Shown here one piece after another: positions 1 to 64,000 of a stretch of DNA of 64,000 bases (positions are counted from its first letter, which is position 1; each line of letters opens with the position of its first letter). The notes under the pieces were generated by a model. That model did not search any database. It was not told the DNA's origin and saw only the letters and a list, made by a program, of their open reading frames with translations. Source of the stretch: an uncultured Prevotellaceae bacterium (lineage in GTDB: Bacteria > Bacteroidota > Bacteroidia > Bacteroidales > Bacteroidaceae); contig OMXS01000010.1 of assembly GCA_900315095.1 (NCBI GenBank), positions 1-64,000 of the forward strand, in the 5' to 3' direction. A program made the position numbers and the translations under genes.

Positions 1-168
1 CGTTACATACTTGAAGCACCCCTCGGTGACGAAGCCGAACCACCGTGCGGGGTCGCCCTCGCGCTCCAGCTGGTCGCCCTTGCGGTAAGTCACCTCCTTG
101 CCCTCGCGCTCGCAAAACTCGCGCAGCGCCTTGATGTCAATACTGTTTTTCCCGAATTTCTGTTCCAT
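1..168 (-). CDS. Crp/Fnr-type cyclic-nucleotide-binding domain regulator, N-terminal 56 residues
   Basis: The gene reads leftward off the window, so only its first 56 codons are present. The ATG lies at 166-168. The visible peptide contains YRKGDQLEREGDPARWFGFVT, which fits the first strands of a cNMP-binding beta-roll as seen in Crp/Fnr regulators: a G-D/E turn after an acidic-basic strand, then a W/F-G-F-V-x-E-G-C strand. The DNA-binding helix-turn-helix would be outside the window and cannot be checked. A TAnnTTTG promoter element lies 26 bases upstream, and a 22-bp-spaced tandem repeat lies farther upstream. The domain call rests on a short fragment; the ligand is unknown. Confidence 0.65.
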   Translation of the reverse strand, partial: MEQKFGKNSIDIKALREFCEREGKEVTYRKGDQLEREGDPARWFGFVTEGCFKYVT

Positions 169-193
169 CGTCAGTCTGTCGTTACTTTCGGTG

Positions 194-201
194 CAAAAGT
201 A
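194..201 (-). promoter_or_regulatory. TAnnTTTG promoter element for the Crp/Fnr gene
   Basis: On the minus strand this reads TACTTTTG, the -7 consensus of the Bacteroidota housekeeping sigma factor, followed by GCACCG. The ATG at 168 lies 26 bases downstream. Confidence 0.6.
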
Positions 202-254
202 CGAAAAGTTTCCGAGACAAAAGTAGACAATTGAGAAATATCTTATTTCCCAAA

Positions 255-293
255 AATTATCTCTCATACTTCCAATAATTATCTCTCATACTT
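255..293. repeat. Two 17-bp direct repeats with a 22-bp period
   Basis: AATTATCTCTCATACTT occurs at 255-271 and again at 277-293 without mismatch, a start-to-start distance of 22 bp. A third, weaker copy (TATCTTATTTCC) precedes them. They lie about 55-100 bp upstream of the -7 element of the divergently placed Crp/Fnr gene, where an operator could sit. Two helical turns of spacing would place both copies on the same DNA face. Confidence 0.6.
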
Positions 294-472
294 ACAGAAT
301 TATTTCTGCGATTTTCGACAGTTAAACCTTAGGTTTTCCGAGGCATACCTCGACAGACTGGCGCATAAATAAAAAAGATTGTATAAAGCTATTAAAAGGT
401 CGAGCGTGTATTTCTTCTTTAACCGATTGATTACCAGCTCTTTTTGGAAGGATTCTGCCGCCTTGAGAAAGC

Positions 473-594
473 AAGTGTGGAGGATGTGGAAGATAATATA
501 GTAACTTTTTATATAGGAAAAGCATTTGGGTAGGGGGGTAAATGTTTTCCTATAGGGAAAGTTGCATTTGCTTCCTCCACATTCTCCACACCTT
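473..594. repeat. Long imperfect hairpin with two nested inverted repeats
   Basis: Outer arms are GTGTGGAGGATGTGGA (475-490) and TCCACATTCTCCACAC (576-591), 16 bp with one mismatch. Inner arms are TATAGGAAAA (512-521) and TTTTCCTATA (545-554), extended by similar flanks. The whole unit of about 120 bases could fold into one long stem with internal bulges and a G-rich loop. This geometry fits a MITE-like element or a structured RNA; no transposase lies nearby. Confidence 0.55.
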
Positions 595-620
595 TCTTCT
601 TTACGGCTCCTAAATGCCTG

Positions 621-716
621 TTATTTAGGTAGTTTGGCAATCTGTTTCTCTGTGGCATAAGGCAGCAGTGCGGAAAGATGCTTCAGCATTCGATGGTAGG
701 ACTCTGCTGGTGTCCG
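621..716 (-). pseudogene. C-terminal gene fragment of unknown family
   Basis: The minus strand reads an open stretch of about 30 codons ending in TAA at 621-623 (contains YHRMLKHLSALLPYATEKQ). The residue mix looks like a real amphipathic protein end rather than a random frame. No start codon or upstream partner is present, because a different gene remnant begins at 718. I do not recognise the family; it may simply be a chance frame. Confidence 0.3.
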
Positions 717-717
717 A

Positions 718-840
718 TTACACTACATGTTGCGGATGGCCTTGGACGAAAGCCTTGACATTCCCGATGGCGACATCGAGAAGACGGCAGCGGGCTTCGC
801 GGGTAGCCCAGGCGATATGGGGCGTGATGTAGGCTTTTGA
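718..840 (-). pseudogene. C-terminal remnant of a D-2-hydroxyacid (glycerate-type) dehydrogenase
   Basis: The minus-strand frame ending in TAA at 718-720 encodes SKAYITPHIAWATREARCRL and then a further 20 residues ending HPQHVV. The ITPHIAWAT..AR..L block is the C-terminal signature of D-isomer 2-hydroxyacid dehydrogenases such as hydroxypyruvate/glycerate dehydrogenase, where the His is the catalytic acid/base. Only about 40 of the usual 315 or so residues remain. Similarity stops sharply at about 838-840, where an oppositely oriented gene fragment begins. Confidence 0.65.
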
Positions 841-1177
841 CCGCTGCCGCTTACGAGGACTTGGCATGGATTTATCATAAGAAAGGTGACGAGGAGTATG
901 CCAATTTGCTCAGATTGAAAGCGAACGCGATAAACGACAACTGGCCGAAGCATAAAATCCTGTATCATCTGCTGCAATACGACATTGAGCATCATAATCT
1001 GGAGGGTGCCGAGAAGAAACTGTATCGCATGATGACTATTTCAGACAGCCCACAACACCTTCTTCCTCATCCTCTACGAGATGGGCATGAACGACAAGGA
1101 CGTGCGTCGCATCATGGGTGTCACTCAAGAGGCCATCCGCTCCACAAGGCACAGAATTCAGCAGAATACAAAGAAGT
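838..1177 (+). pseudogene. Frameshifted remnant of a TPR plus helix-turn-helix regulator
   Basis: The plus strand encodes a helical, TPR-like segment (AAYEDLAWIYHKKGDEEYAN onward, 838-1050). The apparent C-terminus follows in a different frame: YEMGMNDKDVRRIMGVTQEA then IRSTRHRIQQ, ending in TGA near 1177. That second piece resembles the DNA-binding tail of Bacteroidales TPR-HTH regulators. There is no intact N-terminus and the two halves need a frameshift or a deletion between about 1050 and 1062. The segment abuts the dehydrogenase remnant directly, so the locus is a rearrangement scar. Confidence 0.5.
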
Positions 1178-1423
1178 GAGAAATAAAGTTATTGCCATAG
1201 CGGCTCTCCATGAGGGAAGCCCATTGCACTTGTATCAATGGATGGATAAGCGGAGAGCAAAGCTTTATCTTCTCTCTTTTGACTGGCAAAAAGTCTAGTC
1301 TTTGCTCATCAAAGTTGCCAAAAGCTCAAAATGACTAAAATTCGCCTGTTAAATAATCCTAATGACCGATTTGGGTTAAATTCAGGGTGTTTATAACTTC
1401 CGAGACTTAAATTACTAAAAAAC

Positions 1424-1460
1424 GAAACCGGCGGTTTAGGAGACCCCAACCGCCGGTTTC
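1424..1460 (-). terminator. Intrinsic terminator overlapping the nadB stop codon
   Basis: Perfect 13-bp arms GAAACCGGCGGTT (1424-1436) and AACCGCCGGTTTC (1448-1460) enclose an 11-base loop. On the minus strand they are followed by GTTTTTTAG. The arms carry the last codons and the TAA (1436-1438) of nadB, so the terminator stem is part of the coding end. Confidence 0.8.
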
Positions 1461-3013
1461 ATATTGCAGAAGTATGTGTTATTTCTCGTCGTAGGCATGT
1501 AGTGGATAGTCGATAGTGAAGCGTTAATCATGTTGCGGAGTTCGCAGATATCGCGACTTGCCTTCACACGCTTGAAGAGATTCTCAGTCTCCTCATAGAG
1601 CATATCGAGACGGTCCCACGCTCTCTTGAGTCGGAGGTCGCTGCGCACGATACCAACATAGTTGGACATTATCTCGCCTACTTCCTTCACACTCTGCGTA
1701 ATAAGCACCTGCTCTTCGTTGGTCATAGTTCCTTCGTCATTCCACTCGGGTATCTTGTCGTTGAAGTCGTAAAGGTCAACATGCTCAATGGAGTGCTTTG
1801 CTGCAGCATCGGCATAAACAACAGCCTCGATGAGCGAGTTGCTTGCCAGACGGTTGCCACCATGAAGTCCTGTGCATGAGCACTCGCCAATGGCATAGAG
1901 ACGCTGGATGCTGGAGCATCCGTTGAGGTCTACCTTGATGCCGCCACACATGTAATGGGCCGCCGGGCGCACGGGGATGTAATCCTTAGTGATGTCTATG
2001 CCGAGAGTCTTGCACTTCACATAGATATTGGGGAAGTGATGACGTGTCTCATCAGGGTCTTTATGAGTGACATCAAGACAGACATGAGAGAGTCCGTGAA
2101 TCTTCATCTCCTTGTCAATGGCACGTGCCACGATATCACGCGGCGCCAATGACAAACGCTCGTCATATTTCTCCATGAACGACTCTCCGTTAGGCAGTCG
2201 CAGGATTCCGCCATAACCGCGCATTGCCTCGGTAATGAGGAAAGCGGGATGTGTCTCACCTGGCGAATAAAGTGCTGTGGGATGGAACTGCACGAACTCC
2301 ATGTCCTGTACCGTACCCTTTGCACGATAGACCATAGCCTCGCCATCGCCTGTGGCAATGATGGGGTTTGTAGTTGTTTGATATACCGCTCCACAACCGC
2401 CAGTACACATTAAAGTGACTTTTGAAAGATACGTATCAACCTTCTGAGTATCAGGGTTCAACACATAAGCACCATAACAGTTGATATATGGAGTGCGACG
2501 AGTAACACGCGCGCCAAGATGGTGTTGAGTAATAATCTCAACGGCAAAGTGATTCTCCTTGATTTCTATGTCTGGACAGTTGCGTACAGCCTCCATTAGA
2601 CCTCGCTGAATCTCGGCACCCGTATCATCTGCATGATGCAGGATACGGAACTCAGAGTGACCTCCCTCGCGATGAAGATCAAAGGAGCCATCTTCTTTTC
2701 TATCGAAGTTAACACCCCACTCCACGAGTTCTTTTATTTGTTCTGGCGCATTACGAACCACCTGCTCCACAGCAGCACGGTCGTTGATATAGTCGCCTGC
2801 AACCATAGTGTCTTCGATGTGCTTTTCAAAATTGTCAACCGCTAAATTGGTGACGGATGCAACGCCGCCTTGAGCAAATGAAGTGTTAGCCTCATCAAGG
2901 GCAGTCTTGCATATCATGCAAATCTTACCCTTCTTGGCACGGGCAATCTTAAGGGCATAACTCATACCTGCCACGCCAGCACCAATAACGAGAAAGTCGT
3001 ATTTATAAACCAT
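1436..3013 (-). CDS. nadB: L-aspartate oxidase
   Basis: This 525-residue flavoenzyme oxidises L-aspartate to iminoaspartate, the first step of de novo NAD synthesis (NadA then makes quinolinate). The N-terminal dinucleotide motif GAGVAG is at residues 11-16. The succinate dehydrogenase/aspartate oxidase signatures HPTALY (about 243) and AAHYMCGGI (about 353) and the HGGNRLASNSL block follow, and length matches the family. The product is cytoplasmic. nadA and nadC are not in the window, so nadB stands alone here. It has its own TAnnTTTG promoter and ends in a terminator built into its stop region. Confidence 0.95.
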   Translation of the reverse strand: MVYKYDFLVIGAGVAGMSYALKIARAKKGKICMICKTALDEANTSFAQGGVASVTNLAVDNFEKHIEDTMVAGDYINDRAAVEQVVRNAPEQIKELVEWGVNFDRKEDGSFDLHREGGHSEFRILHHADDTGAEIQRGLMEAVRNCPDIEIKENHFAVEIITQHHLGARVTRRTPYINCYGAYVLNPDTQKVDTYLSKVTLMCTGGCGAVYQTTTNPIIATGDGEAMVYRAKGTVQDMEFVQFHPTALYSPGETHPAFLITEAMRGYGGILRLPNGESFMEKYDERLSLAPRDIVARAIDKEMKIHGLSHVCLDVTHKDPDETRHHFPNIYVKCKTLGIDITKDYIPVRPAAHYMCGGIKVDLNGCSSIQRLYAIGECSCTGLHGGNRLASNSLIEAVVYADAAAKHSIEHVDLYDFNDKIPEWNDEGTMTNEEQVLITQSVKEVGEIMSNYVGIVRSDLRLKRAWDRLDMLYEETENLFKRVKASRDICELRNMINASLSTIHYMPTTRNNTYFCNMKPAVGVS

Positions 3014-3042
3014 AGTATAGAATGTTTAGCATTTTATGTCTG

Positions 3043-3050
3043 CAAAATTA
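3043..3050 (-). promoter_or_regulatory. TAnnTTTG promoter element for nadB
   Basis: The minus strand reads TAATTTTG followed by CAGAC, 29 bases before the nadB ATG. It is back to back with the promoter of the PH-domain gene at 3093. Confidence 0.55.
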
Positions 3051-3092
3051 TATATTAACTTGTAATAACGCAAGAAAAAGTTTCTTTTTTTG

Positions 3093-3100
3093 TATCTTTG
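3093..3100 (+). promoter_or_regulatory. TAnnTTTG promoter element giving a nearly leaderless mRNA
   Basis: TATCTTTG ends nine bases before the ATG at 3110. With a start point a few bases after the element, the 5' leader would be only a few nucleotides. The TTG inside the element is in frame with the gene but cannot be the start if this promoter is used. Confidence 0.6.
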
Positions 3101-3109
3101 CACTCGAAT

Positions 3110-3496
3110 ATGACTAAGAGGAGTTTTGAACATCGGGTTTCATGGGCAGAAATAGCAGGTACTGTAGTGCTTGCTACGGTGGCATTTTGGTTTCTGTGGC
3201 ACCCCACTCCAATAAACATATTGGCAGGAGTGGTGTTCACCATAATAACGATACTGGTAATCGACAGACTGCTTCACACCTCTTATATCATCGAAGATGG
3301 CGTGCTCACCATAGAAAAGGGGCGCTTTGGAGGCAAGAAGTCAATAAACATCAGCGACATAGGAAACGTGGAGAAGGTGAAGACTCTTTTCACTCATTAT
3401 GTACTGGTTGAATACTCAGGCATGAAACATGCCGCAATAAGCACAATAAACGAAGACGCTTTTATCAAGGCAATAAACACTAAACAAGAACAATGA
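3110..3496 (+). CDS. Membrane-anchored bacterial PH-domain protein
   Basis: The 128-residue product has two closely spaced hydrophobic segments (VLATVAFWFLWHP and ILAGVVFTIITILVI) followed by a strand-rich segment: SYIIEDGVLTIEKGRF, then NISDIGNVEKVKT and ALISTIN-like strands. This is the pattern of YdbT/bPH-type domains. Its function is unknown; such domains often bind membranes or partner proteins. I start it at the ATG at 3110 rather than the in-frame TTG at 3098, which lies in the promoter. It overlaps dacB by four bases (ATGA), so the two genes are co-transcribed and probably translationally coupled. Confidence 0.7.
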   Translation: MTKRSFEHRVSWAEIAGTVVLATVAFWFLWHPTPINILAGVVFTIITILVIDRLLHTSYIIEDGVLTIEKGRFGGKKSINISDIGNVEKVKTLFTHYVLVEYSGMKHAAISTINEDAFIKAINTKQEQ

Positions 3497-4704
3497 AAAC
3501 AAAGAACATACTATTAGCAGTTTGCATGTGCTTGGCAGCTTTGAACGCCAAGGCACAAGGGTATTGGGTTAATGACTCTACAGCACCTAACTACCAAGAA
3601 AACAACTACACGGAACCTGCATGGGAGGACAAGATTGTTGACCGAATAGACGAACTCTTGAAAAGCAGCATCTTCAAGACTTCAACCGTTGGCATCGAGG
3701 TATATGACATAACAGCAAACAAACTGCTATACACATATAATGAAAGCCAGACCATGCGACCGGCAAGCACGCAGAAAGTGCTAACCGCTGTGACGGCACT
3801 CGACCGTCTTGGGGGATACTATGAATTCAAGACACGTCTCTATTATGATGGCGAAATAGCAGATGGAGTCCTTAATGGAGACCTTTACTGCATAGGAGGA
3901 TTCGACCCTGCTTTCAATGCCGAAGACCTCGAGTCGTTCGTTTCTGCCGTAGCAGAAGCAGGAATAGATACCATTAGAGGCGGCGTCTATGCCGACCTGC
4001 ACTTTAAAGACGACGGCCGTCTAGGAGAAGGATGGTGCTGGGATGACGACAACCCAACCCTTACTCCACTTATGGTTGCCAAGAAAGACAACTTCCTGCA
4101 GCGTTTCACCTCTATGCTAAGACAACGAGGAATAGTAATCCACGGGTCAACAGGCGAGGCAGACACACCACATACGGCCAGGCAGTTGTATATCGTGACA
4201 CACTCCATAGACCACATTCTGAAACGTATGATGAAGAATAGCGACAACACTTATGCGGAGTCAATGTTCTACCAGTTGGGAGGAACAGCAAAACAAGCCA
4301 AGGTTTACGTTAATTCTATCATTCAGAAAGTGGGACTTAACCCGTCTGACTATTATGTTGCCGATGGTAGTGGGTTGTCGCTCTACAACTATGTTTCGCC
4401 TCACGAAGAAGTGATGTTCCTTCGCTATGCTTATGATCACAAGGAAATCTTTGAACATCTCTATCCTTCTCTGCCCATTGCTGGCGTTGACGGCACTCTG
4501 GAAAAGCGAATGCGTGGAACACATGCCGAAGGTAACGTGCATGCAAAGACTGGCACAGTAACAGGTGTTAGTTCATTGGCTGGCTATCTTGATGCGCCAA
4601 ACAACCACTTCATCTGTTTCTCAATAATAAACATGGGAATACGTCAGGCAGCCACAGGACGTAACTTCCAAGACCAGGTATGCGCCGCGCTGTGCCGACC
4701 ATAA
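3493..4704 (+). CDS. dacB: D-alanyl-D-alanine carboxypeptidase/endopeptidase (PBP4 family, S13)
   Basis: This periplasmic penicillin-binding protein trims or cleaves D-Ala-D-Ala peptide links in peptidoglycan. All three serine-peptidase motifs are present: SxxK as S92-T-Q-K95, SxN as S250-D-N252, and K352-T-G354. A signal peptide covers residues 1 to about 21 (cut after AKA). At 403 residues it is shorter than E. coli PBP4 (about 477), consistent with a smaller inserted domain between SxxK and SxN. It follows the PH-domain gene with a four-base overlap and ends at a bidirectional terminator. Confidence 0.9.
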   Translation: MKTKNILLAVCMCLAALNAKAQGYWVNDSTAPNYQENNYTEPAWEDKIVDRIDELLKSSIFKTSTVGIEVYDITANKLLYTYNESQTMRPASTQKVLTAVTALDRLGGYYEFKTRLYYDGEIADGVLNGDLYCIGGFDPAFNAEDLESFVSAVAEAGIDTIRGGVYADLHFKDDGRLGEGWCWDDDNPTLTPLMVAKKDNFLQRFTSMLRQRGIVIHGSTGEADTPHTARQLYIVTHSIDHILKRMMKNSDNTYAESMFYQLGGTAKQAKVYVNSIIQKVGLNPSDYYVADGSGLSLYNYVSPHEEVMFLRYAYDHKEIFEHLYPSLPIAGVDGTLEKRMRGTHAEGNVHAKTGTVTGVSSLAGYLDAPNNHFICFSIINMGIRQAATGRNFQDQVCAALCRP

Positions 4705-4719
4705 TGTTGAGAGAAGAAC

Positions 4720-4763
4720 GTTGAGCGACAACAGTACTATAACATGGACAAATGTCGCTCAAC
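4720..4763. terminator. Bidirectional hairpin between convergent dacB and glycosyltransferase genes
   Basis: Perfect arms GTTGAGCGACA (4720-4730) and TGTCGCTCAAC (4753-4763) enclose 22 bases. The hairpin sits between the dacB stop (4704) and the convergent glycosyltransferase stop (4772). No strong U-run is present on either side, so the terminator role is positional. Confidence 0.5.
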
Positions 4764-4771
4764 CATCAACG

Positions 4772-5704
4772 TTAAACGCTTAACATTTTCAACAAAGAAT
4801 TCATGCCGAACACGCGAGCAAAAAGCATCTTCAAACGCGTGAGAAACGGTATGTTGCCACCCATTACGCACCAACGTCCGGCATATCTGTCCATTCCGAG
4901 CAGGCGCACAGGCACCTTGTAACGCGAGGTGGCGGTAATCTGGATGTTCAGTACATGGGCATAATATTCTGCAACTAACGGCAGAGGCTGCCGCATCATC
5001 TCCGTGCGATGGGTCTCAAGATAGTTTATGTGTGCGTCAAGCAGGCTCTCGTGGTCGTCAGCGTTGCTGTTCTGGGTGATTCCTTTGGGGTTTTCCACAT
5101 AGTGATAACTGCCTTTTGAAGTAGTCACCACCCTGCCCCTCACATTCTGAAGCAGCAACGGAAGAGTGTGAACGTCCTCAAAATTTCTGCCCACAGGAAA
5201 GGATACGCCATTGAAGACCTCGCGTCTGTATATCTTGTTCCATGCGTATGTATGGGCGTATGCATGGCCTTTGAACCAATAATCATCAACATTTTGCCAC
5301 TCCGCATCATAGATTCCGAGTGAAACGGAACCACCTCCGGCAACGTGTTTCACAACTTTATACTCCAATATAGAGATGCCCTCGTCTGACATCATGCGCT
5401 CAACCAAAGGCTTCAACGTGCCTTCTTCTAGGTAATCGTCAGAGTCAACGAACGTCAGCAGTTCTCCTTTTGCGATGCCGATGCCAACGTTTCGGGCGAC
5501 ACTAAGTCCGCTGTTCTGCTGATGCACCACCTTGAAACGGCTGTCACTTGCCGCCCATCGCTCGCATATCTCACCGCACTTGTCAGGCGAGCCGTCATCC
5601 ACCATTATCACCTCGCAGTCCTCCAAGCCCTGCGACACAATGCTTTGCAGGCACTTCTCCAGCGTCTGTTCCACATTATATATAGGTATTATGATGCTCA
5701 ACAT
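4772..5704 (-). CDS. Family 2 glycosyltransferase
   Basis: This 310-residue cytoplasmic inverting glycosyltransferase has a GT-A fold. It opens with SIIIPIYN, has the nucleotide-binding acidic pair D36-D37-G38-S39 and the metal-binding D87-S-D-D90, and a later FEDVHT block that can supply the catalytic base. The sugar and acceptor cannot be read from sequence; surface glycan or LPS core synthesis is usual for such proteins. I start it at the ATG at 5702-5704; a longer frame begins with TTG inside the promoter. The gene stands alone and is convergent with dacB. Its promoter is identical over 23 bp to that of the MATE gene at 38.6 kb. Confidence 0.88.
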   Translation of the reverse strand: MLSIIIPIYNVEQTLEKCLQSIVSQGLEDCEVIMVDDGSPDKCGEICERWAASDSRFKVVHQQNSGLSVARNVGIGIAKGELLTFVDSDDYLEEGTLKPLVERMMSDEGISILEYKVVKHVAGGGSVSLGIYDAEWQNVDDYWFKGHAYAHTYAWNKIYRREVFNGVSFPVGRNFEDVHTLPLLLQNVRGRVVTTSKGSYHYVENPKGITQNSNADDHESLLDAHINYLETHRTEMMRQPLPLVAEYYAHVLNIQITATSRYKVPVRLLGMDRYAGRWCVMGGNIPFLTRLKMLFARVFGMNSLLKMLSV

Positions 5705-5714
5705 GATTATGGTG

Positions 5715-5722
5715 CAAAGATA
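5715..5722 (-). promoter_or_regulatory. TAnnTTTG promoter element for the glycosyltransferase
   Basis: The minus strand reads TATCTTTG ten bases before the ATG, again implying a very short leader. The surrounding 23 bases (5706-5728) recur exactly, in the same relation to the start codon, at 38585-38607. Confidence 0.65.
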
Positions 5723-5891
5723 GTGCAAACCGAACACAATACAAAATAAATCCTTTTATTTTTATTGTTCTTTCATCGCTACGTTAAGAAAGCGTCTCCT
5801 TCGTCGCCGAGCGGAGTGCAGCCTATCTTGACAAGCAGAGCGATGAAAAGATAATAAAAAACAACTAAACACCCAATACTAAGCATATTAA

Positions 5892-6084
5892 TATCTCATT
5901 CACCACATGTGAGAACGTCATTAATGCCTAATGAGCGTCTCACTTGTGCTTAGTGAGAGTGTCACTTGTGCCTAATGAGGGTGTCACTTGTGCTTAGTGA
6001 GGAGACAAAGTTAATAACTTTGTTCAACAATCTTATTAACTTTGCTACCCCACATGTATCTTCTTGAAGGCCAAGAAGTTACAA
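5892..6084. repeat. 22-bp-period tandem array with conserved tail and closing hairpin (copy 1)
   Basis: Five contiguous 22-bp units start at 5892, 5914, 5936, 5958 and 5980, each ending in ATGAG or GTGAG. Three contain TCACTTGTGC at an exact 22-bp spacing (CACTT at 5941, 5963, 5985). An 83-base tail (6002-6084) follows, with the near-palindrome AAAGTTAATAACTTT and a closing hairpin CTTCTTG/CAAGAAG (6060-6066/6072-6078, 5-base loop). By eye about 72 of 83 tail bases match the tail at 25395-25477, without gaps. The hairpin abuts the stop codon of the B3/B4-domain gene. No gene is seen in 5738-5891. Confidence 0.75.
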
Positions 6085-6756
6085 ATCGCACGTTTTGTAA
6101 GTATTTATTACGACATCTGAGGCACCTGCATATCGCTCGAGAAGTGACTTCACAAAGTCGGCGTTGGCACTTACGGTTTCGGTATTGCCATCGTAACCGT
6201 TGATGAGAACAAGCACATGAGTAGTGGTGATGTCTATCTTGGTGCGCTCATTGTCGCTTGTTGGCGTACCTACCCCACCCTTCTGGTCGCGATAGACGGG
6301 CATTCCCTCGATGTTGAGCATGCCTCGCCCGATGCCCTCGTATGGTTCGCCAGGCTCGCCGACACCAAGTGCGAGCGTGTCGCCCACGAACTTATCGGCA
6401 TCAAAACCACCGATGCTATAACCGTACTTCATGCTTGCGAGGTTGATAAGGTCGACGAGTGTGTCAATCTGGTAGAGTTCCTTGCCCTGAACAACACGGC
6501 GGATGAGAGCCTCAGCAGCAGGACGATAGCGCGAAGGGTCTTTGCCACAGGCACGATAAACACGACGAGTGGCTTCGATGGCGGCCATCTCTTTAATGCT
6601 GACCGTAGTGAAACGCGAGCGGTAATCCTCACAAAGCGCATTTATCTCGTCCCATAATTCAGGACAAAATGTGGTGTTCTGCACATGCGCCTCAACGGCT
6701 GCACCTACAAATTCCGGGCAAACTGCGCTTATCTTGTCGGTAACAATAATGTTCAT
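6079..6756 (-). CDS. B3/B4 tRNA-binding-domain protein
   Basis: The 225-residue product matches the stand-alone B3/B4 domain of phenylalanyl-tRNA synthetase beta chain (pattern VCPEFVGAAVEAHV.. near the start, then CGKDPSRYRPAAEALIRRV and LVDLINLASMKYGYSIGGFD). Free-standing B3/B4 proteins are thought to have editing-like or amino-acid-binding roles, but the substrate is not established. No signal peptide is visible, so it should be cytoplasmic. It lies 71 bases downstream of the mscS-like gene, separated by a small hairpin. The stop codon falls inside the end of the 22-bp repeat element. Confidence 0.75.
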   Translation of the reverse strand: MNIIVTDKISAVCPEFVGAAVEAHVQNTTFCPELWDEINALCEDYRSRFTTVSIKEMAAIEATRRVYRACGKDPSRYRPAAEALIRRVVQGKELYQIDTLVDLINLASMKYGYSIGGFDADKFVGDTLALGVGEPGEPYEGIGRGMLNIEGMPVYRDQKGGVGTPTSDNERTKIDITTTHVLVLINGYDGNTETVSANADFVKSLLERYAGASDVVINTYKTCDL

Positions 6757-6790
6757 TTCTAATTACTAATGTTCGATAACAAACGTGGAG

Positions 6791-6819
6791 CATTTCTCAC
6801 TTCGCCACAATGAGAAATG
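6791..6819 (-). terminator. Small hairpin between the mscS-like and B3/B4 genes
   Basis: Arms CATTTCTCA (6791-6799) and TGAGAAATG (6811-6819) enclose 11 bases just after the mscS stop. No U-run follows on the minus strand, so it may be partial or act on mRNA stability. Confidence 0.4.
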
Positions 6820-6827
6820 TTCAATAA

Positions 6828-7991
6828 TCAATTATTTTGCTGTTGATAAATTCTGAGGCCAAATTCTGGGGTGATTGCGATGATGTATTCCATTATCCTC
6901 GACACCTCATGAGCAAAAGGTATGCCTCCCTTTTCCTTTAGGAAGAATACGAACTCAACGGCAAGACCGTTCTGTGTGGCCTCAGCCTGCTTCACGAGGA
7001 TGGTCATATTGGGGTTAACGGCATCGTCCTTGCTCAACCACTCTTCAACATGGCGGCGCAACAAGGTGATATTCACCGCCTTAGGTTCAATGTCCTTATC
7101 TGTTATGAAGCCTTTTTTCGCAAGAGCATCACGCATCTCATCGTCGGCAACAACGATGCTACGGAAGTCGTAATAGATGCGTTTCTCCACTTTTCTGCCG
7201 GCACTTTCCTCCATCCCTTTCCAGTTCTGGAACGAGTCGTTGACAAGAGTCTTCGGCGAGATGGTCATTATCGTGTTGTCGAAGTTGCGCACCTTAACGG
7301 TTGTAAGCGTCATTTCCTCCACGATTCCATCGATACCAGCCTTAGGAACCGTTATCCAGTCGCCCTTTCGCATCATATCGTTGCTGGTAAGCCGAACGCC
7401 TGCTACAAGTCCCGTTATTGTGTCTTGGAACACCAGCATCATAATTGCCGAGGTGGCGCCGAGGCCGGCTATAAGCACCATAGGATTCTTGTTGATTACA
7501 ATGGAGACAACAACAATAACGGCAATGAATATTATCACTATCTTCAGAAGTCCGCAAAAGGTGTAAAGATACTGTTGTGTTGCCGTGCGTTTCTCACCTT
7601 CAAAGAGTTTGAAAGAGTCGATGAAAGTCACTATTGTGATAACGGTCATCACGGTAATGTATATTGCTGTGATGCGTCCTATTATCATTTGCACAATCGG
7701 GAACTGATAGAACACCCAGGGAAGAAGCATCCATACCACTATCGCAGGCACGATGTGACAGGCCGAAGTGAGCACTTTCTCGTTAAAAATGACGCCATCC
7801 CAGGTCGCCTTTGTCCTTCTCGTGGCTTTCAGAATGAGCGGGACTATGATTTTCTTGCATAGGAATCCGGCGGCAGCAGCAAGGAAAACAGCAATGAGAA
7901 CCAATAGAATATGGCGCACAACAGGAACTGCACCGCCTGTAAGGCCGCACACATTAATCAGGTGTTCAACTAAACTTACGATTTTCTCCAT
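6828..7991 (-). CDS. MscS-family mechanosensitive ion channel
   Basis: This 387-residue inner-membrane protein has several N-terminal transmembrane segments. The pore-helix region GLGATSAIMMLVFQDTITGL lies at about residues 178-197, and the beta domain that follows contains RKGDWITV and VEEMTLTTVKVRNFDN. It probably releases osmolytes on hypo-osmotic shock; its size and C-terminal region resemble the YbdG-type subgroup more than small MscS. Its ATG shares one base with the stop of the upstream MGMT-like gene (TAATG), so the two are translationally coupled. Confidence 0.88.
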   Translation of the reverse strand: MEKIVSLVEHLINVCGLTGGAVPVVRHILLVLIAVFLAAAAGFLCKKIIVPLILKATRRTKATWDGVIFNEKVLTSACHIVPAIVVWMLLPWVFYQFPIVQMIIGRITAIYITVMTVITIVTFIDSFKLFEGEKRTATQQYLYTFCGLLKIVIIFIAVIVVVSIVINKNPMVLIAGLGATSAIMMLVFQDTITGLVAGVRLTSNDMMRKGDWITVPKAGIDGIVEEMTLTTVKVRNFDNTIMTISPKTLVNDSFQNWKGMEESAGRKVEKRIYYDFRSIVVADDEMRDALAKKGFITDKDIEPKAVNITLLRRHVEEWLSKDDAVNPNMTILVKQAEATQNGLAVEFVFFLKEKGGIPFAHEVSRIMEYIIAITPEFGLRIYQQQNN

Positions 7992-8305
7992 TATATACTC
8001 TCCGGATGCCAGAGATGACGCTTAATGTCAACACATTTATCATTGCGGAAAGAAACACCCTCCGCACGCAGCAAATCAATCTGCTCTGTCCAGTCAGGAA
8101 CGGTGCGCCCATTAGAACTTACCACTCTATGGCAAGGCAAGTTCAGCTCTGAAGGAGCCTCCTTCAATGCCTTTCCCACCATGCGCTGGTGCTTTCCCCA
8201 ACCCATGAGATCGGCAATAACGCCGTAGGTCATCACCCGTCCTTCCGGGATCTGACTCACGATGTTATACACATCATTATAAAAGGCCTCGAGCATGGGT
8301 TTCAT
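7991..8305 (-). CDS. MGMT-like DNA-binding domain protein (alkylguanine transferase fold)
   Basis: The 104-residue protein is only the C-terminal DNA-binding domain of O6-alkylguanine-DNA alkyltransferase, with a winged-helix region (IPEGRVMTYGVIADLMG) and the active-site motif P57-C58-H-R-V. Atl proteins of similar size usually carry Trp in place of this Cys. Here the Cys is kept, so both alkyl transfer and non-enzymatic lesion flagging are possible. No signal peptide is seen. It has its own TAnnTTTG promoter and overlaps the mscS-like gene by one base. Confidence 0.82.
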   Translation of the reverse strand: MKPMLEAFYNDVYNIVSQIPEGRVMTYGVIADLMGWGKHQRMVGKALKEAPSELNLPCHRVVSSNGRTVPDWTEQIDLLRAEGVSFRNDKCVDIKRHLWHPESI

Positions 8306-8327
8306 ATGATAATCGTCATTAGTGCTG

Positions 8328-8335
8328 CAAAGATA
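8328..8335 (-). promoter_or_regulatory. TAnnTTTG promoter element for the MGMT-like/mscS pair
   Basis: The minus strand reads TATCTTTG followed by CAGCACTAA; the ATG at 8305 is 22 bases downstream. Confidence 0.6.
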
Positions 8336-8367
8336 ATAATTTTGTCAGAAATACACTAATTTTATGA

Positions 8368-8399
8368 CAAAAAAAAACCGAAGAAATAATTTTCTCCGG
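8368..8399 (-). terminator. Intrinsic terminator of the etf-acyl-CoA dehydrogenase operon
   Basis: The minus strand folds as CCGGAGAAA, a short A/T loop, then TTTCTTCGG (8378-8399, with small bulges), followed by a run of nine T. This is the textbook shape for an intrinsic terminator, about 30 bases after the dehydrogenase stop. Confidence 0.8.
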
Positions 8400-8427
8400 A
8401 TTTAGTTATCATGAAATGATGTTCCTC

Positions 8428-10161
8428 TTATGCTTCCTCAACGCCGTTGCAAGCCTTGAAGCTCTCAAGATCTTCCACCTTGAAGTTCTTGATGTAGGCA
8501 GCCTTGCCGCAAACATCTTCCTCTGCCATGCGAACATAGACATTGGCAGACTTTTCGAAGAGTTCTGGCGCACGCGATGCATCATCGATGATGAGCAGGC
8601 TCATAACCAACTCTGCGGTCATGTCATACAGGCGACGAGCAAGGAAGTCCTGTGCATCCTGACTGCCGAGAGCCTTGACATTCGCCATAGCCTCCTCGTA
8701 GACAGGAATGAGGTTCTTAACACGCTCTGCCAAAGCAGCCAGTTTCGCGTCGTTGATGTTCAGTTGTTCTGCCATCTCCTTGATGTTCTGTAGCATTGTT
8801 CCGTTAGTGATGTAACGGATAGCAGCAACCACCTGCAACTGAGTAGTTCCCTCATAGATAGAGAAGATGCGTGCGTCGCGATAGAGACGTTGGCTCTTAT
8901 ACTCCATGATGAAGCCCGAACCGCCGTGAATGCTGATAGCATCGTAAGCGTTCTGGTTGGCATATTCTGAGTTCATTCCCTTTGCAAGAGGAGTGAAAGC
9001 ATCAGCAAGACGCTGGTACTTCTTCATCTCCTGACGCTCCTCAGGTGTGAGCGAGCGGTCGCGAGCAATGTCCTCGAGTGCTTTGTAAATGTCAACGTAA
9101 CGTGCTGTCATGTAAAGCAGCGAGCGACCAGCATCAAGTTTTGCCTTCATACGGCTGAGCATGTCATATACAGCAGGGAAGTTGATAATCTTCTCGCCAA
9201 ACTGTGCGCGGTCCTTTGCATAAGCAAGACCTTCGTTGTAAGCCTCCTGCTCAACGCCAACCGACTGTGCTGCGATGCCCAGACGCGCACCATTCATAAG
9301 TGCCATAACGTATTTGATAAGGCCAAGGCGGGTGTTTCCGCAAAGCTCTGCCTTAGCGTTCTTATATGTAAGCTCGCATGTAGGGCTGCCGTGAATACCA
9401 AGTTTGTGCTCAATGTGACGTACATCAACACCGCCGTCACGCTTGTCATAGATGAACATTGACAAACCACGTCCGTCGTGTGTGCCCTCTTCAGAGCGTG
9501 CCAGCACGAGGTGAATGTCTGAGTCACCATTGGTGATGAAACGCTTCACACCATTCAGACGCCAGCATTGGTTCTCCTCGTCGTAGGTTGCCTTAAGCAT
9601 AACGCGCTGGAGGTCAGAACCTGCATCCGGCTCGGTAAGGTCCATTGACATTGTCTCGCCTGCGCAGATGCGCGGGATGTATTTAGCACGCTGCTCCTCG
9701 CTACCGAACTCATAGAGAGTGTCGATACATGACTGAAGGCTCCACACGTTTTGGAAACCTGCGTCGGCAGCAGAGATAATCTCGCTAAGCATCGAGAAGG
9801 TGGTGTTAGGAATGTTGAGACCGCCGTACTTGCGTGGCATAGAGATGCCCCAAAGACCTGCCTTGCGGGTAACATCGAGGTTCTCGTAGGTCTTTGAAGC
9901 GTATATCATACGCTTGTTCTCAAGGTGTGGACCTTCAAGGTCAACATCCTCAGAGTTTGGTTCAATAACATTGGCTGCAATGTCGCCAGTGATATCAAGA
10001 ATCTGCTTGTAGTTCTCGATAGCGTCCTCATAGTCAACAGGAGCATCATCGAACTGCTTTGCGTCAGCATATCCTTTTTCCTTGAGTTCCACCACTCTCT
10101 TCATGAGTGGGTGTGACAGATGGAACTCTAATTCTGGATGGTCACTATAATAATTTGCCAT
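8428..10161 (-). CDS. Acyl-CoA dehydrogenase (long form, ETF-linked)
   Basis: This FAD enzyme oxidises acyl-CoA to 2-enoyl-CoA and passes electrons to ETF. The 577 residues are longer than the usual 380: an N-terminal helical region, the central substrate/FAD blocks (MDLTEPDAGSDLQ, RFITNGD), the C-terminal helical domain with IYEGTTQLQ (catalytic-base region, about residue 433), then an added C-terminal helical domain of about 130 residues. It is last in the operon etfB-etfA-small membrane protein-this gene. The reverse direction, a butyryl-CoA type reductase bifurcating with ETF, is possible in an anaerobe; sequence alone does not decide. Confidence 0.88.
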   Translation of the reverse strand: MANYYSDHPELEFHLSHPLMKRVVELKEKGYADAKQFDDAPVDYEDAIENYKQILDITGDIAANVIEPNSEDVDLEGPHLENKRMIYASKTYENLDVTRKAGLWGISMPRKYGGLNIPNTTFSMLSEIISAADAGFQNVWSLQSCIDTLYEFGSEEQRAKYIPRICAGETMSMDLTEPDAGSDLQRVMLKATYDEENQCWRLNGVKRFITNGDSDIHLVLARSEEGTHDGRGLSMFIYDKRDGGVDVRHIEHKLGIHGSPTCELTYKNAKAELCGNTRLGLIKYVMALMNGARLGIAAQSVGVEQEAYNEGLAYAKDRAQFGEKIINFPAVYDMLSRMKAKLDAGRSLLYMTARYVDIYKALEDIARDRSLTPEERQEMKKYQRLADAFTPLAKGMNSEYANQNAYDAISIHGGSGFIMEYKSQRLYRDARIFSIYEGTTQLQVVAAIRYITNGTMLQNIKEMAEQLNINDAKLAALAERVKNLIPVYEEAMANVKALGSQDAQDFLARRLYDMTAELVMSLLIIDDASRAPELFEKSANVYVRMAEEDVCGKAAYIKNFKVEDLESFKACNGVEEA

Positions 10162-10163
10162 AA

Positions 10164-10355
10164 TTATTCTTTATCTTTGTTTTTTGTAAAACCATGACCG
10201 AAGACCCAATTTAAAATAGTCGAACCAATTATTACAAGGCCAGCATAAACTATAATATTTAGTATGTTGTTGTTGAAGCCCCCAAGGAATCCCCATGCGA
10301 ATGTGGCTCCAATCCATGCAATAACGGCTAAGATCTTCAAAGTCTTGGTGCTCAT
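10164..10355 (-). CDS. Small two-helix membrane protein in the etf operon
   Basis: The 63-residue protein has two predicted membrane helices (ILAVIAWIGATFAWGFLGG and NIIVYAGLVIIGSTILNWVF) joined by an Asn-rich turn, and a charged C-terminus ending NKDKE. It sits one base after etfA and two bases before the acyl-CoA dehydrogenase, so it is surely co-expressed with them. I do not recognise the family. Its position suggests it could tether the ETF or dehydrogenase to the membrane or link them to a quinone pathway; this is inference from context only. Confidence 0.7.
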   Translation of the reverse strand: MSTKTLKILAVIAWIGATFAWGFLGGFNNNILNIIVYAGLVIIGSTILNWVFGHGFTKNKDKE

Positions 10356-10356
10356 A

Positions 10357-11382
10357 TTACTTTGAGTTCTGCTTATAGTACTTTATCAACTTCGGAACCA
10401 CTTCCTCAACAGTACCAACGATTACATAGTCGGCAATCTTGTTTATTGGAGCATCTGGGTCGCTGTTCACGCTGATGATAATACCAGAATCCTGCATACC
10501 CGCGATATGCTGAATCTGACCTGAGATACCACAAGCGATGTAAACCTTCGGATGAACGGTAACACCTGTCTGGCCAATCTGACGGTCATGGTCGCAGAAA
10601 CCTGCGTCAACGGCTGCACGGCTGGCACCTACCTCACCATGAAGTTCCTTTGCCAACTGGAACAGCATGTCGAATCCTTCCTTAGAACCCATGCCATAGC
10701 CACCAGCGACTACGATAGGAGCACCCTTAAGGTTGTGCTTTGCTGCCTCAACATGACGGTCGAGCACCTTCACAACGCCTGCAACCGACATGTCAACATA
10801 CTTAGAAACCTCTGGATAAACCACCTCTTTCTTGCACTCGCCGTCATAAAGAGCCTTCTGCATCACACCCGAGCGAACAGTCGCCATCTGTGGACGGTGC
10901 TCAGGGTTAACGATGGTTGCAACGATGTTTCCACCGAAAGCAGGACGAATTTGATAAAGAAGGTTCTCGTAGGTCTTGCCTGCCTTCTTGTCCTCGAAGT
11001 CACCAATCTCAAGCTCGGTGCAGTCAGCGGTAAGTCCACTAGTAAGTGATGAAGAAACGCGAGGACCGAGGTCACGACCAATTACGGTAGCACCCATGAG
11101 ACATATCTGCGGTTGCTCCTCCTTGAAGAGATTCACCATGATGTCTGTGTGAGGTGCAGAGGTATATGGGAAGAGACCTTCGCCATCGAAAACGAAGAGT
11201 TTGTCTACGCCGTAAGGCAATATCTGGTCTTCCACCTTATTCTTGATTCCCGTGCCGATAACAACGGCATGGAGCTCAACATTCAACTGATTTGCGAGTT
11301 TGCGACCCTTGGTCAGCAACTCCTGAGACACTTCTTGTACCTGAGTACCTTCTATCTCACAATATACAAATACATTATTCAT
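10357..11382 (-). CDS. etfA: Electron transfer flavoprotein alpha subunit
   Basis: The 341-residue alpha subunit binds FAD and pairs with EtfB. The C-terminal FAD signature is clear: GGYGMGSKEGFDMLFQLA, then VGASRAAVDAGF, IACGISGQIQHIAGMQ and ISVNSDPDAPINKIADYVI. Length is in the normal range. It shuttles electrons between the acyl-CoA dehydrogenase encoded downstream and a membrane or soluble partner. It lies 78 bases downstream of etfB; that gap contains short inverted sequences (GGGCATGCCC) but no strong terminator. Confidence 0.95.
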   Translation of the reverse strand: MNNVFVYCEIEGTQVQEVSQELLTKGRKLANQLNVELHAVVIGTGIKNKVEDQILPYGVDKLFVFDGEGLFPYTSAPHTDIMVNLFKEEQPQICLMGATVIGRDLGPRVSSSLTSGLTADCTELEIGDFEDKKAGKTYENLLYQIRPAFGGNIVATIVNPEHRPQMATVRSGVMQKALYDGECKKEVVYPEVSKYVDMSVAGVVKVLDRHVEAAKHNLKGAPIVVAGGYGMGSKEGFDMLFQLAKELHGEVGASRAAVDAGFCDHDRQIGQTGVTVHPKVYIACGISGQIQHIAGMQDSGIIISVNSDPDAPINKIADYVIVGTVEEVVPKLIKYYKQNSK

Positions 11383-11460
11383 ATTGTCAGTATTGAGTTT
11401 TGAGTTATTCGGTTTATAAGACGGGGCATGCCCACGGCCTTAAACCAACTGACTCATAAA

Positions 11461-12333
11461 CTAGCCTATTATCTTTTCTTCCAACAATTCTTTGATCATA
11501 CCCTCAACATCAGCGTCAGAAGCCGTCAAAGTTTTCGACTCCTTTGCTTGGAACACAATGTTCTTCACTGCCTTTACCTTTGTCGGAGAACCTGCCAAAC
11601 CACATTGGTTTGCATCGCCGTCAACATCGGCAACACTCCATTGGTTGAGAGTGAGATAAGGACGTTCCTCGTATAGATAATCGTATGCTGTGCCTTCCTG
11701 TGGACGCTCCATAGGACATGTGGCACGCTTGAACTTCATCACTAGCTTAGCATTAGCAGGACGACATGGAGCAGCGCTGCCGTTAACGGTGATGACAACT
11801 GGCAGAGGAGCCTCAACGGTCTCCACACCACCATCGATGTGACGGCGGATTGTAGCTTTTCCGTCTTCAATCTTAAGGATTTCCTCTGCGTAAGTCACCT
11901 GGTTGAGACCAAGCTTCTGAGCTACCTGAGGACCCACCTGTGCTGTATCGCCATCGATAGCCTGACGACCGCCAAGCACGATGTCCACATCACCAATCTT
12001 CTTTATTGCCGTAGCAAGTGCGTAACTGGTAGCCAAAGTGTCGGCACCGGCAAAAAGACGGTCGGTAAGAAGCCATCCGGTATCGGCTCCACGATAAAGA
12101 CCCTGGCGGATTATCTCGCCAGCACGTGGAGGACCCATGGTAAGAATTCCTACCGTTGAGCCAGGATTCTGCTCCTTCAAACGGAGCGCCTGTTCCAAAG
12201 CATTCAAATCTTCAGGATTGAAGATTGCCGGCAGAGCGGCGCGATTGACAGTGCCTTCGGCAGTCATAGCGTCCTTGCCGACATTACGTGTGTCGGGAAC
12301 TTGCTTAGCAAGTACAACGATTTTCAATTTCAT
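11461..12333 (-). CDS. etfB: Electron transfer flavoprotein beta subunit
   Basis: The 290-residue beta subunit opens with LKIVVLAKQVPDTR and carries LTGRQAIDGDTAQVGPQVA-type nucleotide-binding and domain-contact blocks (here VLGGRQAIDGDTAQVGPQVA). It is longer than the usual 255 or so residues because of a C-terminal extension with a charged tail. It is first in the etfB-etfA-membrane protein-dehydrogenase operon and has a TAnnTTTG promoter with a cluster of TGTGCA half-sites just upstream. Confidence 0.95.
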   Translation of the reverse strand: MKLKIVVLAKQVPDTRNVGKDAMTAEGTVNRAALPAIFNPEDLNALEQALRLKEQNPGSTVGILTMGPPRAGEIIRQGLYRGADTGWLLTDRLFAGADTLATSYALATAIKKIGDVDIVLGGRQAIDGDTAQVGPQVAQKLGLNQVTYAEEILKIEDGKATIRRHIDGGVETVEAPLPVVITVNGSAAPCRPANAKLVMKFKRATCPMERPQEGTAYDYLYEERPYLTLNQWSVADVDGDANQCGLAGSPTKVKAVKNIVFQAKESKTLTASDADVEGMIKELLEEKIIG

Positions 12334-12374
12334 AAATGATATACAATAAACAATTAGATATTCTTTCGAGGGTG

Positions 12375-12382
12375 CAAAGGTA
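12375..12382 (-). promoter_or_regulatory. TAnnTTTG promoter element of the etf operon
   Basis: The minus strand reads TACCTTTG followed by CACCC; the etfB ATG at 12333 is 41 bases downstream. Confidence 0.6.
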
Positions 12383-12422
12383 CACTTTTTTTATCGTGTC
12401 ACAAAGAAAAAGTATTTAAAAA

Positions 12423-12467
12423 TGCACATTTATTACCAAAATGTGCACAAAACATACTTTTTGTGCA
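12423..12467. promoter_or_regulatory. Overlapping TGCACA/TGTGCA dyads upstream of the etf promoter
   Basis: TGCACATTT (12423-12431) pairs with AAATGTGCA (12439-12447). The same TGCA then begins a second dyad, TGCACAAAA (12444-12452) with TTTTTGTGCA (12458-12467). The three evenly placed half-sites lie 40-85 bp upstream of the etf -7 element, in operator or activator position. They could also serve the divergent DUF4827 gene. Confidence 0.45.
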
Positions 12468-12598
12468 ACTTATTTGCTTGCTATCAAATCCTTTTCGCAT
12501 TGTCGGGCAACATGCACGCAACCTACTAGAAATATCTTAAATAGATATAACACGAATCAAAAGTGCGAAAAAAATTAGAGTTTTTCATACTATTTTTG

Positions 12599-12606
12599 TA
12601 ATTTTG
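12599..12606 (+). promoter_or_regulatory. TAnnTTTG promoter element for the DUF4827 lipoprotein
   Basis: TAATTTTG followed by CGGCGG; the chosen ATG is at 12675, giving a leader of about 65 bases. Confidence 0.5.
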
Positions 12607-12674
12607 CGGCGGTTTAGCAATGAGGCGTGAGAATCTCGTTGCATTGCATGCATGAATTAATTTCTTATTTATAT

Positions 12675-13316
12675 ATGAAGAAAACGTTATTTGCCCTGAT
12701 GTCTGTTATTGTGATGTTGCTCTCTACAAGTTGCAACCACGTGGAAACGTATGCTGAACAGATTAAGAAAGAGAACAACGCCATCAACAAATTCATTAAA
12801 GATAAGGGCATAAAGGTTATCAGTGAGACAGAGTTTGCACAGAAGGACTCCACCACCGACGTGTCACAGAACGAGTATGTTCTGATAAAATCCTCGGGCG
12901 TATACATGCAGATTGTGCGCAAGGGATGTGGAGAGAAGATAAAGAACGGAGAGACCGTAACGGTAATTTGCCGCTTCACGGAGACAAATATCATGCAGGA
13001 CAAAGAGGTGCTGGACAATGCTCATAGTTATTATTACGCCACATTGCCAGACAAAATGTCTGTAAAGAACACCAGCGGAACATTCTCTGCATCGTTCGAC
13101 CCTATGAGCAGCTTGATGTACGAGACATATAGAAGTGCTTCGGTTCCTGCCGGTTGGCTTACACCTATGACCTTTATTAAAATAGGTAGACCAGAGAAAG
13201 CGGAAGACGAGATAGCAAAAGTCAATCTCATCGTGCCGCACACTCAAGGACAGAGTTACGCTTCGTCAGAAGTAATCCCGTTCTTCTATACAATAACATA
13301 CGAAAGGGGAATTTAA
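12675..13316 (+). CDS. DUF4827-family lipoprotein (FKBP-like)
   Basis: The 213-residue product begins with a lipoprotein signal (LLSTS-C20), so it should be anchored to a membrane facing the periplasm. The body has an FKBP-like layout: VLIKSSGVYMQIVRKGCGEK, then GETVTVICRFTE, a middle loop and a C-terminal VNLIVPHTQGQ...IPFFYTITYE strand. This matches the Bacteroidales DUF4827 group, which looks like a peptidyl-prolyl isomerase fold without proven activity. I start it at the ATG at 12675, in front of the signal peptide. The next gene downstream is the four-helix-bundle cassette. Confidence 0.75.
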   Translation: MKKTLFALMSVIVMLLSTSCNHVETYAEQIKKENNAINKFIKDKGIKVISETEFAQKDSTTDVSQNEYVLIKSSGVYMQIVRKGCGEKIKNGETVTVICRFTETNIMQDKEVLDNAHSYYYATLPDKMSVKNTSGTFSASFDPMSSLMYETYRSASVPAGWLTPMTFIKIGRPEKAEDEIAKVNLIVPHTQGQSYASSEVIPFFYTITYERGI

Positions 13317-13333
13317 TTTTAAAGAAGATAGAG

Positions 13334-13366
13334 GGAGGTAGAGGAAGATAGAAGAAGATAGAAGAC
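13334..13366 (+). repeat. Left 33-bp inverted repeat of the four-helix-bundle cassette
   Basis: A purine-only-plus-T repeat built from GAAGATAGAAGA units. Its partner at 13752-13784 is inverted and matches at 28 of 33 positions by eye. It ends nine bases before the ATG of the enclosed ORF. Confidence 0.75.
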
Positions 13367-13375
13367 AAATGCTTT

Positions 13376-13750
13376 ATGACTCGGAACTTTGAAGACATTA
13401 TTGCATGGAAGAACGCTCACTCTCTGGTTATACTTGTATATAGAATCACCAAGACATTCCCAGATTATGAAAGGTTCGGACTATGCTCTCAGTTCCAACG
13501 AGCAGCAGTTTCCATTCCCGCCAATATTGCAGAAGGATACAAGAAACTGAGCAAAGCAGACAAACTTCGATTCTTCAACATCTCACAAGGCAGCATTGAA
13601 GAGTGCAGATATTATTGTATTTTGTCAAGGGACTTGGGGTTCATAAACGAACAAGTTTATACGCAACTTCTGCAAAAAATATTGGACACAAGTTACATGC
13701 TAAACTCGTATATTAAAGGAGTAATTGAGAACAAGGGACTCAAAGACTGA
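13376..13750 (+). CDS. Four-helix-bundle protein of the S23/IVP family
   Basis: The 124-residue protein carries the family hallmarks FEDIIAWKNAH, then FGLCSQFQRAAVSIPANIAEG (residues about 34-54) and FFNISQGSIEECRYY. The family includes proteins encoded in 23S rRNA intervening sequences and is related to the Avd protein of diversity-generating retroelements; members form pentamers of four-helix bundles and bind nucleic acid. No reverse transcriptase or variable repeat is near. The gene fills a compact cassette between 33-bp inverted repeats, with only nine bases before the ATG and one base after the stop. Function here is unknown. Confidence 0.88.
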   Translation: MTRNFEDIIAWKNAHSLVILVYRITKTFPDYERFGLCSQFQRAAVSIPANIAEGYKKLSKADKLRFFNISQGSIEECRYYCILSRDLGFINEQVYTQLLQKILDTSYMLNSYIKGVIENKGLKD

Positions 13751-13751
13751 C

Positions 13752-13784
13752 GTCTTCTATCTCCTTTTATCTTCTTTTATCTCC
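13752..13784 (-). repeat. Right 33-bp inverted repeat of the four-helix-bundle cassette
   Basis: The inverted partner of 13334-13366, starting one base after the TGA. A transcript of the whole unit would close into a purine/pyrimidine stem with the ORF in the loop. Read on the minus strand, 31 of 33 bases also match the solo copy at 35028-35060. Confidence 0.75.
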
Positions 13785-13821
13785 ATATAACTACGTTAAA
13801 AACATAATTTAAGATATAACA

Positions 13822-15222
13822 ATGACTCTTATCAAATCAATTTCAGGCATTCGCGGCACTATCGGAGGACCAACGGGCGATACACTCAATCCTCTGGACA
13901 TTGTGAAGTTTGTCACCGCTTATGCCACATTCATCAAGAAAAACCGTCCACAAGGTTCAGGCAAGATTGTTGTGGGCAGGGATGCGCGCATCTCTGGCGA
14001 GATGGTGAAGAACGTTGTATGCGGAACTCTGATGGGATACGGCTACGACGTGGTGAACATCGGGCTCGCTACGACACCTACAACCGAACTTGCTGTGCGC
14101 ATGTCGGGCGCTGACGGCGGTATCATCATTACCGCGAGCCATAACCCAAGACAATGGAACGCACTAAAACTGCTTAACAACGAGGGCGAGTTCCTTAACA
14201 AAGAGGAGGGCAACGAGGTGCTCCGACTGGCTGAAGAGGAGAAGTTCGAGTATGCAGATGTTGACCATCTGGGCAAGTATGTAAAGGACAATTCCTTTGA
14301 CGAGAAACATATCAACGCTGTGGTTCAGTTGCCACTCGTCGACAAGGAGGCAATACGCAATGCCCGCTTCAATGTTTGTGTGGATTCCATCAACTCTGTT
14401 GGCGGCATCATTCTGCCTAAACTCCTCGAGAAACTTCGCGTTTCATTCAAGTTCCTCAACAACGAACCGAACGGCGACTTCGCACATAACCCAGAGCCAC
14501 TTGAGAAGAACCTCACTGGCATAATGGACGAGATGAAGCGCAAGCACTATGACCTTGGTATCGTGGTTGACCCCGATGTTGACCGTCTGGCATTCATCAG
14601 CGAGAACGGAGAGATGTTCGGCGAGGAATATACACTTGTTTCTGTTGCCGACTATGTTCTATCACGCATGGAGGAAGACGGCAAGAAGGGACTTACAACG
14701 GTGAGCAACCTCAGCAGCACACGCGCCCTTCGCGATGTAACAGAGGCTCACGGAGGCAAGTATTTTGCCGCTGCCGTTGGCGAAGTGAATGTCACCACGA
14801 AGATGAAAGAGGTGGGTGCTGTTATTGGCGGCGAAGGAAACGGCGGAGTAATTTATCCTGAAAGCCACTATGGACGTGATGCTTTGGTGGGTATCGCCTT
14901 GTTCCTCAGCGCTCTGGCACGCAAGGAGATGAAGGTTTCTCAGTTCCGCGAGACATTCCCTCCATACTTCATAGCGAAGAACCGCATCGACTTGACACCG
15001 GAAACAGACGTTGACAAGATTCTGGAAAAGGTAAAGGAGATGTACAGCAACGAGCAAGTGAACGACATCGACGGCGTGAAAATAGACTTCGCCGACTCGT
15101 GGGTGCACCTCCGCAAGAGCAATACCGAGCCAATAATCCGCGTCTATAGCGAGGCCTCAACAATGGAACAGGCCGACGCTTTGGGCAAGAAGATTATGCA
15201 GGTAGTATATGACATGCAGTAA
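13822..15222 (+). CDS. glmM: Phosphoglucosamine mutase (alpha-D-phosphohexomutase family)
   Basis: This 466-residue enzyme interconverts glucosamine-6-phosphate and glucosamine-1-phosphate on the way to UDP-GlcNAc. The phosphoserine loop is ITAS106HNP, the Mg-binding loop is DPDVDR (about 250), the sugar-recognition loop is GGEGNGG, and the phosphate-binding loop is RKSNTEP (about 431). The family also contains phosphomannomutase/phosphoglucomutase, so substrate is inferred from overall similarity. It is cytoplasmic, has no close operon partner, and ends in a strong bidirectional terminator. Confidence 0.85.
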   Translation: MTLIKSISGIRGTIGGPTGDTLNPLDIVKFVTAYATFIKKNRPQGSGKIVVGRDARISGEMVKNVVCGTLMGYGYDVVNIGLATTPTTELAVRMSGADGGIIITASHNPRQWNALKLLNNEGEFLNKEEGNEVLRLAEEEKFEYADVDHLGKYVKDNSFDEKHINAVVQLPLVDKEAIRNARFNVCVDSINSVGGIILPKLLEKLRVSFKFLNNEPNGDFAHNPEPLEKNLTGIMDEMKRKHYDLGIVVDPDVDRLAFISENGEMFGEEYTLVSVADYVLSRMEEDGKKGLTTVSNLSSTRALRDVTEAHGGKYFAAAVGEVNVTTKMKEVGAVIGGEGNGGVIYPESHYGRDALVGIALFLSALARKEMKVSQFRETFPPYFIAKNRIDLTPETDVDKILEKVKEMYSNEQVNDIDGVKIDFADSWVHLRKSNTEPIIRVYSEASTMEQADALGKKIMQVVYDMQ

Positions 15223-15262
15223 AGTGTCTGCCTTTATTTGCCAAAGGTATATCATTCAATAA

Positions 15263-15303
15263 GCGAAACGTGCTTAATCGCATTCCGATTAAGCACGTTT
15301 CGC
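15263..15303. terminator. Perfect 18-bp-arm hairpin between convergent glmM and phosphatase genes
   Basis: Arms GCGAAACGTGCTTAATCG (15263-15280) and its exact complement (15286-15303) enclose the 5-base loop CATTC. It lies between two convergent stop codons (15222 and 15352). No U-run is evident, so pausing, convergence protection or RNA stability are as likely as simple termination. Confidence 0.65.
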
Positions 15304-15351
15304 ATTCCATTTGATGGTGTTTCGCAACCCCGTTTATATACAATTGAAAAT

Positions 15352-16878
15352 CTATTTCATTGCTCTTGGAGTTCCGATGCAGCCATTCGGCATCTGGATA
15401 TGCACGAGATTGCATATCGTTGGAGCAATATCGGTGATATGAACTTCTTCAGGACAAGAGCCGTGAGGTACACCCCACCCCATCAGCACAAACGGAATGT
15501 GACAGTCGTATGGGTTCCAGCAACCGTGAGTTGTGCCGCCGCCTATCTCCTTCCAAACGCCATACACACCAGGCTTCAGTATCAACTGGATGTCCCCACT
15601 ACGCTCACGATTATAGCCATTGTATATCTTTTCACGGATGTATGATGGCACACTAGCTGACGCGATGTCCTCAAGGTCAACAGCATACATCACAAGCGGG
15701 TTAGTCTTAAAGTAGTCAACGATGTCTTTACGCAACTGAGACATATCAAGACCTGCAGCGTCTTGAGGGTTGATTACCACCTTGTAATCCATTATTCTGC
15801 TAACAAGTTTATCGTGACCTGGGTATTTCTTTGCAAGGAACTCATTCACAGCGGGTTCCTCACGGTCGCCAAAGAATCCCTCTGAAGGTATCTTGTGCGC
15901 CTGGTTTTGCAAGATTCCGTTGGCTGCTCCGTGGTCAGCCGAGAGGAAAGCGACATACTCTCCCTTGCCCAATGTACTGTCAAGATAGTCGAAGAGGTCA
16001 GCAAGTTGCTTGTCAAGTTCGATATATTGGCGGTGGGTTATCTCTGCATGAGTGCCAAAGGCATGACCAACGACATCCGGACAAGAGAACGAAATGCAAA
16101 TCATGTCTGTCTCTCCGCGTTGCCCTAGTTTTTCACCTTTGATGGCACTCTTTGCCAATTCCTTTACGATGAGGTTTCCATAGGGAGAATACCGAACCCT
16201 GTCAGCAGGCTTGTCCAAATGCTTTGAACCTTCGTCAATGGGTTTCAGTTCCTTCACTTCGCGTGCTATTACCTTATTATAATCTTCCACCCACGATGGG
16301 AGCGACTGCATGTAATAGGTTGATGTGACAAAACACAACTCATCCTTATCAAACCAGAACGCACCATCTGCAGAGTGTCCGGCAGGCAGGATGGCAGCAC
16401 GGTCTTTGAAAGAGATGCCATATACCTTCGACTTCCAGTTGGTTGCGGTTTTCAGTTCGTCGCCTATAGTGGTCACCTGCAGGTTACGCGGTGACATCTG
16501 TCCAGCCTTTGACTTGCTGCCAACTGTCTGTACGGTGGCGTCGCCTGCACAATATGCCATCTTGCCGTTAAGCAAAAAGTTGTTGCCTGCAATGCCGTGA
16601 ATGCTCGGAACCGTACCAGTATAGAGAGATGTGTGACCAACGGCTGTCACAGAAGGAATGTAGTTAATCTGACAGTCCTCAAAAGTGTAACCGTCATTAA
16701 GCATACGCCGAAAACCGCCATTGGTGTATTCGTTATAGAAACGATAGAGATAATCCCATCTCATCTGGTCAACGGCGATGCCAACGATGAGTTTCGGACG
16801 GAAATTACCGTTGTTTGCTCCGAACGTTGGGAGCACGAAAAGCGCTGCAATAAGCAGAGCAAAGAGTTTGTTTTTCAT
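15352..16878 (-). CDS. PafA-type alkaline phosphatase family protein
   Basis: This 508-residue secreted hydrolase has a signal peptide (residues 1 to about 20). The nucleophile is Thr78 in IPSVT78AVGHTSLYTG. N99-N100 follow, and the K158-D-R160 motif that marks PafA-like monoesterases is intact. Metal ligands are seen in VDQMRWD, SADHGAANG and GTTHGCWNP. It should remove phosphate from organic phosphates in the periplasm; PafA homologues in Bacteroidota act without phosphate repression. It is downstream of sprA (83 bases between stop and start) and could share its transcript. Confidence 0.85.
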   Translation of the reverse strand: MKNKLFALLIAALFVLPTFGANNGNFRPKLIVGIAVDQMRWDYLYRFYNEYTNGGFRRMLNDGYTFEDCQINYIPSVTAVGHTSLYTGTVPSIHGIAGNNFLLNGKMAYCAGDATVQTVGSKSKAGQMSPRNLQVTTIGDELKTATNWKSKVYGISFKDRAAILPAGHSADGAFWFDKDELCFVTSTYYMQSLPSWVEDYNKVIAREVKELKPIDEGSKHLDKPADRVRYSPYGNLIVKELAKSAIKGEKLGQRGETDMICISFSCPDVVGHAFGTHAEITHRQYIELDKQLADLFDYLDSTLGKGEYVAFLSADHGAANGILQNQAHKIPSEGFFGDREEPAVNEFLAKKYPGHDKLVSRIMDYKVVINPQDAAGLDMSQLRKDIVDYFKTNPLVMYAVDLEDIASASVPSYIREKIYNGYNRERSGDIQLILKPGVYGVWKEIGGGTTHGCWNPYDCHIPFVLMGWGVPHGSCPEEVHITDIAPTICNLVHIQMPNGCIGTPRAMK

Positions 16879-16960
16879 ATTCTTTCTTTTATAGTTGTTA
16901 TTCTTTGTTGGTACTGCAATGGAATCGCAGCATACTCTACCAATGTCTGTGCTATGTGCA

Positions 16961-19900
16961 CTATCGTGTCAGCGAGAACTTCAGGCTAAGTCCGAAGTCC
17001 TGAGTTGTAGTAGGATAACTGCTCGATGTCAGCAACGGAGTGTTTGTCTGACGGTCGTAGTAGAAACTCATGGTGAGCAGTCGCGACAGAGTATAGTCGG
17101 CATTGAACGCCAACTTGAATGCTGTATTGCCCGAAGATGCCGAACTTGTCATCGTAGCAATGTCGCGAACAATGGACGCCTGACGACGATAACTGAGGTC
17201 GAGTCTCAGGTTCAGGTCGTGACTGATGCCCTTTGACTTCGATGTATTTTGCCTCTGAGTATTGTTCTGTTGGTCTTCGTCATTGCCTTTCTTGTTCGAC
17301 TTGACAGCACGATGGTTCCTTCCGCCGAACAACCTGAAGTCGGATATCTTATAACCCATACCTATCACCCAGTCGTTGCTGTAAGCCTCGCTTATCTGCA
17401 CACTCGTCATTGAGAGCGAGAGGTTGCGAGTCTTACGATACTCCAGCTTGCACGTCATGTTGTTCATCAAGGTTACATCGATTCCAAGCAGAGGAGAGAA
17501 CGCCTCGGTGATGCTCACCGTAGAAACGTTGAACATAGACGACGGCACCGGTATCGACTGAGTGGCATCATTGATGAAGCCTAGTCCGTTCATGTATTCT
17601 TGGAACGTGCTGTAGGTACTGTACGAGCCTACCGAATAAACACTCTTGTATGCATGGTTAAGGTTGACGCTCTTGAACACATCACTAAACCAAGGCAGCT
17701 GTGAAAGACCGCTATACCTGATTGTCCAGTTAGGCAACAATCGAGCCAGTTTCGGGAAAATGCTCAGTGCCTTACCACCACTGCTGGTGTAGGCAGACAG
17801 GAAAGCAGGAATCATAACGTCGGCACTATAGATACCGAGACGGCCTTTCTCGTTGGCAGATGAATAAGTCTCACCCGCCAATGTCGAGTTGGCAGGATAT
17901 GGAGCGCCCTCATACTGTGTCTCAACACGGTTGCGGAATCCCTCAAGAGACCTGCAGAAACGCTCGAAAGTAGCCGAGTGGTAACCGCTGTTTGCTGACC
18001 CTATTCCCTCAAATGCACTCTTCAGAGAGATTGTAGTCATAGTGAATGTACCGCTTTGCGTTGTTGGCCTACCGTCATACATATACTGTATGCTGCGCGA
18101 CTTGTTGTCTGTTCGCGTGGCACTGAGGTCTATCTTCAAGTTTCTTATAGGCTCGAGAGTCATTCTGATTTGCAAATCGACATTCTGGTTGGTCGTTGCC
18201 GGCGTCGCCACGCTATCGACCATCAGCAGCCAACCATTATTTACGGCCTTGTTAAGATAACCATCGCCAATGAGACCAAAGGCAAAGTCGAGTCCTGGCG
18301 ACATGATATCACCTCGCCGCTGACCGAAGATGTCACCAACTTGCGGCAGGAATCCCGGCAAGCTCATAGCGTAATGGTTACGATAGGAGACGTTCACCGA
18401 GCGCACCATCATGAGCACTCGTGCCACACATTGTGCCGTCTTGTACCATCCCTTGTCCTCAAGCGACGGCTTGGCGGTAACGGTAATCTTCACCTTTGTC
18501 GCCGTGTCAACCTTAGAAATAATCTTTATCTTGTCCTGGCCGTCAGTCCTATAACGCAGGCGGAATGTCTTTCCGTCGCTCGTTTTGGCACTAACAATGA
18601 GTCGTTTCGACTTTCTTCCGTGACTTACTGATATCGTAGTATCAGGCAAAAGCGTTATTTCCTTCTCGAAAGAACGTTGGTTCTTTGGCAGTTCCTTTTG
18701 TTCCTTGCCCTTGTCGTCGTTGCCTTTCTTAGTGTTGCTTGCCGTAGTTTTCTTCGGCTGAGTCTTCTTCGGAGCCTTGTTAAACCTCTCGTTAGTCTTC
18801 TTGAGGAATGGAATCTGGTTGTAAAGACGCTCCATATTGAATGCGCCGTTGATGTTCAAGTCGCGACTGTTGCTGATAGTGTTACCCAAAGAGGTGCCGT
18901 CATCAAGGTCGGTACCGCGAATCCATCTATAAGTTGACGTGTAGTTAGCATCTGCATTCACCCAGTCGAAGATAGGGATGAGATTCAACGGCAACTGGTA
19001 TGATAACTTGAACGACTGGTTATAGTCCAGAGGCGTGCCGAAATGACGCAGCGATGTCTTCACAGAGTCTTTCCATGCGCTGTACTGATCGGGATACAGG
19101 TCCTTGTTTATCGGTGTATATGGCTCCTCTATCTCGGCATGAGTGGCACTCTGGAAGTTCATGTGGATGTTCTTTGTGAGGTCCCAACGTATAGAGAAAT
19201 CACGGTTCCACAAGAACTGCTCACTAAAAATCAATGGCAGTTGCGAACCACCCAAGTCTTCCATATCGCGCTCTTGCAGCTCGTGATAGTGACGGGTGAT
19301 TTCGGTATTGAACGAAACGTTCTGCGGCAACCAGTTGAAACCGAACTTCTTAAGTATGTCGAACCACTTGCTGTTGCTCTTTATGAGTTTCTTGAAAGGC
19401 TCAAACGGCTTATATACCGGCGTGTAATTGTAACTCATTGCTCCGCGCCAGTTGTCCTCTTTATCATAAACGGTGGTTTCACCTGATGTATATCGGTGGC
19501 TATGACTATACGAGAACGAGAAATTGGCTGGATCATAAGGCATAGGATGACCTTTCGTGGCAATGCCAACTCGCACGTTTGAGAGCGAGAAGTTGGTGTT
19601 CGTGGTCTTCGTTACGGCGATGTTCTCGATGGAATCACGCTCATGCTTGCTGCCTGCGGCATCAAGTGCATCATCGAGACGCATGTCGGAGTCGAGAGGG
19701 TTATACTTAGGACGCGTCTCCTCTTTCGTCACCGAATAATAAAGAGGTGCCGAAACCTTCGCCTTGTCGGGGAAGAACTTGCCCAGTTCGACGTTGGTAG
19801 TGATGCTATAAGTCTTGTAGTTGTCTTGCGAACGGTCCATTACGCCTTCCTCAAGACCTCCGAAACCTTCCGACATGTACTTGCCCGAAGCATTAAATGT

Positions 19901-22900
19901 ACCGACATCGCTGAGCTGAACGTTAAGTGCTGCCTGTGCCGCCCATCCTCCTTCGTTGTTATACTCCAACAGTCGCAGTTCGTTTATCCACACCTCTCCC
20001 GACTTATTGTTAATGTCAAGGTTGCGCACACCAATAATCATAGTCTTCACTTCGCCAAGAGTAGGATTACCCATCACGGTGATGCGATTGTTAGGACGGT
20101 CAGGGTCGTAGTCGCTATACTCACGATTGTAAGAAGCTGTACCGCTTGCCTTCGCAATGTTTCTTGCCTTCTTGATGTTTGTGAAGACATTAAGGTCGAT
20201 GTCAAGCATGTTCTCCTCTGGCCACACCTCACGGCAGTCGGCCAGCGAATAACGGTCATAACGTCCTGCAGGAGTAAGTTTCAGAGGTATCAGATATTCG
20301 TAGTAGTTGCTCTTATAGTCGCTTCCGAGACGCACGAACACAGCCAACTGGTTGTCATGCAGGTCAGTAACGTTATTTTCGAAGGCATTAGCATGCACAA
20401 ACATCTGCAATCGCTTATACTGGCGAAGGTCAATGGTGGTGTTCTTGTAAACTGCCTTCGACTCGTCGTTTGACAAGTCGTTCACTTGTATGGCAAGTGC
20501 CTGCTCGTTGCTCTCGGTGAGTTGTGGCTGAGTGGGGTCTTGTTCGCGGCGTATACCTGGAGGCAACACATAGTTGACAGGTGTCTTGTCGTTGTTCTCT
20601 TCAATGTTCACAGCGCTCACAGCCATTCTTCCAGAACCGCTTGAACCAAGTTGCTGCTGATATACGCGCCACTCTCCCCTCACGAGGTCGAGGCTTCCGA
20701 AGCGCAACACTACTGGACGCTCGAAACCCGTGAGGAACATACGCATGAAACGGATAGAGGTGAAGTCGGTGATGTTGCCCACACGGCTGGTGAACTCTCG
20801 TATCGGGATGCGGAACTGATACCAGTTAACCGTCTCACGACTTCCGTTTCGAAGTGTACGGGTTGTTTCGCGCTTGTCAACAATGAAGTTCTCGCCCACC
20901 ACAAGTGAGTCGGGATGTATGGCAACACGATACTGGAAGTATTTCTCATACTCGTTCAGCGTGTAGTCTTGGTTGATGTCCTCAACGTCTGGCGACGTCT
21001 TGTATGACGTGTCGTAATTCTCGCTGCGCATGTCGTTGTCAGGAGAGTTGCCCTGAGGCATGTTTATGCGCTTGTATCTATGAAGGATTGAAGCCTCCAT
21101 CTGGTCGAAGTCGCCGCCACGATAATAGTGGTAGTTGTCGTTGGCAGGGTCGGCCATAATGCTGTCGAGTGCTGCTCCCGTAACATTCGACCTCACTCCG
21201 TTGAGGAAGTCCTGATAAGTGGTGTACTGACTTTCCTCCTGGTCGTTGAGACCATTATATCCCACATCCTGCAACTGACGTGAGCCGCTGGTGGTGGCGA
21301 AGGCGTATGTCACAGTAGATTGTGTAGGAATCTTACCCCATTGCGTTGTGGTGAAACTCTGCGAACCATCTACTGGCATTCCGCTCTCATAGAATTTCTT
21401 TCCGTCTCGAAGGATGTCCTCGCTTACCTCACCAAGATTGATGAAGAGGTCGCCGCTATGACGATAAGCCGTTCCTTCCTCTCTACTATATATAAACGGG
21501 TCGAGCATCCAGAACTCGATATACTCTATGTTGGCAGCCTCGAAGTCGTTGGTGTCCAGTTTTCGCATCATACCGCCCCAACGCTGAACTGGGTTAGGCA
21601 GAGTTCCATCGCTATTCAGGTTAGGGTCGAAGTTATAAGCACCTCTCTCGGCAGGATAATAAGCGAGGTTGAGTATCGGCAACGTGTTCGTAGCACCGCT
21701 ATAGGTGCTCTGGTCACGGTTAGGATAGAGCTCGTCAACATAAACTTCACGCACATAGTGGTTTGACAACTGGTTGAGGTCGCTCTTGATGTGTCCTGGA
21801 GTGAGCGAGTAGTTGCGGCTCGTGAACAGTTTGTCGATGGTGTACCACGACAACAGAGCTCGGTTGAAACCACTTTGCAGAGATGTCTTGTCGCCATACT
21901 CCTTGAACATCGTAGGCACGCTCGACATCACCCACGATGTCGGAGTGCTCACATCGAGTGCATTCTTGGTGTTCTCGAAGTCGTCCAGATAAGAGGCATT
22001 GTCCTGAGTGCCGTGCGCCTTGCCTGCAATGAGTTGCGCAAACTCTCCAGTGAAGGATATCTGCGACGGCTGGGTGCAATGCAAGAAAGGTATCTTGTCG
22101 AGCATGTTTGTCAGCCATTGACTCTCCTGTTTCCAGTTTATGTTCACTCCCCAAATGGTGTTGTTAAGCGGTTCGTTACCCATCGACACCTTAGTTGTAA
22201 GTGCCTGTTCTGAAAGATGCTGGAACGTACCGCTCAACTGGAAGTTCTTCGTGAAATCATACTGCCAGTTGACACCCACCATCGTCTTCCGTTCTTGTGC
22301 AAAATCACTCTGACTCTCGAGGCTTACGTTGACATTGGTGCCGGCATCTATAATGCTCTGGTTGAGGATGGTTACCTCGCCAGCAGAATAATCCACGCTA
22401 TAGTCGGAACCCTCTACAAGCTCCACGCCTCCAGCTGTTACCTTCACAGAACCTTGCGGCACATTGAAAGCACCGAGAGAGATGACATTTGCCGATGTCC
22501 CACGGAACTGTCCTTGCAGCATGTACTTGTCTTTCTCAGCTATCTGCTTTGCAACGGTCTTCGTAGAGTCGTAGAGTTCCATGAAGCAATACTTCTCGGC
22601 GATGGAAGCATCGACACCTTTCTGAACGAGATATTTATAAAGGTAATCTCCGAAAGGCTCTGCCGACGGCAGGAACACACGGCCGTTAGAAACGGTATAA
22701 CCCTCCACATAGTCGAAATATCCGTTAGAGTGTGGCCTGTTATTGTTGTCAAGACGGTCGGCACCCAGCACCTTTATTAATATCTGGTCTTTCACCTGAG
22801 GTTCAGGTAGATAAGTGAGATAAACACCTGCGGTATCGCTTTGGAACTTGACATCAAGTCGGAACCTGTCTTTCTCAACCGTAGAAGCGAGATAGTAAAC

Positions 22901-24508
22901 GTTCTTCATCATCAAGTCCCAGTTGGCTTGCGACGGGTTGTTACTGGTGTTCTTAAGCGACTTCACGAAAAGTGCCTGCGACACATCGGTGATGTCGCTG
23001 GCGAACTCGCCCACCTGATAGGTCACACCGCCGTAAGTGTATTCGTAGGCGACGGCAAGCACCTGGTCGGTTTGCAACGTCGTGCGCAACGAGATGTAGC
23101 CAAGTGCCTGGTTGACGCTATATTCTGATGATGTAAGAAGGCGTGCACTCTGAAGTTTCTCATAATCGGTGCCACCCGTGAATGCCACATCAAGCACGCT
23201 TGACGACTGGTCGATATCGCGTGCAGCATTATAAGTGGTGGTTAGTTGAGAGTATAGTCCGTTGGCATTGTTGTCTGGTGTCACGTCCGCTGCACCCTCT
23301 CCAAGTTCTGGCAGGGCAATGATGTTACGCGTGTTTGTGGTTGTTCCCGTCTTGTTTGTCACCCACACCTCGATGCGGTTGAGCTTAATGCCTGTGGTAA
23401 GGTTAGGCAGAGTGCGCATCGAGGCATCATAGCGGTTGCGGAAATAGAATGAAAGGAAGAAGTGACGGTTCTCCTCGTAGTTGGCAGCGTCTATCTCGAA
23501 AGGCGTCATCTGCACGCCGCCGCGAGAAGAAACACTCTTCGATGACGACTTCTTCTGCGACAAAACGGTTTGCAACTTCAACTTTCCGAACTGCCAGTCG
23601 GAGCGTATACCGAACAACGAAGAAGCACCTCTAACGAGCGAGGAGTTGCTTGGGAACGACACGTTTCCTGCCTCCACGAGTTTAATTATCTCGTCTTCCT
23701 TGCCCTCATATTTCAGTTTTATGTTCTGCGCATCATAGTCGAACGTAGCGTCGGTGTTGTAGTTGAGGTTCATGTTCACCTTGTCTCCCACCTTACCGTT
23801 TACGTTAAGGTTTATCTTCTCGTCGAAGTCCATCGTCGTGGTTTTACGGTTGCGTATAGGCAACGACGGGTTGTCGATGTTCTTCAACGTAGCGCCGAAC
23901 TTGAGTTCTGCCGTTCCCTGAGTCTTGATGCGCACGCCTCCAGGACCGAAAATCTTCTCGGCTGGACCCAGGTCGAAGTGCATGTCGGTGAAGTCGAACT
24001 TCTCCTTGCCTTCCGTCTGCAGTATTTCGCTGTTCTTAGAACGGAAGAAACGGTCGCGCTCTTGCTTCTCGCTCCATTGGCGATACTCCTCGGGAGTCAT
24101 CATTATCGGGGCATTGACGTATGTGTCGCCAATCTTCGAGCCGATGATGTAGCGGTCGAGCGTGTCATTATAAACCACATCCTGCTTCAGGTTATCAGGC
24201 AGGTTGAGGTCAGCAGGATTACGGCTAAGGTCGTCAAAGGTTATCGGCGTGATGCGCTGAACGTCCCATCGAGGGTTGAGGAGCGAGTCGGGGATAGAGT
24301 CTTCATCGTCAATAACCAGTTCCTGAATCACAGGTTTCTTGTCGTCTTTTGTCTGCTTGTTCTTGTCTTTGTCGTCAGGAGTCTGGTTCTGCTGACGGTT
24401 ACGGTTTCTAGTAGGGTCGTCCTGAAGAAGGGGCGCAACATTCCATGCAAACATGTTAATGCTTACCGCCGCCAATAATAATATGTATATCTTCTTCAGA
24501 TTACCCAC
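16961..24508 (-). CDS. sprA: SprA/Sov, outer-membrane translocon of type IX secretion
   Basis: The 2515-residue protein is the giant beta-barrel channel through which T9SS cargo crosses the outer membrane. A signal peptide occupies residues 1 to about 22, followed by a Gln/Asn/Asp-rich linker. The conserved motility-protein N-terminal block is seen (FDFTDMHFDLGPAEKIFG, GTAELKFGATLKNIDNPSLP, DEKINLNVNGKVGDKVNMNL), then long stretches of alternating strands to the C-terminal FSLKFSLTR. A Lys-rich low-complexity insertion lies near residues 1905-1935. ruvA directly upstream is the conserved neighbour in this phylum. No other T9SS core gene except porE is in the window. Confidence 0.95.
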   Translation of the reverse strand: MGNLKKIYILLLAAVSINMFAWNVAPLLQDDPTRNRNRQQNQTPDDKDKNKQTKDDKKPVIQELVIDDEDSIPDSLLNPRWDVQRITPITFDDLSRNPADLNLPDNLKQDVVYNDTLDRYIIGSKIGDTYVNAPIMMTPEEYRQWSEKQERDRFFRSKNSEILQTEGKEKFDFTDMHFDLGPAEKIFGPGGVRIKTQGTAELKFGATLKNIDNPSLPIRNRKTTTMDFDEKINLNVNGKVGDKVNMNLNYNTDATFDYDAQNIKLKYEGKEDEIIKLVEAGNVSFPSNSSLVRGASSLFGIRSDWQFGKLKLQTVLSQKKSSSKSVSSRGGVQMTPFEIDAANYEENRHFFLSFYFRNRYDASMRTLPNLTTGIKLNRIEVWVTNKTGTTTNTRNIIALPELGEGAADVTPDNNANGLYSQLTTTYNAARDIDQSSSVLDVAFTGGTDYEKLQSARLLTSSEYSVNQALGYISLRTTLQTDQVLAVAYEYTYGGVTYQVGEFASDITDVSQALFVKSLKNTSNNPSQANWDLMMKNVYYLASTVEKDRFRLDVKFQSDTAGVYLTYLPEPQVKDQILIKVLGADRLDNNNRPHSNGYFDYVEGYTVSNGRVFLPSAEPFGDYLYKYLVQKGVDASIAEKYCFMELYDSTKTVAKQIAEKDKYMLQGQFRGTSANVISLGAFNVPQGSVKVTAGGVELVEGSDYSVDYSAGEVTILNQSIIDAGTNVNVSLESQSDFAQERKTMVGVNWQYDFTKNFQLSGTFQHLSEQALTTKVSMGNEPLNNTIWGVNINWKQESQWLTNMLDKIPFLHCTQPSQISFTGEFAQLIAGKAHGTQDNASYLDDFENTKNALDVSTPTSWVMSSVPTMFKEYGDKTSLQSGFNRALLSWYTIDKLFTSRNYSLTPGHIKSDLNQLSNHYVREVYVDELYPNRDQSTYSGATNTLPILNLAYYPAERGAYNFDPNLNSDGTLPNPVQRWGGMMRKLDTNDFEAANIEYIEFWMLDPFIYSREEGTAYRHSGDLFINLGEVSEDILRDGKKFYESGMPVDGSQSFTTTQWGKIPTQSTVTYAFATTSGSRQLQDVGYNGLNDQEESQYTTYQDFLNGVRSNVTGAALDSIMADPANDNYHYYRGGDFDQMEASILHRYKRINMPQGNSPDNDMRSENYDTSYKTSPDVEDINQDYTLNEYEKYFQYRVAIHPDSLVVGENFIVDKRETTRTLRNGSRETVNWYQFRIPIREFTSRVGNITDFTSIRFMRMFLTGFERPVVLRFGSLDLVRGEWRVYQQQLGSSGSGRMAVSAVNIEENNDKTPVNYVLPPGIRREQDPTQPQLTESNEQALAIQVNDLSNDESKAVYKNTTIDLRQYKRLQMFVHANAFENNVTDLHDNQLAVFVRLGSDYKSNYYEYLIPLKLTPAGRYDRYSLADCREVWPEENMLDIDLNVFTNIKKARNIAKASGTASYNREYSDYDPDRPNNRITVMGNPTLGEVKTMIIGVRNLDINNKSGEVWINELRLLEYNNEGGWAAQAALNVQLSDVGTFNASGKYMSEGFGGLEEGVMDRSQDNYKTYSITTNVELGKFFPDKAKVSAPLYYSVTKEETRPKYNPLDSDMRLDDALDAAGSKHERDSIENIAVTKTTNTNFSLSNVRVGIATKGHPMPYDPANFSFSYSHSHRYTSGETTVYDKEDNWRGAMSYNYTPVYKPFEPFKKLIKSNSKWFDILKKFGFNWLPQNVSFNTEITRHYHELQERDMEDLGGSQLPLIFSEQFLWNRDFSIRWDLTKNIHMNFQSATHAEIEEPYTPINKDLYPDQYSAWKDSVKTSLRHFGTPLDYNQSFKLSYQLPLNLIPIFDWVNADANYTSTYRWIRGTDLDDGTSLGNTISNSRDLNINGAFNMERLYNQIPFLKKTNERFNKAPKKTQPKKTTASNTKKGNDDKGKEQKELPKNQRSFEKEITLLPDTTISVSHGRKSKRLIVSAKTSDGKTFRLRYRTDGQDKIKIISKVDTATKVKITVTAKPSLEDKGWYKTAQCVARVLMMVRSVNVSYRNHYAMSLPGFLPQVGDIFGQRRGDIMSPGLDFAFGLIGDGYLNKAVNNGWLLMVDSVATPATTNQNVDLQIRMTLEPIRNLKIDLSATRTDNKSRSIQYMYDGRPTTQSGTFTMTTISLKSAFEGIGSANSGYHSATFERFCRSLEGFRNRVETQYEGAPYPANSTLAGETYSSANEKGRLGIYSADVMIPAFLSAYTSSGGKALSIFPKLARLLPNWTIRYSGLSQLPWFSDVFKSVNLNHAYKSVYSVGSYSTYSTFQEYMNGLGFINDATQSIPVPSSMFNVSTVSITEAFSPLLGIDVTLMNNMTCKLEYRKTRNLSLSMTSVQISEAYSNDWVIGMGYKISDFRLFGGRNHRAVKSNKKGNDEDQQNNTQRQNTSKSKGISHDLNLRLDLSYRRQASIVRDIATMTSSASSGNTAFKLAFNADYTLSRLLTMSFYYDRQTNTPLLTSSSYPTTTQDFGLSLKFSLTR

Positions 24509-24540
24509 TTTTATATCTAACTTTTAAATATTACAAACTC

Positions 24541-24566
24541 AAAAAAACGCCCTCCCCCTCGGGGAG
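24541..24566 (-). terminator. GC-rich hairpin with U-run between ruvA and sprA
   Basis: On the minus strand CTCCCC and GGGGAG (24552-24566) form a tight stem followed by GGCG and seven T (24541-24547). It would stop or attenuate transcription passing from ruvA into sprA, although the two genes are a conserved pair. Confidence 0.6.
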
Positions 24567-24577
24567 ACGGAAGGGGG

Positions 24578-25228
24578 TTATTTTATCTGTTTGAGAGCCA
24601 GCTTCACCACCTGTTCAACAGGCAGGTCGGGTTGCTCTTTCAGTATGCCCACAACAACCTTCGATGAGGGTGCTGGAGCAAAGCCAAGCATCGTGAGCGC
24701 GCCAACTGCCTCGTCGCGCACTTGGGTGTTGAAGGCTGGTTGTTGGGTGTTGGGAACAGAAGTGCCGCCCATGAGCCATTCGCCTTCGGGCAACTTGTCC
24801 TTCAGGTCCACGATAATGCGCTGGGCGGTGCGCAGGCCTATCCCCTTCACACCTTTCAGAATGCGCTCGTTGCCGGTAGCGATGACGTTGCAAAGTTCGG
24901 CAACCGAGAGTTCTGAGAGTATCATACGGGCGGTATTTGCACCCACACCTGAGACGGTGATGAGCAGCAAAAACATCTCGCGCTCCTTCTTTGTGGCAAA
25001 GCCGAAGAGCACATACGCATCCTCGCGAATGGCCTCATAAACCCAGAGACGAACGCTTGCGCCCCTGTCCGAGGGGAGCTGACCGGAGGTCTGAGGGGAG
25101 GATGCTTTGCCCTGAATGGCGCTATAAGTATTAAGTGATATGTTCAGTCCATAGCCCACTCCATTGGCTTCTATCACAGCAAAAGCAGGGGTGACATCAA
25201 CGAGTTCACCCTTTACATATTCAATCAT
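24578..25228 (-). CDS. ruvA: Holliday junction branch-migration protein RuvA
   Basis: The 216-residue protein binds four-way DNA junctions and loads RuvB. The N-terminal OB fold ([12 protein letters not shown]...[11 protein letters not shown]) is followed by the helix-hairpin-helix pair [16 protein letters not shown] and [20 protein letters not shown], and by the RuvB-contacting C-terminal domain. About 17 extra residues (41-58, [17 protein letters not shown]) interrupt domain I where homologues run straight from LQGK into a strand; they are encoded by a GC-rich palindrome. It is upstream of sprA, as is usual in the phylum. Confidence 0.93.
25059..25103. repeat. GC-rich palindromic insert inside ruvA
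   Basis: Within ruvA, CCCCT/AGGGG (25062-25066/25072-25076) and GACC-GGA-GGTC (25081-25091) form two small palindromes. They encode the residues that seem foreign to RuvA. The base composition resembles the GC-rich intergenic palindromes at 34.9-35.1 and 39.97-40.01 kb. Confidence 0.55.
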
Positions 25229-25327
25229 TTACGTTTTCCTTTTGTATATATACATTTTATTAAACGCACTTCACGCCCATTTTATTGCATTAGGGTGCAA
25301 TTTATAATAGGAAAAATGCCAAATGAA

Positions 25328-25477
25328 GATGCAAAAAGGCACAAGTGAGCATGCAAGAAGGCACAAGTGAGGGTGTCAGATGTATATAAGTGAGGAGACA
25401 AAGTTATTAACTTTGTTGAACAATGTTATTAACTTTGTTGCCCTACTTGTATCTTCTTGAACATCAAGAAGTTGCAA
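25328..25477. repeat. 22-bp-period tandem array with conserved tail and closing hairpin (copy 2)
   Basis: Units begin at 25328, 25350 and 25372 and end in AAGTGAG. The first two are 22 bp and share GGCACAAGTGAG; the third is 23 bp. The 83-base tail (25395-25477) matches that of copy 1 at 6002-6084. The tail itself keeps the 22-bp period, since GTTATTAACTTTGTTG occurs at 25403 and 25425. A closing hairpin CTTCTTG/CAAGAAG (25453-25459/25465-25471) has a 5-base loop. Here the element sits between the divergent ruvA and ddh genes; nothing else is seen in 25229-25656. Confidence 0.75.
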
Positions 25478-25656
25478 GATGGGTCGGAAAAGGGTGTTTT
25501 TAGCACTAAATTTACTTGATTATTAGGAGTGGAAAAACATGGATTTTGGTTTCAAGAAGATGTAACAAACAGGAAGAAAAAACGTCATTTTAATGACAAA
25601 AGAAAATATTTTAGCAAAAAAGTTGGCATTTTGTCGCTTATTTAAGCAGAATTGTT

Positions 25657-25664
25657 TACTTTTG
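25657..25664 (+). promoter_or_regulatory. TAnnTTTG promoter element for ddh
   Basis: TACTTTTG followed by CAAACG, 43 bases upstream of the ATG at 25708; the leader carries AAGGAAAAAAAG near the start codon. Confidence 0.6.
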
Positions 25665-25707
25665 CAAACGATTTAATCAAAAGGACAAAAACCAAGGAAA
25701 AAAAGAT

Positions 25708-26607
25708 ATGAAGAAAATCAGAGCAGCCGTAGTAGGCTATGGTAACATCGGGCGATTTGCTCTCGAGGCTCTCGAGGCAGCACCCGACTTCGAGGTGGCA
25801 GGCATCGTGCGCCGTAACGGAGCAGAGAACAAGCCGGCAGAACTGGCACAGTATGACGTGGTGAAGGACATCCAGGAACTGAAGGATGTTGACGTGGCGA
25901 TTCTCGCAACGCCTACGCGCTCGTGCGAAGAGTATGCAAACAAGATTCTGCCTTTAGGCATCAACACCGTAGATTCGTTCGACATACACACGAACATTCG
26001 TGGTTACCGCGAGCGACTGATGGAACTGAACAAGAAGACAGGAACGGTGAGCGTGATAGCAGCAGGATGGGACCCAGGCTCGGACAGCGTTGTGCGCACC
26101 ATGATGCAAAGCCTTGCGCCAAAGGGACTTACATATACCAACTTCGGACCGGGAATGTCGATGGGCCACTCAGTATGCGTGCGCTCTAAGGCAGGCGTGA
26201 AGAACGCGCTCTCTATGACCATTCCTCTCGGCGAGGGTATTCACCGCCGCATGGTTTACGTTGAACTGGAGGACGGAGCGAAACTCGAGGATGTTACCGC
26301 CGCTATCAAGGCTGACCCTTACTTCGCTAATGACGAGACTCATGTCTTTGCCGTTGCTTCGGTAGATGACGTTCAGGACATGGGACACGGCGTCAACCTC
26401 GTGCGCAAGGGCGTGAGCGGCAAGACTCAAAACCAGCGTATAGAATTCAATATGAGCATCAACAACCCTGCTCTAACCGGTCAGGTGCTTGTGAATGTGG
26501 CTCGCGCTTCAATGCGCCAGCAGCCAGGATGCTACACCATGATAGAGATTCCTGTAATCGACCTGCTTCCGGGCGACCGCGCAGACCTTGTGGAGCATCT
26601 GGTTTAG
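25708..26607 (+). CDS. ddh: meso-Diaminopimelate dehydrogenase
   Basis: This 299-residue NADPH enzyme makes meso-diaminopimelate from tetrahydrodipicolinate in one step, feeding lysine and peptidoglycan synthesis. The Rossmann motif VVGYGNIG is at residues 8-15. Family blocks DSFDIHTNI, AAGWDPGSDSVVR, NFGPGMSMGHSVC and the C-terminal RQQPGCYTMIEIP are all present. Length is within the normal range of about 300-326. It is monocistronic, with its own promoter and a hairpin terminator shared with the convergent DUF4332 gene. Confidence 0.93.
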   Translation: MKKIRAAVVGYGNIGRFALEALEAAPDFEVAGIVRRNGAENKPAELAQYDVVKDIQELKDVDVAILATPTRSCEEYANKILPLGINTVDSFDIHTNIRGYRERLMELNKKTGTVSVIAAGWDPGSDSVVRTMMQSLAPKGLTYTNFGPGMSMGHSVCVRSKAGVKNALSMTIPLGEGIHRRMVYVELEDGAKLEDVTAAIKADPYFANDETHVFAVASVDDVQDMGHGVNLVRKGVSGKTQNQRIEFNMSINNPALTGQVLVNVARASMRQQPGCYTMIEIPVIDLLPGDRADLVEHLV

Positions 26608-26680
26608 TTAGGAGTTAGAAGTTAGGAGTTAGGAGTTCTTTTAGTCGGCTGACGCCTTGGTAAAAGCGGCAGAGCCGAGC
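26607..26680. repeat. AGTTAGGAGTT direct repeats and a GC-rich hairpin after ddh
   Basis: Three to four iterations of a TTAGGAGTTAG-like unit (26607-26640) are followed by an imperfect palindrome, CGGCT...AGCCG, at about 26645-26676. Similar short iterations of unrelated sequence flank other genes in this window, for example GTTCAAAGTTCAAA at 55165-55195. Confidence 0.4.
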
Positions 26681-26732
26681 GAGGAGTTGTTACAAGCAAA
26701 GAAAAGACTTCCTAACTATATCTACAAAGTAA

Positions 26733-26768
26733 AATTGGGTTGCTAAGCAATGGCTTAACAACCCAATT
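26733..26768. terminator. Bidirectional terminator between ddh and the DUF4332 gene
   Basis: Arms AATTGGGTTG (26733-26742) and CAACCCAATT (26759-26768), with a nested TAAGC/GCTTA stem. It is A/T-rich on both flanks and lies between convergent stops. Confidence 0.7.
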
Positions 26769-26773
26769 ATTAT

Positions 26774-27181
26774 TTAGTATTCCATAACTGCTGGAAGCTC
26801 TGCTGCCTGAGCAATCATCTTCTCAACTTCCTTGAGAGCGGGAACACGGCGAACAAGTTTCTTCTCTTCGTTCACTTCCTCAAGTTTCGGTTGAAGGTTC
26901 TCTGGTTTGCGGTGCTTCAGTTCCTTAACGGTGTCAACGCCTGCAGCCTCGAGCAGTTCTGAGAACTGAGGGCCAATGCCGTCGATGCGCATGAGGTCGC
27001 AATGGTTTGTCCATGTGAGAATAAGTTTTCCGCTGATGCCTGTCTCCTCTTCGAGAGCCTTGCGGCCTGCTGGCTTTGAACACTTCTCAAGCAGTTTCTC
27101 GGTGTTGTCAATACCTGCAGCAACGAGTTTCTCTGCATAAACTGGGCCGATGCCCTCAACATCTACAATCTTGTAAGTCAT
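26774..27181 (-). CDS. DUF4332 helix-hairpin-helix protein
   Basis: The 135-residue protein has two helix-hairpin-helix-like turns, VEGIGPVYAEKLVAAGI (about residues 8-24) and IDGIGPQFSELLEAAGVDT (about 66-84), as in the DUF4332 family. Such turns often bind DNA non-specifically, but the role of these proteins is not known. No signal peptide or membrane helix is seen. It has its own TAnnTTTG promoter and is convergent with ddh. Confidence 0.75.
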   Translation of the reverse strand: MTYKIVDVEGIGPVYAEKLVAAGIDNTEKLLEKCSKPAGRKALEEETGISGKLILTWTNHCDLMRIDGIGPQFSELLEAAGVDTVKELKHRKPENLQPKLEEVNEEKKLVRRVPALKEVEKMIAQAAELPAVMEY

Positions 27182-27236
27182 AATAGTAAGATTTTTATTG
27201 TTAAACTTAAAAGTAAAGTATCTTGATTAGTTACCG

Positions 27237-27244
27237 CAAAGATA
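27237..27244 (-). promoter_or_regulatory. TAnnTTTG promoter element for the DUF4332 gene
   Basis: The minus strand reads TATCTTTG followed by CGGTAAC; the ATG at 27181 is 55 bases downstream. Confidence 0.6.
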
Positions 27245-27289
27245 AATTATTCTATTCAAAAAAGCAACAATAATACAAAGATTTTACAA

Positions 27290-28507
27290 TTATTTAGCAG
27301 AAAGTTTACGAGTTATGGGGAAATACTTGCCGTAGGTGAGCATGCGCCATATCCATTCAAGTGGACCGAAGAGGAAACGGCTTAACCAAAGATGACTCAA
27401 CAGGATTTGCAAGATAAAGACGGCAAAGGCTGTCAATTCGATATAGATGAACCCGAATGAGGTGCCAAGAGCAAAGCCCACACCATAGAATAATATGATG
27501 CCAATGAGCGAATGACCGATGTAATTAGTGAGTGCCAAACGTCCTGGCGCAGCAAGAAGCATAAGCGCCCTGTTCCACCCTGCTCTCTGAGATTTCTGAT
27601 ACAGGAAACAAATGCCACAAATATATGCAAAAGTAAGGGCAACAATACTTACGGTATAGAACAAAGAATGAATGACAAGCCCCCAAGGTTGGCTATGTGT
27701 CGCGCTCCACGCATAAACAAGGGAGGTGGGAAGCGCAATGACTGATGCCCAGAGGAGAAGTCTCTTCAAAGGCAGAGTGTCGAGACGCGCATAAAGACGA
27801 TGCTTACCGATGAGGAATCCCAGAATGAAGAGTCCCAAGACCTTGGGCAAACGATGACCGCTGACCAACTCCCACATCCGCTCTATAGCCCCCTGACGAA
27901 GGAAAGAGTACATCTCGGGATATGTCTGAGCATCACGAAGCCACGAGGCGAAATTATCCTCGTTGATGCCTTGTGCGCTTGCCTCTGCCCACCACGCATC
28001 ATAGAAAGGCTTGGCAAAGTCGATACCGCAGAACTGGGTTATCATATTAAGGAATATCGGGAGAATCATAAGCAGAACTGCAACACAAAGCAACACCTTG
28101 TCTTTCATCTTAATGAACAACGTGAGCAACATTCCGCCGACGGCATAGAGCAACAGTATGTCGCCGTTCCAAATGAAAAGCAGATGCACGAGACCGATGA
28201 GAGCAAGAATTAGCATGCGGCGAAGAAAGCGCGAAGTGCCATGACGAAAGAGGAATAACGAGAAACCTACTCCGAAAAGCAGAGAGAAGATGGAATAAAA
28301 CTTGCCCTCCACAAATACATATTCAAGGAACCTCACCACCCTATCGATGTCGCCGGTAGGCATAGCCGTCTGTTCCTGAGCAGAAAGGAATGTCCACAAA
28401 CCGAACTCGGGGAAGTTTGCAAGAGCAATACCGAGAAGTGCCATACCTCTCAAAATGTCGAGTATGGCAAATCTCTCTTTCTCTGTTGTTGGGCCGTTGT
28501 TCGTCAT
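27290..28507 (-). CDS. DUF418-family membrane protein
   Basis: The 405-residue protein has about ten membrane helices. The N-terminal FAILDILRGMALLGIALANF and the C-terminal GRLALTNYIGHSLIGIILFYG and FLFGPLEWIWR blocks are diagnostic of the YeiB/DUF418 family. It is placed in the inner membrane; its substrate is unknown and a transport or acyltransfer role has been suggested only by fold resemblance. It overlaps msrA by four bases (ATGA) and is the last gene of the ilvE operon. Confidence 0.82.
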   Translation of the reverse strand: MTNNGPTTEKERFAILDILRGMALLGIALANFPEFGLWTFLSAQEQTAMPTGDIDRVVRFLEYVFVEGKFYSIFSLLFGVGFSLFLFRHGTSRFLRRMLILALIGLVHLLFIWNGDILLLYAVGGMLLTLFIKMKDKVLLCVAVLLMILPIFLNMITQFCGIDFAKPFYDAWWAEASAQGINEDNFASWLRDAQTYPEMYSFLRQGAIERMWELVSGHRLPKVLGLFILGFLIGKHRLYARLDTLPLKRLLLWASVIALPTSLVYAWSATHSQPWGLVIHSLFYTVSIVALTFAYICGICFLYQKSQRAGWNRALMLLAAPGRLALTNYIGHSLIGIILFYGVGFALGTSFGFIYIELTAFAVFILQILLSHLWLSRFLFGPLEWIWRMLTYGKYFPITRKLSAK

Positions 28508-29007
28508 TTCCTGGCTTTACGCGCGAACTCGAATAATGCTTGTGGCAGATGGCAATAACCAGTAGGGTTCTTGTCGAGATAGTCTTGATGATACTCTTCT
28601 GCCGTATAGAAGTTCTTCAGCGGCAACACCTCAACAGCTATTGGCTCATCGAGCAACGCTTGTTGCTCGGCAAACACTTTCCTGATAACGGGCAGTTCGC
28701 TTTCATCGGTGTAATATACTCCCGTGCGATAGCGGGTGCCCTCATCGTGGCCTTGTCTGTTAAGACTTGTAGGCTCGATAGCATGGAAGAACATGTTAAG
28801 AAGGAACTCCAAGTCGGCAACATTCTCATCATACCTGATACGCACCGTCTCGGCAAAGCCCGTGGTATCGGTATAAACCTCCTTGTAAGTGGGGTTCTCG
28901 GTATTGCCGTTAGCAAAACCCACCTCGGTCTCCACCACTCCATTTATCTGCTTGAAGTAATGTTCGGTGCCCCAAAAGCACCCTCCTGCCAAATAAATCT
29001 CTTTCAT
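28504..29007 (-). CDS. msrA: Peptide-methionine (S)-S-oxide reductase
   Basis: The 167-residue enzyme repairs methionine S-sulfoxide using a catalytic Cys10 in the motif GGC10FWGTEHYF. Other family blocks are FLLNMFFHAIEPTSLNRQGHD and RTGVYYTDESEL. Resolving Cys residues usual in the C-terminus are not obvious beyond the single Cys in GYCHLPQALF, so recycling may use a different thiol. It is cytoplasmic. It sits between the PP2C-like gene and the DUF418 gene in the same operon. Confidence 0.92.
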   Translation of the reverse strand: MKEIYLAGGCFWGTEHYFKQINGVVETEVGFANGNTENPTYKEVYTDTTGFAETVRIRYDENVADLEFLLNMFFHAIEPTSLNRQGHDEGTRYRTGVYYTDESELPVIRKVFAEQQALLDEPIAVEVLPLKNFYTAEEYHQDYLDKNPTGYCHLPQALFEFARKARK

Positions 29008-29031
29008 ATATGATAATAGTCTAAAAGCGAA

Positions 29032-29847
29032 TCATGCACGGAAACGGATGTATGTGCGGTCGTCGAAACTACGGTTGCCTTCCATATATGCCTTTGTAGC
29101 CTTGTATCGGCTTATCAGCAACGGGTCGTCAACGAGCAACTGCCGTAACCTTTCCTCACTCTCGGCAAGTGTGTTGCAAAGGAAGGGATAACCATCAGTA
29201 GCCAACACCACCTCAGCATCCTCGGGCACGGAGATGACTTTAACACCATTAATATAAATAGGTGTGCCGTCAATCACAGCATAGGTCTTGTTCTGATTGT
29301 GCATCGAAGCGATGATGTCGTCTATAATCTGGTCGCGCCCTTCATCATGACGGCGCACCTCTTCTACCGAGAGTTGATGCTCTATGATGTATCGGCTACG
29401 CTTCTCCGCATTAATAGCCTCCTGTGGTTTGGCATTATCATACCACTTACCGCCGACCAGGCATTGACAGTCGCCCACAAGCCACACCTCACGATGATAC
29501 CTGCTATAGATAGCGGCGCTACATGTGAGGCGTCGTTCGGGGTGTTGCCGTATTACATCCGGATCTTCTTGATAATAGTTATATGCCTCGTCTATGGCAT
29601 CGGTGACGATACGGCAGAACTGAAGCATCGTTGTTTGTGCGGGAAGCGACGACACAACATCGCTCACCAGTTGCATAGCGAAACGCCCGTTCTGCATCTT
29701 AGGGTTAACACGCTCGGGTGTCTTGCTTGTGCTACCGTCAATAACGGCTATGTGATTAACAGTAGTGACGATACCGTCCTCACAAGTATCGTCACTCTGT
29801 TTTCCTATAATAGAATGTTCTATTATTCTCATTCCCCATCTATTCAT
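29032..29847 (-). CDS. PP2C-like protein phosphatase domain protein
   Basis: The product is about 271 residues. Motifs resemble the metal-binding signatures of PPM/PP2C phosphatases in order: IAVIDGSTSK, WLVGDCQCLVGG, VVLATDGYPFL and a C-terminal S-FDDRTYIR. These correspond to the DG, GDS, SDG and DN positions, so a manganese/magnesium phosphatase fold is likely but divergent. The start is uncertain: ATG at 29847 overlaps the upstream stop, ATG at 29832 is just after it, and a longer frame begins at 29856. It follows the bleomycin hydrolase-like gene without a gap. Confidence 0.6.
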   Translation of the reverse strand: MNRWGMRIIEHSIIGKQSDDTCEDGIVTTVNHIAVIDGSTSKTPERVNPKMQNGRFAMQLVSDVVSSLPAQTTMLQFCRIVTDAIDEAYNYYQEDPDVIRQHPERRLTCSAAIYSRYHREVWLVGDCQCLVGGKWYDNAKPQEAINAEKRSRYIIEHQLSVEEVRRHDEGRDQIIDDIIASMHNQNKTYAVIDGTPIYINGVKVISVPEDAEVVLATDGYPFLCNTLAESEERLRQLLVDDPLLISRYKATKAYMEGNRSFDDRTYIRFRA

Positions 29848-31240
29848 CCTCTGCAAACAGAGGGTCGTCGGGCGTCAGCATCGTAGGCTTCTGCTGAGCC
29901 TCACGAAGTAGTTGCTCCGGTACATATTGCTTGTCGACGACAAGGCGGAACATATACTCGTTGAACCACTCGTTGCTCATTATGAGGCAGCCCCGCTTTC
30001 CGTAGTCGGCACCCCATGAGTTCTCCACCTTCCACTTCAGAGGCTTACCGTTGGCATCGAGGTCAACAGCAGTAAGCGTCATGGCGTGTGTGGAACCGCT
30101 ATCGAAAGTCATAATGCGCTGAGCCTTGTTCATGGTGAACTTGGTGCCGAGCAACGACTCATAGTCGAAGTTATCGAGTGCCAGCACACCATTCTTGCGG
30201 TCGAGTTGCTTGCCAACATCATAACTGCTATAGAGCTTGCGCCCGTCCTTAAGCGATGCTATTGCGAGTTGTGCTATCTCGTCCATCGGGAGGTTAAGAT
30301 AAACCCAGTTGTGACCATCATAGGTGTGGCGGTCATACTCCACCTCGTATGTCTTGTGATACTCGTGGCGCGGGTCGTTCATCACCATGATGAAAGTGCC
30401 GTTGAGCGAACCGCCCACCACCTCACGATAGAACTCCTGAGGAGTGTATTTGCGCGGTGTGCCCACCGTCTCGCCGTTCTTGTTCTTGAAGGCGTAAGTG
30501 AACTCCTGCGGAGGGTTGCCGAGAGTGAGTGTCAGCATGTGATACACCTCACCGAGCATCTTTGTCTTCTCCTCTTTTATCTGTTTCTTGCTCTTGCCCT
30601 GTGCCACCATATCACGTAATTGCAATCCCTGCTCGCGCAACTTGCTCATGAGCAGAGAGCGCATCTTAGAGGTATTGTCTGCACTGAATGTCTCAGGCAT
30701 CACGTTCTTGGGTACAAGACCATATTTCTCGGTCAAGTCAGCAACACCACAAAATGTTCCGCCGTCACCGATAGGACTCTTGAAGAAGAACTGAACCTTA
30801 GGGTCGTTGATGGGCAACTTACCCGTGTCTATCACTCCCTGAAGGAAGAGGTTCGACTTCTCCAGCTGGTCATAGAAGAACAGATAGTCGTGCGAGAACT
30901 CCACGCGGAGCGAGTCGGTTTTCTTTGCGAAGTTAGAGCGCAACACATTGAAGCCGCTGAACATCCAGCAACGACCCGAGCTCTTCTGGTCGGTGATGCT
31001 CTGCGATGGTGTCTCCACGCTGAAGTGTGTGTCCGCCTCAGCAGCCGTCATATAGTTGCGTGCAAGGTTATCAATGCTGTTTCCTGCCATAGCGTTGAAT
31101 ATCGCCTTGTCAGCAGGAGAAGTGCCCTGGCTCTTCACTATCTGCCTGAGCATATCTTGAGATATGCCGCCATCGTTGGTTTGCGCCGAAGCAAACGATG
31201 AGAGAGCAAAGAAAAGCGCCGTTACGAGAGTCTTGTACAT
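29840..31240 (-). CDS. Secreted C1B cysteine peptidase (bleomycin hydrolase/aminopeptidase C-like)
   Basis: The 466-residue protease has the C1B catalytic triad: Cys91 in QKSSGRC91WMFSG, His at about 385 in GSTHAMTLTAV, and Asn at about 405 in KVENSWGADYG. A signal peptide (MYKTLVTALFFALSSFASAQ) shows export, unlike cytoplasmic PepC. I start it at the ATG at 31240, in front of the signal peptide, rather than at an upstream in-frame codon within ilvE. It is seven bases from ilvE and overlaps the PP2C-like gene. It probably trims peptides in the periplasm or at the surface, which would suit amino acid scavenging. Confidence 0.88.
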   Translation of the reverse strand: MYKTLVTALFFALSSFASAQTNDGGISQDMLRQIVKSQGTSPADKAIFNAMAGNSIDNLARNYMTAAEADTHFSVETPSQSITDQKSSGRCWMFSGFNVLRSNFAKKTDSLRVEFSHDYLFFYDQLEKSNLFLQGVIDTGKLPINDPKVQFFFKSPIGDGGTFCGVADLTEKYGLVPKNVMPETFSADNTSKMRSLLMSKLREQGLQLRDMVAQGKSKKQIKEEKTKMLGEVYHMLTLTLGNPPQEFTYAFKNKNGETVGTPRKYTPQEFYREVVGGSLNGTFIMVMNDPRHEYHKTYEVEYDRHTYDGHNWVYLNLPMDEIAQLAIASLKDGRKLYSSYDVGKQLDRKNGVLALDNFDYESLLGTKFTMNKAQRIMTFDSGSTHAMTLTAVDLDANGKPLKWKVENSWGADYGKRGCLIMSNEWFNEYMFRLVVDKQYVPEQLLREAQQKPTMLTPDDPLFAEDE

Positions 31241-31247
31241 AGGCTTT

Positions 31248-32270
31248 CTATTCAATAACCACCGTTGTCCATCCGTGAATGTCCTCGTCAACGCCATACT
31301 GGATGTTGCGCAGATGAGTGTAAAGCTTCTCTGAGATAGGACCTGGCTTTCCGTCCTTTGATATGACATAACTCTTGCCCGTCTCAACATCATCGATGCG
31401 AGAGATAGGACTTATCACAGCAGCAGTACCGCAAGCGCCTGCCTCCTCGAAAGTCTCGAGTTCTTCCTCTGGAATCTGACGGCGCTCCACCTTCATGCCC
31501 ATGTCCTCTGCCAGTTGCATGAGACTCTTGTTGGTGATTGAAGGAAGGATACTTGTTGACTTCGGTGTAACGTATGTGTTGTCTTTGATGCCGAAGAAGT
31601 TGGCAGCACCACACTCGTCGATATATTTCTTTTCCTTAGCGTCGAGATAGAACTCGCATGCATAGCCGAGGTCGTGTGCTTTCTTGTTGGCGAACAACGA
31701 AGCGGCATAGTTACCGCCCACCTTATATATACCCGTACCGAGAGGTGCCGAACGATCGTGGTCGCGAATGATGACATAAGGATTGGTTGCGAAACCACCC
31801 TTGAAGTACGGTCCCACAGGAGTAACGAAGATAAGGAACAGATACTCAGAAGCAGGATGAACACCCACCTGAGCGCTTGTGCCGATGAGCAACGGACGGA
31901 TGTAGAGCGTCGCGCCACTCTCGTAAGTAGGAATCCACTCCTGGTTCAGGCGAACCACCTTCTTCACCATCTCGCAGAACAACTCTGTGGGAACCTCGGG
32001 CATGAGGATACCGCGGCATGTTGACTGGAGGCGGGCAGCATTCTCTTCCATACGGAACACGCGCACCTTACCGTCAGGACAACGATAAGCCTTCAGTCCC
32101 TCGAAAGCCTCTTGTCCGTAATGAAGACTTGTGGCAGCCATGTGCAACTTCAGATACTCGTCAGAGCACACTTCAATTTCTCCCCATTCACCGTTTCGGT
32201 AATAGCAACGTACGTTGTAGTCAGTAGGCATATATCCGAAAGACAGATTTGCCCAATCTAAGTTTTTCAT
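31248..32270 (-). CDS. ilvE: Branched-chain amino acid aminotransferase
   Basis: This 340-residue PLP enzyme makes or breaks down valine, leucine and isoleucine. The class IV signature YGQEAFEGLKAYR is followed by the PLP-lysine region GIYKVGGNYAAS (Lys at about 182), then DECGAANFFGIK and a GTAAVISPI phosphate-binding loop. It is cytoplasmic and first in an operon that continues with a secreted peptidase, PP2C-like protein, msrA and a DUF418 protein. The peptidase and aminotransferase pairing fits amino acid salvage. It has a TAnnTTTG promoter. Confidence 0.93.
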   Translation of the reverse strand: MKNLDWANLSFGYMPTDYNVRCYYRNGEWGEIEVCSDEYLKLHMAATSLHYGQEAFEGLKAYRCPDGKVRVFRMEENAARLQSTCRGILMPEVPTELFCEMVKKVVRLNQEWIPTYESGATLYIRPLLIGTSAQVGVHPASEYLFLIFVTPVGPYFKGGFATNPYVIIRDHDRSAPLGTGIYKVGGNYAASLFANKKAHDLGYACEFYLDAKEKKYIDECGAANFFGIKDNTYVTPKSTSILPSITNKSLMQLAEDMGMKVERRQIPEEELETFEEAGACGTAAVISPISRIDDVETGKSYVISKDGKPGPISEKLYTHLRNIQYGVDEDIHGWTTVVIE

Positions 32271-32302
32271 ATCTATAATTGTTTTAATTGCTTATTATGG
32301 TG

Positions 32303-32310
32303 CAAAATTA
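32303..32310 (-). promoter_or_regulatory. TAnnTTTG promoter element for ilvE
   Basis: The minus strand reads TAATTTTG followed by CACCATAATAAG; the bases after the element resemble those of the glycosyltransferase and MATE promoters. Confidence 0.55.
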
Positions 32311-32363
32311 AGAAAAATATCACATTGATGCAACTATTTCCACGTTTTTTTATACAATATGAT

Positions 32364-32672
32364 TCAGTCGTAATACCCTATCGTGAGTTCATCGCTAACG
32401 TTGAAATCATCATGGATGTTGTCATCATAGAGATAGACGATGCGCATACCCCGATAAGCCGAAGGCACTTTGAGCGTCTCCAGCATATACCAGTTAGGGC
32501 GGCCGTAATCGTAAGAAGCGCGGTCGAGGATAATCCTGTTTGACGTATAGTCGATGTAGTAATACCCGCCGCCGATGCACTCGTCACCGGGTTTCAGGAG
32601 GTCTTTGTGCATGTTGACCATTCCCAAGCGGAAATAGCCGTCCATAGTGATGATAAACTTGGGTAGTGTCAT
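32364..32672 (-). CDS. Small conserved hypothetical protein
   Basis: The 102-residue product has no signal peptide or membrane helix and is rich in Tyr, Asp and Gly (GGGYYYIDYTSNRIILDRAS, YGRPNWYMLETLKVPSAYRG). It looks like a small all-beta protein. I do not recognise it. It overlaps the bile-acid-type symporter by four bases (ATGA) and is thus co-translated with it as the last gene of a maa-symporter-this gene operon. A role linked to the transporter is only inferred from position. Confidence 0.6.
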   Translation of the reverse strand: MTLPKFIITMDGYFRLGMVNMHKDLLKPGDECIGGGYYYIDYTSNRIILDRASYDYGRPNWYMLETLKVPSAYRGMRIVYLYDDNIHDDFNVSDELTIGYYD

Positions 32673-33631
32673 ATGGAATCCTTGTCTCTCGAACGGAAAA
32701 TACCGGCAAGAATGGTGCCGCTGATACTATGCCACGCGCACGAGATGGCGCATGGGAGAACCGACAAGGGCTGAGCAGCAAAGAACGTGCCGACCAAGAC
32801 GGTTGCAAGACCCGCGTTCTGCATGCCCACCTCTATAGATATGGTGCGTTTCTTGGCGGTGTTGAAACCAGCAAACTTGCCCGACAACCAACCCAGAAGA
32901 TACCCCAGAGTGTTGTGGCAGAACACCACAGCAAAAGTCCAGATGAACAACATGAAACCGCGTTCCACCAGAGGGTCGTGAACCGTCGAGATTACTCCGC
33001 CTACGATACACGCCAGCAGAATGACACTCGTGCCTGGCATCAACGCCTGCAACGTCTTGAAACTCTCGCGCTTGCTATAGTAGTAATTCAAAACACATCC
33101 TATGCTGATGGGCAGAATGGTCACTATCAGGATGTTCAGGAACATGCCAACGGTGTCTATCTCGATTATGGCGCCAGCGGTAAGTTGCATCAGAAGCGGA
33201 GTCATCACCGGAGCAAGCACCGTGGAAGCACACGTCATACCCACCGAGAAGGCCACATCGCCGTGACAAAGATAGGACATGATGTTGCTCGAAACACCGC
33301 CAGGACAACATCCCACAAGAAGGATGCCTAAGGCCAAAGCGGGCTCCAAGTGCCACACATGAACCAACAGCCACGCCACTCCTGGCATGATGACGAACTG
33401 AGCCACGGCTCCTACAAAGATATCGAGGGGTCGGTGCAACACAATCTTAAAGTCCTGGGTGGTAAGCGTCAGTCCCATAGTGAGCATGATAAGACCGAGT
33501 ATCACCGTCTGCGTGTTGCCGTGCACCCACTTGAAGAGACTCGGAACAAAGAATGTTATCACCGCCACGACGATGATAAACAACGAAGCATGACTGGCCA
33601 GTCCACCGCTAAGACGCTTTAATGTTTCCAT
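32669..33631 (-). CDS. Bile acid:sodium symporter (BASS) family transporter
   Basis: The 320-residue inner-membrane protein has about nine to ten membrane helices and the family signatures LGILLVGCCPGGVSSNIMSY and SIEVGMQNAGLATVL, both of which contribute to sodium and substrate binding. Substrates in this family range from bile acids to pantoate and other organic anions; the sequence does not decide. It is 40 bases downstream of the maa-like gene and overlaps the following hypothetical gene. Confidence 0.88.
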   Translation of the reverse strand: METLKRLSGGLASHASLFIIVVAVITFFVPSLFKWVHGNTQTVILGLIMLTMGLTLTTQDFKIVLHRPLDIFVGAVAQFVIMPGVAWLLVHVWHLEPALALGILLVGCCPGGVSSNIMSYLCHGDVAFSVGMTCASTVLAPVMTPLLMQLTAGAIIEIDTVGMFLNILIVTILPISIGCVLNYYYSKRESFKTLQALMPGTSVILLACIVGGVISTVHDPLVERGFMLFIWTFAVVFCHNTLGYLLGWLSGKFAGFNTAKKRTISIEVGMQNAGLATVLVGTFFAAQPLSVLPCAISCAWHSISGTILAGIFRSRDKDSI

Positions 33632-33671
33632 TTTATAACAAAAAACTTAATATCCTTTAGTTGGCGAGAAA

Positions 33672-34277
33672 TCACTCATCCACATCATTTTCTATTTCAC
33701 GAATAAGTCTTGCGGGAACACCGCCTACAAGGGAGTTGTCGGGCACATCCTTAGTAACCACCGCACCCGCTGCTACCACCACATTGTTGCCGATGGTGAC
33801 ACCAGGAAGGATAGTCACATTGCCGCCAATCCACACATCATTGCCTATGCGGACGGGTGCCGCCTTAGCCATATAACCTCGTCGGGCCTTGGGCGAGAGA
33901 GGATGGCCTACGGTGGTGATGAGGGTGTTGGGCCCTATCATGACGTGATTGCCTATATACACCTCGCGAATGTCAAGGATGGTGAGATTGAAGTTGCCCG
34001 TGAAATCGTCGCCTATAAAGATGTTCTTGCCGCAATCGCAACCGAACGTCTTAGATATCCACACCCTTTCGCCCACACTCCCCAGCATCTTCTTCAGGTG
34101 TGCATACTGGGCAACGTAATCCCTTCCGTCGATGGCGTTAAACTCCTCGCACCACTCTATTGCCTGTGTCTTGCGGGCTATCAGTTCCGCGTCGGCATAG
34201 GTGTATTCCAGACCTGCCTTCATCCTCTCCATCGGGCTCATGGCTTCCGTCTTGCTCTCCTTCTCGTTCATATCCAT
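33672..34277 (-). CDS. Sugar O-acetyltransferase (Maa/LacA-like left-handed beta helix)
   Basis: The 201-residue protein has the N-terminal maltose-acetyltransferase helix region (MERMKAGLEYTYADAELIA) and hexapeptide repeats of the left-handed beta helix (NIFIGDDFTGNFNLTILD, IGPNTLITTVGHPL, VWIGGNVTILPGVTIGNNVV). The His of VGHPL is the expected catalytic base. It acetylates a sugar or similar alcohol from acetyl-CoA. I start at the ATG at 34277, after its promoter; a longer frame reaches 34439 but passes through promoter sequence. Confidence 0.87.
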   Translation of the reverse strand: MDMNEKESKTEAMSPMERMKAGLEYTYADAELIARKTQAIEWCEEFNAIDGRDYVAQYAHLKKMLGSVGERVWISKTFGCDCGKNIFIGDDFTGNFNLTILDIREVYIGNHVMIGPNTLITTVGHPLSPKARRGYMAKAAPVRIGNDVWIGGNVTILPGVTIGNNVVVAAGAVVTKDVPDNSLVGGVPARLIREIENDVDE

Positions 34278-34295
34278 GCGATTATAAAAACGGTG

Positions 34296-34303
34296 CAAAG
34301 TTA
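34296..34303 (-). promoter_or_regulatory. TAnnTTTG promoter element for the maa-like gene
   Basis: The minus strand reads TAACTTTG followed by CACCG, 18 bases before the ATG at 34277. Only 21 bases separate it from the divergent element at 34325. Confidence 0.6.
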
Positions 34304-34324
34304 CAAAATAAAAAGGAAAAGTTG

Positions 34325-34332
34325 TATCTTTG
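34325..34332 (+). promoter_or_regulatory. TAnnTTTG promoter element for the DUF2284 gene
   Basis: TATCTTTG followed by CCGTCGG; the ATG at 34360 is 27 bases downstream with AAGGAGAA just before it, one of the few purine-rich ribosome-binding-like sites here. Confidence 0.6.
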
Positions 34333-34359
34333 CCGTCGGAAAGTACAAGAAGGAGAATT

Positions 34360-34905
34360 ATGGAAGACCGCTTGAAATGCACCATAGAGAGATATACGGC
34401 TGAGATTGACGCGAAGACATATATCGAGAAGTTCCGCAATGCAGACTATTTCGTGACGCTCTGCCAGCAATGCGGAAACTACGGTCGCCGCTATGGTTGC
34501 CCGCCCTTCGACAATGACACCCTTGCGGATATAAAAAAGTATGAAAGAGTGCGGATTTTAGGAGTTAAAATCACGCCGAATGACAAAAGCCTGCCTCTCG
34601 AAGCCGCTAACGACCTGATGAAACCCGTGATTGACGAGATGAACAAGGAACTGCTTGAAACCGAGAAATCGTTAGCGGGCATGTGTTTCGGCTTTGTCGG
34701 TTCATGCCCTTATTGCGGCGGTGCCCCGTGCGCCAGAATAGAAGGCAAGCCGTGCAAGCATCCCGACAAGGTGCGCCCCTCATTGGAGGCCTACGGCTTC
34801 GACATCAGCAAGACCGCCAAGGAACTGTTGGGACTGGAAATAAAATGGAGCGAGCAAGGACTCATTCCCGAGTACCTCACCCTTGTATGCGGAATCTTTT
34901 ATTAG
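34360..34905 (+). CDS. DUF2284 cysteine-rich metal-binding protein
   Basis: The 181-residue cytoplasmic protein has the DUF2284 cysteine pattern: CQQCGNYGRRYGCPPF (about residues 37-52), then CFGFVGSCPYCGGAPCARIE and GKPCKHPDKVRPSLEAYG. Such arrangements suggest an iron-sulfur or zinc site, and relatives occur in anaerobes near corrinoid or radical-SAM genes. No partner is seen here. The start is the ATG at 34360, after the TAnnTTTG element; the longer frame from 34330 overlaps the promoter. Confidence 0.78.
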   Translation: MEDRLKCTIERYTAEIDAKTYIEKFRNADYFVTLCQQCGNYGRRYGCPPFDNDTLADIKKYERVRILGVKITPNDKSLPLEAANDLMKPVIDEMNKELLETEKSLAGMCFGFVGSCPYCGGAPCARIEGKPCKHPDKVRPSLEAYGFDISKTAKELLGLEIKWSEQGLIPEYLTLVCGIFY

Positions 34906-34936
34906 AGTAGCTATTTACTTTTGCTCCATCCATAAC

Positions 34937-35106
34937 GTTTCCCCGCCCCTATAAGTTCCCCTCGCCCTTTGGAGAGGGGTTAGGGGTGAGGCCTTGGGGG
35001 AAGGGGTGGGGTCAGTAATTAAAGGAAGGAGATAAAAGGAGATAAAAGGAGATAGAGGACATCACAGTCCCCACCCCTGGCCCCTCCCCTTCAGGGGCGG
35101 GGAAAC
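34937..35106. repeat. 170-bp GC-rich palindromic element with 14-bp terminal inverted repeats
   Basis: GTTTCCCCGCCCCT (34937-34950) and AGGGGCGGGGAAAC (35093-35106) are perfect complements. Between them lie further C-rich and G-rich pairs and a solo copy of the 33-bp cassette repeat. AAC flanks both ends, which could be a 3-bp target duplication or chance. No ORF is seen; the rest of 34906-35210 holds only A/T-rich spacer. Confidence 0.6.
35028..35060 (-). repeat. Solo copy of the 33-bp four-helix-bundle cassette repeat
   Basis: The sequence of GGAGATAAAA units matches the right cassette repeat (13752-13784, read on the minus strand) at 31 of 33 positions by eye. No four-helix-bundle ORF is attached, so it may be a remnant or a target. 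Confidence 0.65.
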
Positions 35107-35210
35107 AACGGTCGCTGGCCGAAGGGGAAAGGAACTTTCAACAAGACTTCAACATTGTCCTTTCTTTACTTGTTGGTATAATTGCATTTTTGACCATACA
35201 AACACCCCGA

Positions 35211-35381
35211 TTACAGCATTTTCTTTATCTCCTCGTCGGTCTTTGTGAGACGGTCACGACAGAGTTTTATCAGTTGTTGCGCACGCTTCAACTGCTCGGT
35301 CATCTCGTCGATGCCCACCTCGTTGTTCTCCATTTTCGACACTATCTGTTCCAGTTCCTTTAGTGCTTCTTCGTATTTCAT
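35211..35381 (-). CDS. xseB: Exodeoxyribonuclease VII small subunit
   Basis: The 56-residue protein starts at the ATG at 35379-35381 and ends with TAA at 35211-35213. It reads MKYEEALKELEQIVSKMENN, then a second helix with EMTEQLKRAQQLIKLCRDRL and the end KTDEEIKKML. This two-helix layout is typical of XseB, which binds the large subunit in multiple copies. It is 21 bases downstream of xseA, the usual order in this phylum. It is short because these subunits are normally 55-85 residues. Confidence 0.9.
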   Translation of the reverse strand: MKYEEALKELEQIVSKMENNEVGIDEMTEQLKRAQQLIKLCRDRLTKTDEEIKKML

Positions 35382-35402
35382 GCTTTATTTAATGTTTAAA
35401 TG

Positions 35403-36839
35403 TTAATGCTTGGTTTTTAGCGTGTTACGCACTTCTGATTGAACAACTCCTTTCTCCACTCTCGTCTCTAAAACGTCACCAGGTTTCAGTTGCGAGGCAT
35501 CACGCACAACGATGCCATTATGAGTGGTGATGCTATACCCGCGCTTCAACAAAAGCATAGGGTCGAGAGCCAAAGCTCGTTGCTCCAGCATCTGCAACCG
35601 ATGCTTCTGCTCCATCAGCAAACGACTGGCCAGCGGCAGCATATTGCCCTCCATGATGTCTATCTTATGACTGTTGTTGCTCACGCCTTGTTGCGCGGCG
35701 TTTATAATCTTCTGCAACACACGGTCCAGCCGGTGCTCCTCCTTCTCTCTCACAAGGGAGAAAAGCGACGGTATCTTCTCCGACGCCCGCATGAGTCTCA
35801 TCTGCTCCGTCTCCATTCGTTGCTTGGCGTTTGCAGCAAGCATGGTTTGGGCGTCTTGCAGGTAATCCCACACGCGCTTTAGGTTCTCTATCAGGAATGC
35901 CGCGGCTGCCGTGGGCGTCTTCACCCGTGTGTGACTTATCATGTCCAGAACACTCTCGTCGCGCTCATGACCGATGCCGGTGATTACGGGAAGCGGGAAC
36001 TGAGCCACATTCTCGGCCAGTGCCAGAGTGTCGAAGCCTGAAAGGTCGCTCGTGGCGCCTCCACCTCTTATTATTACAACGCAATCGAAGGCGGAGGGTT
36101 CTTTCTCCGCTTCGCTTTGAAAGCGCCCCTTCGGGTCGAGCGGAGGGTTGAAGGTTCTTTCTCCGCTTCGCTTTGAAAGCGCCCCTTCGGGTCGAGCGGA
36201 GGGTTGAGGGGAAGACATTGAGGCGTATATCTTGTTCAGCGCGTCGATGATGCTCTGCTCCACCCCCTCGCCTTGCATCGTGGCGGGAAACAGTTGTGTG
36301 ACGAACTTGAACCCGTAGGCATTGCTCTCCAGCTGGTTCACGAAGTCGCCATACCCAGCCGCGTTGGCGCTGCTTATCACCGCTATGTGCTGGCAGAAGA
36401 GCGGCATCTCTAGTTCCTTCTGCATGTCGAACACCCCCTCGCGTTTCAGCTGGTCGATGATGGCCTGTCTCTTGCGCGCCATATCGCCCAAGGTGTAGGT
36501 AGGGTCGATGTCGCTTATTATCCATGAGAAGCCATAGGCGGGGTGGAAATTGGCGCCGACGAGCATCAGCACCTTCATCCCCGTGTGCAACCGTTGCCCC
36601 GTAACCTTCTCGAACAGCGGTCCCACGGTGCTCCATGTGCTTGCCCAGCACTTGGCAGAGGCGCGCGCCACAGGAGTGTTCGTGCCCTCAGCCTTCTCTA
36701 TGAGGTCGATGTAGCAATGTCCGCGCACCTCACGGAGTTCCGAAATCTCTGCCTCCACCCAGTATTCTCGGGGCATCCCCACCTCGATTACCTCGGCGAG
36801 CAGCTGGTTCAGTTCAAGGAGCGATAGCGTCTGTTTCAT
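35403..36839 (-). CDS. xseA: Exodeoxyribonuclease VII large subunit
   Basis: The 478-residue nuclease subunit has the N-terminal OB fold (SLLELNQLLAEVIE, WVEAEISELREVRGHCYIDL), the central domain with VVIIRGGGATSDLSGFD, PVITGIGHERDESVLD and RVKTPTAAAAFL, and a C-terminal coiled region ending in KRGYSITTHNG. It degrades single-stranded DNA in mismatch and damage repair. About 42 residues between IYAS and FDCVV (roughly 208-250) are not part of the family and come from two tandem copies of a 56-bp palindromic element. It overlaps the protease gene by 26 bases. Confidence 0.93.
   Translation of the reverse strand: MKQTLSLLELNQLLAEVIEVGMPREYWVEAEISELREVRGHCYIDLIEKAEGTNTPVARASAKCWASTWSTVGPLFEKVTGQRLHTGMKVLMLVGANFHPAYGFSWIISDIDPTYTLGDMARKRQAIIDQLKREGVFDMQKELEMPLFCQHIAVISSANAAGYGDFVNQLESNAYGFKFVTQLFPATMQGEGVEQSIIDALNKIYASMSSPQPSARPEGALSKRSGERTFNPPLDPKGRFQSEAEKEPSAFDCVVIIRGGGATSDLSGFDTLALAENVAQFPLPVITGIGHERDESVLDMISHTRVKTPTAAAAFLIENLKRVWDYLQDAQTMLAANAKQRMETEQMRLMRASEKIPSLFSLVREKEEHRLDRVLQKIINAAQQGVSNNSHKIDIMEGNMLPLASRLLMEQKHRLQMLEQRALALDPMLLLKRGYSITTHNGIVVRDASQLKPGDVLETRVEKGVVQSEVRNTLKTKH
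36097..36208. repeat. Tandem 56-bp palindromic element inside xseA
   Basis: Two copies (36097-36152 and 36153-36208) are identical over nearly their whole length, sharing CTCCGCTTCGCTTTGAAAGC and GGGTCGAGCGGAGGG. Because 56 is not a multiple of three, xseA reads them in two different frames (PSARPEGALSKRSGER then PPLDPKGRFQSEAEKE), both free of stops. All three sense frames of a copy are open. Confidence 0.85.
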
Positions 36840-38217
36840 GTTTTCCTTGTTTCAATGCCTTGGTGAAGTCGGGCAAGCCGTAGCCATATACATTATCCGG
36901 ATGCTCATAGTTGTTGCCGCTCTGGCGCACCAGTTCTATTATCTCTCGTGCCGTCTTGTCGGGCAATGCCTGCCACAGACACGCCACCATACCGCTTATT
37001 ACGGGTGTCGAGAACGATGTTCCCGTCTCGCTTGTCAGCGTTCCGCGGCCACTCACCACAGCCGTAGGCGAGCCAAGAGCCACCACATCAGGTTTCACGC
37101 GGCCGTCGGCGGTAGGACCGAGACTCGAGAACGAGGCGTTCACACCCTGCGGAGTCACCGCCCCCACGCTCAGCATGTCCTCGGCGTCGCTCGGGAAGTT
37201 TATCTTCTTCCACGTTCCCATGCCGTCGTTGCCAGCGCTGTTCACGTGTATAATGCCCTTCCCAGCCAGCATCGACGAGGTGCACGAGATTAGCGAGGTG
37301 TGCCCGTTCTGGTCGTAATAGTGATAACTCGTGGTCTTGTCGTCGAAGTCATGATACCCCAGCGAACTGCTTATCACGTCCACGCCCACGCTATCGGCAA
37401 ACTCGGCGGCGGCAGTCCAGTAGTCCTCCTCGGCGCTTGTCTCCGTAGCGTCATCCTCACAACGGAACAGCCAGAACGTGGCGTCGGGCGCGGTGCCTAT
37501 GAACAGCCCCGGCTCGTTCACCGCAATCACCGAGAGCGTCATCGTGCCGTGCGACTCCCCTCGGTACATGTCCTCCTTGTCCTTTGAGAGGAAGTCGTGC
37601 GTTCCCTCGATTTTTATCTTCGTCAAGGCAGGAATGCGGTCGGCGTTCATGAATCCAGCGTCAAACACCGCGATGGTCATCCCCTTGCCCGTATATCCAC
37701 GGCGGTGAAGACCCAGTCCGCCCACCATTTCTATCTGCTCTCGCGCCACGCCGTAGTTGTTGTCATATACGGTGTCCAGCTGGTTCAGTATGGTGTGGTA
37801 GCGGTCGCGCACATCGTTGTCCTTCTTTTCCTCGGGCTCCGTGTACACCTTCTTTGCAGAAGCCACGAAGGGCAAGTCCTGAATGTCCTTGTATTGCGAC
37901 GCCCTGTCGATGCCCACGAGCACCGTGTTGTTCCATTTGCTCTTCACTATGACCTCCGCCCCAGTCGCCTCAATACTCTTTATATAAGAAGGAGTTATGG
38001 GCAAGTCCGTGGAGTCGATTTCCAGATGCTGCCTGCGTCTCCTCTCTATCGCCTTCTGCGACAAGTACGCCTGCGGCTTGCCTATCGAGAACGGTGTCCC
38101 CCTCTTGTCCTTCAGCGTCAGTCGGTACAGATACTTATGCCCCGTGCCCCCCGCCATTGCCGACGAGCAACACATGACAAACAACGAAAGCAGTATAATA
38201 GTTGCGCTCTTCTTCAT
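36814..38217 (-). CDS. Secreted subtilisin-like serine protease (S8)
   Basis: The 467-residue protease has a signal peptide (1 to about 22) and a propeptide-like region, then the catalytic triad Asp186 (IAVFD186AGF), His223 (GESH223GTMT) and Ser401 (GTS401FSTPVISGMVACL). The oxyanion Asn lies in VNSAGND (about 326-331). No T9SS C-terminal domain is evident: the chain ends soon after the catalytic domain. It likely acts in the periplasm or is exported. It has a TAnnTTTG promoter and overlaps xseA by 26 bases, which would couple their translation. Confidence 0.9.
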   Translation of the reverse strand: MKKSATIILLSLFVMCCSSAMAGGTGHKYLYRLTLKDKRGTPFSIGKPQAYLSQKAIERRRRQHLEIDSTDLPITPSYIKSIEATGAEVIVKSKWNNTVLVGIDRASQYKDIQDLPFVASAKKVYTEPEEKKDNDVRDRYHTILNQLDTVYDNNYGVAREQIEMVGGLGLHRRGYTGKGMTIAVFDAGFMNADRIPALTKIKIEGTHDFLSKDKEDMYRGESHGTMTLSVIAVNEPGLFIGTAPDATFWLFRCEDDATETSAEEDYWTAAAEFADSVGVDVISSSLGYHDFDDKTTSYHYYDQNGHTSLISCTSSMLAGKGIIHVNSAGNDGMGTWKKINFPSDAEDMLSVGAVTPQGVNASFSSLGPTADGRVKPDVVALGSPTAVVSGRGTLTSETGTSFSTPVISGMVACLWQALPDKTAREIIELVRQSGNNYEHPDNVYGYGLPDFTKALKQGKHETDAIAP

Positions 38218-38239
38218 TTGGTTTAATCATTATCAACTG

Positions 38240-38247
38240 CAAAGATA
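38240..38247 (-). promoter_or_regulatory. TAnnTTTG promoter element for the S8 protease gene
   Basis: The minus strand reads TATCTTTG followed by CAGTTGATAA; the ATG is at 38217. Confidence 0.6.
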
Positions 38248-38310
38248 AGAATAATCCGCCAATAGACAAAGAATAATCCCGTTTTTCGTTGTTTAGCCCC
38301 CTTCAGCACC

Positions 38311-38476
38311 CGATTTAAATTGTAGGGGCTTCCGCATTCTTTGGCACGGATTACGCAGATTAACACGGAACATTTCCTCCTCCCACGATTTAAATTGTAG
38401 GGGCGCTCCCCCGTATGCGCCCGCAATGTAGTCCTCATGTTGGTGTAACGGGCGCACACAGGGGTGCGCCCCTACA
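38311..38476. repeat. Dispersed REP-like intergenic repeat, two copies plus inverted end
   Basis: CGATTTAAATTGTAGGGGC occurs at 38311-38329 and 38386-38404. TGTAGGGGCGC (38396-38406) pairs with GCGCCCCTACA (38466-38476), with CGGGCGCACACAGGGGTGCG inside. A segment CACGGATTACGCAGATTAAC lies between the copies. Both sequence types are seen as high-copy intergenic repeats in many Bacteroidota and other genomes (recalled, not searched). No ORF is present in 38248-38590. Confidence 0.7.
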
Positions 38477-38590
38477 CGTTGATGGTTTTTCTCCTCCTAG
38501 CAGGGGCGGGGAGTCGTTTGTGTTTGTTTTTGCGTTTGCGTAGATAATGTTTTTAATGCTGAAAAATTTGGTTTTTCGGTCTGCTTGCAC

Positions 38591-38598
38591 TATCTTTG
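38591..38598 (+). promoter_or_regulatory. TAnnTTTG promoter element for the MATE transporter gene
   Basis: TATCTTTG ends nine bases before the ATG at 38608. The 23 bases 38585-38607 are identical to the glycosyltransferase promoter at 5706-5728 (opposite strand). Confidence 0.65.
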
Positions 38599-38607
38599 CA
38601 CCATAAT

Positions 38608-39966
38608 ATGGATAACAAGAAAGCGACATTGGCCCTCGGGACTGAACCTGTGGGCAAACTCTTGGTGCAATATGCGACGCCGGCGATAGTGGCGATGATG
38701 GCTTCATCGCTCTATAACACGGTGGACAGCATATTCATCGGACAGGGCGTGGGAGCGATGGCGATATCGGGACTTGCCATCACGTTCCCTTTCATGAACC
38801 TGAGCGCGGCGTTCGGGGCTGCGATTGGCGTGGGCGCTTCTACTACGTTATCGGTGCGGCTGGGCCAGCGCGACTATAAGACGGCGCAACAGATACTGGG
38901 AAACACGGTGGTGCTGAACACTGTCATAGGCATTTTGTTCGGTGCTGTATGTCTCTTGTTCCTGCATCCTATACTTAGGTTTTTCGGCGCTACGGACAAC
39001 ACTCTGCCGTACGCGAGCGAGTATATGACGGTGATATTGCTTGGCAATGTCATCACTCACCAGTATTTCGGGCTTAACGCTCTGCTGAGGGCGGCGTCGA
39101 AACCGCGCATGGCGATGTATGCCACGATATTCACGGTGATGCTGAACACGGCGCTCGACCCGCTGTTCATCTATGTGTTCGACATGGGCATCAGGGGTGC
39201 GGCGATAGCGACGATAGTGGCGCAGACCACGGCGTTGCTATGGCAGTTGCGCATCTTCTCGGACAAGCGTGAGATGCTGCATTTCCAGAAGGGGTGTTAC
39301 AAGTTGCGCCTGGACATCGTGAAGAATATCCTTGCCATCGGCATGTCGCCGTTCTCGATGAATGCGTGCTCGTGCATCGTGGTGATTCTGATAAACACGG
39401 CGCTGGTGAGACACGGCGGCGATATGGCGGTGGGTGCCTACGGCATTGCCAACCGCATAGGTTTCCTGTTCTTCATGGTGATTATGGGCATCAACCAGGG
39501 GATGCAGCCTATAGTGGGCTATAACTACGGTGCGCTGAAGCTGGACCGTGTGATGCGTGCGCTGAAACTGGCCAGCATCGCCGCCACGCTGGTGATGACC
39601 GCGGGATGGCTTGTGGGCGAGCTGGTGCCCTACCCTTGCGCGCGTCTGTTCACGAGTGACGAGGGATTGCTGGCGATATCGGTGGATGCTATACGCATCA
39701 ACATGATTTGCTTCCCGTTGATAGGATTCCAGGCGGTGACGACGAACTTCTTCCAGTCGATAGGCAAGGCGAAGGTGAGCATGTTCCTCTCGCTCTCGCG
39801 ACAGATGATATTCCTCTTGCCGTTGCTGATTGTGTTGCCTCCGATGATGGGAGTGGACGGTGTGTGGTGGTCGTTGCCGGCCTCTGACACCATCTCGTTC
39901 TTCGTGACGCTGGCGATACTTATAAGATATATGAGAGAGTTTAAGGGAAGGGTGAAGGTGAGTTAA
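38608..39966 (+). CDS. MATE-family efflux transporter
   Basis: The 452-residue inner-membrane protein has twelve predicted helices in two halves. Family blocks are LVQYATPAIVAMMASSLYNTVDSIFIG near the start, IGQ-like turns, and the second-half motif GINQGMQPIVGYNYGA. It expels cationic drugs or metabolites using a sodium or proton gradient; the substrate is not readable. The start is the ATG just after the promoter; the upstream in-frame TTG lies in the -7 element. It is followed by a hairpin and the cytidylate-kinase-like gene. Confidence 0.9.
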   Translation: MDNKKATLALGTEPVGKLLVQYATPAIVAMMASSLYNTVDSIFIGQGVGAMAISGLAITFPFMNLSAAFGAAIGVGASTTLSVRLGQRDYKTAQQILGNTVVLNTVIGILFGAVCLLFLHPILRFFGATDNTLPYASEYMTVILLGNVITHQYFGLNALLRAASKPRMAMYATIFTVMLNTALDPLFIYVFDMGIRGAAIATIVAQTTALLWQLRIFSDKREMLHFQKGCYKLRLDIVKNILAIGMSPFSMNACSCIVVILINTALVRHGGDMAVGAYGIANRIGFLFFMVIMGINQGMQPIVGYNYGALKLDRVMRALKLASIAATLVMTAGWLVGELVPYPCARLFTSDEGLLAISVDAIRINMICFPLIGFQAVTTNFFQSIGKAKVSMFLSLSRQMIFLLPLLIVLPPMMGVDGVWWSLPASDTISFFVTLAILIRYMREFKGRVKVS

Positions 39967-40012
39967 ACCCAAAGCCTCTCCCCTGCCCCTCCCCCGTAGG
40001 GAGGGGTTGGGT
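39967..40012. terminator. GC-rich hairpin after the MATE gene
   Basis: CCCCTCCC (39986-39993) and GGGAGGGG (39999-40006) form a stem with the 5-base loop CCGTA. ACCCAA (39967-39972) and TTGGGT (40007-40012) add an outer pair. No long U-run follows. It belongs to the same C-rich/G-rich style as the element at 34937-35106. Confidence 0.55.
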
Positions 40013-40070
40013 CACATACTCTTGTGATATGGGGGCTTTAACCTCCTTACAACTACTTTTAAAAAGAAAT

Positions 40071-40700
40071 ATGGAGAAAAAAATAATTATAAACATCGGA
40101 CGACAGCTCGGTTCGGGCGGCGGAGAAATCGCGAGAATTCTTGCGGAGGAGTTTGGATGCAAGCTCTACGACAAGGAGCTGCTGAACCTTGCGGCTAAGG
40201 AGAGCGGTTTCTCGGAGAAGGTGTTCGAGCAGAACGACGAGCAGAAGGGTTTTCTGCGCTCGTTGTTCCACATGCATGCGCCGCACATCAGCGACAACAA
40301 CTTCTACAAGAGCGATTTCTCGCAGGAGAGTCTGTTCCAGTTTCAGAGTGACGCGATACGGAAGGCGGCCGAGAAGGGCTCGTGCATCTTCGTGGGGCGT
40401 TGCGCCGACTATGTGTTGAGAGACATGAAGGGTGTGGTAAACATATTCATAACTGCCGACATGGACCAGCGCATTCAGGCGGTGTGCAAGAGGCACGGAT
40501 GCGACCGCGCCACGGCACGCAAGATAATAACAAGCAAGGAGGACCAGCGCTCGTCATACTATAACTACTACACGGGACAGAAATGGGGCAACGCGGAGAA
40601 CTATCATCTCTGCATCAACTCGTCTGTCTTGGGTATCGAGGGCACTGCTGAGTTTATCAAGAGGTTCATCAAGAATGAAGAAGATAGGAATAATAAGTGA
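40071..40700 (+). CDS. Cytidylate kinase-like family protein
   Basis: The 209-residue cytoplasmic protein has a P-loop-like motif INIGRQLGSGGGEIAR (residues 7-22) and SGFSEKVFEQND, FVGRCADYVL and a lid-like RATARKIITSKEDQRSSYYN segment. These features place it in the cytidylate kinase-like group, which differs from true Cmk; the substrate is not known. I start at ATG 40071 (MEKKIII) with a purine-rich leader. It overlaps the phosphodiesterase gene by 26 bases. Confidence 0.78.
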   Translation: MEKKIIINIGRQLGSGGGEIARILAEEFGCKLYDKELLNLAAKESGFSEKVFEQNDEQKGFLRSLFHMHAPHISDNNFYKSDFSQESLFQFQSDAIRKAAEKGSCIFVGRCADYVLRDMKGVVNIFITADMDQRIQAVCKRHGCDRATARKIITSKEDQRSSYYNYYTGQKWGNAENYHLCINSSVLGIEGTAEFIKRFIKNEEDRNNK

Positions 40701-41187
40701 CACCCACTCGTTCTGGGACGAGAAGTACCTGCATTACTTCGAGCCGTGCGACGAGATATGGCACGCTGGCGACATCGAGTCGGTGGAGGTGGCGGAACGA
40801 CTGGCGGCATTCAGACCTCTAAGGGCGGTGTGCGGCAATTGCGACGGCGGCGACCTGAGACTGATGTTCCCTGAGGTGCTTCGATGGAAATGCGAGGAGG
40901 TGGACGTGCTGATGAAGCATATCGGAGGCTATCCGGGGAAATATGACCCGAGCATCAGGGAGAAGATTATGGCTAACCCGCCACAAATGTTCATCAGCGG
41001 CCACTCACACATACTGAAGGTGCAATACGACCGCAACCTTAACCTGCTGCACATCAATCCAGGGGCGGCGGGAATGCAGGGATGGCAAAGGGACCGCACG
41101 CTGGTGCGCATCACCATTGACGGCAATATGTTCCGCGATGCCGAAGTAATTAAACTGGCGGAACGCGGACAAGGCAATTTATTTTAA
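40675..41187 (+). CDS. YfcE/MJ0936-type metallophosphoesterase
   Basis: The 170-residue enzyme has the full calcineurin-like metal set: D9-T-H11, G32-D33, G-N55-C-D and H82, then G109-H110-S-H112. Family members cleave phosphodiester bonds in small molecules using manganese. No signal peptide is present, so it is cytoplasmic. It overlaps the kinase-like gene and ends 32 bases before rfbB. Confidence 0.87.
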   Translation: MKKIGIISDTHSFWDEKYLHYFEPCDEIWHAGDIESVEVAERLAAFRPLRAVCGNCDGGDLRLMFPEVLRWKCEEVDVLMKHIGGYPGKYDPSIREKIMANPPQMFISGHSHILKVQYDRNLNLLHINPGAAGMQGWQRDRTLVRITIDGNMFRDAEVIKLAERGQGNLF

Positions 41188-41219
41188 TATTCCACGTTAT
41201 TAATAAAAACAACATAATT

Positions 41220-42353
41220 ATGAAGACAATCGTTATCACCGGCGGTGCCGGATTTATTGGAAGTCATGTGGTAAGACTTTTCGTGAACAAGTATCCCGAC
41301 TACCACATCATCAACCTGGACAAACTGACTTATGCAGGCAACCTCGCCAACCTCAAGGACATCGAGGACAAGCCTAACTATGAGTTCGTGAAGATGGACA
41401 TCTGCGACTTCGACGCATTCTACAAACTGATGCAGGAGAAGAAGGTGGATGGTATCATACACCTCGCCGCCGAGAGTCATGTGGACCGCTCCATCAAAGA
41501 CCCGTTCACCTTCGCACAGACCAACGTGATGGGTACGTTGTCATTGCTCCAGGCCGCTAAGCTCTACTGGGAGTCGTTGCCGGAGAAATATGAGGGCAAG
41601 CGTTTCTATCACATCTCTACCGACGAGGTGTACGGCGCGCTGGAACTGACTCACCCCGAAGGCATCGAGCCTCCATTCACAACAACGGCATCATCGGCAG
41701 AGCATCATCTGGCTTACGGCGACAAGTTCTTCCTCGAGACAACAAAATACAACCCTCACTCGCCATACTCGGCGGCGAAGGCTTCGAGCGACCACTTCGT
41801 GCGCGCATTCCACGACACCTACGGAATGCCGGTGGTGGTGACCAACTGCTCTAACAACTATGGTCCTTATCAGTTCCCAGAGAAGCTGATTCCGTTGTTC
41901 ATCAACAACATCCGCCACCGCAAACCGCTGCCAGTATATGGCAAGGGCGAGAACGTGCGCGACTGGCTGTTCGTGGAGGACCACGCCCGTGCTATCGACC
42001 TCATTTTCCACAAGGGTAAGATTGCCGAGACATATAACATCGGCGGTTTCAATGAGTGGAAGAACATCGACATCATCAAGGTGGTTATCAACACCGTTGA
42101 CCGTCTGCTGGGACGCAAGGAAGGCGAGGACATGGACCTCATCACCTTCGTTACCGACCGCGCCGGACATGACCTCCGCTATGCTATCGACTCTTCTAAA
42201 CTCCAGAGAGAACTGGGATGGGAACCCTCACTCCAGTTTGAGGAAGGCATCGAGAAAACCGTTCGCTGGTATCTGGACAACCAGGAGTGGCTCGATAACG
42301 TAACAAGTGGCGACTATCAGAAGTATTACGAGAAAATGTATAAGGACAGATGA
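41220..42353 (+). CDS. rfbB: dTDP-glucose 4,6-dehydratase
   Basis: The 377-residue extended short-chain dehydrogenase converts dTDP-glucose to dTDP-4-keto-6-deoxyglucose. The NAD motif G8-G-A-G-F-I-G14 is followed by STDEVYG (about 133) and the catalytic YxxxK in SPYSAAK (about 182), then NCSNNYGPYQFPEKLIPL and GGFNEWKN. Its product is the substrate for the FdtA-like isomerase encoded downstream. It opens a run of genes linked by ATGA overlaps. The thymidylyltransferase rfbA is not in the window. Confidence 0.94.
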   Translation: MKTIVITGGAGFIGSHVVRLFVNKYPDYHIINLDKLTYAGNLANLKDIEDKPNYEFVKMDICDFDAFYKLMQEKKVDGIIHLAAESHVDRSIKDPFTFAQTNVMGTLSLLQAAKLYWESLPEKYEGKRFYHISTDEVYGALELTHPEGIEPPFTTTASSAEHHLAYGDKFFLETTKYNPHSPYSAAKASSDHFVRAFHDTYGMPVVVTNCSNNYGPYQFPEKLIPLFINNIRHRKPLPVYGKGENVRDWLFVEDHARAIDLIFHKGKIAETYNIGGFNEWKNIDIIKVVINTVDRLLGRKEGEDMDLITFVTDRAGHDLRYAIDSSKLQRELGWEPSLQFEEGIEKTVRWYLDNQEWLDNVTSGDYQKYYEKMYKDR

Positions 42354-42820
42354 AGCCATTAATATCATTACTTCTTTTAATATCATGCATATCAACTCAT
42401 GCACAAGACATTGAGTTGAAGACACATAATGATTCCTTGTCGTATGCTGTGGGAATAGTAATGTCAAATGTTGTTTTTCCAGGATATGCGGACTATATTA
42501 AAACTGAAAATGATATCGAGAGTTTTTTTGAGGGAGCGGAAGAGTCTCTTAATGATACAATAAGTGACATAAATACGATTCCTCATCAAACAATAAATCC
42601 GCAAATAATTGGCAAGGTATACGGTCTGACACTTAAAATGTTCAGTTCAGCAATTGAGGGACATCCAGAAATACAATTAAATCCCTCCTTTATTCTGAAT
42701 GGACTAAAAGATAAAGTAAGAGGTCGACGACTGCAATTATCTGATATGCAAGTATATAAATTGTATCATTCCTTATATAAAGATTCTACGGAATTAAAAG
42801 AAATAACTGAGGATAAATGA
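42350..42820 (+). CDS. Small secreted FKBP_N-like protein
   Basis: The 156-residue product has a signal peptide ([15 protein letters not shown]) and then [16 protein letters not shown], resembling the N-terminal dimerisation domain of FkpA/Mip peptidyl-prolyl isomerases. The catalytic FKBP domain is missing: the chain ends after the helical part ([15 protein letters not shown]). The DNA is clearly more A/T-rich than rfbB and purT, yet the gene overlaps both by exactly four bases (ATGA). That mix of foreign composition and tight coupling is odd. Function is unknown. Confidence 0.65.
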
Positions 42821-43998
42821 AAAAAATATTATTACTAGGCTCAGGCGAACTGGGCAAGGAATTTGTGATTGCGGCAAAACGCGCAGGACAGTATGTCATT
42901 GCATGCGACCGCTATGAGGGTGCTCCCGCTATGCAGGTGGCAGACGAGCGCGAGGTGTTCTCAATGCTCGACGGCGACGCCCTGGAGGCTGTGGTGCGCA
43001 AACACAAGCCAGACATCATCGTGCCGGAGATTGAGGCTATACGCACCGAACGTCTTTTCGACTTCGAGAAGGAGGGAGTGCAGGTGGTGCCCTCTGCTCG
43101 TGCGGTGAACTTCACCATGAACCGCCGCGCAATACGCGACCTCGCTTCAAAGGAACTGGGACTGCGCACGGCAAAATATTTCTATGCTAAGACCTTTGAG
43201 GAGTTCAAGAAGGCAGCCGACGAGATAGGATTCCCATGCGTGGTGAAGCCTCTGATGTCATCGTCTGGCCACGGACAGAGTTACGTTCATAACGACGACG
43301 AACTGGAGCAGGCTTTCCGCGAGGCTATGGAAGGCAGCCGCGGCGATGTCAAGGAGGTGATTATCGAGGAGTTCATTGACTTCGAGTCGGAGTTCACTCT
43401 GCTTACGGTGACTCAGAAGAACGCCCCCACCATCTTCTGCCCGCCCATCGGACATGTTCAGAAAGGTGGCGACTATCGTGAGTCGTGGCAACCATACAAG
43501 ATTAGCGACGAGGCTCTGAAGCAGGCGCAACACATGGCCGACGAGGTGACACGCGCCCTTACAGGTTACGGCATCTGGGGAGTGGAGTTCTTCCTTACAC
43601 GACAGGGCGAGGTGATATTCTCTGAACTGTCTCCACGTCCGCACGACACGGGTATGGTGACACTGGGGCACACCACTAACCTCTCGGAGTTTGAACTGCA
43701 TTTCCGCGCCGTGATGGGACTTCCCATCGCAGGCATTCACCTGGAACATGCTGGCGCTTCTGCCGTAATCCTCTCGCCAGAGGACAAGGTGGGCCAGCTG
43801 GACTATAACTTCGAGGATGCTCTTAAAGAAGACCGCACCCGCATCCGCATCTTCGGAAAGCCCGAGGCACACTTCGGCCGCCGCATGGGAGTGGTATTGT
43901 GCTATGGTGATATTGACGAAGACACCACAGCACTTCGCGACAAGGCAAAGCGCCTGGCAAAGACCGTGCTAGGCACAGAACCATACATGAAGAAATGA
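42817..43998 (+). CDS. purT: Formate-dependent phosphoribosylglycinamide formyltransferase
   Basis: The 393-residue ATP-grasp enzyme makes formyl-GAR from formate, ATP and GAR in purine synthesis. It opens with [13 protein letters not shown] and has the ATP-grasp blocks [34 protein letters not shown] and [13 protein letters not shown]. Length matches E. coli PurT (392). It lies inside a dTDP-sugar gene cluster with four-base overlaps on both sides, which looks like a housekeeping gene captured by the operon rather than a pathway link. Confidence 0.94.
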
Positions 43999-44399
43999 TA
44001 GGAAAAATTATCGACCTGCCAAAGATTGTTGACCCGCGCGGTAATCTGACCGTCACGGAGCAGATGAGGAATGTGCCTTTCGACATTGCGCGTGTCTACT
44101 GGACCTACGACGTGCCTTCTGGTGAACGGCGTGGCGGTCATGCTCACCGTACCTGCGAGGAGCTTATCATTGCCGTCAGCGGTTCGTTTGACGTGATACT
44201 TGATGACGGGAAGGGCAACAAAGAGACATACCACATGAATCACCCTTACCAGGGACTTTATGTAGGAACAGGAGTATGGCGTACGCTTGAGGATTTCTCC
44301 AGCGGCGCCGTATGTCTGGTGCTGGCCTCTGAGTTTTTCGACGAAGAAGAGTATATTTACGATTACGATGAGTTCATAAGGCTGAAAAAGAGTGTTTGA
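43995..44399 (+). CDS. FdtA/WxcM-like dTDP-4-oxo-6-deoxyhexose 3,4-ketoisomerase
   Basis: The 134-residue cupin isomerises dTDP-4-keto-6-deoxyglucose to the 3-keto sugar. The motif [20 protein letters not shown] (residues 37-56) provides the catalytic histidines of the RmlC-like cupin, and [18 protein letters not shown] is the family N-terminus. Whether the product has galacto (FdtA) or gluco (QdtA) configuration cannot be told. It overlaps purT by four bases and the next gene by eight. Confidence 0.85.
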
Positions 44400-45330
44400 C
44401 ATTGTAAGATACACAAGCAACAAGGCTGACGAATGGAATGCGTTTGTGGCGCAGTCAAAGAACGGGACATTCCTCTTTGACCGCCATTACATGGACTACC
44501 ATAGCGACCGCTTCGAGGATTATTCCCTGATGTTCTATTTGCGTGGCAGGCTTTATGCTTTGCTGCCTGCCAACAAAAAAGAAGACAGATTGCAGTCGCA
44601 CATGGGACTTACCTACGGAGGGCTGGTCATGGACGCAAAGACCACCGCTGCCCTGACGGTATCATTGTTTAATGAGTTAAACGATTATCTGCGACAGCAT
44701 GGTTTCAGCAAAGTGCTGTATAAGTGTGTGCCTTGGATTTACCATCAGATGGCGTCCGAGGAAGATCTTTATGCAATGTCAAGAACTTGCAACGCCCGAC
44801 TCGTAAGCCGTGATTTAGGCACAGTTATTATACAACGAAACACCATAAGATGGGAGCGTGTTAGGCGCCGCGCTCTGAAAAGGGCCGAAGAAGCAGGGCT
44901 TGTAGTTGAGAAGTCGGAAGACTATGCCGGTTTCTGGCATGTTCTCGAAAATAACCTTGAAACAAAATACGGTTCTAAGCCCGTACACACACTACAGGAA
45001 ATGGAATTGTTGCATTCTCGTTTTCCCGACAATATAGTTCTTTATGTATCTAAGAAGGGCGACGAGATACTTGCTGGCATCGTAATATATGTTTCTTCTC
45101 AGGTCGTCCGGGCGCAGTATAGTTCGGCAACACCATTAGGCAAGCAGTTGGGTGCCATTGACGTTATTTATGACCGCATCATCAATCACGATTACAGCGG
45201 ATTCCCCTACTTCGAGTTTGGCACATCAGCAGTAGGACACACCAATGTCATCAACGAATCGCTGGTTTTCCAGAAAGAAGGCTTCGGGGGACGATGTATA
45301 TGCTTCGACCAATATGAATGGGAACCTTAA
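44392..45330 (+). CDS. GNAT/FemAB-like acyltransferase in the dTDP-sugar cluster
   Basis: The 312-residue cytoplasmic protein starts with GTG at 44392, inside the end of the isomerase gene. It resembles BioF2/FemAB-type GNAT proteins: an N-terminal half with MFYLRGRLYALLPAN and MGLTYGGLVMD, and a C-terminal half with YVSKKGDEILAGIVIYVSSQ, YSSATPLGKQLGAIDVIYD and FPYFEFGTSAVG. It could acylate the 3-amino sugar made by the cluster, but FdtC-type enzymes are usually left-handed beta helices, so the role is inferred only from place. Confidence 0.7.
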   Translation: MFDIVRYTSNKADEWNAFVAQSKNGTFLFDRHYMDYHSDRFEDYSLMFYLRGRLYALLPANKKEDRLQSHMGLTYGGLVMDAKTTAALTVSLFNELNDYLRQHGFSKVLYKCVPWIYHQMASEEDLYAMSRTCNARLVSRDLGTVIIQRNTIRWERVRRRALKRAEEAGLVVEKSEDYAGFWHVLENNLETKYGSKPVHTLQEMELLHSRFPDNIVLYVSKKGDEILAGIVIYVSSQVVRAQYSSATPLGKQLGAIDVIYDRIINHDYSGFPYFEFGTSAVGHTNVINESLVFQKEGFGGRCICFDQYEWEP

Positions 45331-47094
45331 ATGCCTATGACCGTCGTTGAAAGAATAAAGAAAATATCTGCGGTGTTGATGAAACCTCTGCTTAAGAACA
45401 GCAGGTTTTTCATCGTCATGTTCTGCATCGGACTGTTGTCGGTGATGGTGGTTCATCGCGGAATGCGGCACATCAGCGTTTTCGAGTTATTCTTTGAGAC
45501 TTATCTTCTAACGGCATTGGTGAGTTGCTTCCCACGCTGGCTGAGCAACATCACTAAGGGCGTGTGCTATGTGCTGGCTTATGTGCTGGGCATTGTTGAC
45601 ATGTTCGTGTTCTACCGACTTGACTTTCCGCTCGGCCCTGCATTTCTCAGACTCTGCTTGCAGACCAACAAGCAGGAGGCAAGCGAGGCAATACAGTCAT
45701 ATGTCACATGGGACTCGATAATGTCACCGGTACTTCTGTTCTTGGTTATACTTGCCTTGCATCTGCTTTCCTACCGCATAAACATAAAGGAGTTCCGAAT
45801 ACCTCATAAACTGAATAATGTTATATTGCTGTGCCTTGCTCCGCTATTGCTCTTCTCTGGCGTGTTGAGCCTTAAGAACGAGTGGTTTATCGTCAGAAAC
45901 ATGCTTGCATACGACGGCGACGATATGGAGAGACAGGCTCAGTTGCCGTATGACGGCGGATTCTATCTTCCCATTTACCGATTCCTCTATGCCTCAAAGG
46001 CAATGAATATCGATGAGTTGAAGATTCGACGACTGATAGATAATTCCTCGCGAGTGAAAGTGGGACGATGCGCCTATACCGTACCGAACATCGTGCTCAT
46101 CGTGGGAGAGTCGTACAACCGCCACCACTCGTCACTTTATGGTTACCCGCTGAAGACCACACCTCTTCAGGAAGAGTTGGCTAAGAAGGACGAGTTGATT
46201 GCTTTCACCAATGTTATAAGCCCAGCCAACAACACGTCGCAGTCGTTCCACCTTGCGTTCTCGCTCTATGCCACAGGGTGCGAGGGGCAATGGGAGAGTT
46301 ACCCTTTGCTGCTGCAATTGTTCAAGCAGTCGGGATATAACGTGACGTTCATCACAAACCAATATGTCAATGACATCAAGGCTGTGATATGGGATTATAA
46401 CGGGAGCCGTTTCATGAACACTCCCGAACTGAGCGAACGCCAATTCTCACATCGCAACACGAAAAAGCACCCATACGACATGGGGTTGTTGGAGGACTAC
46501 GACTCGCTGAAGCGATTCGAGACAGACCATAACCTAACGGTGTTCCACACCTATGGACTGCATTTCATGTATGATGTGCGCTATCCCAAGGACCAGCGGC
46601 GATTCTACCCTCGCCATTACAAGCGTCCTGACTTGAGCGAGTTCGACGTGGACAACCTGTCGCACTACGACAATGCTGTGCTCTATAACGACAAGGTGCT
46701 TGCGGAGATTGTGAAACGCTTCGCCGACCGTGATGCTGTTGTCATCTTCATGCCCGACCATGGTGAGATGGTTTACGACAACTGCGACCAATATGCACGC
46801 AACCTGAACCCCAAAACACGCAACGAGATAACGCAGCAATTCGATATTCCTTTCTGGATTTGGTGCTCGCCAATGTTCAAAGAGCAACACGAAGAATTGT
46901 TCGAGAAAATAAAGAAGGCGCGCAACCTGCCGTTTATGACCGACAACATTGACCAGCTTCTGGTTTTCCTGGGTGGCATATCTACCGAATATTACCGCCC
47001 AGAGGACAATCCGCTGAGCGAGAAATATGACAAGAAGCGCAAGCGCATCATAATGGACGGAATTGATTACGACAAGATAATAAAACAACCATGA
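45331..47094 (+). CDS. Phosphoethanolamine transferase-like membrane sulfatase-fold protein
   Basis: The 587-residue protein has about five N-terminal membrane helices (to about residue 190) and a periplasmic alkaline phosphatase-fold domain. Motifs are IVLIVGESYNRHHSSLYGY (metal site, about 258), the nucleophile Thr in SPANNTSQSF (about 302) and MPDHGEMVYDN (about 476). This is the EptA/OpgE layout and predicts transfer of phosphoethanolamine to lipid A or a surface glycan. It starts one base after the GNAT-like stop and overlaps the aminotransferase gene by four bases. Confidence 0.83.
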   Translation: MPMTVVERIKKISAVLMKPLLKNSRFFIVMFCIGLLSVMVVHRGMRHISVFELFFETYLLTALVSCFPRWLSNITKGVCYVLAYVLGIVDMFVFYRLDFPLGPAFLRLCLQTNKQEASEAIQSYVTWDSIMSPVLLFLVILALHLLSYRINIKEFRIPHKLNNVILLCLAPLLLFSGVLSLKNEWFIVRNMLAYDGDDMERQAQLPYDGGFYLPIYRFLYASKAMNIDELKIRRLIDNSSRVKVGRCAYTVPNIVLIVGESYNRHHSSLYGYPLKTTPLQEELAKKDELIAFTNVISPANNTSQSFHLAFSLYATGCEGQWESYPLLLQLFKQSGYNVTFITNQYVNDIKAVIWDYNGSRFMNTPELSERQFSHRNTKKHPYDMGLLEDYDSLKRFETDHNLTVFHTYGLHFMYDVRYPKDQRRFYPRHYKRPDLSEFDVDNLSHYDNAVLYNDKVLAEIVKRFADRDAVVIFMPDHGEMVYDNCDQYARNLNPKTRNEITQQFDIPFWIWCSPMFKEQHEELFEKIKKARNLPFMTDNIDQLLVFLGGISTEYYRPEDNPLSEKYDKKRKRIIMDGIDYDKIIKQP

Positions 47095-48200
47095 TAGAAT
47101 ACTTATCACTGGAGCGCATCAACGCAATGCACGGAGACGAGATACAAGATGCCGTAAGACGTGTTGTCAAGAGCGGATGGTATCTGAGAGGCGAGAGCGT
47201 AAGGCAGTTCGAGCACGACTTTTCGCGATATGTGGGAAGCAGACACTGTGTCGGCGTAGCTAACGGACTGGATGCGCTGACGCTTATTTTGCGCGCTTAC
47301 ATTGAGATGGGTGTGATGAGCGAGGGCGACGAAGTGATTGTCCCGGCAAACACCTACATTGCTTCCATACTTGCGATTACGGAAAACCGTCTGCGCCCGG
47401 TGCTTGTGGAGCCGCGCATAGACACGTTCCAGATTGACGACGAGAAGATAGAACAAGCCATCACTAAACGCACACGCGCCATAATGATAGTGCATCTTTA
47501 CGGTAATCAGGCCTACACGGAAAAGATAGGAGACATCTGCCAGCGTCACGGGCTGGCACTTATTGAGGATTGCGCACAGGCTCACGGACTAAAGAGAATC
47601 ACACAACACCTGTCTATTCCATCCGCTTCAGCTTATAGTTTCTATCCAGGAAAGAATCTCGGGGCACTGGGTGATGCCGGTGCTGTCACTACAGACGACG
47701 ATGCGCTTGCCGATATTGTGAAAGCGCTGGGCAACTATGGTTCATCTGAGAAGTACGTGTTCAGATATAAGGGAAGGAACAGCCGCATGGACGAGATACA
47801 GGCTGCAGTACTCAGCGTGAAACTCAAATATCTCGATGAAGAAAACAAGAGGAGACGAGAGATAGCACATTACTATCAAGAACATATCAACAACGACGCG
47901 GTCATAGTGCCTTCGCGTGATTATTGCGAACGTAGCGTGCATCACATTTTCCCAATTCTATGCCACAAGCGTGACATGCTACAACAATGTTTAAAGGAAC
48001 AAGGAGTGATGACATTGATACACTACCCTATCCCACCTCATCTCCAGCAATGCTATAGCGAATGGAATGATTTGAGTCTGCCCATAACAGAAAGAATTCA
48101 CCGAGAAGAACTAAGTCTGCCATGTAACCAAGCAATGACTGAGGCAGAGGTGGAGAAAGTGGTGGCGGCGGTTAATAGCTTCAACGTCACCACATTATAA
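47091..48200 (+). CDS. DegT/DnrJ/EryC1-type sugar aminotransferase (FdtB-like)
   Basis: The 369-residue PLP enzyme adds an amino group to a keto sugar nucleotide. It has VANGLDALTLIL, EVIVPANTYIAS, VHLYGNQ, IEDCAQAHG and the PLP lysine in FYPGKNLGALGDAGA (Lys at about 188). Together with RfbB and the FdtA-like isomerase it should make a dTDP-3-amino-3,6-dideoxyhexose. It overlaps the phosphoethanolamine-transferase-like gene by four bases and is followed by a multi-pass membrane protein. Confidence 0.9.
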   Translation: MIEYLSLERINAMHGDEIQDAVRRVVKSGWYLRGESVRQFEHDFSRYVGSRHCVGVANGLDALTLILRAYIEMGVMSEGDEVIVPANTYIASILAITENRLRPVLVEPRIDTFQIDDEKIEQAITKRTRAIMIVHLYGNQAYTEKIGDICQRHGLALIEDCAQAHGLKRITQHLSIPSASAYSFYPGKNLGALGDAGAVTTDDDALADIVKALGNYGSSEKYVFRYKGRNSRMDEIQAAVLSVKLKYLDEENKRRREIAHYYQEHINNDAVIVPSRDYCERSVHHIFPILCHKRDMLQQCLKEQGVMTLIHYPIPPHLQQCYSEWNDLSLPITERIHREELSLPCNQAMTEAEVEKVVAAVNSFNVTTL

Positions 48201-48266
48201 TAACAATGTCATTATCACGTTATAACGTTGTTATGTAATAACGATAAAAAGCATAAGGAGGAAACC

Positions 48267-50063
48267 ATGCTAAGACTATTTAACAACAACGAGAGCGCCA
48301 ATGTGGAGGTGCATGGAACGAGATGGTTTGTCACTTATCTCGTAGTGGCAGCATTGTTTCTCACGGTCACATCGTTGCAAGGCATATCGTATTATGACAT
48401 TGGCTTCTATCTATCTGGTTATCAGTACTTCAACGATGATCCGTTCGCGTCTTACTTCTTGGCACAATGGTATCTTACATTCCGCTTCTTAGGCTTCGTT
48501 TGCAATGTTCTTGGCATAGATACCTATCTTGGCCTGCGCATCCTGCGCACTATTTTCCTGCTCGTTTTTCAAACCATTATTTACTTATATCTGCGCAAGA
48601 GCATAAAGACAAAATACATTATTGCAGGCATGGCAATGACTACGCTGGCGCAATATGGAGCCTATAGCGAAATCAACTATAACGACCTCTCCATTTTTAT
48701 GCTCGTATGCGCCATTCTATTATATCACAAAGGACTAACTTCTAACACCCCGCTCGACCCTAAAGGACGCTTTGCTTGCAAAGAACACCCAACACTCATC
48801 CTCCTGTCAGGTCTCCTCATAGGCATCTCATTCTTCATGCGAATGGTTAATCTGACATTTACTCTCCTACCGTTCGCTGCGATAATAGCATGTAAGGTAT
48901 ACAATGTAAGAGTGTCATGGTGGAGACAGTTGGTTTACTTCTTCCTTGGTGTCGTCGTTGGTTGTCTTCTTGTCTTGGGCATAGCGTGGGCAGACGGAAC
49001 GCTCAGCGTGTTGCAACAAACATTCACCGACCTCATATCGATAAGCACCGACAAGACCGACAAGCATAGTTTCGGTATGATTGCGAGGTTCTACCTCTAT
49101 GATGTACTGGCAGAAGTGAAGATGGCACTCTTCGTTGCCTTTGTGATGTATGGCTTCATCCTGGCTCGCATGCAGGTAAGCGGACGACTCCTTCATGTCG
49201 CTTATGCGTTACTGGCGGCTATCATCGCCTACGTTGTCTATCGTGACGGCAAAGCTGGAAACATTGCCGTAGGTTTCTGTCTTGCGGTATTCTTGCTCGA
49301 CTTCTTCACGCAAAAACTCATACGCAAGCATCCAAAAAGAAACACCTCTTTATATTCAGAGTGGCGCTTGAATAGCGAAACGAAGAAAGAACTCCCAACA
49401 TCTGACGCCCAGAGAGGATTACTCTTCGCCCTCGCGATGTTCATCCCTCTCGTTTTCCCCATTGGAAGTAATGGAACAAATCAATTCTATGGTCAGATGA
49501 TATGCATCGTGGCTCTGCCTATAGCTGTAGCGGCGCTAATGAAAGGTTCAGACAATCCTTCATTCCATACCGGAAAACTCGCAGGGATATACATCATAGC
49601 CGCCATTTGTATAGGAATGACCGTTACAAACGTGCTCCGCCCGATGATGGAAGACGGCAACCGACTACAGTGCAGATATACAATTGACAGTCATGCCACG
49701 GGTTTCTTGTTGACAAACGAGGACAACGCCGCGATACACAACCGCATGGTGCACGAGGTAAAGCCGCTGATACCTCAGGGCAGCCACCTCATCTGCAATT
49801 TCTCGATAACCATGATTTCGGTGCTGGATTGCAAGCCATACGCCATATTTGCTGACGGGTACTCTACTCCTGAACGTGCCGAGAGATATCTGCATGCAGC
49901 ATACGAGCGCAGCCGAGACGGCAAGCAACTGCCGTTCTTGCTTGTAGATGAGGAAAAGGAAAGCGAATGCTTCAGTCACATACGCACCGTTCTCTCCACA
50001 TTCTCACCATACGAAGAAATATGGCGTAGTGAAAACTACGTGCTACTAAAACCCAAAAACTAA
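48267..50063 (+). CDS. Multi-pass membrane protein, possible GT-C glycosyltransferase
   Basis: The 598-residue protein has about eleven membrane helices, an early periplasmic loop with acidic residues (GISYYDIGFYLSGYQYFND) and a C-terminal soluble domain. That layout resembles GT-C polyprenyl-phosphate-sugar glycosyltransferases, but no firm signature is seen. The ATG at 48267 has a strong AAGGAGGA site, unusual in this genome. Two stretches (about 158-174 and 365-376) look inserted and share sequence with the palindromic element in xseA. It closes the sugar operon, before the terminator at 50094. Confidence 0.65.
   Translation: MLRLFNNNESANVEVHGTRWFVTYLVVAALFLTVTSLQGISYYDIGFYLSGYQYFNDDPFASYFLAQWYLTFRFLGFVCNVLGIDTYLGLRILRTIFLLVFQTIIYLYLRKSIKTKYIIAGMAMTTLAQYGAYSEINYNDLSIFMLVCAILLYHKGLTSNTPLDPKGRFACKEHPTLILLSGLLIGISFFMRMVNLTFTLLPFAAIIACKVYNVRVSWWRQLVYFFLGVVVGCLLVLGIAWADGTLSVLQQTFTDLISISTDKTDKHSFGMIARFYLYDVLAEVKMALFVAFVMYGFILARMQVSGRLLHVAYALLAAIIAYVVYRDGKAGNIAVGFCLAVFLLDFFTQKLIRKHPKRNTSLYSEWRLNSETKKELPTSDAQRGLLFALAMFIPLVFPIGSNGTNQFYGQMICIVALPIAVAALMKGSDNPSFHTGKLAGIYIIAAICIGMTVTNVLRPMMEDGNRLQCRYTIDSHATGFLLTNEDNAAIHNRMVHEVKPLIPQGSHLICNFSITMISVLDCKPYAIFADGYSTPERAERYLHAAYERSRDGKQLPFLLVDEEKESECFSHIRTVLSTFSPYEEIWRSENYVLLKPKN
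48741..48790 (+). repeat. Diverged copy of the xseA palindromic element inside the membrane-protein gene (first)
   Basis: CCGCTCGACCCTAAAGGACG and CTTTG here match CCGCTCGACCCGAAGGGGCG and CTTTC in xseA. The frame is the same, giving PLDPKGRF in both proteins. The right half has decayed. Confidence 0.65.
49363..49393 (+). repeat. Diverged copy of the xseA palindromic element inside the membrane-protein gene (second)
   Basis: The right half of the element is preserved: GGCGCTT, GCGAA, CG and AGAAAGAAC align with xseA, about 26 of 31 bases by eye. The peptide WRLNSETKKE parallels GRFQSEAEKE in xseA, again in the same frame. Confidence 0.55.
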
Positions 50064-50093
50064 GCAACAAGTCCCTGTATAAATAACATGAAT

Positions 50094-50126
50094 CGACTCT
50101 CATTTCATGAATTGGGAGTCGTTTTT
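50094..50126 (+). terminator. Intrinsic terminator of the sugar/envelope operon
   Basis: CGACTC (50094-50099) and GAGTCG (50116-50121) with adjacent weaker pairs are followed by TTTTTCATTTTTT. It lies 31 bases after the last stop codon. Confidence 0.75.
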
Positions 50127-50161
50127 CATTTTTTGGTAGTGTGTGTTTTCGCTATTTATAC

Positions 50162-50169
50162 TATATTTG
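50162..50169 (+). promoter_or_regulatory. TAnnTTTG promoter element for the small lipoprotein gene
   Basis: TATATTTG followed by CGCAAC; the ATG at 50200 is 30 bases downstream. Confidence 0.6.
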
Positions 50170-50199
50170 CGCAACATACTAAACCTATCTATAAACATT

Positions 50200-50664
50200 A
50201 TGAAGAATATTATCCTGATTACATTCTGTTCACTACTGATGTGTTCATGTTTCTTTCTTCCCAAAAAGAGTCCTGAACAATCAGTTGCCAAGGATTCCTC
50301 TTGGGACTACTGGCTCATAGGCTCGTGGCACTATCAAGACGCCAACGAAGGCGAGCAATCTGCATGGCCGGAGGGCATAGAGTGCTTCTATGGGAATGGA
50401 GACTACGAGAACTACACCCAGACCAGCGACGGAAAGAAAGTCCTTGTTAGCGGACAGTGGAAACTCGACCGTAACGAAGACTTTGTTGTTTTAGTGCATA
50501 CAACAAGTGTGAGGACCTCTGAAGGCATCGTAAGTAAAAACGAAAAAACGGTGAAATACGTTATTTACAGTCTCAAACCAAATTCGGCCCTTACTTACAT
50601 GGCAGGAAAAACCTTCCGCACAGCCGCGTGGGCTGATGACGATTCAAACGAAAGCAAGAGATAA
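50200..50664 (+). CDS. Small lipoprotein with lipocalin-like body
   Basis: The 154-residue product has a short lipoprotein signal (ITFCSLLMCS-C17). The body has WLIGSWHYQDANEG, ECFYGNGDYENYTQ, KVLVSGQWKLDRNEDFVVLV and VKYVIYSLKPNSALTY, a strand-rich pattern like lipocalin-type DUF proteins (GxW near the start). I do not recognise the family. It starts at the ATG before the signal peptide and is three bases from the next gene, so the two are an operon. Confidence 0.65.
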   Translation: MKNIILITFCSLLMCSCFFLPKKSPEQSVAKDSSWDYWLIGSWHYQDANEGEQSAWPEGIECFYGNGDYENYTQTSDGKKVLVSGQWKLDRNEDFVVLVHTTSVRTSEGIVSKNEKTVKYVIYSLKPNSALTYMAGKTFRTAAWADDDSNESKR

Positions 50665-50667
50665 GCT

Positions 50668-51702
50668 ATGAAAAAATACAATTCAAACACCAACTATCGT
50701 CGGCATCTATTGCTGATGCTGGCATTAGTCATACCATTCATAACCATGTTGGCACAAGGTTACAACCAGGATCTTTACAAGCAAGGTGACGATGGCGGCA
50801 CGGTATATGTGAACACCAAGGCTCCTGGCGTTCACAAAGAATATGACGCCAAATATGGAGGAGTTGTGTGGAAGAACAGCATGGGCAGTTACATATGTCG
50901 CGATGAGAACATGAAACCCATACACGACATAGACAAAAACGTTTTCTTCAATGGAGACAAGAATAACAGCTGGGTTCATAAGGAGTACGACAAAGAGCGC
51001 AAGTGCTACATCTGGAAGGACAACACCGGCAACTTCTTAGGTCGTGACAAACCAGAAAAGCAAGATATAAAAAACTGGCTTGACTCTGACGACGAGAACT
51101 GGATGGCAAAAGGAAACGTGCCAAAGGGTACGCTTTCGGAAAGCAGTCAGTTAACAAGAAAAGAAATCAAGAAAAGACTGGAGAATCTTGAGATAGCACA
51201 ATACGATGCACAGAAAGACCGTGCTAAACAAGAGAATGACGTGGACATGAACAGCCGGCGAGGCGGTTCTATCAGCCTCAACGAAGAAAGCGAAGGAGGC
51301 GGTTCTGTTTCCGGTGTCAAGTATGAAGATGTTGACTATGCCGACATCGAGAACCTATTGAATTATCTTGATGGGCAGGTGGCTGTAATGTCAGGTGAAT
51401 TGGCAAATGCTAAGAAGATGTTGCACAAGAACGGCTACACGGAATATAGCACTCTAATTGGCAATGCTCAGGCAACACTCAACCATTACAAGCAGAGGCG
51501 CCAGTCAACACGCGACCTCGCAAAGATGGTTCGCTATGCCGATGCCTCGGTGGAAGAGATGGACCAACAGCTGAACATCATTTATCAAGCACTTGTCGAT
51601 GCCGGCACAGTCAAATATTATGGCAGTACCATCAAGCAAATGAAAAGCGGACTGAACAAATATCGCGCAGACCGCAAGAAGATACGTTTCTGGGGCGAAT
51701 GA
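50668..51702 (+). CDS. Secreted protein with helical C-terminal domain
   Basis: The 344-residue protein has a signal peptide (about 1-30, ending MLAQ). Two copies of a short motif follow: VHKEYDAKYGGVVWKNSMGS and VHKEYDKERKCYIWKDNTGN, each about 20 residues, an internal duplication. The C-terminal half from about 220 is helical with Gln, Lys and Ala-rich heptad-like spacing (GELANAKKMLHKNG, NAQATLNHYKQRRQSTRDLA). I do not recognise it. It follows the small lipoprotein gene and ends at a strong terminator. Confidence 0.6.
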   Translation: MKKYNSNTNYRRHLLLMLALVIPFITMLAQGYNQDLYKQGDDGGTVYVNTKAPGVHKEYDAKYGGVVWKNSMGSYICRDENMKPIHDIDKNVFFNGDKNNSWVHKEYDKERKCYIWKDNTGNFLGRDKPEKQDIKNWLDSDDENWMAKGNVPKGTLSESSQLTRKEIKKRLENLEIAQYDAQKDRAKQENDVDMNSRRGGSISLNEESEGGGSVSGVKYEDVDYADIENLLNYLDGQVAVMSGELANAKKMLHKNGYTEYSTLIGNAQATLNHYKQRRQSTRDLAKMVRYADASVEEMDQQLNIIYQALVDAGTVKYYGSTIKQMKSGLNKYRADRKKIRFWGE

Positions 51703-51728
51703 CAAGTATGCTTACATAACTTTTTTTA

Positions 51729-51773
51729 GGGAGAGATTCTCTACACTTACACGAGAAATTCTCTCCCATTTTT
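51729..51773. terminator. Strong hairpin terminator between convergent genes
   Basis: GGGAGAGATTCTC (51729-51741) and GAGAAATTCTCTCCC (51753-51767) pair with a two-base bulge, followed by ATTTTTG; seven T precede it, so it can serve both directions. Confidence 0.8.
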
Positions 51774-51783
51774 GTGTGTAGGG

Positions 51784-53028
51784 TCACTTCTTTCCGATGT
51801 TCCAGCGGGCACCTACCTGCAGGTTAAAGTTCAACTTCTTGTCCTTAAAATAGTTCTGCACATTGCTCCCGTTATCAAAATAATAACGGGCGCCGGGCTC
51901 GACATAAATGCCTAGATGCGGCGTCAGTTTCACCTGTGCGCCAAGTGCGGCGTTGGCGGAGAACTGCACATCGTCTTTAACAGCTTCGGTCTCCACGCCT
52001 TCTGTACTGCTTTTAGCCTTCACATTGAAGTCTGCCTGAGCACCTGCAATGCCATAGAACGACAACGGACCGACATCAAAAATCCTATAGCCCACGCCCA
52101 ACGGAACGCCCACATAATGCAGCGCTTGCTCGGAAGTGAGTTCGCTACCGCGCATCTCGCGCACGAAAGTTGATGACAACTTACTGTACTGAACGCCTGA
52201 CTCAACCCACATTCTCGGCGTTATGCTGTATCCTAGTTTAAGTCCGAACGTAAGCGGTGCCTTGTGTTCAGTACGCTCCTCGAAGTCAGGGAGATATTGC
52301 GGTGCCTGTTTTATCATGTTCCCGCCGTTGCCCATAGTGCTAAGACCGGATGGACTGAGCATCACCTGCGGCACTAGGACACCCGCTGCACTCTTACTGT
52401 TAGCCATTGCCAGGCTGCTTGCCATCACTCCTGCCGAGAAACGTTGGAAGAAATGGGGTTTCCTAACATATATTTGCTGATGGTTTTCAGTTGTCTGCGC
52501 ACGTCTCGATGTCATCATAGCCTCATTACGTTGCTCCATTCTTACAGGTTCGCTTGCCGCTGGCAACTCTTCTTTAATCTTTTCCTCCACCTTTATCGAC
52601 ACCGCAACAGGTTCGCCGTCAACAACCTGCTTTGTAACAACATAGTTCTTATTGCCAAGACTGAAGTGGAAATCCTCCGTGCCGTTTAACGTTGCCTGTG
52701 CCACCAAAGACTCACTCTCGTCTGCAGTCTCTTTTATTTCTTGAAGGTCATTGGAAGCACTCTCCGACACATTATTTATAATATTTGAAGCATCGCTTGT
52801 ATGTACAGCATCGTCAACGCTACTTTTATTCCACAGCAATCCCAGCCCCACTCCACCGACAAGCAAAGCAGCGGCAGCAGCGGCATTCCATCGCCTCAAC
52901 GGTCTCACCTTAGCCTTGCGTTCAGCAGGAAGCGACTGCTCTATCTGCTGCCACAAGCCCTCGGGGGCCGGAGTCTCATGCTCTTCCAGCCTCTCTCTAA
53001 GTCTCGATGTCCAGTCTTCCTGCTTCAT
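51784..53028 (-). CDS. Anti-sigma-like protein fused to an outer-membrane-type beta-barrel domain
   Basis: The 414-residue protein begins with a cytoplasmic helical segment typical of Bacteroidota anti-sigma proteins (DWTSRLRERLEEHETPAPEG LWQQIE region), then one membrane helix (AAAAALLVGGVGLGLLW, about 50-66), a disordered linker to about 250, and a C-terminal domain like small OmpA/PorT barrels (LTFGLKLGYSITPRMWVESG, LGIYVEPGARYYFD, LNFNLQVGARWNIGKK). It shares one base with the sigma gene upstream. How one chain could span from cytoplasm to an outer-membrane barrel is unclear. Confidence 0.75.
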   Translation of the reverse strand: MKQEDWTSRLRERLEEHETPAPEGLWQQIEQSLPAERKAKVRPLRRWNAAAAAALLVGGVGLGLLWNKSSVDDAVHTSDASNIINNVSESASNDLQEIKETADESESLVAQATLNGTEDFHFSLGNKNYVVTKQVVDGEPVAVSIKVEEKIKEELPAASEPVRMEQRNEAMMTSRRAQTTENHQQIYVRKPHFFQRFSAGVMASSLAMANSKSAAGVLVPQVMLSPSGLSTMGNGGNMIKQAPQYLPDFEERTEHKAPLTFGLKLGYSITPRMWVESGVQYSKLSSTFVREMRGSELTSEQALHYVGVPLGVGYRIFDVGPLSFYGIAGAQADFNVKAKSSTEGVETEAVKDDVQFSANAALGAQVKLTPHLGIYVEPGARYYFDNGSNVQNYFKDKKLNFNLQVGARWNIGKK

Positions 53029-53567
53029 CAGTTGTTTCGTTTTATATAGTCGTTAATCTCCTTAGCCAATATCCTCTTCGCCCTAAGCAGTTGTGATGCC
53101 GACGAACTGACGCCTATACCCAGTTGCCGTGCTATCTCCTTGTGCCCCATTCGCTCCATGACGAACATGTTGAACACCGTTCGATAGCCATCGGGGAGTC
53201 GTGCTATCATATTCATCATGACCTGCAGCGGAACTTTTTCCACATCCGGCTCCTCTGTCTCGGGAACATCCGCCATTGTCTCAACATCATCGAAATATAC
53301 CTTTCGGCGCAAGGCGGTCAGCGCCTCGTTAACAGTAACCCGCAATATCCAACTTTTAAGTGTTCCCTCACCGCGATAACTTACCTCACCTATGCGTGTC
53401 AGCACCTTGATGAAAGTTTCCTGCAACACATCAGCAGCATCGTCCCTGTTACCCATATAGCGCATGCACACGGACATCGCCATGCCCGAGTAACGGTCAT
53501 AAAGGCGTCGCTTCGCCTCTTTCTTGCCGTCCTTTATGTCTCGCAGAATCTGCTCTTCCGTGCCCAC
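53028..53567 (-). CDS. ECF RNA polymerase sigma factor
   Basis: The 179-residue factor has region 2 (RYSGMAMSVCMRYMGNRDDAADVLQETFIK, here split over residues 25-54) and region 4 (LPDGYRTVFNMFVMERMGHKEIARQLGIGVSSSASQLLRAK). It starts with GTG; no in-frame ATG precedes it. It sits between a lipoprotein gene upstream and the anti-sigma/beta-barrel gene downstream (TAATG overlap), so the trio probably forms one regulatory operon responding to an envelope signal. Confidence 0.9.
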   Translation of the reverse strand: MGTEEQILRDIKDGKKEAKRRLYDRYSGMAMSVCMRYMGNRDDAADVLQETFIKVLTRIGEVSYRGEGTLKSWILRVTVNEALTALRRKVYFDDVETMADVPETEEPDVEKVPLQVMMNMIARLPDGYRTVFNMFVMERMGHKEIARQLGIGVSSSASQLLRAKRILAKEINDYIKRNN

Positions 53568-53594
53568 TGCCTGTATGATACTGATGCTTAGGGG

Positions 53595-54218
53595 TTACAA
53601 CTGAGCCACGCACACCAGTTTTAGAGGCGACTTGAGCGCTTTCTCTACTCCGTTGTCGTTGATTTTCGCAATCATGAGGTTTGATGTTATAGTATGGCTG
53701 GGCGTGACAGTCACCACTACCGAGCCCGTAATCTGTGCCGTTATGATATGTTCCTCACCATCAATGACCACCTTGAAACTGTGGCCAGCAGGCTCTACGT
53801 CGTAATATGTAGACGCATAGTTGTTCGTGTAGCCCAGAACAGAGAGTGCAAGAGTGAGGTTTTCTGTCTGATTAGCGTCGCTTTCATTCATGAGTGTAGC
53901 ACTCTGAAGCACCTTGTCAGCAAGCAGTTTGTTGCAGATGTCAAGCCAAGGAACATTTGAGAAAGTCATGCTCAACGCACCAAGCACATCATTAGACGAT
54001 GTGTAGGTTCCGCTACTGATGGTCACAGCACATCCGCCAGCATCGCTTCCGTCAACAATCCAATAACCGTTTTTCATCGTAACGTTATTAGAATTATAAT
54101 CGGATACTATCGTCTTGTCCCCCTGAGTATCGTCATCAACAGAGCAACTTACGAGCATCACAGATGCCAGCACAACCGTAAAGAGTGATAAGAAATATGT
54201 TTTATATGCCTTATTCAT
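53595..54218 (-). CDS. Lipoprotein of unknown function upstream of the sigma factor
   Basis: The 207-residue product has a lipoprotein signal (VVLASVMLVS-C25) and a Ser/Thr/Asn-rich all-beta body (NVTMKNGYWIVDGSDAGGC, SSNDVLGALSMTFSNVPWLD). It resembles the DUF4840-type small lipoproteins in general style, but I cannot assign a family. Its stop is 27 bases before the GTG of the sigma gene on the same strand, so it is likely the first gene of the sigma operon and a possible input or output of that system. Confidence 0.6.
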   Translation of the reverse strand: MNKAYKTYFLSLFTVVLASVMLVSCSVDDDTQGDKTIVSDYNSNNVTMKNGYWIVDGSDAGGCAVTISSGTYTSSNDVLGALSMTFSNVPWLDICNKLLADKVLQSATLMNESDANQTENLTLALSVLGYTNNYASTYYDVEPAGHSFKVVIDGEEHIITAQITGSVVVTVTPSHTITSNLMIAKINDNGVEKALKSPLKLVCVAQL

Positions 54219-54563
54219 TTATTCCTCTTTTAATGATATCATTACGAGTGACATGCCCAAGTTTCATTCATGCCTACATTATAATAACACGTCACTTCAT
54301 AAAATCTTGCATCGGAAGACAAACTTTTTTCTTTTTTTCACTAAAAGGGTCGATTCGATTGCCAACTATGGGTGTTTGAGGATGCAAGAGATGGCTTTTC
54401 GCCTCCCAAAAGGTGCTTAATGGCATCCCCACTTATGGTCTTTCAGAAAGGAAAAGAGCGCTTTTGAGAAATAAAAAACATAGGCACAGGTTTCACGGAT
54501 GAGAACAAACAGCAATGTCGACCATCTGTCTTTTCCGTGCAACCTGTGCCTGTCGCCTGCCGT
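54219..54563. repeat. Intergenic region with an imperfect 18-bp-arm hairpin
   Basis: AGGCACAGGTTTCACGGA (54482-54499) and TCCGTGCAACCTGTGCCT (54534-54551) pair with one mismatch around a 34-base loop, 12 bases past the lutC stop, so it may end the lut transcript. Farther left (54366-54480) a segment containing GGTGCTTAATGG and CACTTATGG looks like a degenerate intergenic repeat. No gene is seen. Confidence 0.5.
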
Positions 54564-55148
54564 TTACGGCATTAGCACTACTGTGGCACTACGCGCTGCC
54601 TGCGCTCCCATTACGAGCACCTGCGCGATGTCGGCAGTCTTAGACGGACCGCTGATGAATGTGCCATAGCCGTAGTCGTTGAACTCTATGCGCTTGTAAG
54701 CCTCATGCATATTGTTCACAATCTCTGATTTCTTCAATAGAATGACAAGATTCTCAGAGATGAAACATACGGCTTTTTCAACCATCTGCTGCGGTATCCA
54801 GATGCATCCGTTCTCTGCAACGCCGAACATACCTCGAATCACTCCCACATCGGTGTTGTTAAGCGCCTGGGGCGAACCGATAGTATCGGGATTGCGCGTG
54901 GCAATGGTTATCTCAGGCAGATTGCTTGCTATCTCCTTTGCCTCGGGATATAGTTCGCGAATCAGATCGTTAATGTCTTTTCCTGGTTCCAGTTCAACCA
55001 CCTTGCCACCAACGCCTTCACTTATCGAAATGAACTGCACCAGCGGGTCGGGATAGGTAATGCCCTTGATGTCGTCAAGATTTGGCATGTCGAACTGCTG
55101 TTTTATATTTGCTCTGTAACGTGACAGAATATCTTCTTTCTTGCTCAT
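54564..55148 (-). CDS. lutC: LUD-domain lactate utilisation protein
   Basis: The 194-residue protein belongs to the LUD (LutC/YkgG) family, with DVGVIRGMFGVAENGCIWIP and the C-terminal GTFISGPSKTADIAQVLVMG, which includes the conserved SGPSxTADI motif. It forms part of the LutABC complex that oxidises L-lactate to pyruvate. I start at the ATG at 55148 (MSKKEDILS); the longer frame begins with TTG in a short-repeat spacer. It is 51 bases after lutB. Confidence 0.88.
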   Translation of the reverse strand: MSKKEDILSRYRANIKQQFDMPNLDDIKGITYPDPLVQFISISEGVGGKVVELEPGKDINDLIRELYPEAKEIASNLPEITIATRNPDTIGSPQALNNTDVGVIRGMFGVAENGCIWIPQQMVEKAVCFISENLVILLKKSEIVNNMHEAYKRIEFNDYGYGTFISGPSKTADIAQVLVMGAQAARSATVVLMP

Positions 55149-55164
55149 AAACTTGTGAGTATTT

Positions 55165-55195
55165 AAGTTCAAAGTTCAAAAATCAAAGTTCAAGG
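55165..55195. repeat. GTTCAAAGTTCAAA-type short repeats between lutB and lutC
   Basis: Three or four iterations of an AAGTTCAAA unit fill the 51-base gap. This style of repeat is frequent between genes in Bacteroidota; no function is known. Confidence 0.45.
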
Positions 55196-55199
55196 ACAC

Positions 55200-56570
55200 C
55201 TATTTCACCATTCCGCTCTTGAACATATCGTGGAACGATTTCTTCGGGAAGGTCATCATCTTGTGTCCCTTAGCCCAAGGATTGATTCCGCATTCGAGTA
55301 TGAACGACGGCACATAGTTGGCTATCGGGGCAAACTTCAGCGCCGTGTTGTAGATTCCTGTGTTGCCATAAAGGAACGACATACCCTTGCACATCAACTT
55401 CTTCTCCTTGTTGGCGGTGCCGTACTCGTCAAGATGCTGTCGCCATTGATATACCTGATCGCCGAGGTTTACCTTAACAGGACATACGGTCTGACAACTC
55501 AAGCATAGCGTGCATGCAGAAACGTTGCCCGAATGTATCTGCTTGTTGCGAAGCATTCCGAGGTTGATACCGATAGGACCAGGAATGAAATAACTATAAC
55601 TGTAACCTCCTGAACGGCGATATACGGGGCAGGTGTTCATGCACGAACCGCAGCGTATGCACTTCAGCACCTCCCAATGCTCTGGGTCGGCAATCCACTC
55701 CGAACGCCCGTTGTCAACAAGCACTATGTGCATCGGCTGTGCCGTTGGGCGTGCCTTGCGGAAGTGACTGGTGAATGTAGTCGTTGGCTGACCTGTTCCA
55801 GCACGGCACAACATACGTTGGAACACGGCAAGACAGTCGTAATTAGGGATTACCTTCTCAAGGCCTATTGCCGCAATGTGCAGTTTGGGGCACGATGTGC
55901 TCATGTCAGCGTTGCCCTCATTAGTGCAAACCACGATGTCGCCAGTCTCGGCAATACCGAAGTTGGCTCCAGTCATACCGGCATCGGCTGTAAGGAACTC
56001 GTTGCGCAGGCTGAGTCGCGCCATATAAGTAAGGTATGTTGGGTCGTGGTTGCCTGGTTCGGTGTTGAGTTTCTTCTCAAACAGCTCTCCCACGTCGTCG
56101 TGATTAAGGTGGATAGCAGGCATCACGATATGGCTGGGCTTCTGTCCCTTCAACTGAATGATGCGCTCGCCGAGGTCGGTCTCCACTACCTCAATGCCGT
56201 GCTTCTCAAGGTATGGGTTCATCTCGCACTCCTCTGTGAGCATCGACTTCGACTTCACTATTTTCTTCACGCCATGCTCGCTCAGAATGCCATAGACAAT
56301 CTCGTTGAACTCACGTGCGTCCTTTGCCCAGTGAACGATACAACCGTTTTTCTCCGCATTGGTTGCGAACTGGTCAAGATACTTGTCCAGATGGGTTATA
56401 GTGTGACGCTTTATCTGAGAAGCTTTCTCGCGCAGCTGTTCCCATTCATCGAGTCCCAATGCCATTTTGTCTCTCTTTGTGCGCACCGACCAGAATGTTG
56501 CGTCGTGCCACGCTGCATATTTCTGATTCTTCAGAAACTGCTCTGCTGCTAATGAATGTGATGTACTCAT
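55200..56570 (-). CDS. lutB: Lactate utilisation iron-sulfur protein LutB
   Basis: The 456-residue protein has an N-terminal LUD domain (DAGMTGANFGIAETGDIVV, CTNEGNADMSTSCPKLH) and two 4Fe-4S motifs, C-I-R-C-G-S-C-M-N-T-CP (about residue 309) and C-T-L-C-L-S-C-Q-T-VCP (about 359). It relays electrons in L-lactate oxidation. Its stop is 51 bases before lutC and its ATG overlaps lutA by four bases. The operon order lutA-lutB-lutC is the classical one. Confidence 0.92.
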   Translation of the reverse strand: MSTSHSLAAEQFLKNQKYAAWHDATFWSVRTKRDKMALGLDEWEQLREKASQIKRHTITHLDKYLDQFATNAEKNGCIVHWAKDAREFNEIVYGILSEHGVKKIVKSKSMLTEECEMNPYLEKHGIEVVETDLGERIIQLKGQKPSHIVMPAIHLNHDDVGELFEKKLNTEPGNHDPTYLTYMARLSLRNEFLTADAGMTGANFGIAETGDIVVCTNEGNADMSTSCPKLHIAAIGLEKVIPNYDCLAVFQRMLCRAGTGQPTTTFTSHFRKARPTAQPMHIVLVDNGRSEWIADPEHWEVLKCIRCGSCMNTCPVYRRSGGYSYSYFIPGPIGINLGMLRNKQIHSGNVSACTLCLSCQTVCPVKVNLGDQVYQWRQHLDEYGTANKEKKLMCKGMSFLYGNTGIYNTALKFAPIANYVPSFILECGINPWAKGHKMMTFPKKSFHDMFKSGMVK

Positions 56571-57304
56571 AATCCTGCTGCTAAAATTTCTACTACGTGT
56601 TTAAACTGAATAGGCATCATGCGTTTCTTAGCGATGCCTGCCATGTGCATGAGACAAGAACAGTCGGGACCAGTGACATATTGCGCACCAGTATCCTGAT
56701 GGCGCTTAGCCTTATCGTAACCCATCTGCTCGCTGACAGCGGTTTCCTCAATAGAGAACATTCCGCCAAAACCACAGCACTCGTCGGGACGTTCTGGCTC
56801 AACAACCTCGAGTCCCTCAACGAGAGAGAGGAGGTCTTTAATCTTATTGAACTTCGGTTCGTTATGCTCCGATGGAGACGAAAGACCGAGTTCGCGCACT
56901 CCGTGACAAGAATTATGAAGACTCACCTTTGCCTCGAACTTCCCGAGGGGTTGGTTCACCTTCAGCACATCATGCAGAAACTCCACGACATCCATAACCA
57001 TATCTGCAGTTAGACACTCATGGCGCCCTTTCAGCAGTCGAGGATAGTTGAGCTTGACGAATGCCGCACAACTAACAGAAGGTGCAACGACATAGTCAAA
57101 CCCCTTAAACATAAGTTCGAATTTTTCTGCCAAAGGCACCGCCATTTTCTCGAAGCCAGCATTGGCCATAGGCTGCCCGCAGCATGTCTGATTTAGCGGA
57201 TAGGTTACATCGACGCCCAAGTGCTTTAGCAACTTGTATGTTGCCACACCCACTTCAGGGAATACGGCATCAACATAACAGGGTATGAACAAACCTACTT
57301 TCAT
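56567..57304 (-). CDS. lutA: Lactate utilisation protein LutA (CCG-domain)
   Basis: The 245-residue protein has two cysteine-rich CCG domains with LNQTCCGQPMANAGF (about 41-55) and PDECCGFGGMFSIEE (about 177-191), plus CAAFVKLNYPRLL and HNSCHGVREL. CCG domains hold non-cubane iron-sulfur clusters as in heterodisulfide reductase and GlcF. It is first in the lut operon, with a TAnnTTTG promoter divergent from topB. A typical use is lactate oxidation for growth. Confidence 0.92.
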   Translation of the reverse strand: MKVGLFIPCYVDAVFPEVGVATYKLLKHLGVDVTYPLNQTCCGQPMANAGFEKMAVPLAEKFELMFKGFDYVVAPSVSCAAFVKLNYPRLLKGRHECLTADMVMDVVEFLHDVLKVNQPLGKFEAKVSLHNSCHGVRELGLSSPSEHNEPKFNKIKDLLSLVEGLEVVEPERPDECCGFGGMFSIEETAVSEQMGYDKAKRHQDTGAQYVTGPDCSCLMHMAGIAKKRMMPIQFKHVVEILAAGL

Positions 57305-57375
57305 AATGTTTAATTTGATAATTATATAAGTTGTTAATATGTAACAAAAAGGATTTCTAATTAAAGTTAACTCTG

Positions 57376-57383
57376 CAAAGATA
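57376..57383 (-). promoter_or_regulatory. TAnnTTTG promoter element for lutABC
   Basis: The minus strand reads TATCTTTG followed by CAGAGTTAAC; the leader before the lutA ATG is about 65 bases. Confidence 0.6.
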
Positions 57384-57445
57384 AAAAAATAATTTCATAT
57401 CGCAATGCTTTTGCTGATTTTTATTCATCTTTCCGTAAAAATTAT

Positions 57446-57453
57446 TACCTTTG
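57446..57453 (+). promoter_or_regulatory. TAnnTTTG promoter element for topB
   Basis: TACCTTTG followed by CACAG; the ATG at 57505 is 51 bases downstream. A longer frame begins with TTG inside the element. Confidence 0.6.
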
Positions 57454-57504
57454 CACAGATTTAAAGTTGGCAAAGTAAACAGCACGTCAACTAAAAGAAT
57501 ATAT

Positions 57505-59526
57505 ATGATTGTTTGTATAGCAGAGAAACCGAGCGTAGCTCGTGACATCGCACGCATTATTGGCGCCACATCACAGAAGCAGGGTTACATGGAAGGCAAC
57601 GGCTACCAGGTGACCTGGACCTTCGGACACCTGTGTGAGTTGAAGATGCCTGACGACTATTCGCCTATGTGGAAGGCATGGAGCCTTGCCTCGCTGCCCA
57701 TCATACCTCAACGCTTCGGTATAAAGCTTATTGAACAGGACAGCATAAAGAAACAGTTTGCTGTGATACAACAACTGATGCTGGCTGCCGACGGCATAAT
57801 AAACTGTGGTGACGCAGGACAAGAGGGAGAATTGATTCAGCGCTGGGTGATGCAGAAAGCAGGTGCCACATGCCCTGTGAAACGTCTTTGGATATCATCG
57901 ATGACCGACGAAGCGATACGCGAGGGATTCGCTACGCTTAAGGACCAGGCAGAATATCAACCTCTCTATCTGGCAGGACTGTCGCGTGCCATCGGCGACT
58001 GGCTCTTAGGCATCAACGCTACACGCCTGTATACCGTGAAATACGGACAGAACCGTCAAGTGCTCAGCATCGGAAGAGTGCAGACACCGACATTAGCTAT
58101 GATAGTGAACAGGCAGAAGGAAATAGACAATTTCAAGCCTGAGCCTTACTGGGTGCTTGCTACCATCTATCGTGACACGCAGTTCACCGCCACTAGCGGG
58201 AAATTCACATCGAAAGAGGAAGGCGAGAAGGCATTCCAAACCATTGCCGACAAACCGTTCACCGTGACTGATGTGCAGAAGAAAAACGGAACTGAAGCAC
58301 CACGACAGCTCTACGACCTCACTTCGCTTCAGGTGGACTTGAACCGTAAGTATGGCTATTCAGCAGAGATGTCGCTGAACCTCATCCAGAGTCTTTATGA
58401 GAAGAAGTTCACCACCTATCCGCGTGTGGATACCCAATATCTTCCTGACGATGTATATCCAAAGTGCCCGCAGATTATGAACGGACTCTTCCAAACCTCA
58501 TTTGCAGGGCAAAGACCATACGCAGAAATAGTAAAACCGCTGGGAGGAAAACCATTGAAGAAGTCGAAACGCGTGTTCGACACATCCAAGGTTACCGACC
58601 ACCACGCCATCATTCCCACGGGAGTGCCACCCCATAACCTCACCGATGCCGAGCAACATGTGTTCGACCTCGTGGCACGTCGTTTCATCGCCGTGTTCTA
58701 TCCCGACTGTAAGTTCGCCACGACAACGGTGCTTGGAAAGGTGGAGGACGTAGAGTTTAAGGTTACGGGCAAAGTCATTCTCGACCCAGGGTGGCGCGTA
58801 GTGATGCCCGCCCCCACCCCATCGCAGAAAGAAAGCGACACAAGCAACGACGGAACCAAGGAGGAGGAAGGGCAACTGCCGCTGTTCACCAAAGGAGAGA
58901 GCGGTCCTCACACACCTACTCTAACCGAGAAAATGACTACTCCGCCGAAGCATTACACCGAGGCATCACTTCTACGTGCAATGGAGACGGCAGGAAAATT
59001 CGTTGAAGACGAGGAGTTGCGCTCTGCAATGAAGGAGAATGGCATCGGCCGACCATCATCGCGTGCCGGAATCATCGAGACACTCTTCAAGAGGCATTAC
59101 ATCCGTAGGGAGAAGAAGAACCTCGTGGCAACACCAACTGGAATAGAACTAATCGATATTATTCACGAGGAACTGCTGAAGAGTCCTGAACTAACGGGTA
59201 TATGGGAGAAACGCTTGCGTGATATTGAGCGCAACGGCGGTTCGCCTGAGGAGTTCATCAACGGACTGAAAGAGCAGGTGAAGCAGATAGTTCGCCAAGT
59301 TCTTTCAGACAACAGCAATCGGCATGTGGCCGTTGCACCTGCCGAACAGAAAAAGAAAGGTGCCGAAAAAGGCGAGAAGACAACGGAACAGAAAACCAAG
59401 CGTATACGCGTGGGCATGAAGTGTCCTGTCTGCGGAAAGGGAAAAGTCATCAAAGGCAAGACCGCCTACGGCTGCTCACGTTGGAATGACCCGCAGGAGC
59501 CGTGCCAGTTCCGAAAAGTGTTTTAG
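57505..59526 (+). CDS. topB: DNA topoisomerase III
   Basis: The 673-residue type IA topoisomerase relaxes and decatenates DNA. The Toprim domain starts with VCIAEKPSVARDIARIIGA (Glu7), and the acidic GDAGQEGELIQRW block follows. The active-site Tyr is Tyr305 in FTTY305PRVDTQYL, with GIGRPSSRAGIIETL later. One C-terminal zinc-finger-like unit (CPVCGKGKVI, then GCSRW and CQF) ends the chain. It starts at the ATG before MIVCIAEKPS, preceded by its own promoter, divergent from lutA. Confidence 0.94.
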   Translation: MIVCIAEKPSVARDIARIIGATSQKQGYMEGNGYQVTWTFGHLCELKMPDDYSPMWKAWSLASLPIIPQRFGIKLIEQDSIKKQFAVIQQLMLAADGIINCGDAGQEGELIQRWVMQKAGATCPVKRLWISSMTDEAIREGFATLKDQAEYQPLYLAGLSRAIGDWLLGINATRLYTVKYGQNRQVLSIGRVQTPTLAMIVNRQKEIDNFKPEPYWVLATIYRDTQFTATSGKFTSKEEGEKAFQTIADKPFTVTDVQKKNGTEAPRQLYDLTSLQVDLNRKYGYSAEMSLNLIQSLYEKKFTTYPRVDTQYLPDDVYPKCPQIMNGLFQTSFAGQRPYAEIVKPLGGKPLKKSKRVFDTSKVTDHHAIIPTGVPPHNLTDAEQHVFDLVARRFIAVFYPDCKFATTTVLGKVEDVEFKVTGKVILDPGWRVVMPAPTPSQKESDTSNDGTKEEEGQLPLFTKGESGPHTPTLTEKMTTPPKHYTEASLLRAMETAGKFVEDEELRSAMKENGIGRPSSRAGIIETLFKRHYIRREKKNLVATPTGIELIDIIHEELLKSPELTGIWEKRLRDIERNGGSPEEFINGLKEQVKQIVRQVLSDNSNRHVAVAPAEQKKKGAEKGEKTTEQKTKRIRVGMKCPVCGKGKVIKGKTAYGCSRWNDPQEPCQFRKVF

Positions 59527-59529
59527 AGA

Positions 59530-59612
59530 GGAGAGAGGAAGGAGGAGGGAGAACAGTCCTGAGACACGGTAACATATTCTTGATGGTGTTCTCCCTCCTC
59601 CTTCCTCCCTCC
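59530..59612 (+). terminator. Polypurine/polypyrimidine hairpin after topB
   Basis: A 26-bp purine-rich arm (59530-59555, including GGAAGGAGGAGGGAGAACA) and its complement (59587-59612) differ at one position by eye and enclose 31 bases. It begins four bases past the topB stop. It may terminate topB or act as a mobile-type inverted repeat; its purine style recalls the four-helix-bundle cassette ends but the sequence differs. Confidence 0.6.
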
Positions 59613-59678
59613 TCCTTCTTCCTCCTCAAAAAGTAAAACTCAATGTAATAAACTGCCATTTTGTGCGTTTATTTAGTA

Positions 59679-61772
59679 ATGAATTACATTAATAATAGAA
59701 AGAGAGAGAGCATTGTTGTACTGTTGTGGTGCATGGTGTTGGGTGCTGGATGCGGCTTATTAGTATCCTGCGGCGCCGACCGTGCATTGAAAAAAGGAGA
59801 CAAGTATTTCGCACTTGGAGAGTATTTCGATGCTGCAACACAATACAAACGCGCTTATCAGATGACTCCACCAAAGGAGCGTGAGAAGCGAGGACAGATT
59901 TCAAGGAAATTAGCTACATCTCACGACCGTATAAATAGTTCTCAGAAAGCCATCGCAGCCTACCGTAACGTGATACGTTACAAGCAAGACGACCTTCAGA
60001 CTCATCTCGACCTGGCACGGCAGTTGCTCACTAACGGCAACTATAAAGAGGCGGCTGCGGAATACCAGATTGTGCTCGACTCCATGCCTGATAATCTGTT
60101 GGCAAAGAGTGGTCTGAAGAGTGCACAGACAGCAGCCGACACGAAGAAACGCGGTTCACGGTACACGGTGAAGAAGATGGACGTGTTTAACTCACGCCGT
60201 GCGGAATATAGCCCGATGCTGTTGGGCGATGAATACGAATATCTTTACTTCACTTCAACTCGCAACGAAGCAGAGGGAGACGAGCTGAGCGGGATAACAG
60301 GAGCAAAGCCTGCCGATATATTCTTCTCGAAAAAGGATGACAAGGGCAAGTGGACAAAGCCAGAGCCTGTATCGGGAGGACTGAATAGTGCGTTCGAAGA
60401 AGGTGCCTGCAGTTTCTCTGCAGACCAGCGTGTGATGTACCTAACGCAATGTGCCGTTGACCCTTCATATCCCCGCTATGCCACAATCATGACGAGCAAT
60501 CGCTCGGATGCGGCATGGGGAAAACCAAGTATGCTCAACATAACACGCGATACGCTCTCAAGTTATGCCCATCCTGCGGTATCGCCAGATGAGCGATGGC
60601 TATACTTTACAAGTGACATGCCGGGCGGAAAGGGTGGCTTCGATATCTGGCGCGCACGCATCACACCTGCAGGACTTGGTGGTGTGGAGAATCTCGGCGA
60701 GCCAATCAACACCGAAGGCGATGAGATGTTCCCAACATTCCGTCCTAACGGAGATCTTTATTTCTCGTCCAACGGACACGTTGGAATGGGTGGTCTTGAC
60801 ATCTTCATTGCCACAATGAAGAACGGCAAAATAGCATTGGAGCATCCTGGATATCCACTTAACTCGCAAGGCGACGACTTCGGCATGACTTTCGAAGGCC
60901 CGCACAACCGAGGTTACTTCTCCTCGAACCGTGGTGACGGGCGTGGATGGGACCACATATATAGTTTCGAGAAACCTGAGATTGTGCAGACAGTTAAAGG
61001 ATGGGTGTATGAAATGGACGGCTACGAACTCCCTGCGGCACAGGTATATCTCGTGGGTAACGACGGAACAAACAAGAAACTCAGCGTTAAGGGCGACGGG
61101 TCGTTCACAGAGGTGATAGAGCCAGGTGTCAACTACATCATGCTTGCCACCTGCCGAGGATTCCTCAACCATAAGGAGGAACTGATGGTGGGACCTGTTG
61201 AGGAGTCGGAGGAATATACATTGCAGTTCCCGCTGGCATCTATCCGTGTGCCCGTGCTCATCGATAACATCTTTTACGACTTCGACAAGGCAACTCTGAG
61301 ACCAGAATCGACAGCGGCGCTCGACGACCTCGTGAAACTGCTGAACGAAAACCCCAACGTAACCATCGAACTTAGCGCCCACTGCGACTACCGCGGTTCG
61401 GCGGCATACAACAAGAACCTGTCACAACGAAGGGCTGAGTCGGTGGTCAACTACCTCATAGCACACGGCATTCCCAAAGACCGTCTCACACCGATGGGAT
61501 ATGGCAAGGAGAAGCCCAAGACCATCCGCAAGAAACTCACCGAGAAATACAAATGGCTCAAGGAGGGCGACGTGCTAAGCGAGGAGTTCATCAAGAGCCG
61601 CGACGAGAAAGAGCAGGAGATATGCAACCAACTCAACCGCCGCACCGAGTTCATCGTTCTGCGCACCACCTACGGCATGTTCGACGACAAAGGTAACCTC
61701 AAGAACCCGCCACAGCCAAAGCAAAAGGAGGACATTGAGGACGATGATGACGGCTTCGAGATAGTGTTCTAA
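59679..61772 (+). CDS. porE: PorE-like T9SS outer-membrane lipoprotein (TPR, beta-propeller, CRD, OmpA)
   Basis: The 697-residue lipoprotein (LLVS-C31) has four domains in the order described for PorE of Porphyromonas gingivalis: TPR-like helices (about 35-140), PD40/WD40-like blades (about 187-430, with LYFTSDMPGGKGGFDIW and LYFSSNGHVGMGGLDIF), a carboxypeptidase regulatory-like fold (about 437-515) and a C-terminal OmpA domain (about 523-665, YNKNLSQRRAESVVNYLIAH) for peptidoglycan binding. It anchors the type IX machine to the cell wall. I start at ATG 59679. Paralogues with this architecture exist, so PorE identity is probable. Confidence 0.82.
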   Translation: MNYINNRKRESIVVLLWCMVLGAGCGLLVSCGADRALKKGDKYFALGEYFDAATQYKRAYQMTPPKEREKRGQISRKLATSHDRINSSQKAIAAYRNVIRYKQDDLQTHLDLARQLLTNGNYKEAAAEYQIVLDSMPDNLLAKSGLKSAQTAADTKKRGSRYTVKKMDVFNSRRAEYSPMLLGDEYEYLYFTSTRNEAEGDELSGITGAKPADIFFSKKDDKGKWTKPEPVSGGLNSAFEEGACSFSADQRVMYLTQCAVDPSYPRYATIMTSNRSDAAWGKPSMLNITRDTLSSYAHPAVSPDERWLYFTSDMPGGKGGFDIWRARITPAGLGGVENLGEPINTEGDEMFPTFRPNGDLYFSSNGHVGMGGLDIFIATMKNGKIALEHPGYPLNSQGDDFGMTFEGPHNRGYFSSNRGDGRGWDHIYSFEKPEIVQTVKGWVYEMDGYELPAAQVYLVGNDGTNKKLSVKGDGSFTEVIEPGVNYIMLATCRGFLNHKEELMVGPVEESEEYTLQFPLASIRVPVLIDNIFYDFDKATLRPESTAALDDLVKLLNENPNVTIELSAHCDYRGSAAYNKNLSQRRAESVVNYLIAHGIPKDRLTPMGYGKEKPKTIRKKLTEKYKWLKEGDVLSEEFIKSRDEKEQEICNQLNRRTEFIVLRTTYGMFDDKGNLKNPPQPKQKEDIEDDDDGFEIVF

Positions 61773-61793
61773 ATGCTAAATTACCTATGACCT

Positions 61794-62723
61794 ATGAAAA
61801 CAAAACGCTCGTTCATCGCATTCAGAGATGCTTATACTCCTTTTAAGCGAATTGCAAATCCGCTTAAACATCCGGGTTGTCTAAGAGTAAAACAAACGAA
61901 ATTCAGTTCATATATTATTTTACTTATATGTATTCTGTTTCTTTCTTCATGCAAAAAAGAAATAGTTTCAGAAGACATTTATGGAGTATGGGTTATGCAA
62001 AAACAATCCACAGAGGATGGACCGCAATACAATAAACTTCTAATGGACAAAGGGGATTATAATTGGATTGACCCTGTTGTCAATGATACCATATTCTATT
62101 TCAAGAAAGTTGCGGTTAACGGCGACACATTGTTGTTGACTGATGGTTTAAATCATCCATCTATATGCATTATCAAGGAACTTCATGATAGCGTATTAAC
62201 TTTATCGAATATTGCCGGATTTGATAAAGAGATAACCTATAAAAAAGTGCTCGACTTTAATAATGGACCATTCCCTCCAGAAACTTGCAATGTATCTAAT
62301 ATCTCTAAAGACTCTTTAGATGTGATTGTTAAATCATTTTTGGTTTGGGATTACTTTAAATATCTCAATGAAGAATTAAAAGAAGAAAAGTTTTATCATA
62401 GTCTTACGAAGGCTGAAATGATTCAGGCTAGAGAATTGTTACGACAATACATGACTGATGGATCGCTTGAAAAAAATCATGGTAATAATGATGCCTATCC
62501 GCTTGATCAATACATCCGTCAATATGTATCATATACTGAGAAAGGGCATTTATATGTAAGAATAACTCTAAATAAATATATTTATTTAAACAAGAGTATT
62601 GCCTATACTGCTTTGAAGCAAGATGTTTACGATATGCAAGACGGTGGTCCTATTCATGCCGAAGCAGACATAGATTTGACCGCAAAAAAAGTTATTTCAT
62701 TTATAACCAATGGAGAAGCATAA
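61794..62723 (+). CDS. A/T-rich lipoprotein of unknown function
   Basis: The 309-residue frame has a hydrophobic segment with a lipobox (IILLICILFLSS-C53). It sits about 36 residues after the only ATG, an unusual distance. The intervening DNA carries a TTTAAGCG/CGCTTAAA hairpin (61842-61849/61861-61868), so the true start may be a non-ATG codon near residue 30. The body begins DIYGVWVMQKQSTEDG, lipocalin-like, and ends in a charged helix. Its A/T content is well above neighbours, suggesting recent transfer. I do not recognise the family. Confidence 0.6.
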   Translation: MKTKRSFIAFRDAYTPFKRIANPLKHPGCLRVKQTKFSSYIILLICILFLSSCKKEIVSEDIYGVWVMQKQSTEDGPQYNKLLMDKGDYNWIDPVVNDTIFYFKKVAVNGDTLLLTDGLNHPSICIIKELHDSVLTLSNIAGFDKEITYKKVLDFNNGPFPPETCNVSNISKDSLDVIVKSFLVWDYFKYLNEELKEEKFYHSLTKAEMIQARELLRQYMTDGSLEKNHGNNDAYPLDQYIRQYVSYTEKGHLYVRITLNKYIYLNKSIAYTALKQDVYDMQDGGPIHAEADIDLTAKKVISFITNGEA

Positions 62724-62784
62724 CCCTGCTAAATTTCGTTCTAAAAAACAATAGTAGTAGGAGCAATAAAATATTCTTCCAGCA

Positions 62785-62873
62785 TTACCACTTATGCCTT
62801 ATGGGCGAGTGAACAGGTACTAACCACTATCTCACTTGTACCTCCTGACCATCTCACTTGTATACACTTGAGG
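62785..62873. repeat. 22-bp-period tandem array (copy 3)
   Basis: CACTT motifs start at 62789, 62833 and 62855, exact multiples of 22 bp apart, and one degenerate unit sits at 62811. TCACTTGTAC and TCACTTGTAT resemble the TCACTTGTGC units of copy 1, and CACTTATGCCTTATGGG resembles its CACTTGTGCCTAATGAG. The tail of copies 1 and 2 is absent, but a hairpin closes the array here too. Confidence 0.65.
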
Positions 62874-62919
62874 ATGCCAGAAGTGCTTCCTGACAACCTC
62901 AGGAAGCACTTCTGGCATC
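62873..62919. terminator. Perfect 21-bp-arm hairpin closing the third array
   Basis: The arms 62873-62893 and 62899-62919 (core GCCAGAAGTGCTTCCTGA and its complement) are exact complements around the 5-base loop CAACC. It lies downstream of both the A/T-rich lipoprotein gene (plus) and the DUF5056 gene (minus), so it can serve as a bidirectional terminator. No U-run directly follows. Confidence 0.7.
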
Positions 62920-62943
62920 TTAAAAAGATAGTTATGGCGGTTC

Positions 62944-63309
62944 TTATCCTCTCTCCTTTGCTAATGAATAGCCCATAAGGGCGCTGATAATGAGCATTGC
63001 GAGGATATACGGAGCGAGGTTGATGTGTGAGAGATGTTCGAGATTGATGCCGAGGAGCATGTTCTTGAGCAGCATGTATATGGTGAGCCACGACTTGGTG
63101 GCTATGAGGAACACCACGCCGGCAATAGCGCAAAGCCATGTCCAGATACGTGCCAGACGGTTGCTGCGCTCTGGAAGGTGCTGCATCACACTCTCGGTGA
63201 AATCATCTTCGGGAACATTAATGGGGTTCTCCGTGAAGAACGAGGCGAGCAGTTGGTCGTCGTCGTTCATGTCTATCATCATTTTCTTGTTATCTTCTTC
63301 CATATCCAT
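62944..63309 (-). CDS. DUF5056-like small membrane protein
   Basis: The 121-residue protein has an acidic N-terminus (DDDQLLASFFTENPINVPED), a DDFTESVMQHLPE helix, then three membrane helices (WTWLCAIAGVVFLIATKS, IYMLLKNMLLGI, APYILAMLIISALMGYSLA). The pattern fits DUF5056 proteins that follow ECF sigma genes in Bacteroidales, so it may act as the anti-sigma or membrane sensor of this set. It overlaps the sigma gene by 20 bases. Confidence 0.72.
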   Translation of the reverse strand: MDMEEDNKKMMIDMNDDDQLLASFFTENPINVPEDDFTESVMQHLPERSNRLARIWTWLCAIAGVVFLIATKSWLTIYMLLKNMLLGINLEHLSHINLAPYILAMLIISALMGYSLAKERG

Positions 63310-63832
63310 TTTGTCTTAAGTAGTTAGCCAGCTTTGTCTTTCCGCGTGAGAGGTGCGACTTCACCGTGCCTTCCGCCATCTGCATTATGTCTGCAATCTG
63401 GTCGACGGGATAGCCGTCGATGAGTTGCAGGGCTATGCATGTGCGCTCAGTAGGCTTCAGTTGCCCCATAGCGTTATATATATCGAGACTCAACTGCGTG
63501 TCACGCTCCACCGAAGAGAGGCTTGAAACTGCAATATTGTCTATCTCATCTGTGATGTGATGCGCGCGTCGATAGTCGTACATCACGTTATATGCTATTC
63601 TGAAGAGCCACGTCTTGAACGATGACCGGCTCTGAAATGAAGAAATCTTAGTGTATGCTTTGATGAAAGTATCTTGCGCCAGGTCGTCGCTGAGCTGCCC
63701 GTCTCCGATGGTTTGTGCGAGGAAGAACCTCCTCACGGGTGACTGGTATTTCCTCACAAGCGCGTCGAAAGCGCGCCTGTCTTGGAATACAGCCACCCGT
63801 GACACCAGAGATATGTCGCTCAGATTATCCAT
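63290..63832 (-). CDS. ECF RNA polymerase sigma factor
   Basis: The 180-residue factor has region 2 (FDALVRKYQSPVRRFFLAQT, DDLAQDTFIKAYTKISSF, FKTWLFRIAYNVMYDYRR) and region 4 (LKPTERTCIALQLIDGYPVD and QIADIMQMAEGTVKSHLSRG). It is close to the stress-type ECF group paired with PspC-domain and DUF5056 proteins in Bacteroidales. It overlaps the PspC gene by eight bases and the DUF5056 gene by 20 bases, so the three are co-transcribed and coupled. Confidence 0.9.
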   Translation of the reverse strand: MDNLSDISLVSRVAVFQDRRAFDALVRKYQSPVRRFFLAQTIGDGQLSDDLAQDTFIKAYTKISSFQSRSSFKTWLFRIAYNVMYDYRRAHHITDEIDNIAVSSLSSVERDTQLSLDIYNAMGQLKPTERTCIALQLIDGYPVDQIADIMQMAEGTVKSHLSRGKTKLANYLRQNGYGRR

Positions 63833-64000
63833 TCAGTCGTTTTTCGGGCATTATAATCCACAATATTGGATAAAGAATCACGCCACTAAACGCGGTGAAG
63901 AATGTGAGTCCTGCATAGAGCAGGCGCACAGCTGTTGGATCTGTGTCCAGATACTCTGCCAAGCCAGCACATACGCCGCCCAGCATCTTGTCGTCGGAAC
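63825..64000 (-). CDS. PspC-domain membrane protein, C-terminal part
   Basis: The gene enters from the right edge; about 58 codons are visible, ending in TAA at 63825-63827. The sequence DDKMLGGVCAGLAEYLDTDP followed by TAVRLLYAGLTFF and GVILYPILWIIMPEK is the PspC domain: an N-terminal G-G-V-C-A-G-L turn and two membrane helices. PspC proteins sense envelope stress and often pair with a sigma factor, as here. The N-terminus lies outside the window, so its length cannot be judged. Confidence 0.85.
   Translation of the reverse strand, partial: SDDKMLGGVCAGLAEYLDTDPTAVRLLYAGLTFFTAFSGVILYPILWIIMPEKRLNG

What the first reader, a model, noticed from the sequence alone, without database searches (positions are those of the whole stretch)
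5892..6084. Intergenic repeat element with exact 22-bp period and conserved 83-base tail, present at two loci 19 kb apart
Seen directly: five contiguous 22-bp units (5892-6001) ending in RTGAG, then a tail matching 25395-25477 without gaps (about 72 of 83 bases by eye). At 25.3 kb the 22-bp period continues inside the tail (GTTATTAACTTTGTTG at 25403 and 25425). Both end in CTTCTTG/CAAGAAG with a 5-base loop, although the loop bases differ. Different neighbours and variable unit number suggest a dispersed element, or an array of paired protein-binding sites two helical turns apart. I know of no described family with this layout.
Basis: seen in the sequence. Interest (0 to 1): 0.72.

Follow-up and report, generated by a model that had tools for sequence, protein, structure and literature searches.

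The report
Ultra-conserved 22-bp repeat arrays in Prevotella
The two repeats are copies of a non-coding element found dozens of times between genes in this bacterium and its closest relatives, whose 17-letter core sites have stayed almost unchanged while the DNA around them drifted, as if a still unknown protein binds them; many other Prevotella species carry arrays of the same 22-letter pitch with quite different letters.

Summary
In detail: five 22-bp units at 5892-6001, and a tail matching 25395-25477 at 72 of 83 bases. Both are copies of a dispersed intergenic element. Its core is 2-4 tandem 17-bp quasi-palindromes, CWAWSTTAWTAASWTWG, at an exact 22-bp pitch. That 17-mer occurs 108 times in this genome, 152 and 96 times in its two nearest sampled relatives, and 0-3 times in the other 396 of 399 genomes of the genus. 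Element positions are shared between species. Core units depart from the template at about 0.3-0.5% of bases, while the adjoining cap averages 71% identity between orthologues. Pairing across the cap hairpin shows no clear covariation; 95 of 97 own core units keep a canonical half. I read it as an operator array for an unidentified DNA-binding protein, not an RNA structure. In samples of 18 other Prevotella genomes, unrelated sequences repeat at the same pitch: 37 arrays at lag 22 against at most 8 at any lag other than its harmonic 44. The closest described repeats are PINSR and BrickBuilt. Binding protein and function are untested.

The parts
5852..6001 (+). B-side array, 22-bp pitch (five clear units 5892-6001, half-sites such as TCACTTG and CTAATGA with 3- and 5-bp spacers)
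6006..6022 (.). core A unit 1, CAAAGTTAATAACTTTG (both halves canonical)
6028..6044 (.). core A unit 2, CAATCTTATTAACTTTG (one canonical, one variant half)
6045..6094 (+). 50-nt cap module with CTTCTTG-AAGGC-CAAGAAG at 6060-6078; overlaps the stop codon of the minus-strand gene 6079-6756
25319..25398 (+). B-side array of the second copy (22-bp pitch)
25399..25415 (.). core A unit 1 of the second copy, CAAAGTTATTAACTTTG
25421..25437 (.). core A unit 2 of the second copy, CAATGTTATTAACTTTG
25438..25487 (+). cap module of the second copy with CTTCTTG-AACAT-CAAGAAG at 25453-25471
6079..6756 (-). neighbour: B3/4-domain protein gene, stop codon inside the cap module
4772..5737 (-). neighbour: family 2 glycosyltransferase gene
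24578..25228 (-). neighbour of copy 2: ruvA-like gene
25708..26607 (+). neighbour of copy 2: diaminopimelate dehydrogenase-like gene

Best explanation
The element is a dispersed non-coding repeat whose working part is a tandem array of DNA operator sites. Shown: 17-bp quasi-palindromes repeat at exactly 22 bp (17 + 5-bp spacer, about two helical turns), so inverted half-sites alternate every 11 bp; arrays gain and lose whole units; element positions are shared between sister species. Inferred: a sequence-specific dimeric DNA-binding protein occupies each 17-mer, neighbouring dimers sit on nearly the same face of the helix and bind cooperatively, and each site needs one strong (canonical) half while the other may be a weaker variant. 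Also inferred: the element persists and grows in the permissive space behind stop codons and is kept out of promoters. What the bound array does for the cell (chromosome organisation, transcription roadblock, or nothing but self-maintenance) is not shown. My guess is a nucleoid or transcription-boundary role.
For: Strong constraint on the core only. Own genome: 92 of 97 core units fit the template exactly and 5 differ at one position (0.3% per bp); sister genomes: 156 of 167 fit (0.53% per bp). Orthologous cap modules average 71% identity (21 pairs), and the longer alignments of own and related loci 77-97%. Cores show common descent: orthologous cores are on average more alike than shuffled pairs (28 pairs, 0 of 5000 permutations), which argues against recent re-copying as the sole cause of uniformity. 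Changes in half-sites are almost only A-T and G-C swaps. Half-sites are not independent: own units with both/one/no canonical half are 25/70/2, against 37/46/14 in shuffles (0 of 4000 as extreme). Pairing across the cap dyad is not clearly maintained (Watson-Crick pairs 833 against 813 +/- 11 shuffled; G-T 100 against 106). B-only arrays keep the 22-bp pitch although 14 of 32 strands do not fold below z -2. lambda operators also are 17 bp with a consensus and a non-consensus half (passages of PMC2194778).
Against: No cognate protein was found or sought. The sites lie mostly behind stop codons, not at promoters. Core elements fold strongly as RNA (mean z -5.75, 72 strands), although inverted repeats do so by construction; B-only strands fold somewhat better than controls (18 of 32 against 19 of 60 below z -2). 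The core's common descent is only an average: 5 of 28 arrays match their own orthologue best, 14 of 28 rank it first or second, and a few rank it near last, so concerted evolution by an unknown copying process remains possible. Units were recognised with the same W/S template that is then found conserved (seed 16 of 17, neighbours 12 of 17), which favours agreement. The cap's Watson-Crick excess (z about 1.9) is weak but not zero. The half-site statistic on sister arrays is biased, because 29 of them were fetched by a pattern with one fully canonical unit; the own-genome figure is not affected by that.
Confidence: 0.45

Rival explanations
1. A BIME/REP-like structural element: the inverted repeats act in RNA or supercoiled DNA as hairpins behind stop codons, stabilising mRNA 3' ends, ending transcription or separating convergent genes. 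Sequence may then change freely while the geometry stays.
For: 26 of 62 neighbouring stop codons lie within 16 bp of (or overlap) the element, against 4 of 43 start codons; only 5 of 51 elements are between divergent genes. Core elements fold well below shuffles. Different sequences with the same geometry occupy orthologous places.
Against: Cap pairing hardly covaries and G-U is not favoured over A-C. Fully palindromic core units are rarer than expected, 25 against 37. 14 of 32 B-only strands do not fold below z -2. A structure alone would not hold 17 letters at 0.3-0.5% change.
Confidence: 0.25
2. A selfish minisatellite-bearing repeat (MITE-like) that spread in the clade ancestor by an unknown transposase and now persists without host function; uniform cores reflect gene conversion or unit copying.
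For: Clade-limited amplification: 96-152 core sites in the three close species, 0 in the next closest sampled. Unit gain and loss in steps of 22 bp. Some orthologous sites lack it, for example L004 and L066 in G044 and L005, L030 and L068 in G060. Several orthologous cores are no more alike than unrelated ones.
Against: No terminal inverted repeats or target duplications were seen on reading (not searched systematically). The only Y1-transposase-like gene of the genome is preceded by a different palindrome, with no core 17-mer in its 3.3-kb locus. No match in phage, plasmid or viral collections. Cap modules of the same copies are not homogenised, so conversion would have to stop at the core.
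Confidence: 0.2
3. Operator array of an ordinary transcription regulator for the neighbouring genes (a regulon).
For: Short, conserved quasi-palindromic sites with one good half; some copies lie upstream of genes (25399-25437 between ruvA and the dehydrogenase gene).
Against: Copies are nearer to stop than to start codons on the whole. The four genes examined around the two window copies belong to unrelated functions (glycosyltransferase, B3/4 domain, RuvA, diaminopimelate dehydrogenase); neighbours of other copies were not annotated.
Confidence: 0.05

Closest known systems
PINSR, the 188-bp P. intermedia/nigrescens group-specific repeat (PMC4755523; outline with abstract, sections 2.3 and 3.4 read)
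   Same: Prevotella, intergenic, 177 and 184 copies in two strains, limited to one clade, no terminal inverted repeats, about three quarters of positions shared between strains, function unknown
   Different: Described as one 188-bp sequence; no 22-bp unit structure is mentioned in the section read; its sequence (a figure) was not available, so whether it hides a 22-bp array could not be tested
BrickBuilt MITE of Porphyromonas gingivalis (PMC4596501; abstract, sections 5 and 8 and part 1 of section 7 read)
   Same: Dispersed intergenic element with short tandem units (23 nt, 1 to 22.8 copies), separate leader and tail modules, limited to few species
   Different: 23-nt units, terminal inverted repeats like IS5-family elements, 19 copies; here 22 bp, no recognised terminal repeats, an almost invariant 17-bp core and alternating inverted half-sites
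REP/BIME elements with RAYT transposases (PMC3733652, search listing and passages; the rest recalled)
   Same: Small palindromes in many copies, often in inverted groups, species-specific sequence, possible roles at transcript ends
   Different: No GTAG or CGTC tag seen here; fixed 22-bp pitch; the genome's single Y1-transposase gene goes with a different GTAG-containing palindrome
lambda-type tandem operators (PMC2194778 passages; tandem arrangement and spacing recalled)
   Same: 17-bp quasi-palindromes with one consensus and one non-consensus half
   Different: A few phage promoters, not dozens of chromosomal 3' intergenic sites; no repressor gene linked

Membership tests
REP/BIME (GTAG REPs with RAYT) | terminal GTAG (or CGTC) tag on each palindrome | tested here: not met
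   no such end tag in the parsed core units or the cap column counts, by reading
REP/BIME (GTAG REPs with RAYT) | cognate RAYT gene flanked by the repeat | tested here: not met
   one PF01797 match in the genome; its locus L090 has no core 17-mer and no strict B unit, but an inverted pair of GTAGGGGC palindromes just before the gene
BrickBuilt MITE | 23-nt tandem units | tested here: not met
   TRF gives 22 at the window arrays and most often in the own-genome sample, 15 arrays at 22 against 3 at 23; the core parser imposed 22
BrickBuilt MITE | IS5-like terminal inverted repeats GAGACC..GGTCTC | tested here: inconclusive
   not seen at the ends of the printed copies on reading; no systematic search was run
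PINSR | 188-bp consensus sequence | not testable with these tools
   sequence is in a figure that is not held
Known RNA family (Rfam) | match to a curated covariance model | tested here: not met
   no match at gathering score in the whole window
RNA structural element | covariation that keeps base pairs | tested here: not met
   cap dyad, 69 distinct copies: Watson-Crick 833 against 813 +/- 11 shuffled; own core units: 25 fully canonical against 37 expected
Protein operator array | a protein that binds the sites | not testable with these tools
   no binding data; indirect support from conservation only

The most novel reading that the evidence does not exclude
Prevotella species share a system in which the 22-bp pitch of quasi-palindromic intergenic arrays is constant while the letters are reinvented in each lineage, sometimes at the same orthologous spot. 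That would imply a conserved machinery (a rapidly re-specifying family of DNA-binding or array-building proteins) that reads geometry and co-evolves with its sites, as rapidly evolving centromere-like repeats or REP/RAYT pairs do, but at fixed two-turn spacing.
Probability: 0.3. Interest if true: 0.85.

Novelty: new variant of a known kind. Interest (0 to 1): 0.7.

Why it matters
A hundred or more nearly invariant 17-bp sites that appear in one small clade and practically nowhere else in the genus sample are a ready-made assay for an unknown DNA-binding protein. If the 22-bp rule across Prevotella holds, intergenic DNA of a major gut and rumen genus is shaped by a geometry-keeping process that annotation ignores. 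It also gives a direct test between structural and protein-binding explanations for bacterial intergenic palindromes.

Tried and rejected
RNA family: no Rfam match. RNA or cruciform structure as the conserved trait: weakened by the lack of clear covariation in the cap. REP/RAYT: the single Y1-transposase gene goes with another palindrome. Mobile carrier: no match in phages or plasmids, no viral contig with an exact match to a one-and-a-half-unit pattern. Regulon of the neighbours: the gene functions around the window copies are unrelated. Separation of dyads by 11 bp in most arrays was not used as evidence, because it follows from period 22 plus one dyad. The first lag-segment count was too strict and was repeated with looser settings.

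Results against a universal 22-bp rule. In the unfiltered 6-mer census of 15 Prevotella samples lag 22 leads only narrowly (421; lag 21, 390; lag 14, 378), because heptad repeats (lags 14, 21, 28, 35, 42) are common; one search filtered these out. 6 of 18 other Prevotella samples, and the G060 sample, show no lag-22 array; samples were small (two to eight stretches of mostly 20 kb, some shorter; one for G010). TRF is clear for G000 and G016 but not for G024 (2 arrays at 22, one at 44, 3 at 16). Only 16 of 52 Prevotella arrays have a dyad at p <= 0.05 (about 2.6 expected). In the random samples the lag-22 segments are not concentrated at stop codons: within 16 bp, 2 of 17 stop ends in the clade genomes and 4 of 41 in other Prevotella; the strong figure is for 54 BLAST-found copies with their full extents.

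Rows dropped: six overlapping duplicate loci (L018-L020, L024, L027, L028); repeat fetches L091-L120; L086 and L087 (extents over 600 bp); 14 of 84 caps (score under 14 or another length); 4 of 25 orthologous cap pairs; very short sampled contigs (G012, G017, G020, and L213, L214 of G039).

Full report
OBSERVATION. Units 5892, 5914, 5936, 5958 and 5980 are 22 bp each and end in RTGAG; 6002-6084 matches 25395-25477 at 72 of 83 bases; the CTTCTTG/CAAGAAG hairpins are at 6060-6078 and 25453-25471. TRF finds period 22 at these places. No Rfam family matches the window.

THE ELEMENT IN ITS OWN GENOME. The window is contig 24 of a 3.24-Mb, 58-contig genome whose nearest named relatives are Prevotella assemblies. 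BLAST with the element gives dozens of places, and with the B side alone a further set. Reading the copies gives one plan. A central core of A units, each a 17-bp quasi-palindrome with a 5-bp spacer (mostly TTSAA type), makes a 22-bp pitch. On one side lie B units of the same pitch (half-sites starting TCA). On the other side lies a 50-nt cap module; 84 flanks were extracted without gaps and 70 (69 distinct) from four assemblies are recognisably this module. Core number varies: 36 own arrays have 2, 3 or 4 units (13, 21 and 2 arrays), while 21 of 29 arrays fetched by pattern from other genomes have 4. Some arrays have B units only, or another palindrome (GTGATTAG..CTAATCAC) in the middle.

WHERE IT SITS. 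For 54 own loci, with genes called by a codon-usage script rather than a gene finder, 26 of 62 neighbouring stop codons lie within 16 bp of the element or overlap it, against 4 of 43 start codons; of 51 loci with both neighbours called, 32 are tandem, 14 convergent and 5 divergent. No null model of intergenic space was run. The first window copy overlaps the stop codon of the minus-strand gene at 6079. The second lies between divergent genes, ruvA and a diaminopimelate dehydrogenase gene, so the preference is not a rule.

WHO HAS IT. The degenerate 17-mer CWAWSTTAWTAASWTWG occurs 108 times in this genome (G000), 152 in G044, 96 in G060, 3 in the incomplete G314 and once each in 6 others, of 399 genomes of the genus (a sample, not all); the control pattern never exceeds 1. 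G044 and G060 are also the closest sampled relatives by the dehydrogenase protein (99% and 97%); the next, G356 and G331 at 93%, have no site. The G314 copy is at the end of a 4-kb contig that is 94% identical to UBA4330 DNA over 1.1 kb although the assembly's dehydrogenase is much more distant, so it is probably misbinned or transferred. B arrays follow the same clade: 3 of 10 genomes tested. No match was found in phages or plasmids, and no viral contig matches a one-and-a-half-unit pattern exactly.

INHERITANCE AND CONSTRAINT. At orthologous places the same element is found in sister genomes, with unit numbers that differ; one locus at 97% identity differs by exactly one 22-bp unit. 20 own loci (18 with core, 2 B-only; chosen because no orthologue was yet at hand) were sought in G044 and G060. 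15 could be read in G044: 9 have core units, 4 have a different 22-bp array, 2 have neither. Ten could be read in G060: 4 have core units, 1 a different 22-bp array, 5 no core unit. Orthologous cores resemble each other more than non-orthologous ones on average (28 pairs, 0 of 5000 permutations), but unevenly: 5 arrays match their own orthologue best, 14 rank it first or second, and a few rank it near last. So positions and part of the core sequence are inherited, with much reshuffling of units. Yet 92 of 97 own and 156 of 167 sister units fit the template exactly, while orthologous caps average 71% identity (21 of 25 pairs usable; non-orthologous 60%). Variation inside the core is almost wholly A-T or G-C swaps at fixed positions; the search template favours such units, though it would have admitted up to five departures next to a good unit. 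Units with no canonical half are avoided (own 2 of 97, 14 expected), and units with two are also fewer than expected (25 against 37).

STRUCTURE OR SITE? Core elements fold far better than shuffles (mean z -5.75, 72 strands), B-only arrays less so (-2.4, 32), random non-coding DNA -1.8 (60), arrays of other species -2.7 (40). The cap offers the cleanest test: over 20 column pairs of 69 distinct copies, Watson-Crick pairs number 833 against 813 +/- 11 when partners are shuffled; G-T pairs 100 against 106; A-C 126 against 126. Pairing is therefore at best weakly maintained. Together with the near-frozen 17-mer and the one-good-half rule, this points to recognition of half-sites by a protein. lambda operators, 17 bp with a consensus and a non-consensus half (passages of PMC2194778), are a working analogy, not a claim of membership.

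THE WIDER PATTERN. At three of the loci read, G044 carries arrays of AGTACGTGACGTTCGGACTGGC-type units instead (22 bp); that family has about 20 places in G044, none in this genome and one weak match in G060. At one further locus each, G044 carries a TAAAATAG..CTATTTTG array and G060 a TTACCAG..CTGGTAA array, again at 22 bp. Samples of 18 other Prevotella genomes (419 non-coding segments, 193 kb) hold 37 arrays at lag 22 and 21 at its harmonic 44, at most 8 at any other lag from 15 to 45, and 2 in shuffled sequence over all lags; arrays occur in 12 of the 18. The three clade genomes give 15 (14 of them in G000, none in G060) against at most 4, and five genomes of other families (58 kb) give 1. 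Without the filter against short-period repeats the lead of lag 22 is narrow (421 against 390 at lag 21). TRF agrees for G000 (15 arrays at 22; at most 4 at any other period from 16 up) and G016 (6; at most 2), not clearly for G024. Dyad symmetry beyond column-permuted controls (p <= 0.05) holds for 16 of 52 Prevotella arrays, so symmetry is common but not universal, and in these samples stop-codon adjacency is not evident. Arrays within one species often share sequence, so counts are not independent events.

COMPARISON. PINSR (section 3.4 of PMC4755523) is the nearest described Prevotella repeat found. BrickBuilt (PMC4596501) is the nearest in unit layout but has 23-nt units and IS5-like ends. 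REP/BIME membership fails on tag and transposase. Searches of the held library for a 22-bp Prevotella or Bacteroidales array listed nothing that matches; most subscription papers are not in that library.

VERDICT. A real, dispersed, clade-limited element with an unusually constrained 17-bp core at 22-bp pitch, best read as an operator array for an unidentified protein (0.45), and one instance of what looks like a widespread Prevotella habit of 22-bp arrays with changing letters.

Noticed in passing
window 250-307: Another 22-bp tandem array (2.7 copies, CCAAAAATTATCTCTCATACTT) not like the core or B units by eye, near a probable minus-strand gene start.
   Followed up: no
L147, L137, L139 (G044): A second dispersed 22-bp family (AGTACGTG / AGTCCGAA half-sites), about 20 places in G044 and none in the window's genome, at places where this genome has core or B arrays.
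   Followed up: partly
L144 (G060), orthologue of L010: Array TTACCAG-ACA-CTGGTAA plus 5-bp spacer at 22 bp close behind a gene; a similar TGGGTAA..TTACCCA array is in G024 (L190 944-1039).
   Followed up: partly
L090 1240-1360 (G000:C26, upstream of 61492): The only Y1-transposase (RAYT-like) gene is preceded by an inverted pair of GTAGGGGCG palindromes, probably its own REP; similar palindromes appear beside elements in G044 (L052, L141).
   Followed up: no
window 26606-26637, 55165-55193, and samples of several Prevotella: Heptad tandem repeats (AGTTAGG, AAGTTCA and others) are a common separate class, giving lags 14, 21, 28, 35 and 42 in non-coding DNA.
   Followed up: no
window 36097-36207: A perfect 56-bp tandem duplication inside the 478-aa open reading frame 35403-36839.
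   Followed up: no
L001/L031 and L059/L069 cores: The core segment between two dyads looks inverted in one species relative to the other, suggesting flips of short segments inside the palindromic array (read by eye).
   Followed up: partly
L068 2410-2610 (G000:C19, around 43010-43210): A long B-only array of about eight 22-bp units between two convergent genes, filling the space from 10 bp behind one called stop codon to 8 bp from the next.
   Followed up: no
L049 (G314 contig end): A 4-kb contig of a distant assembly carries the array and 1.1 kb that is 94% identical to UBA4330: likely misbinning or a transfer.
   Followed up: partly
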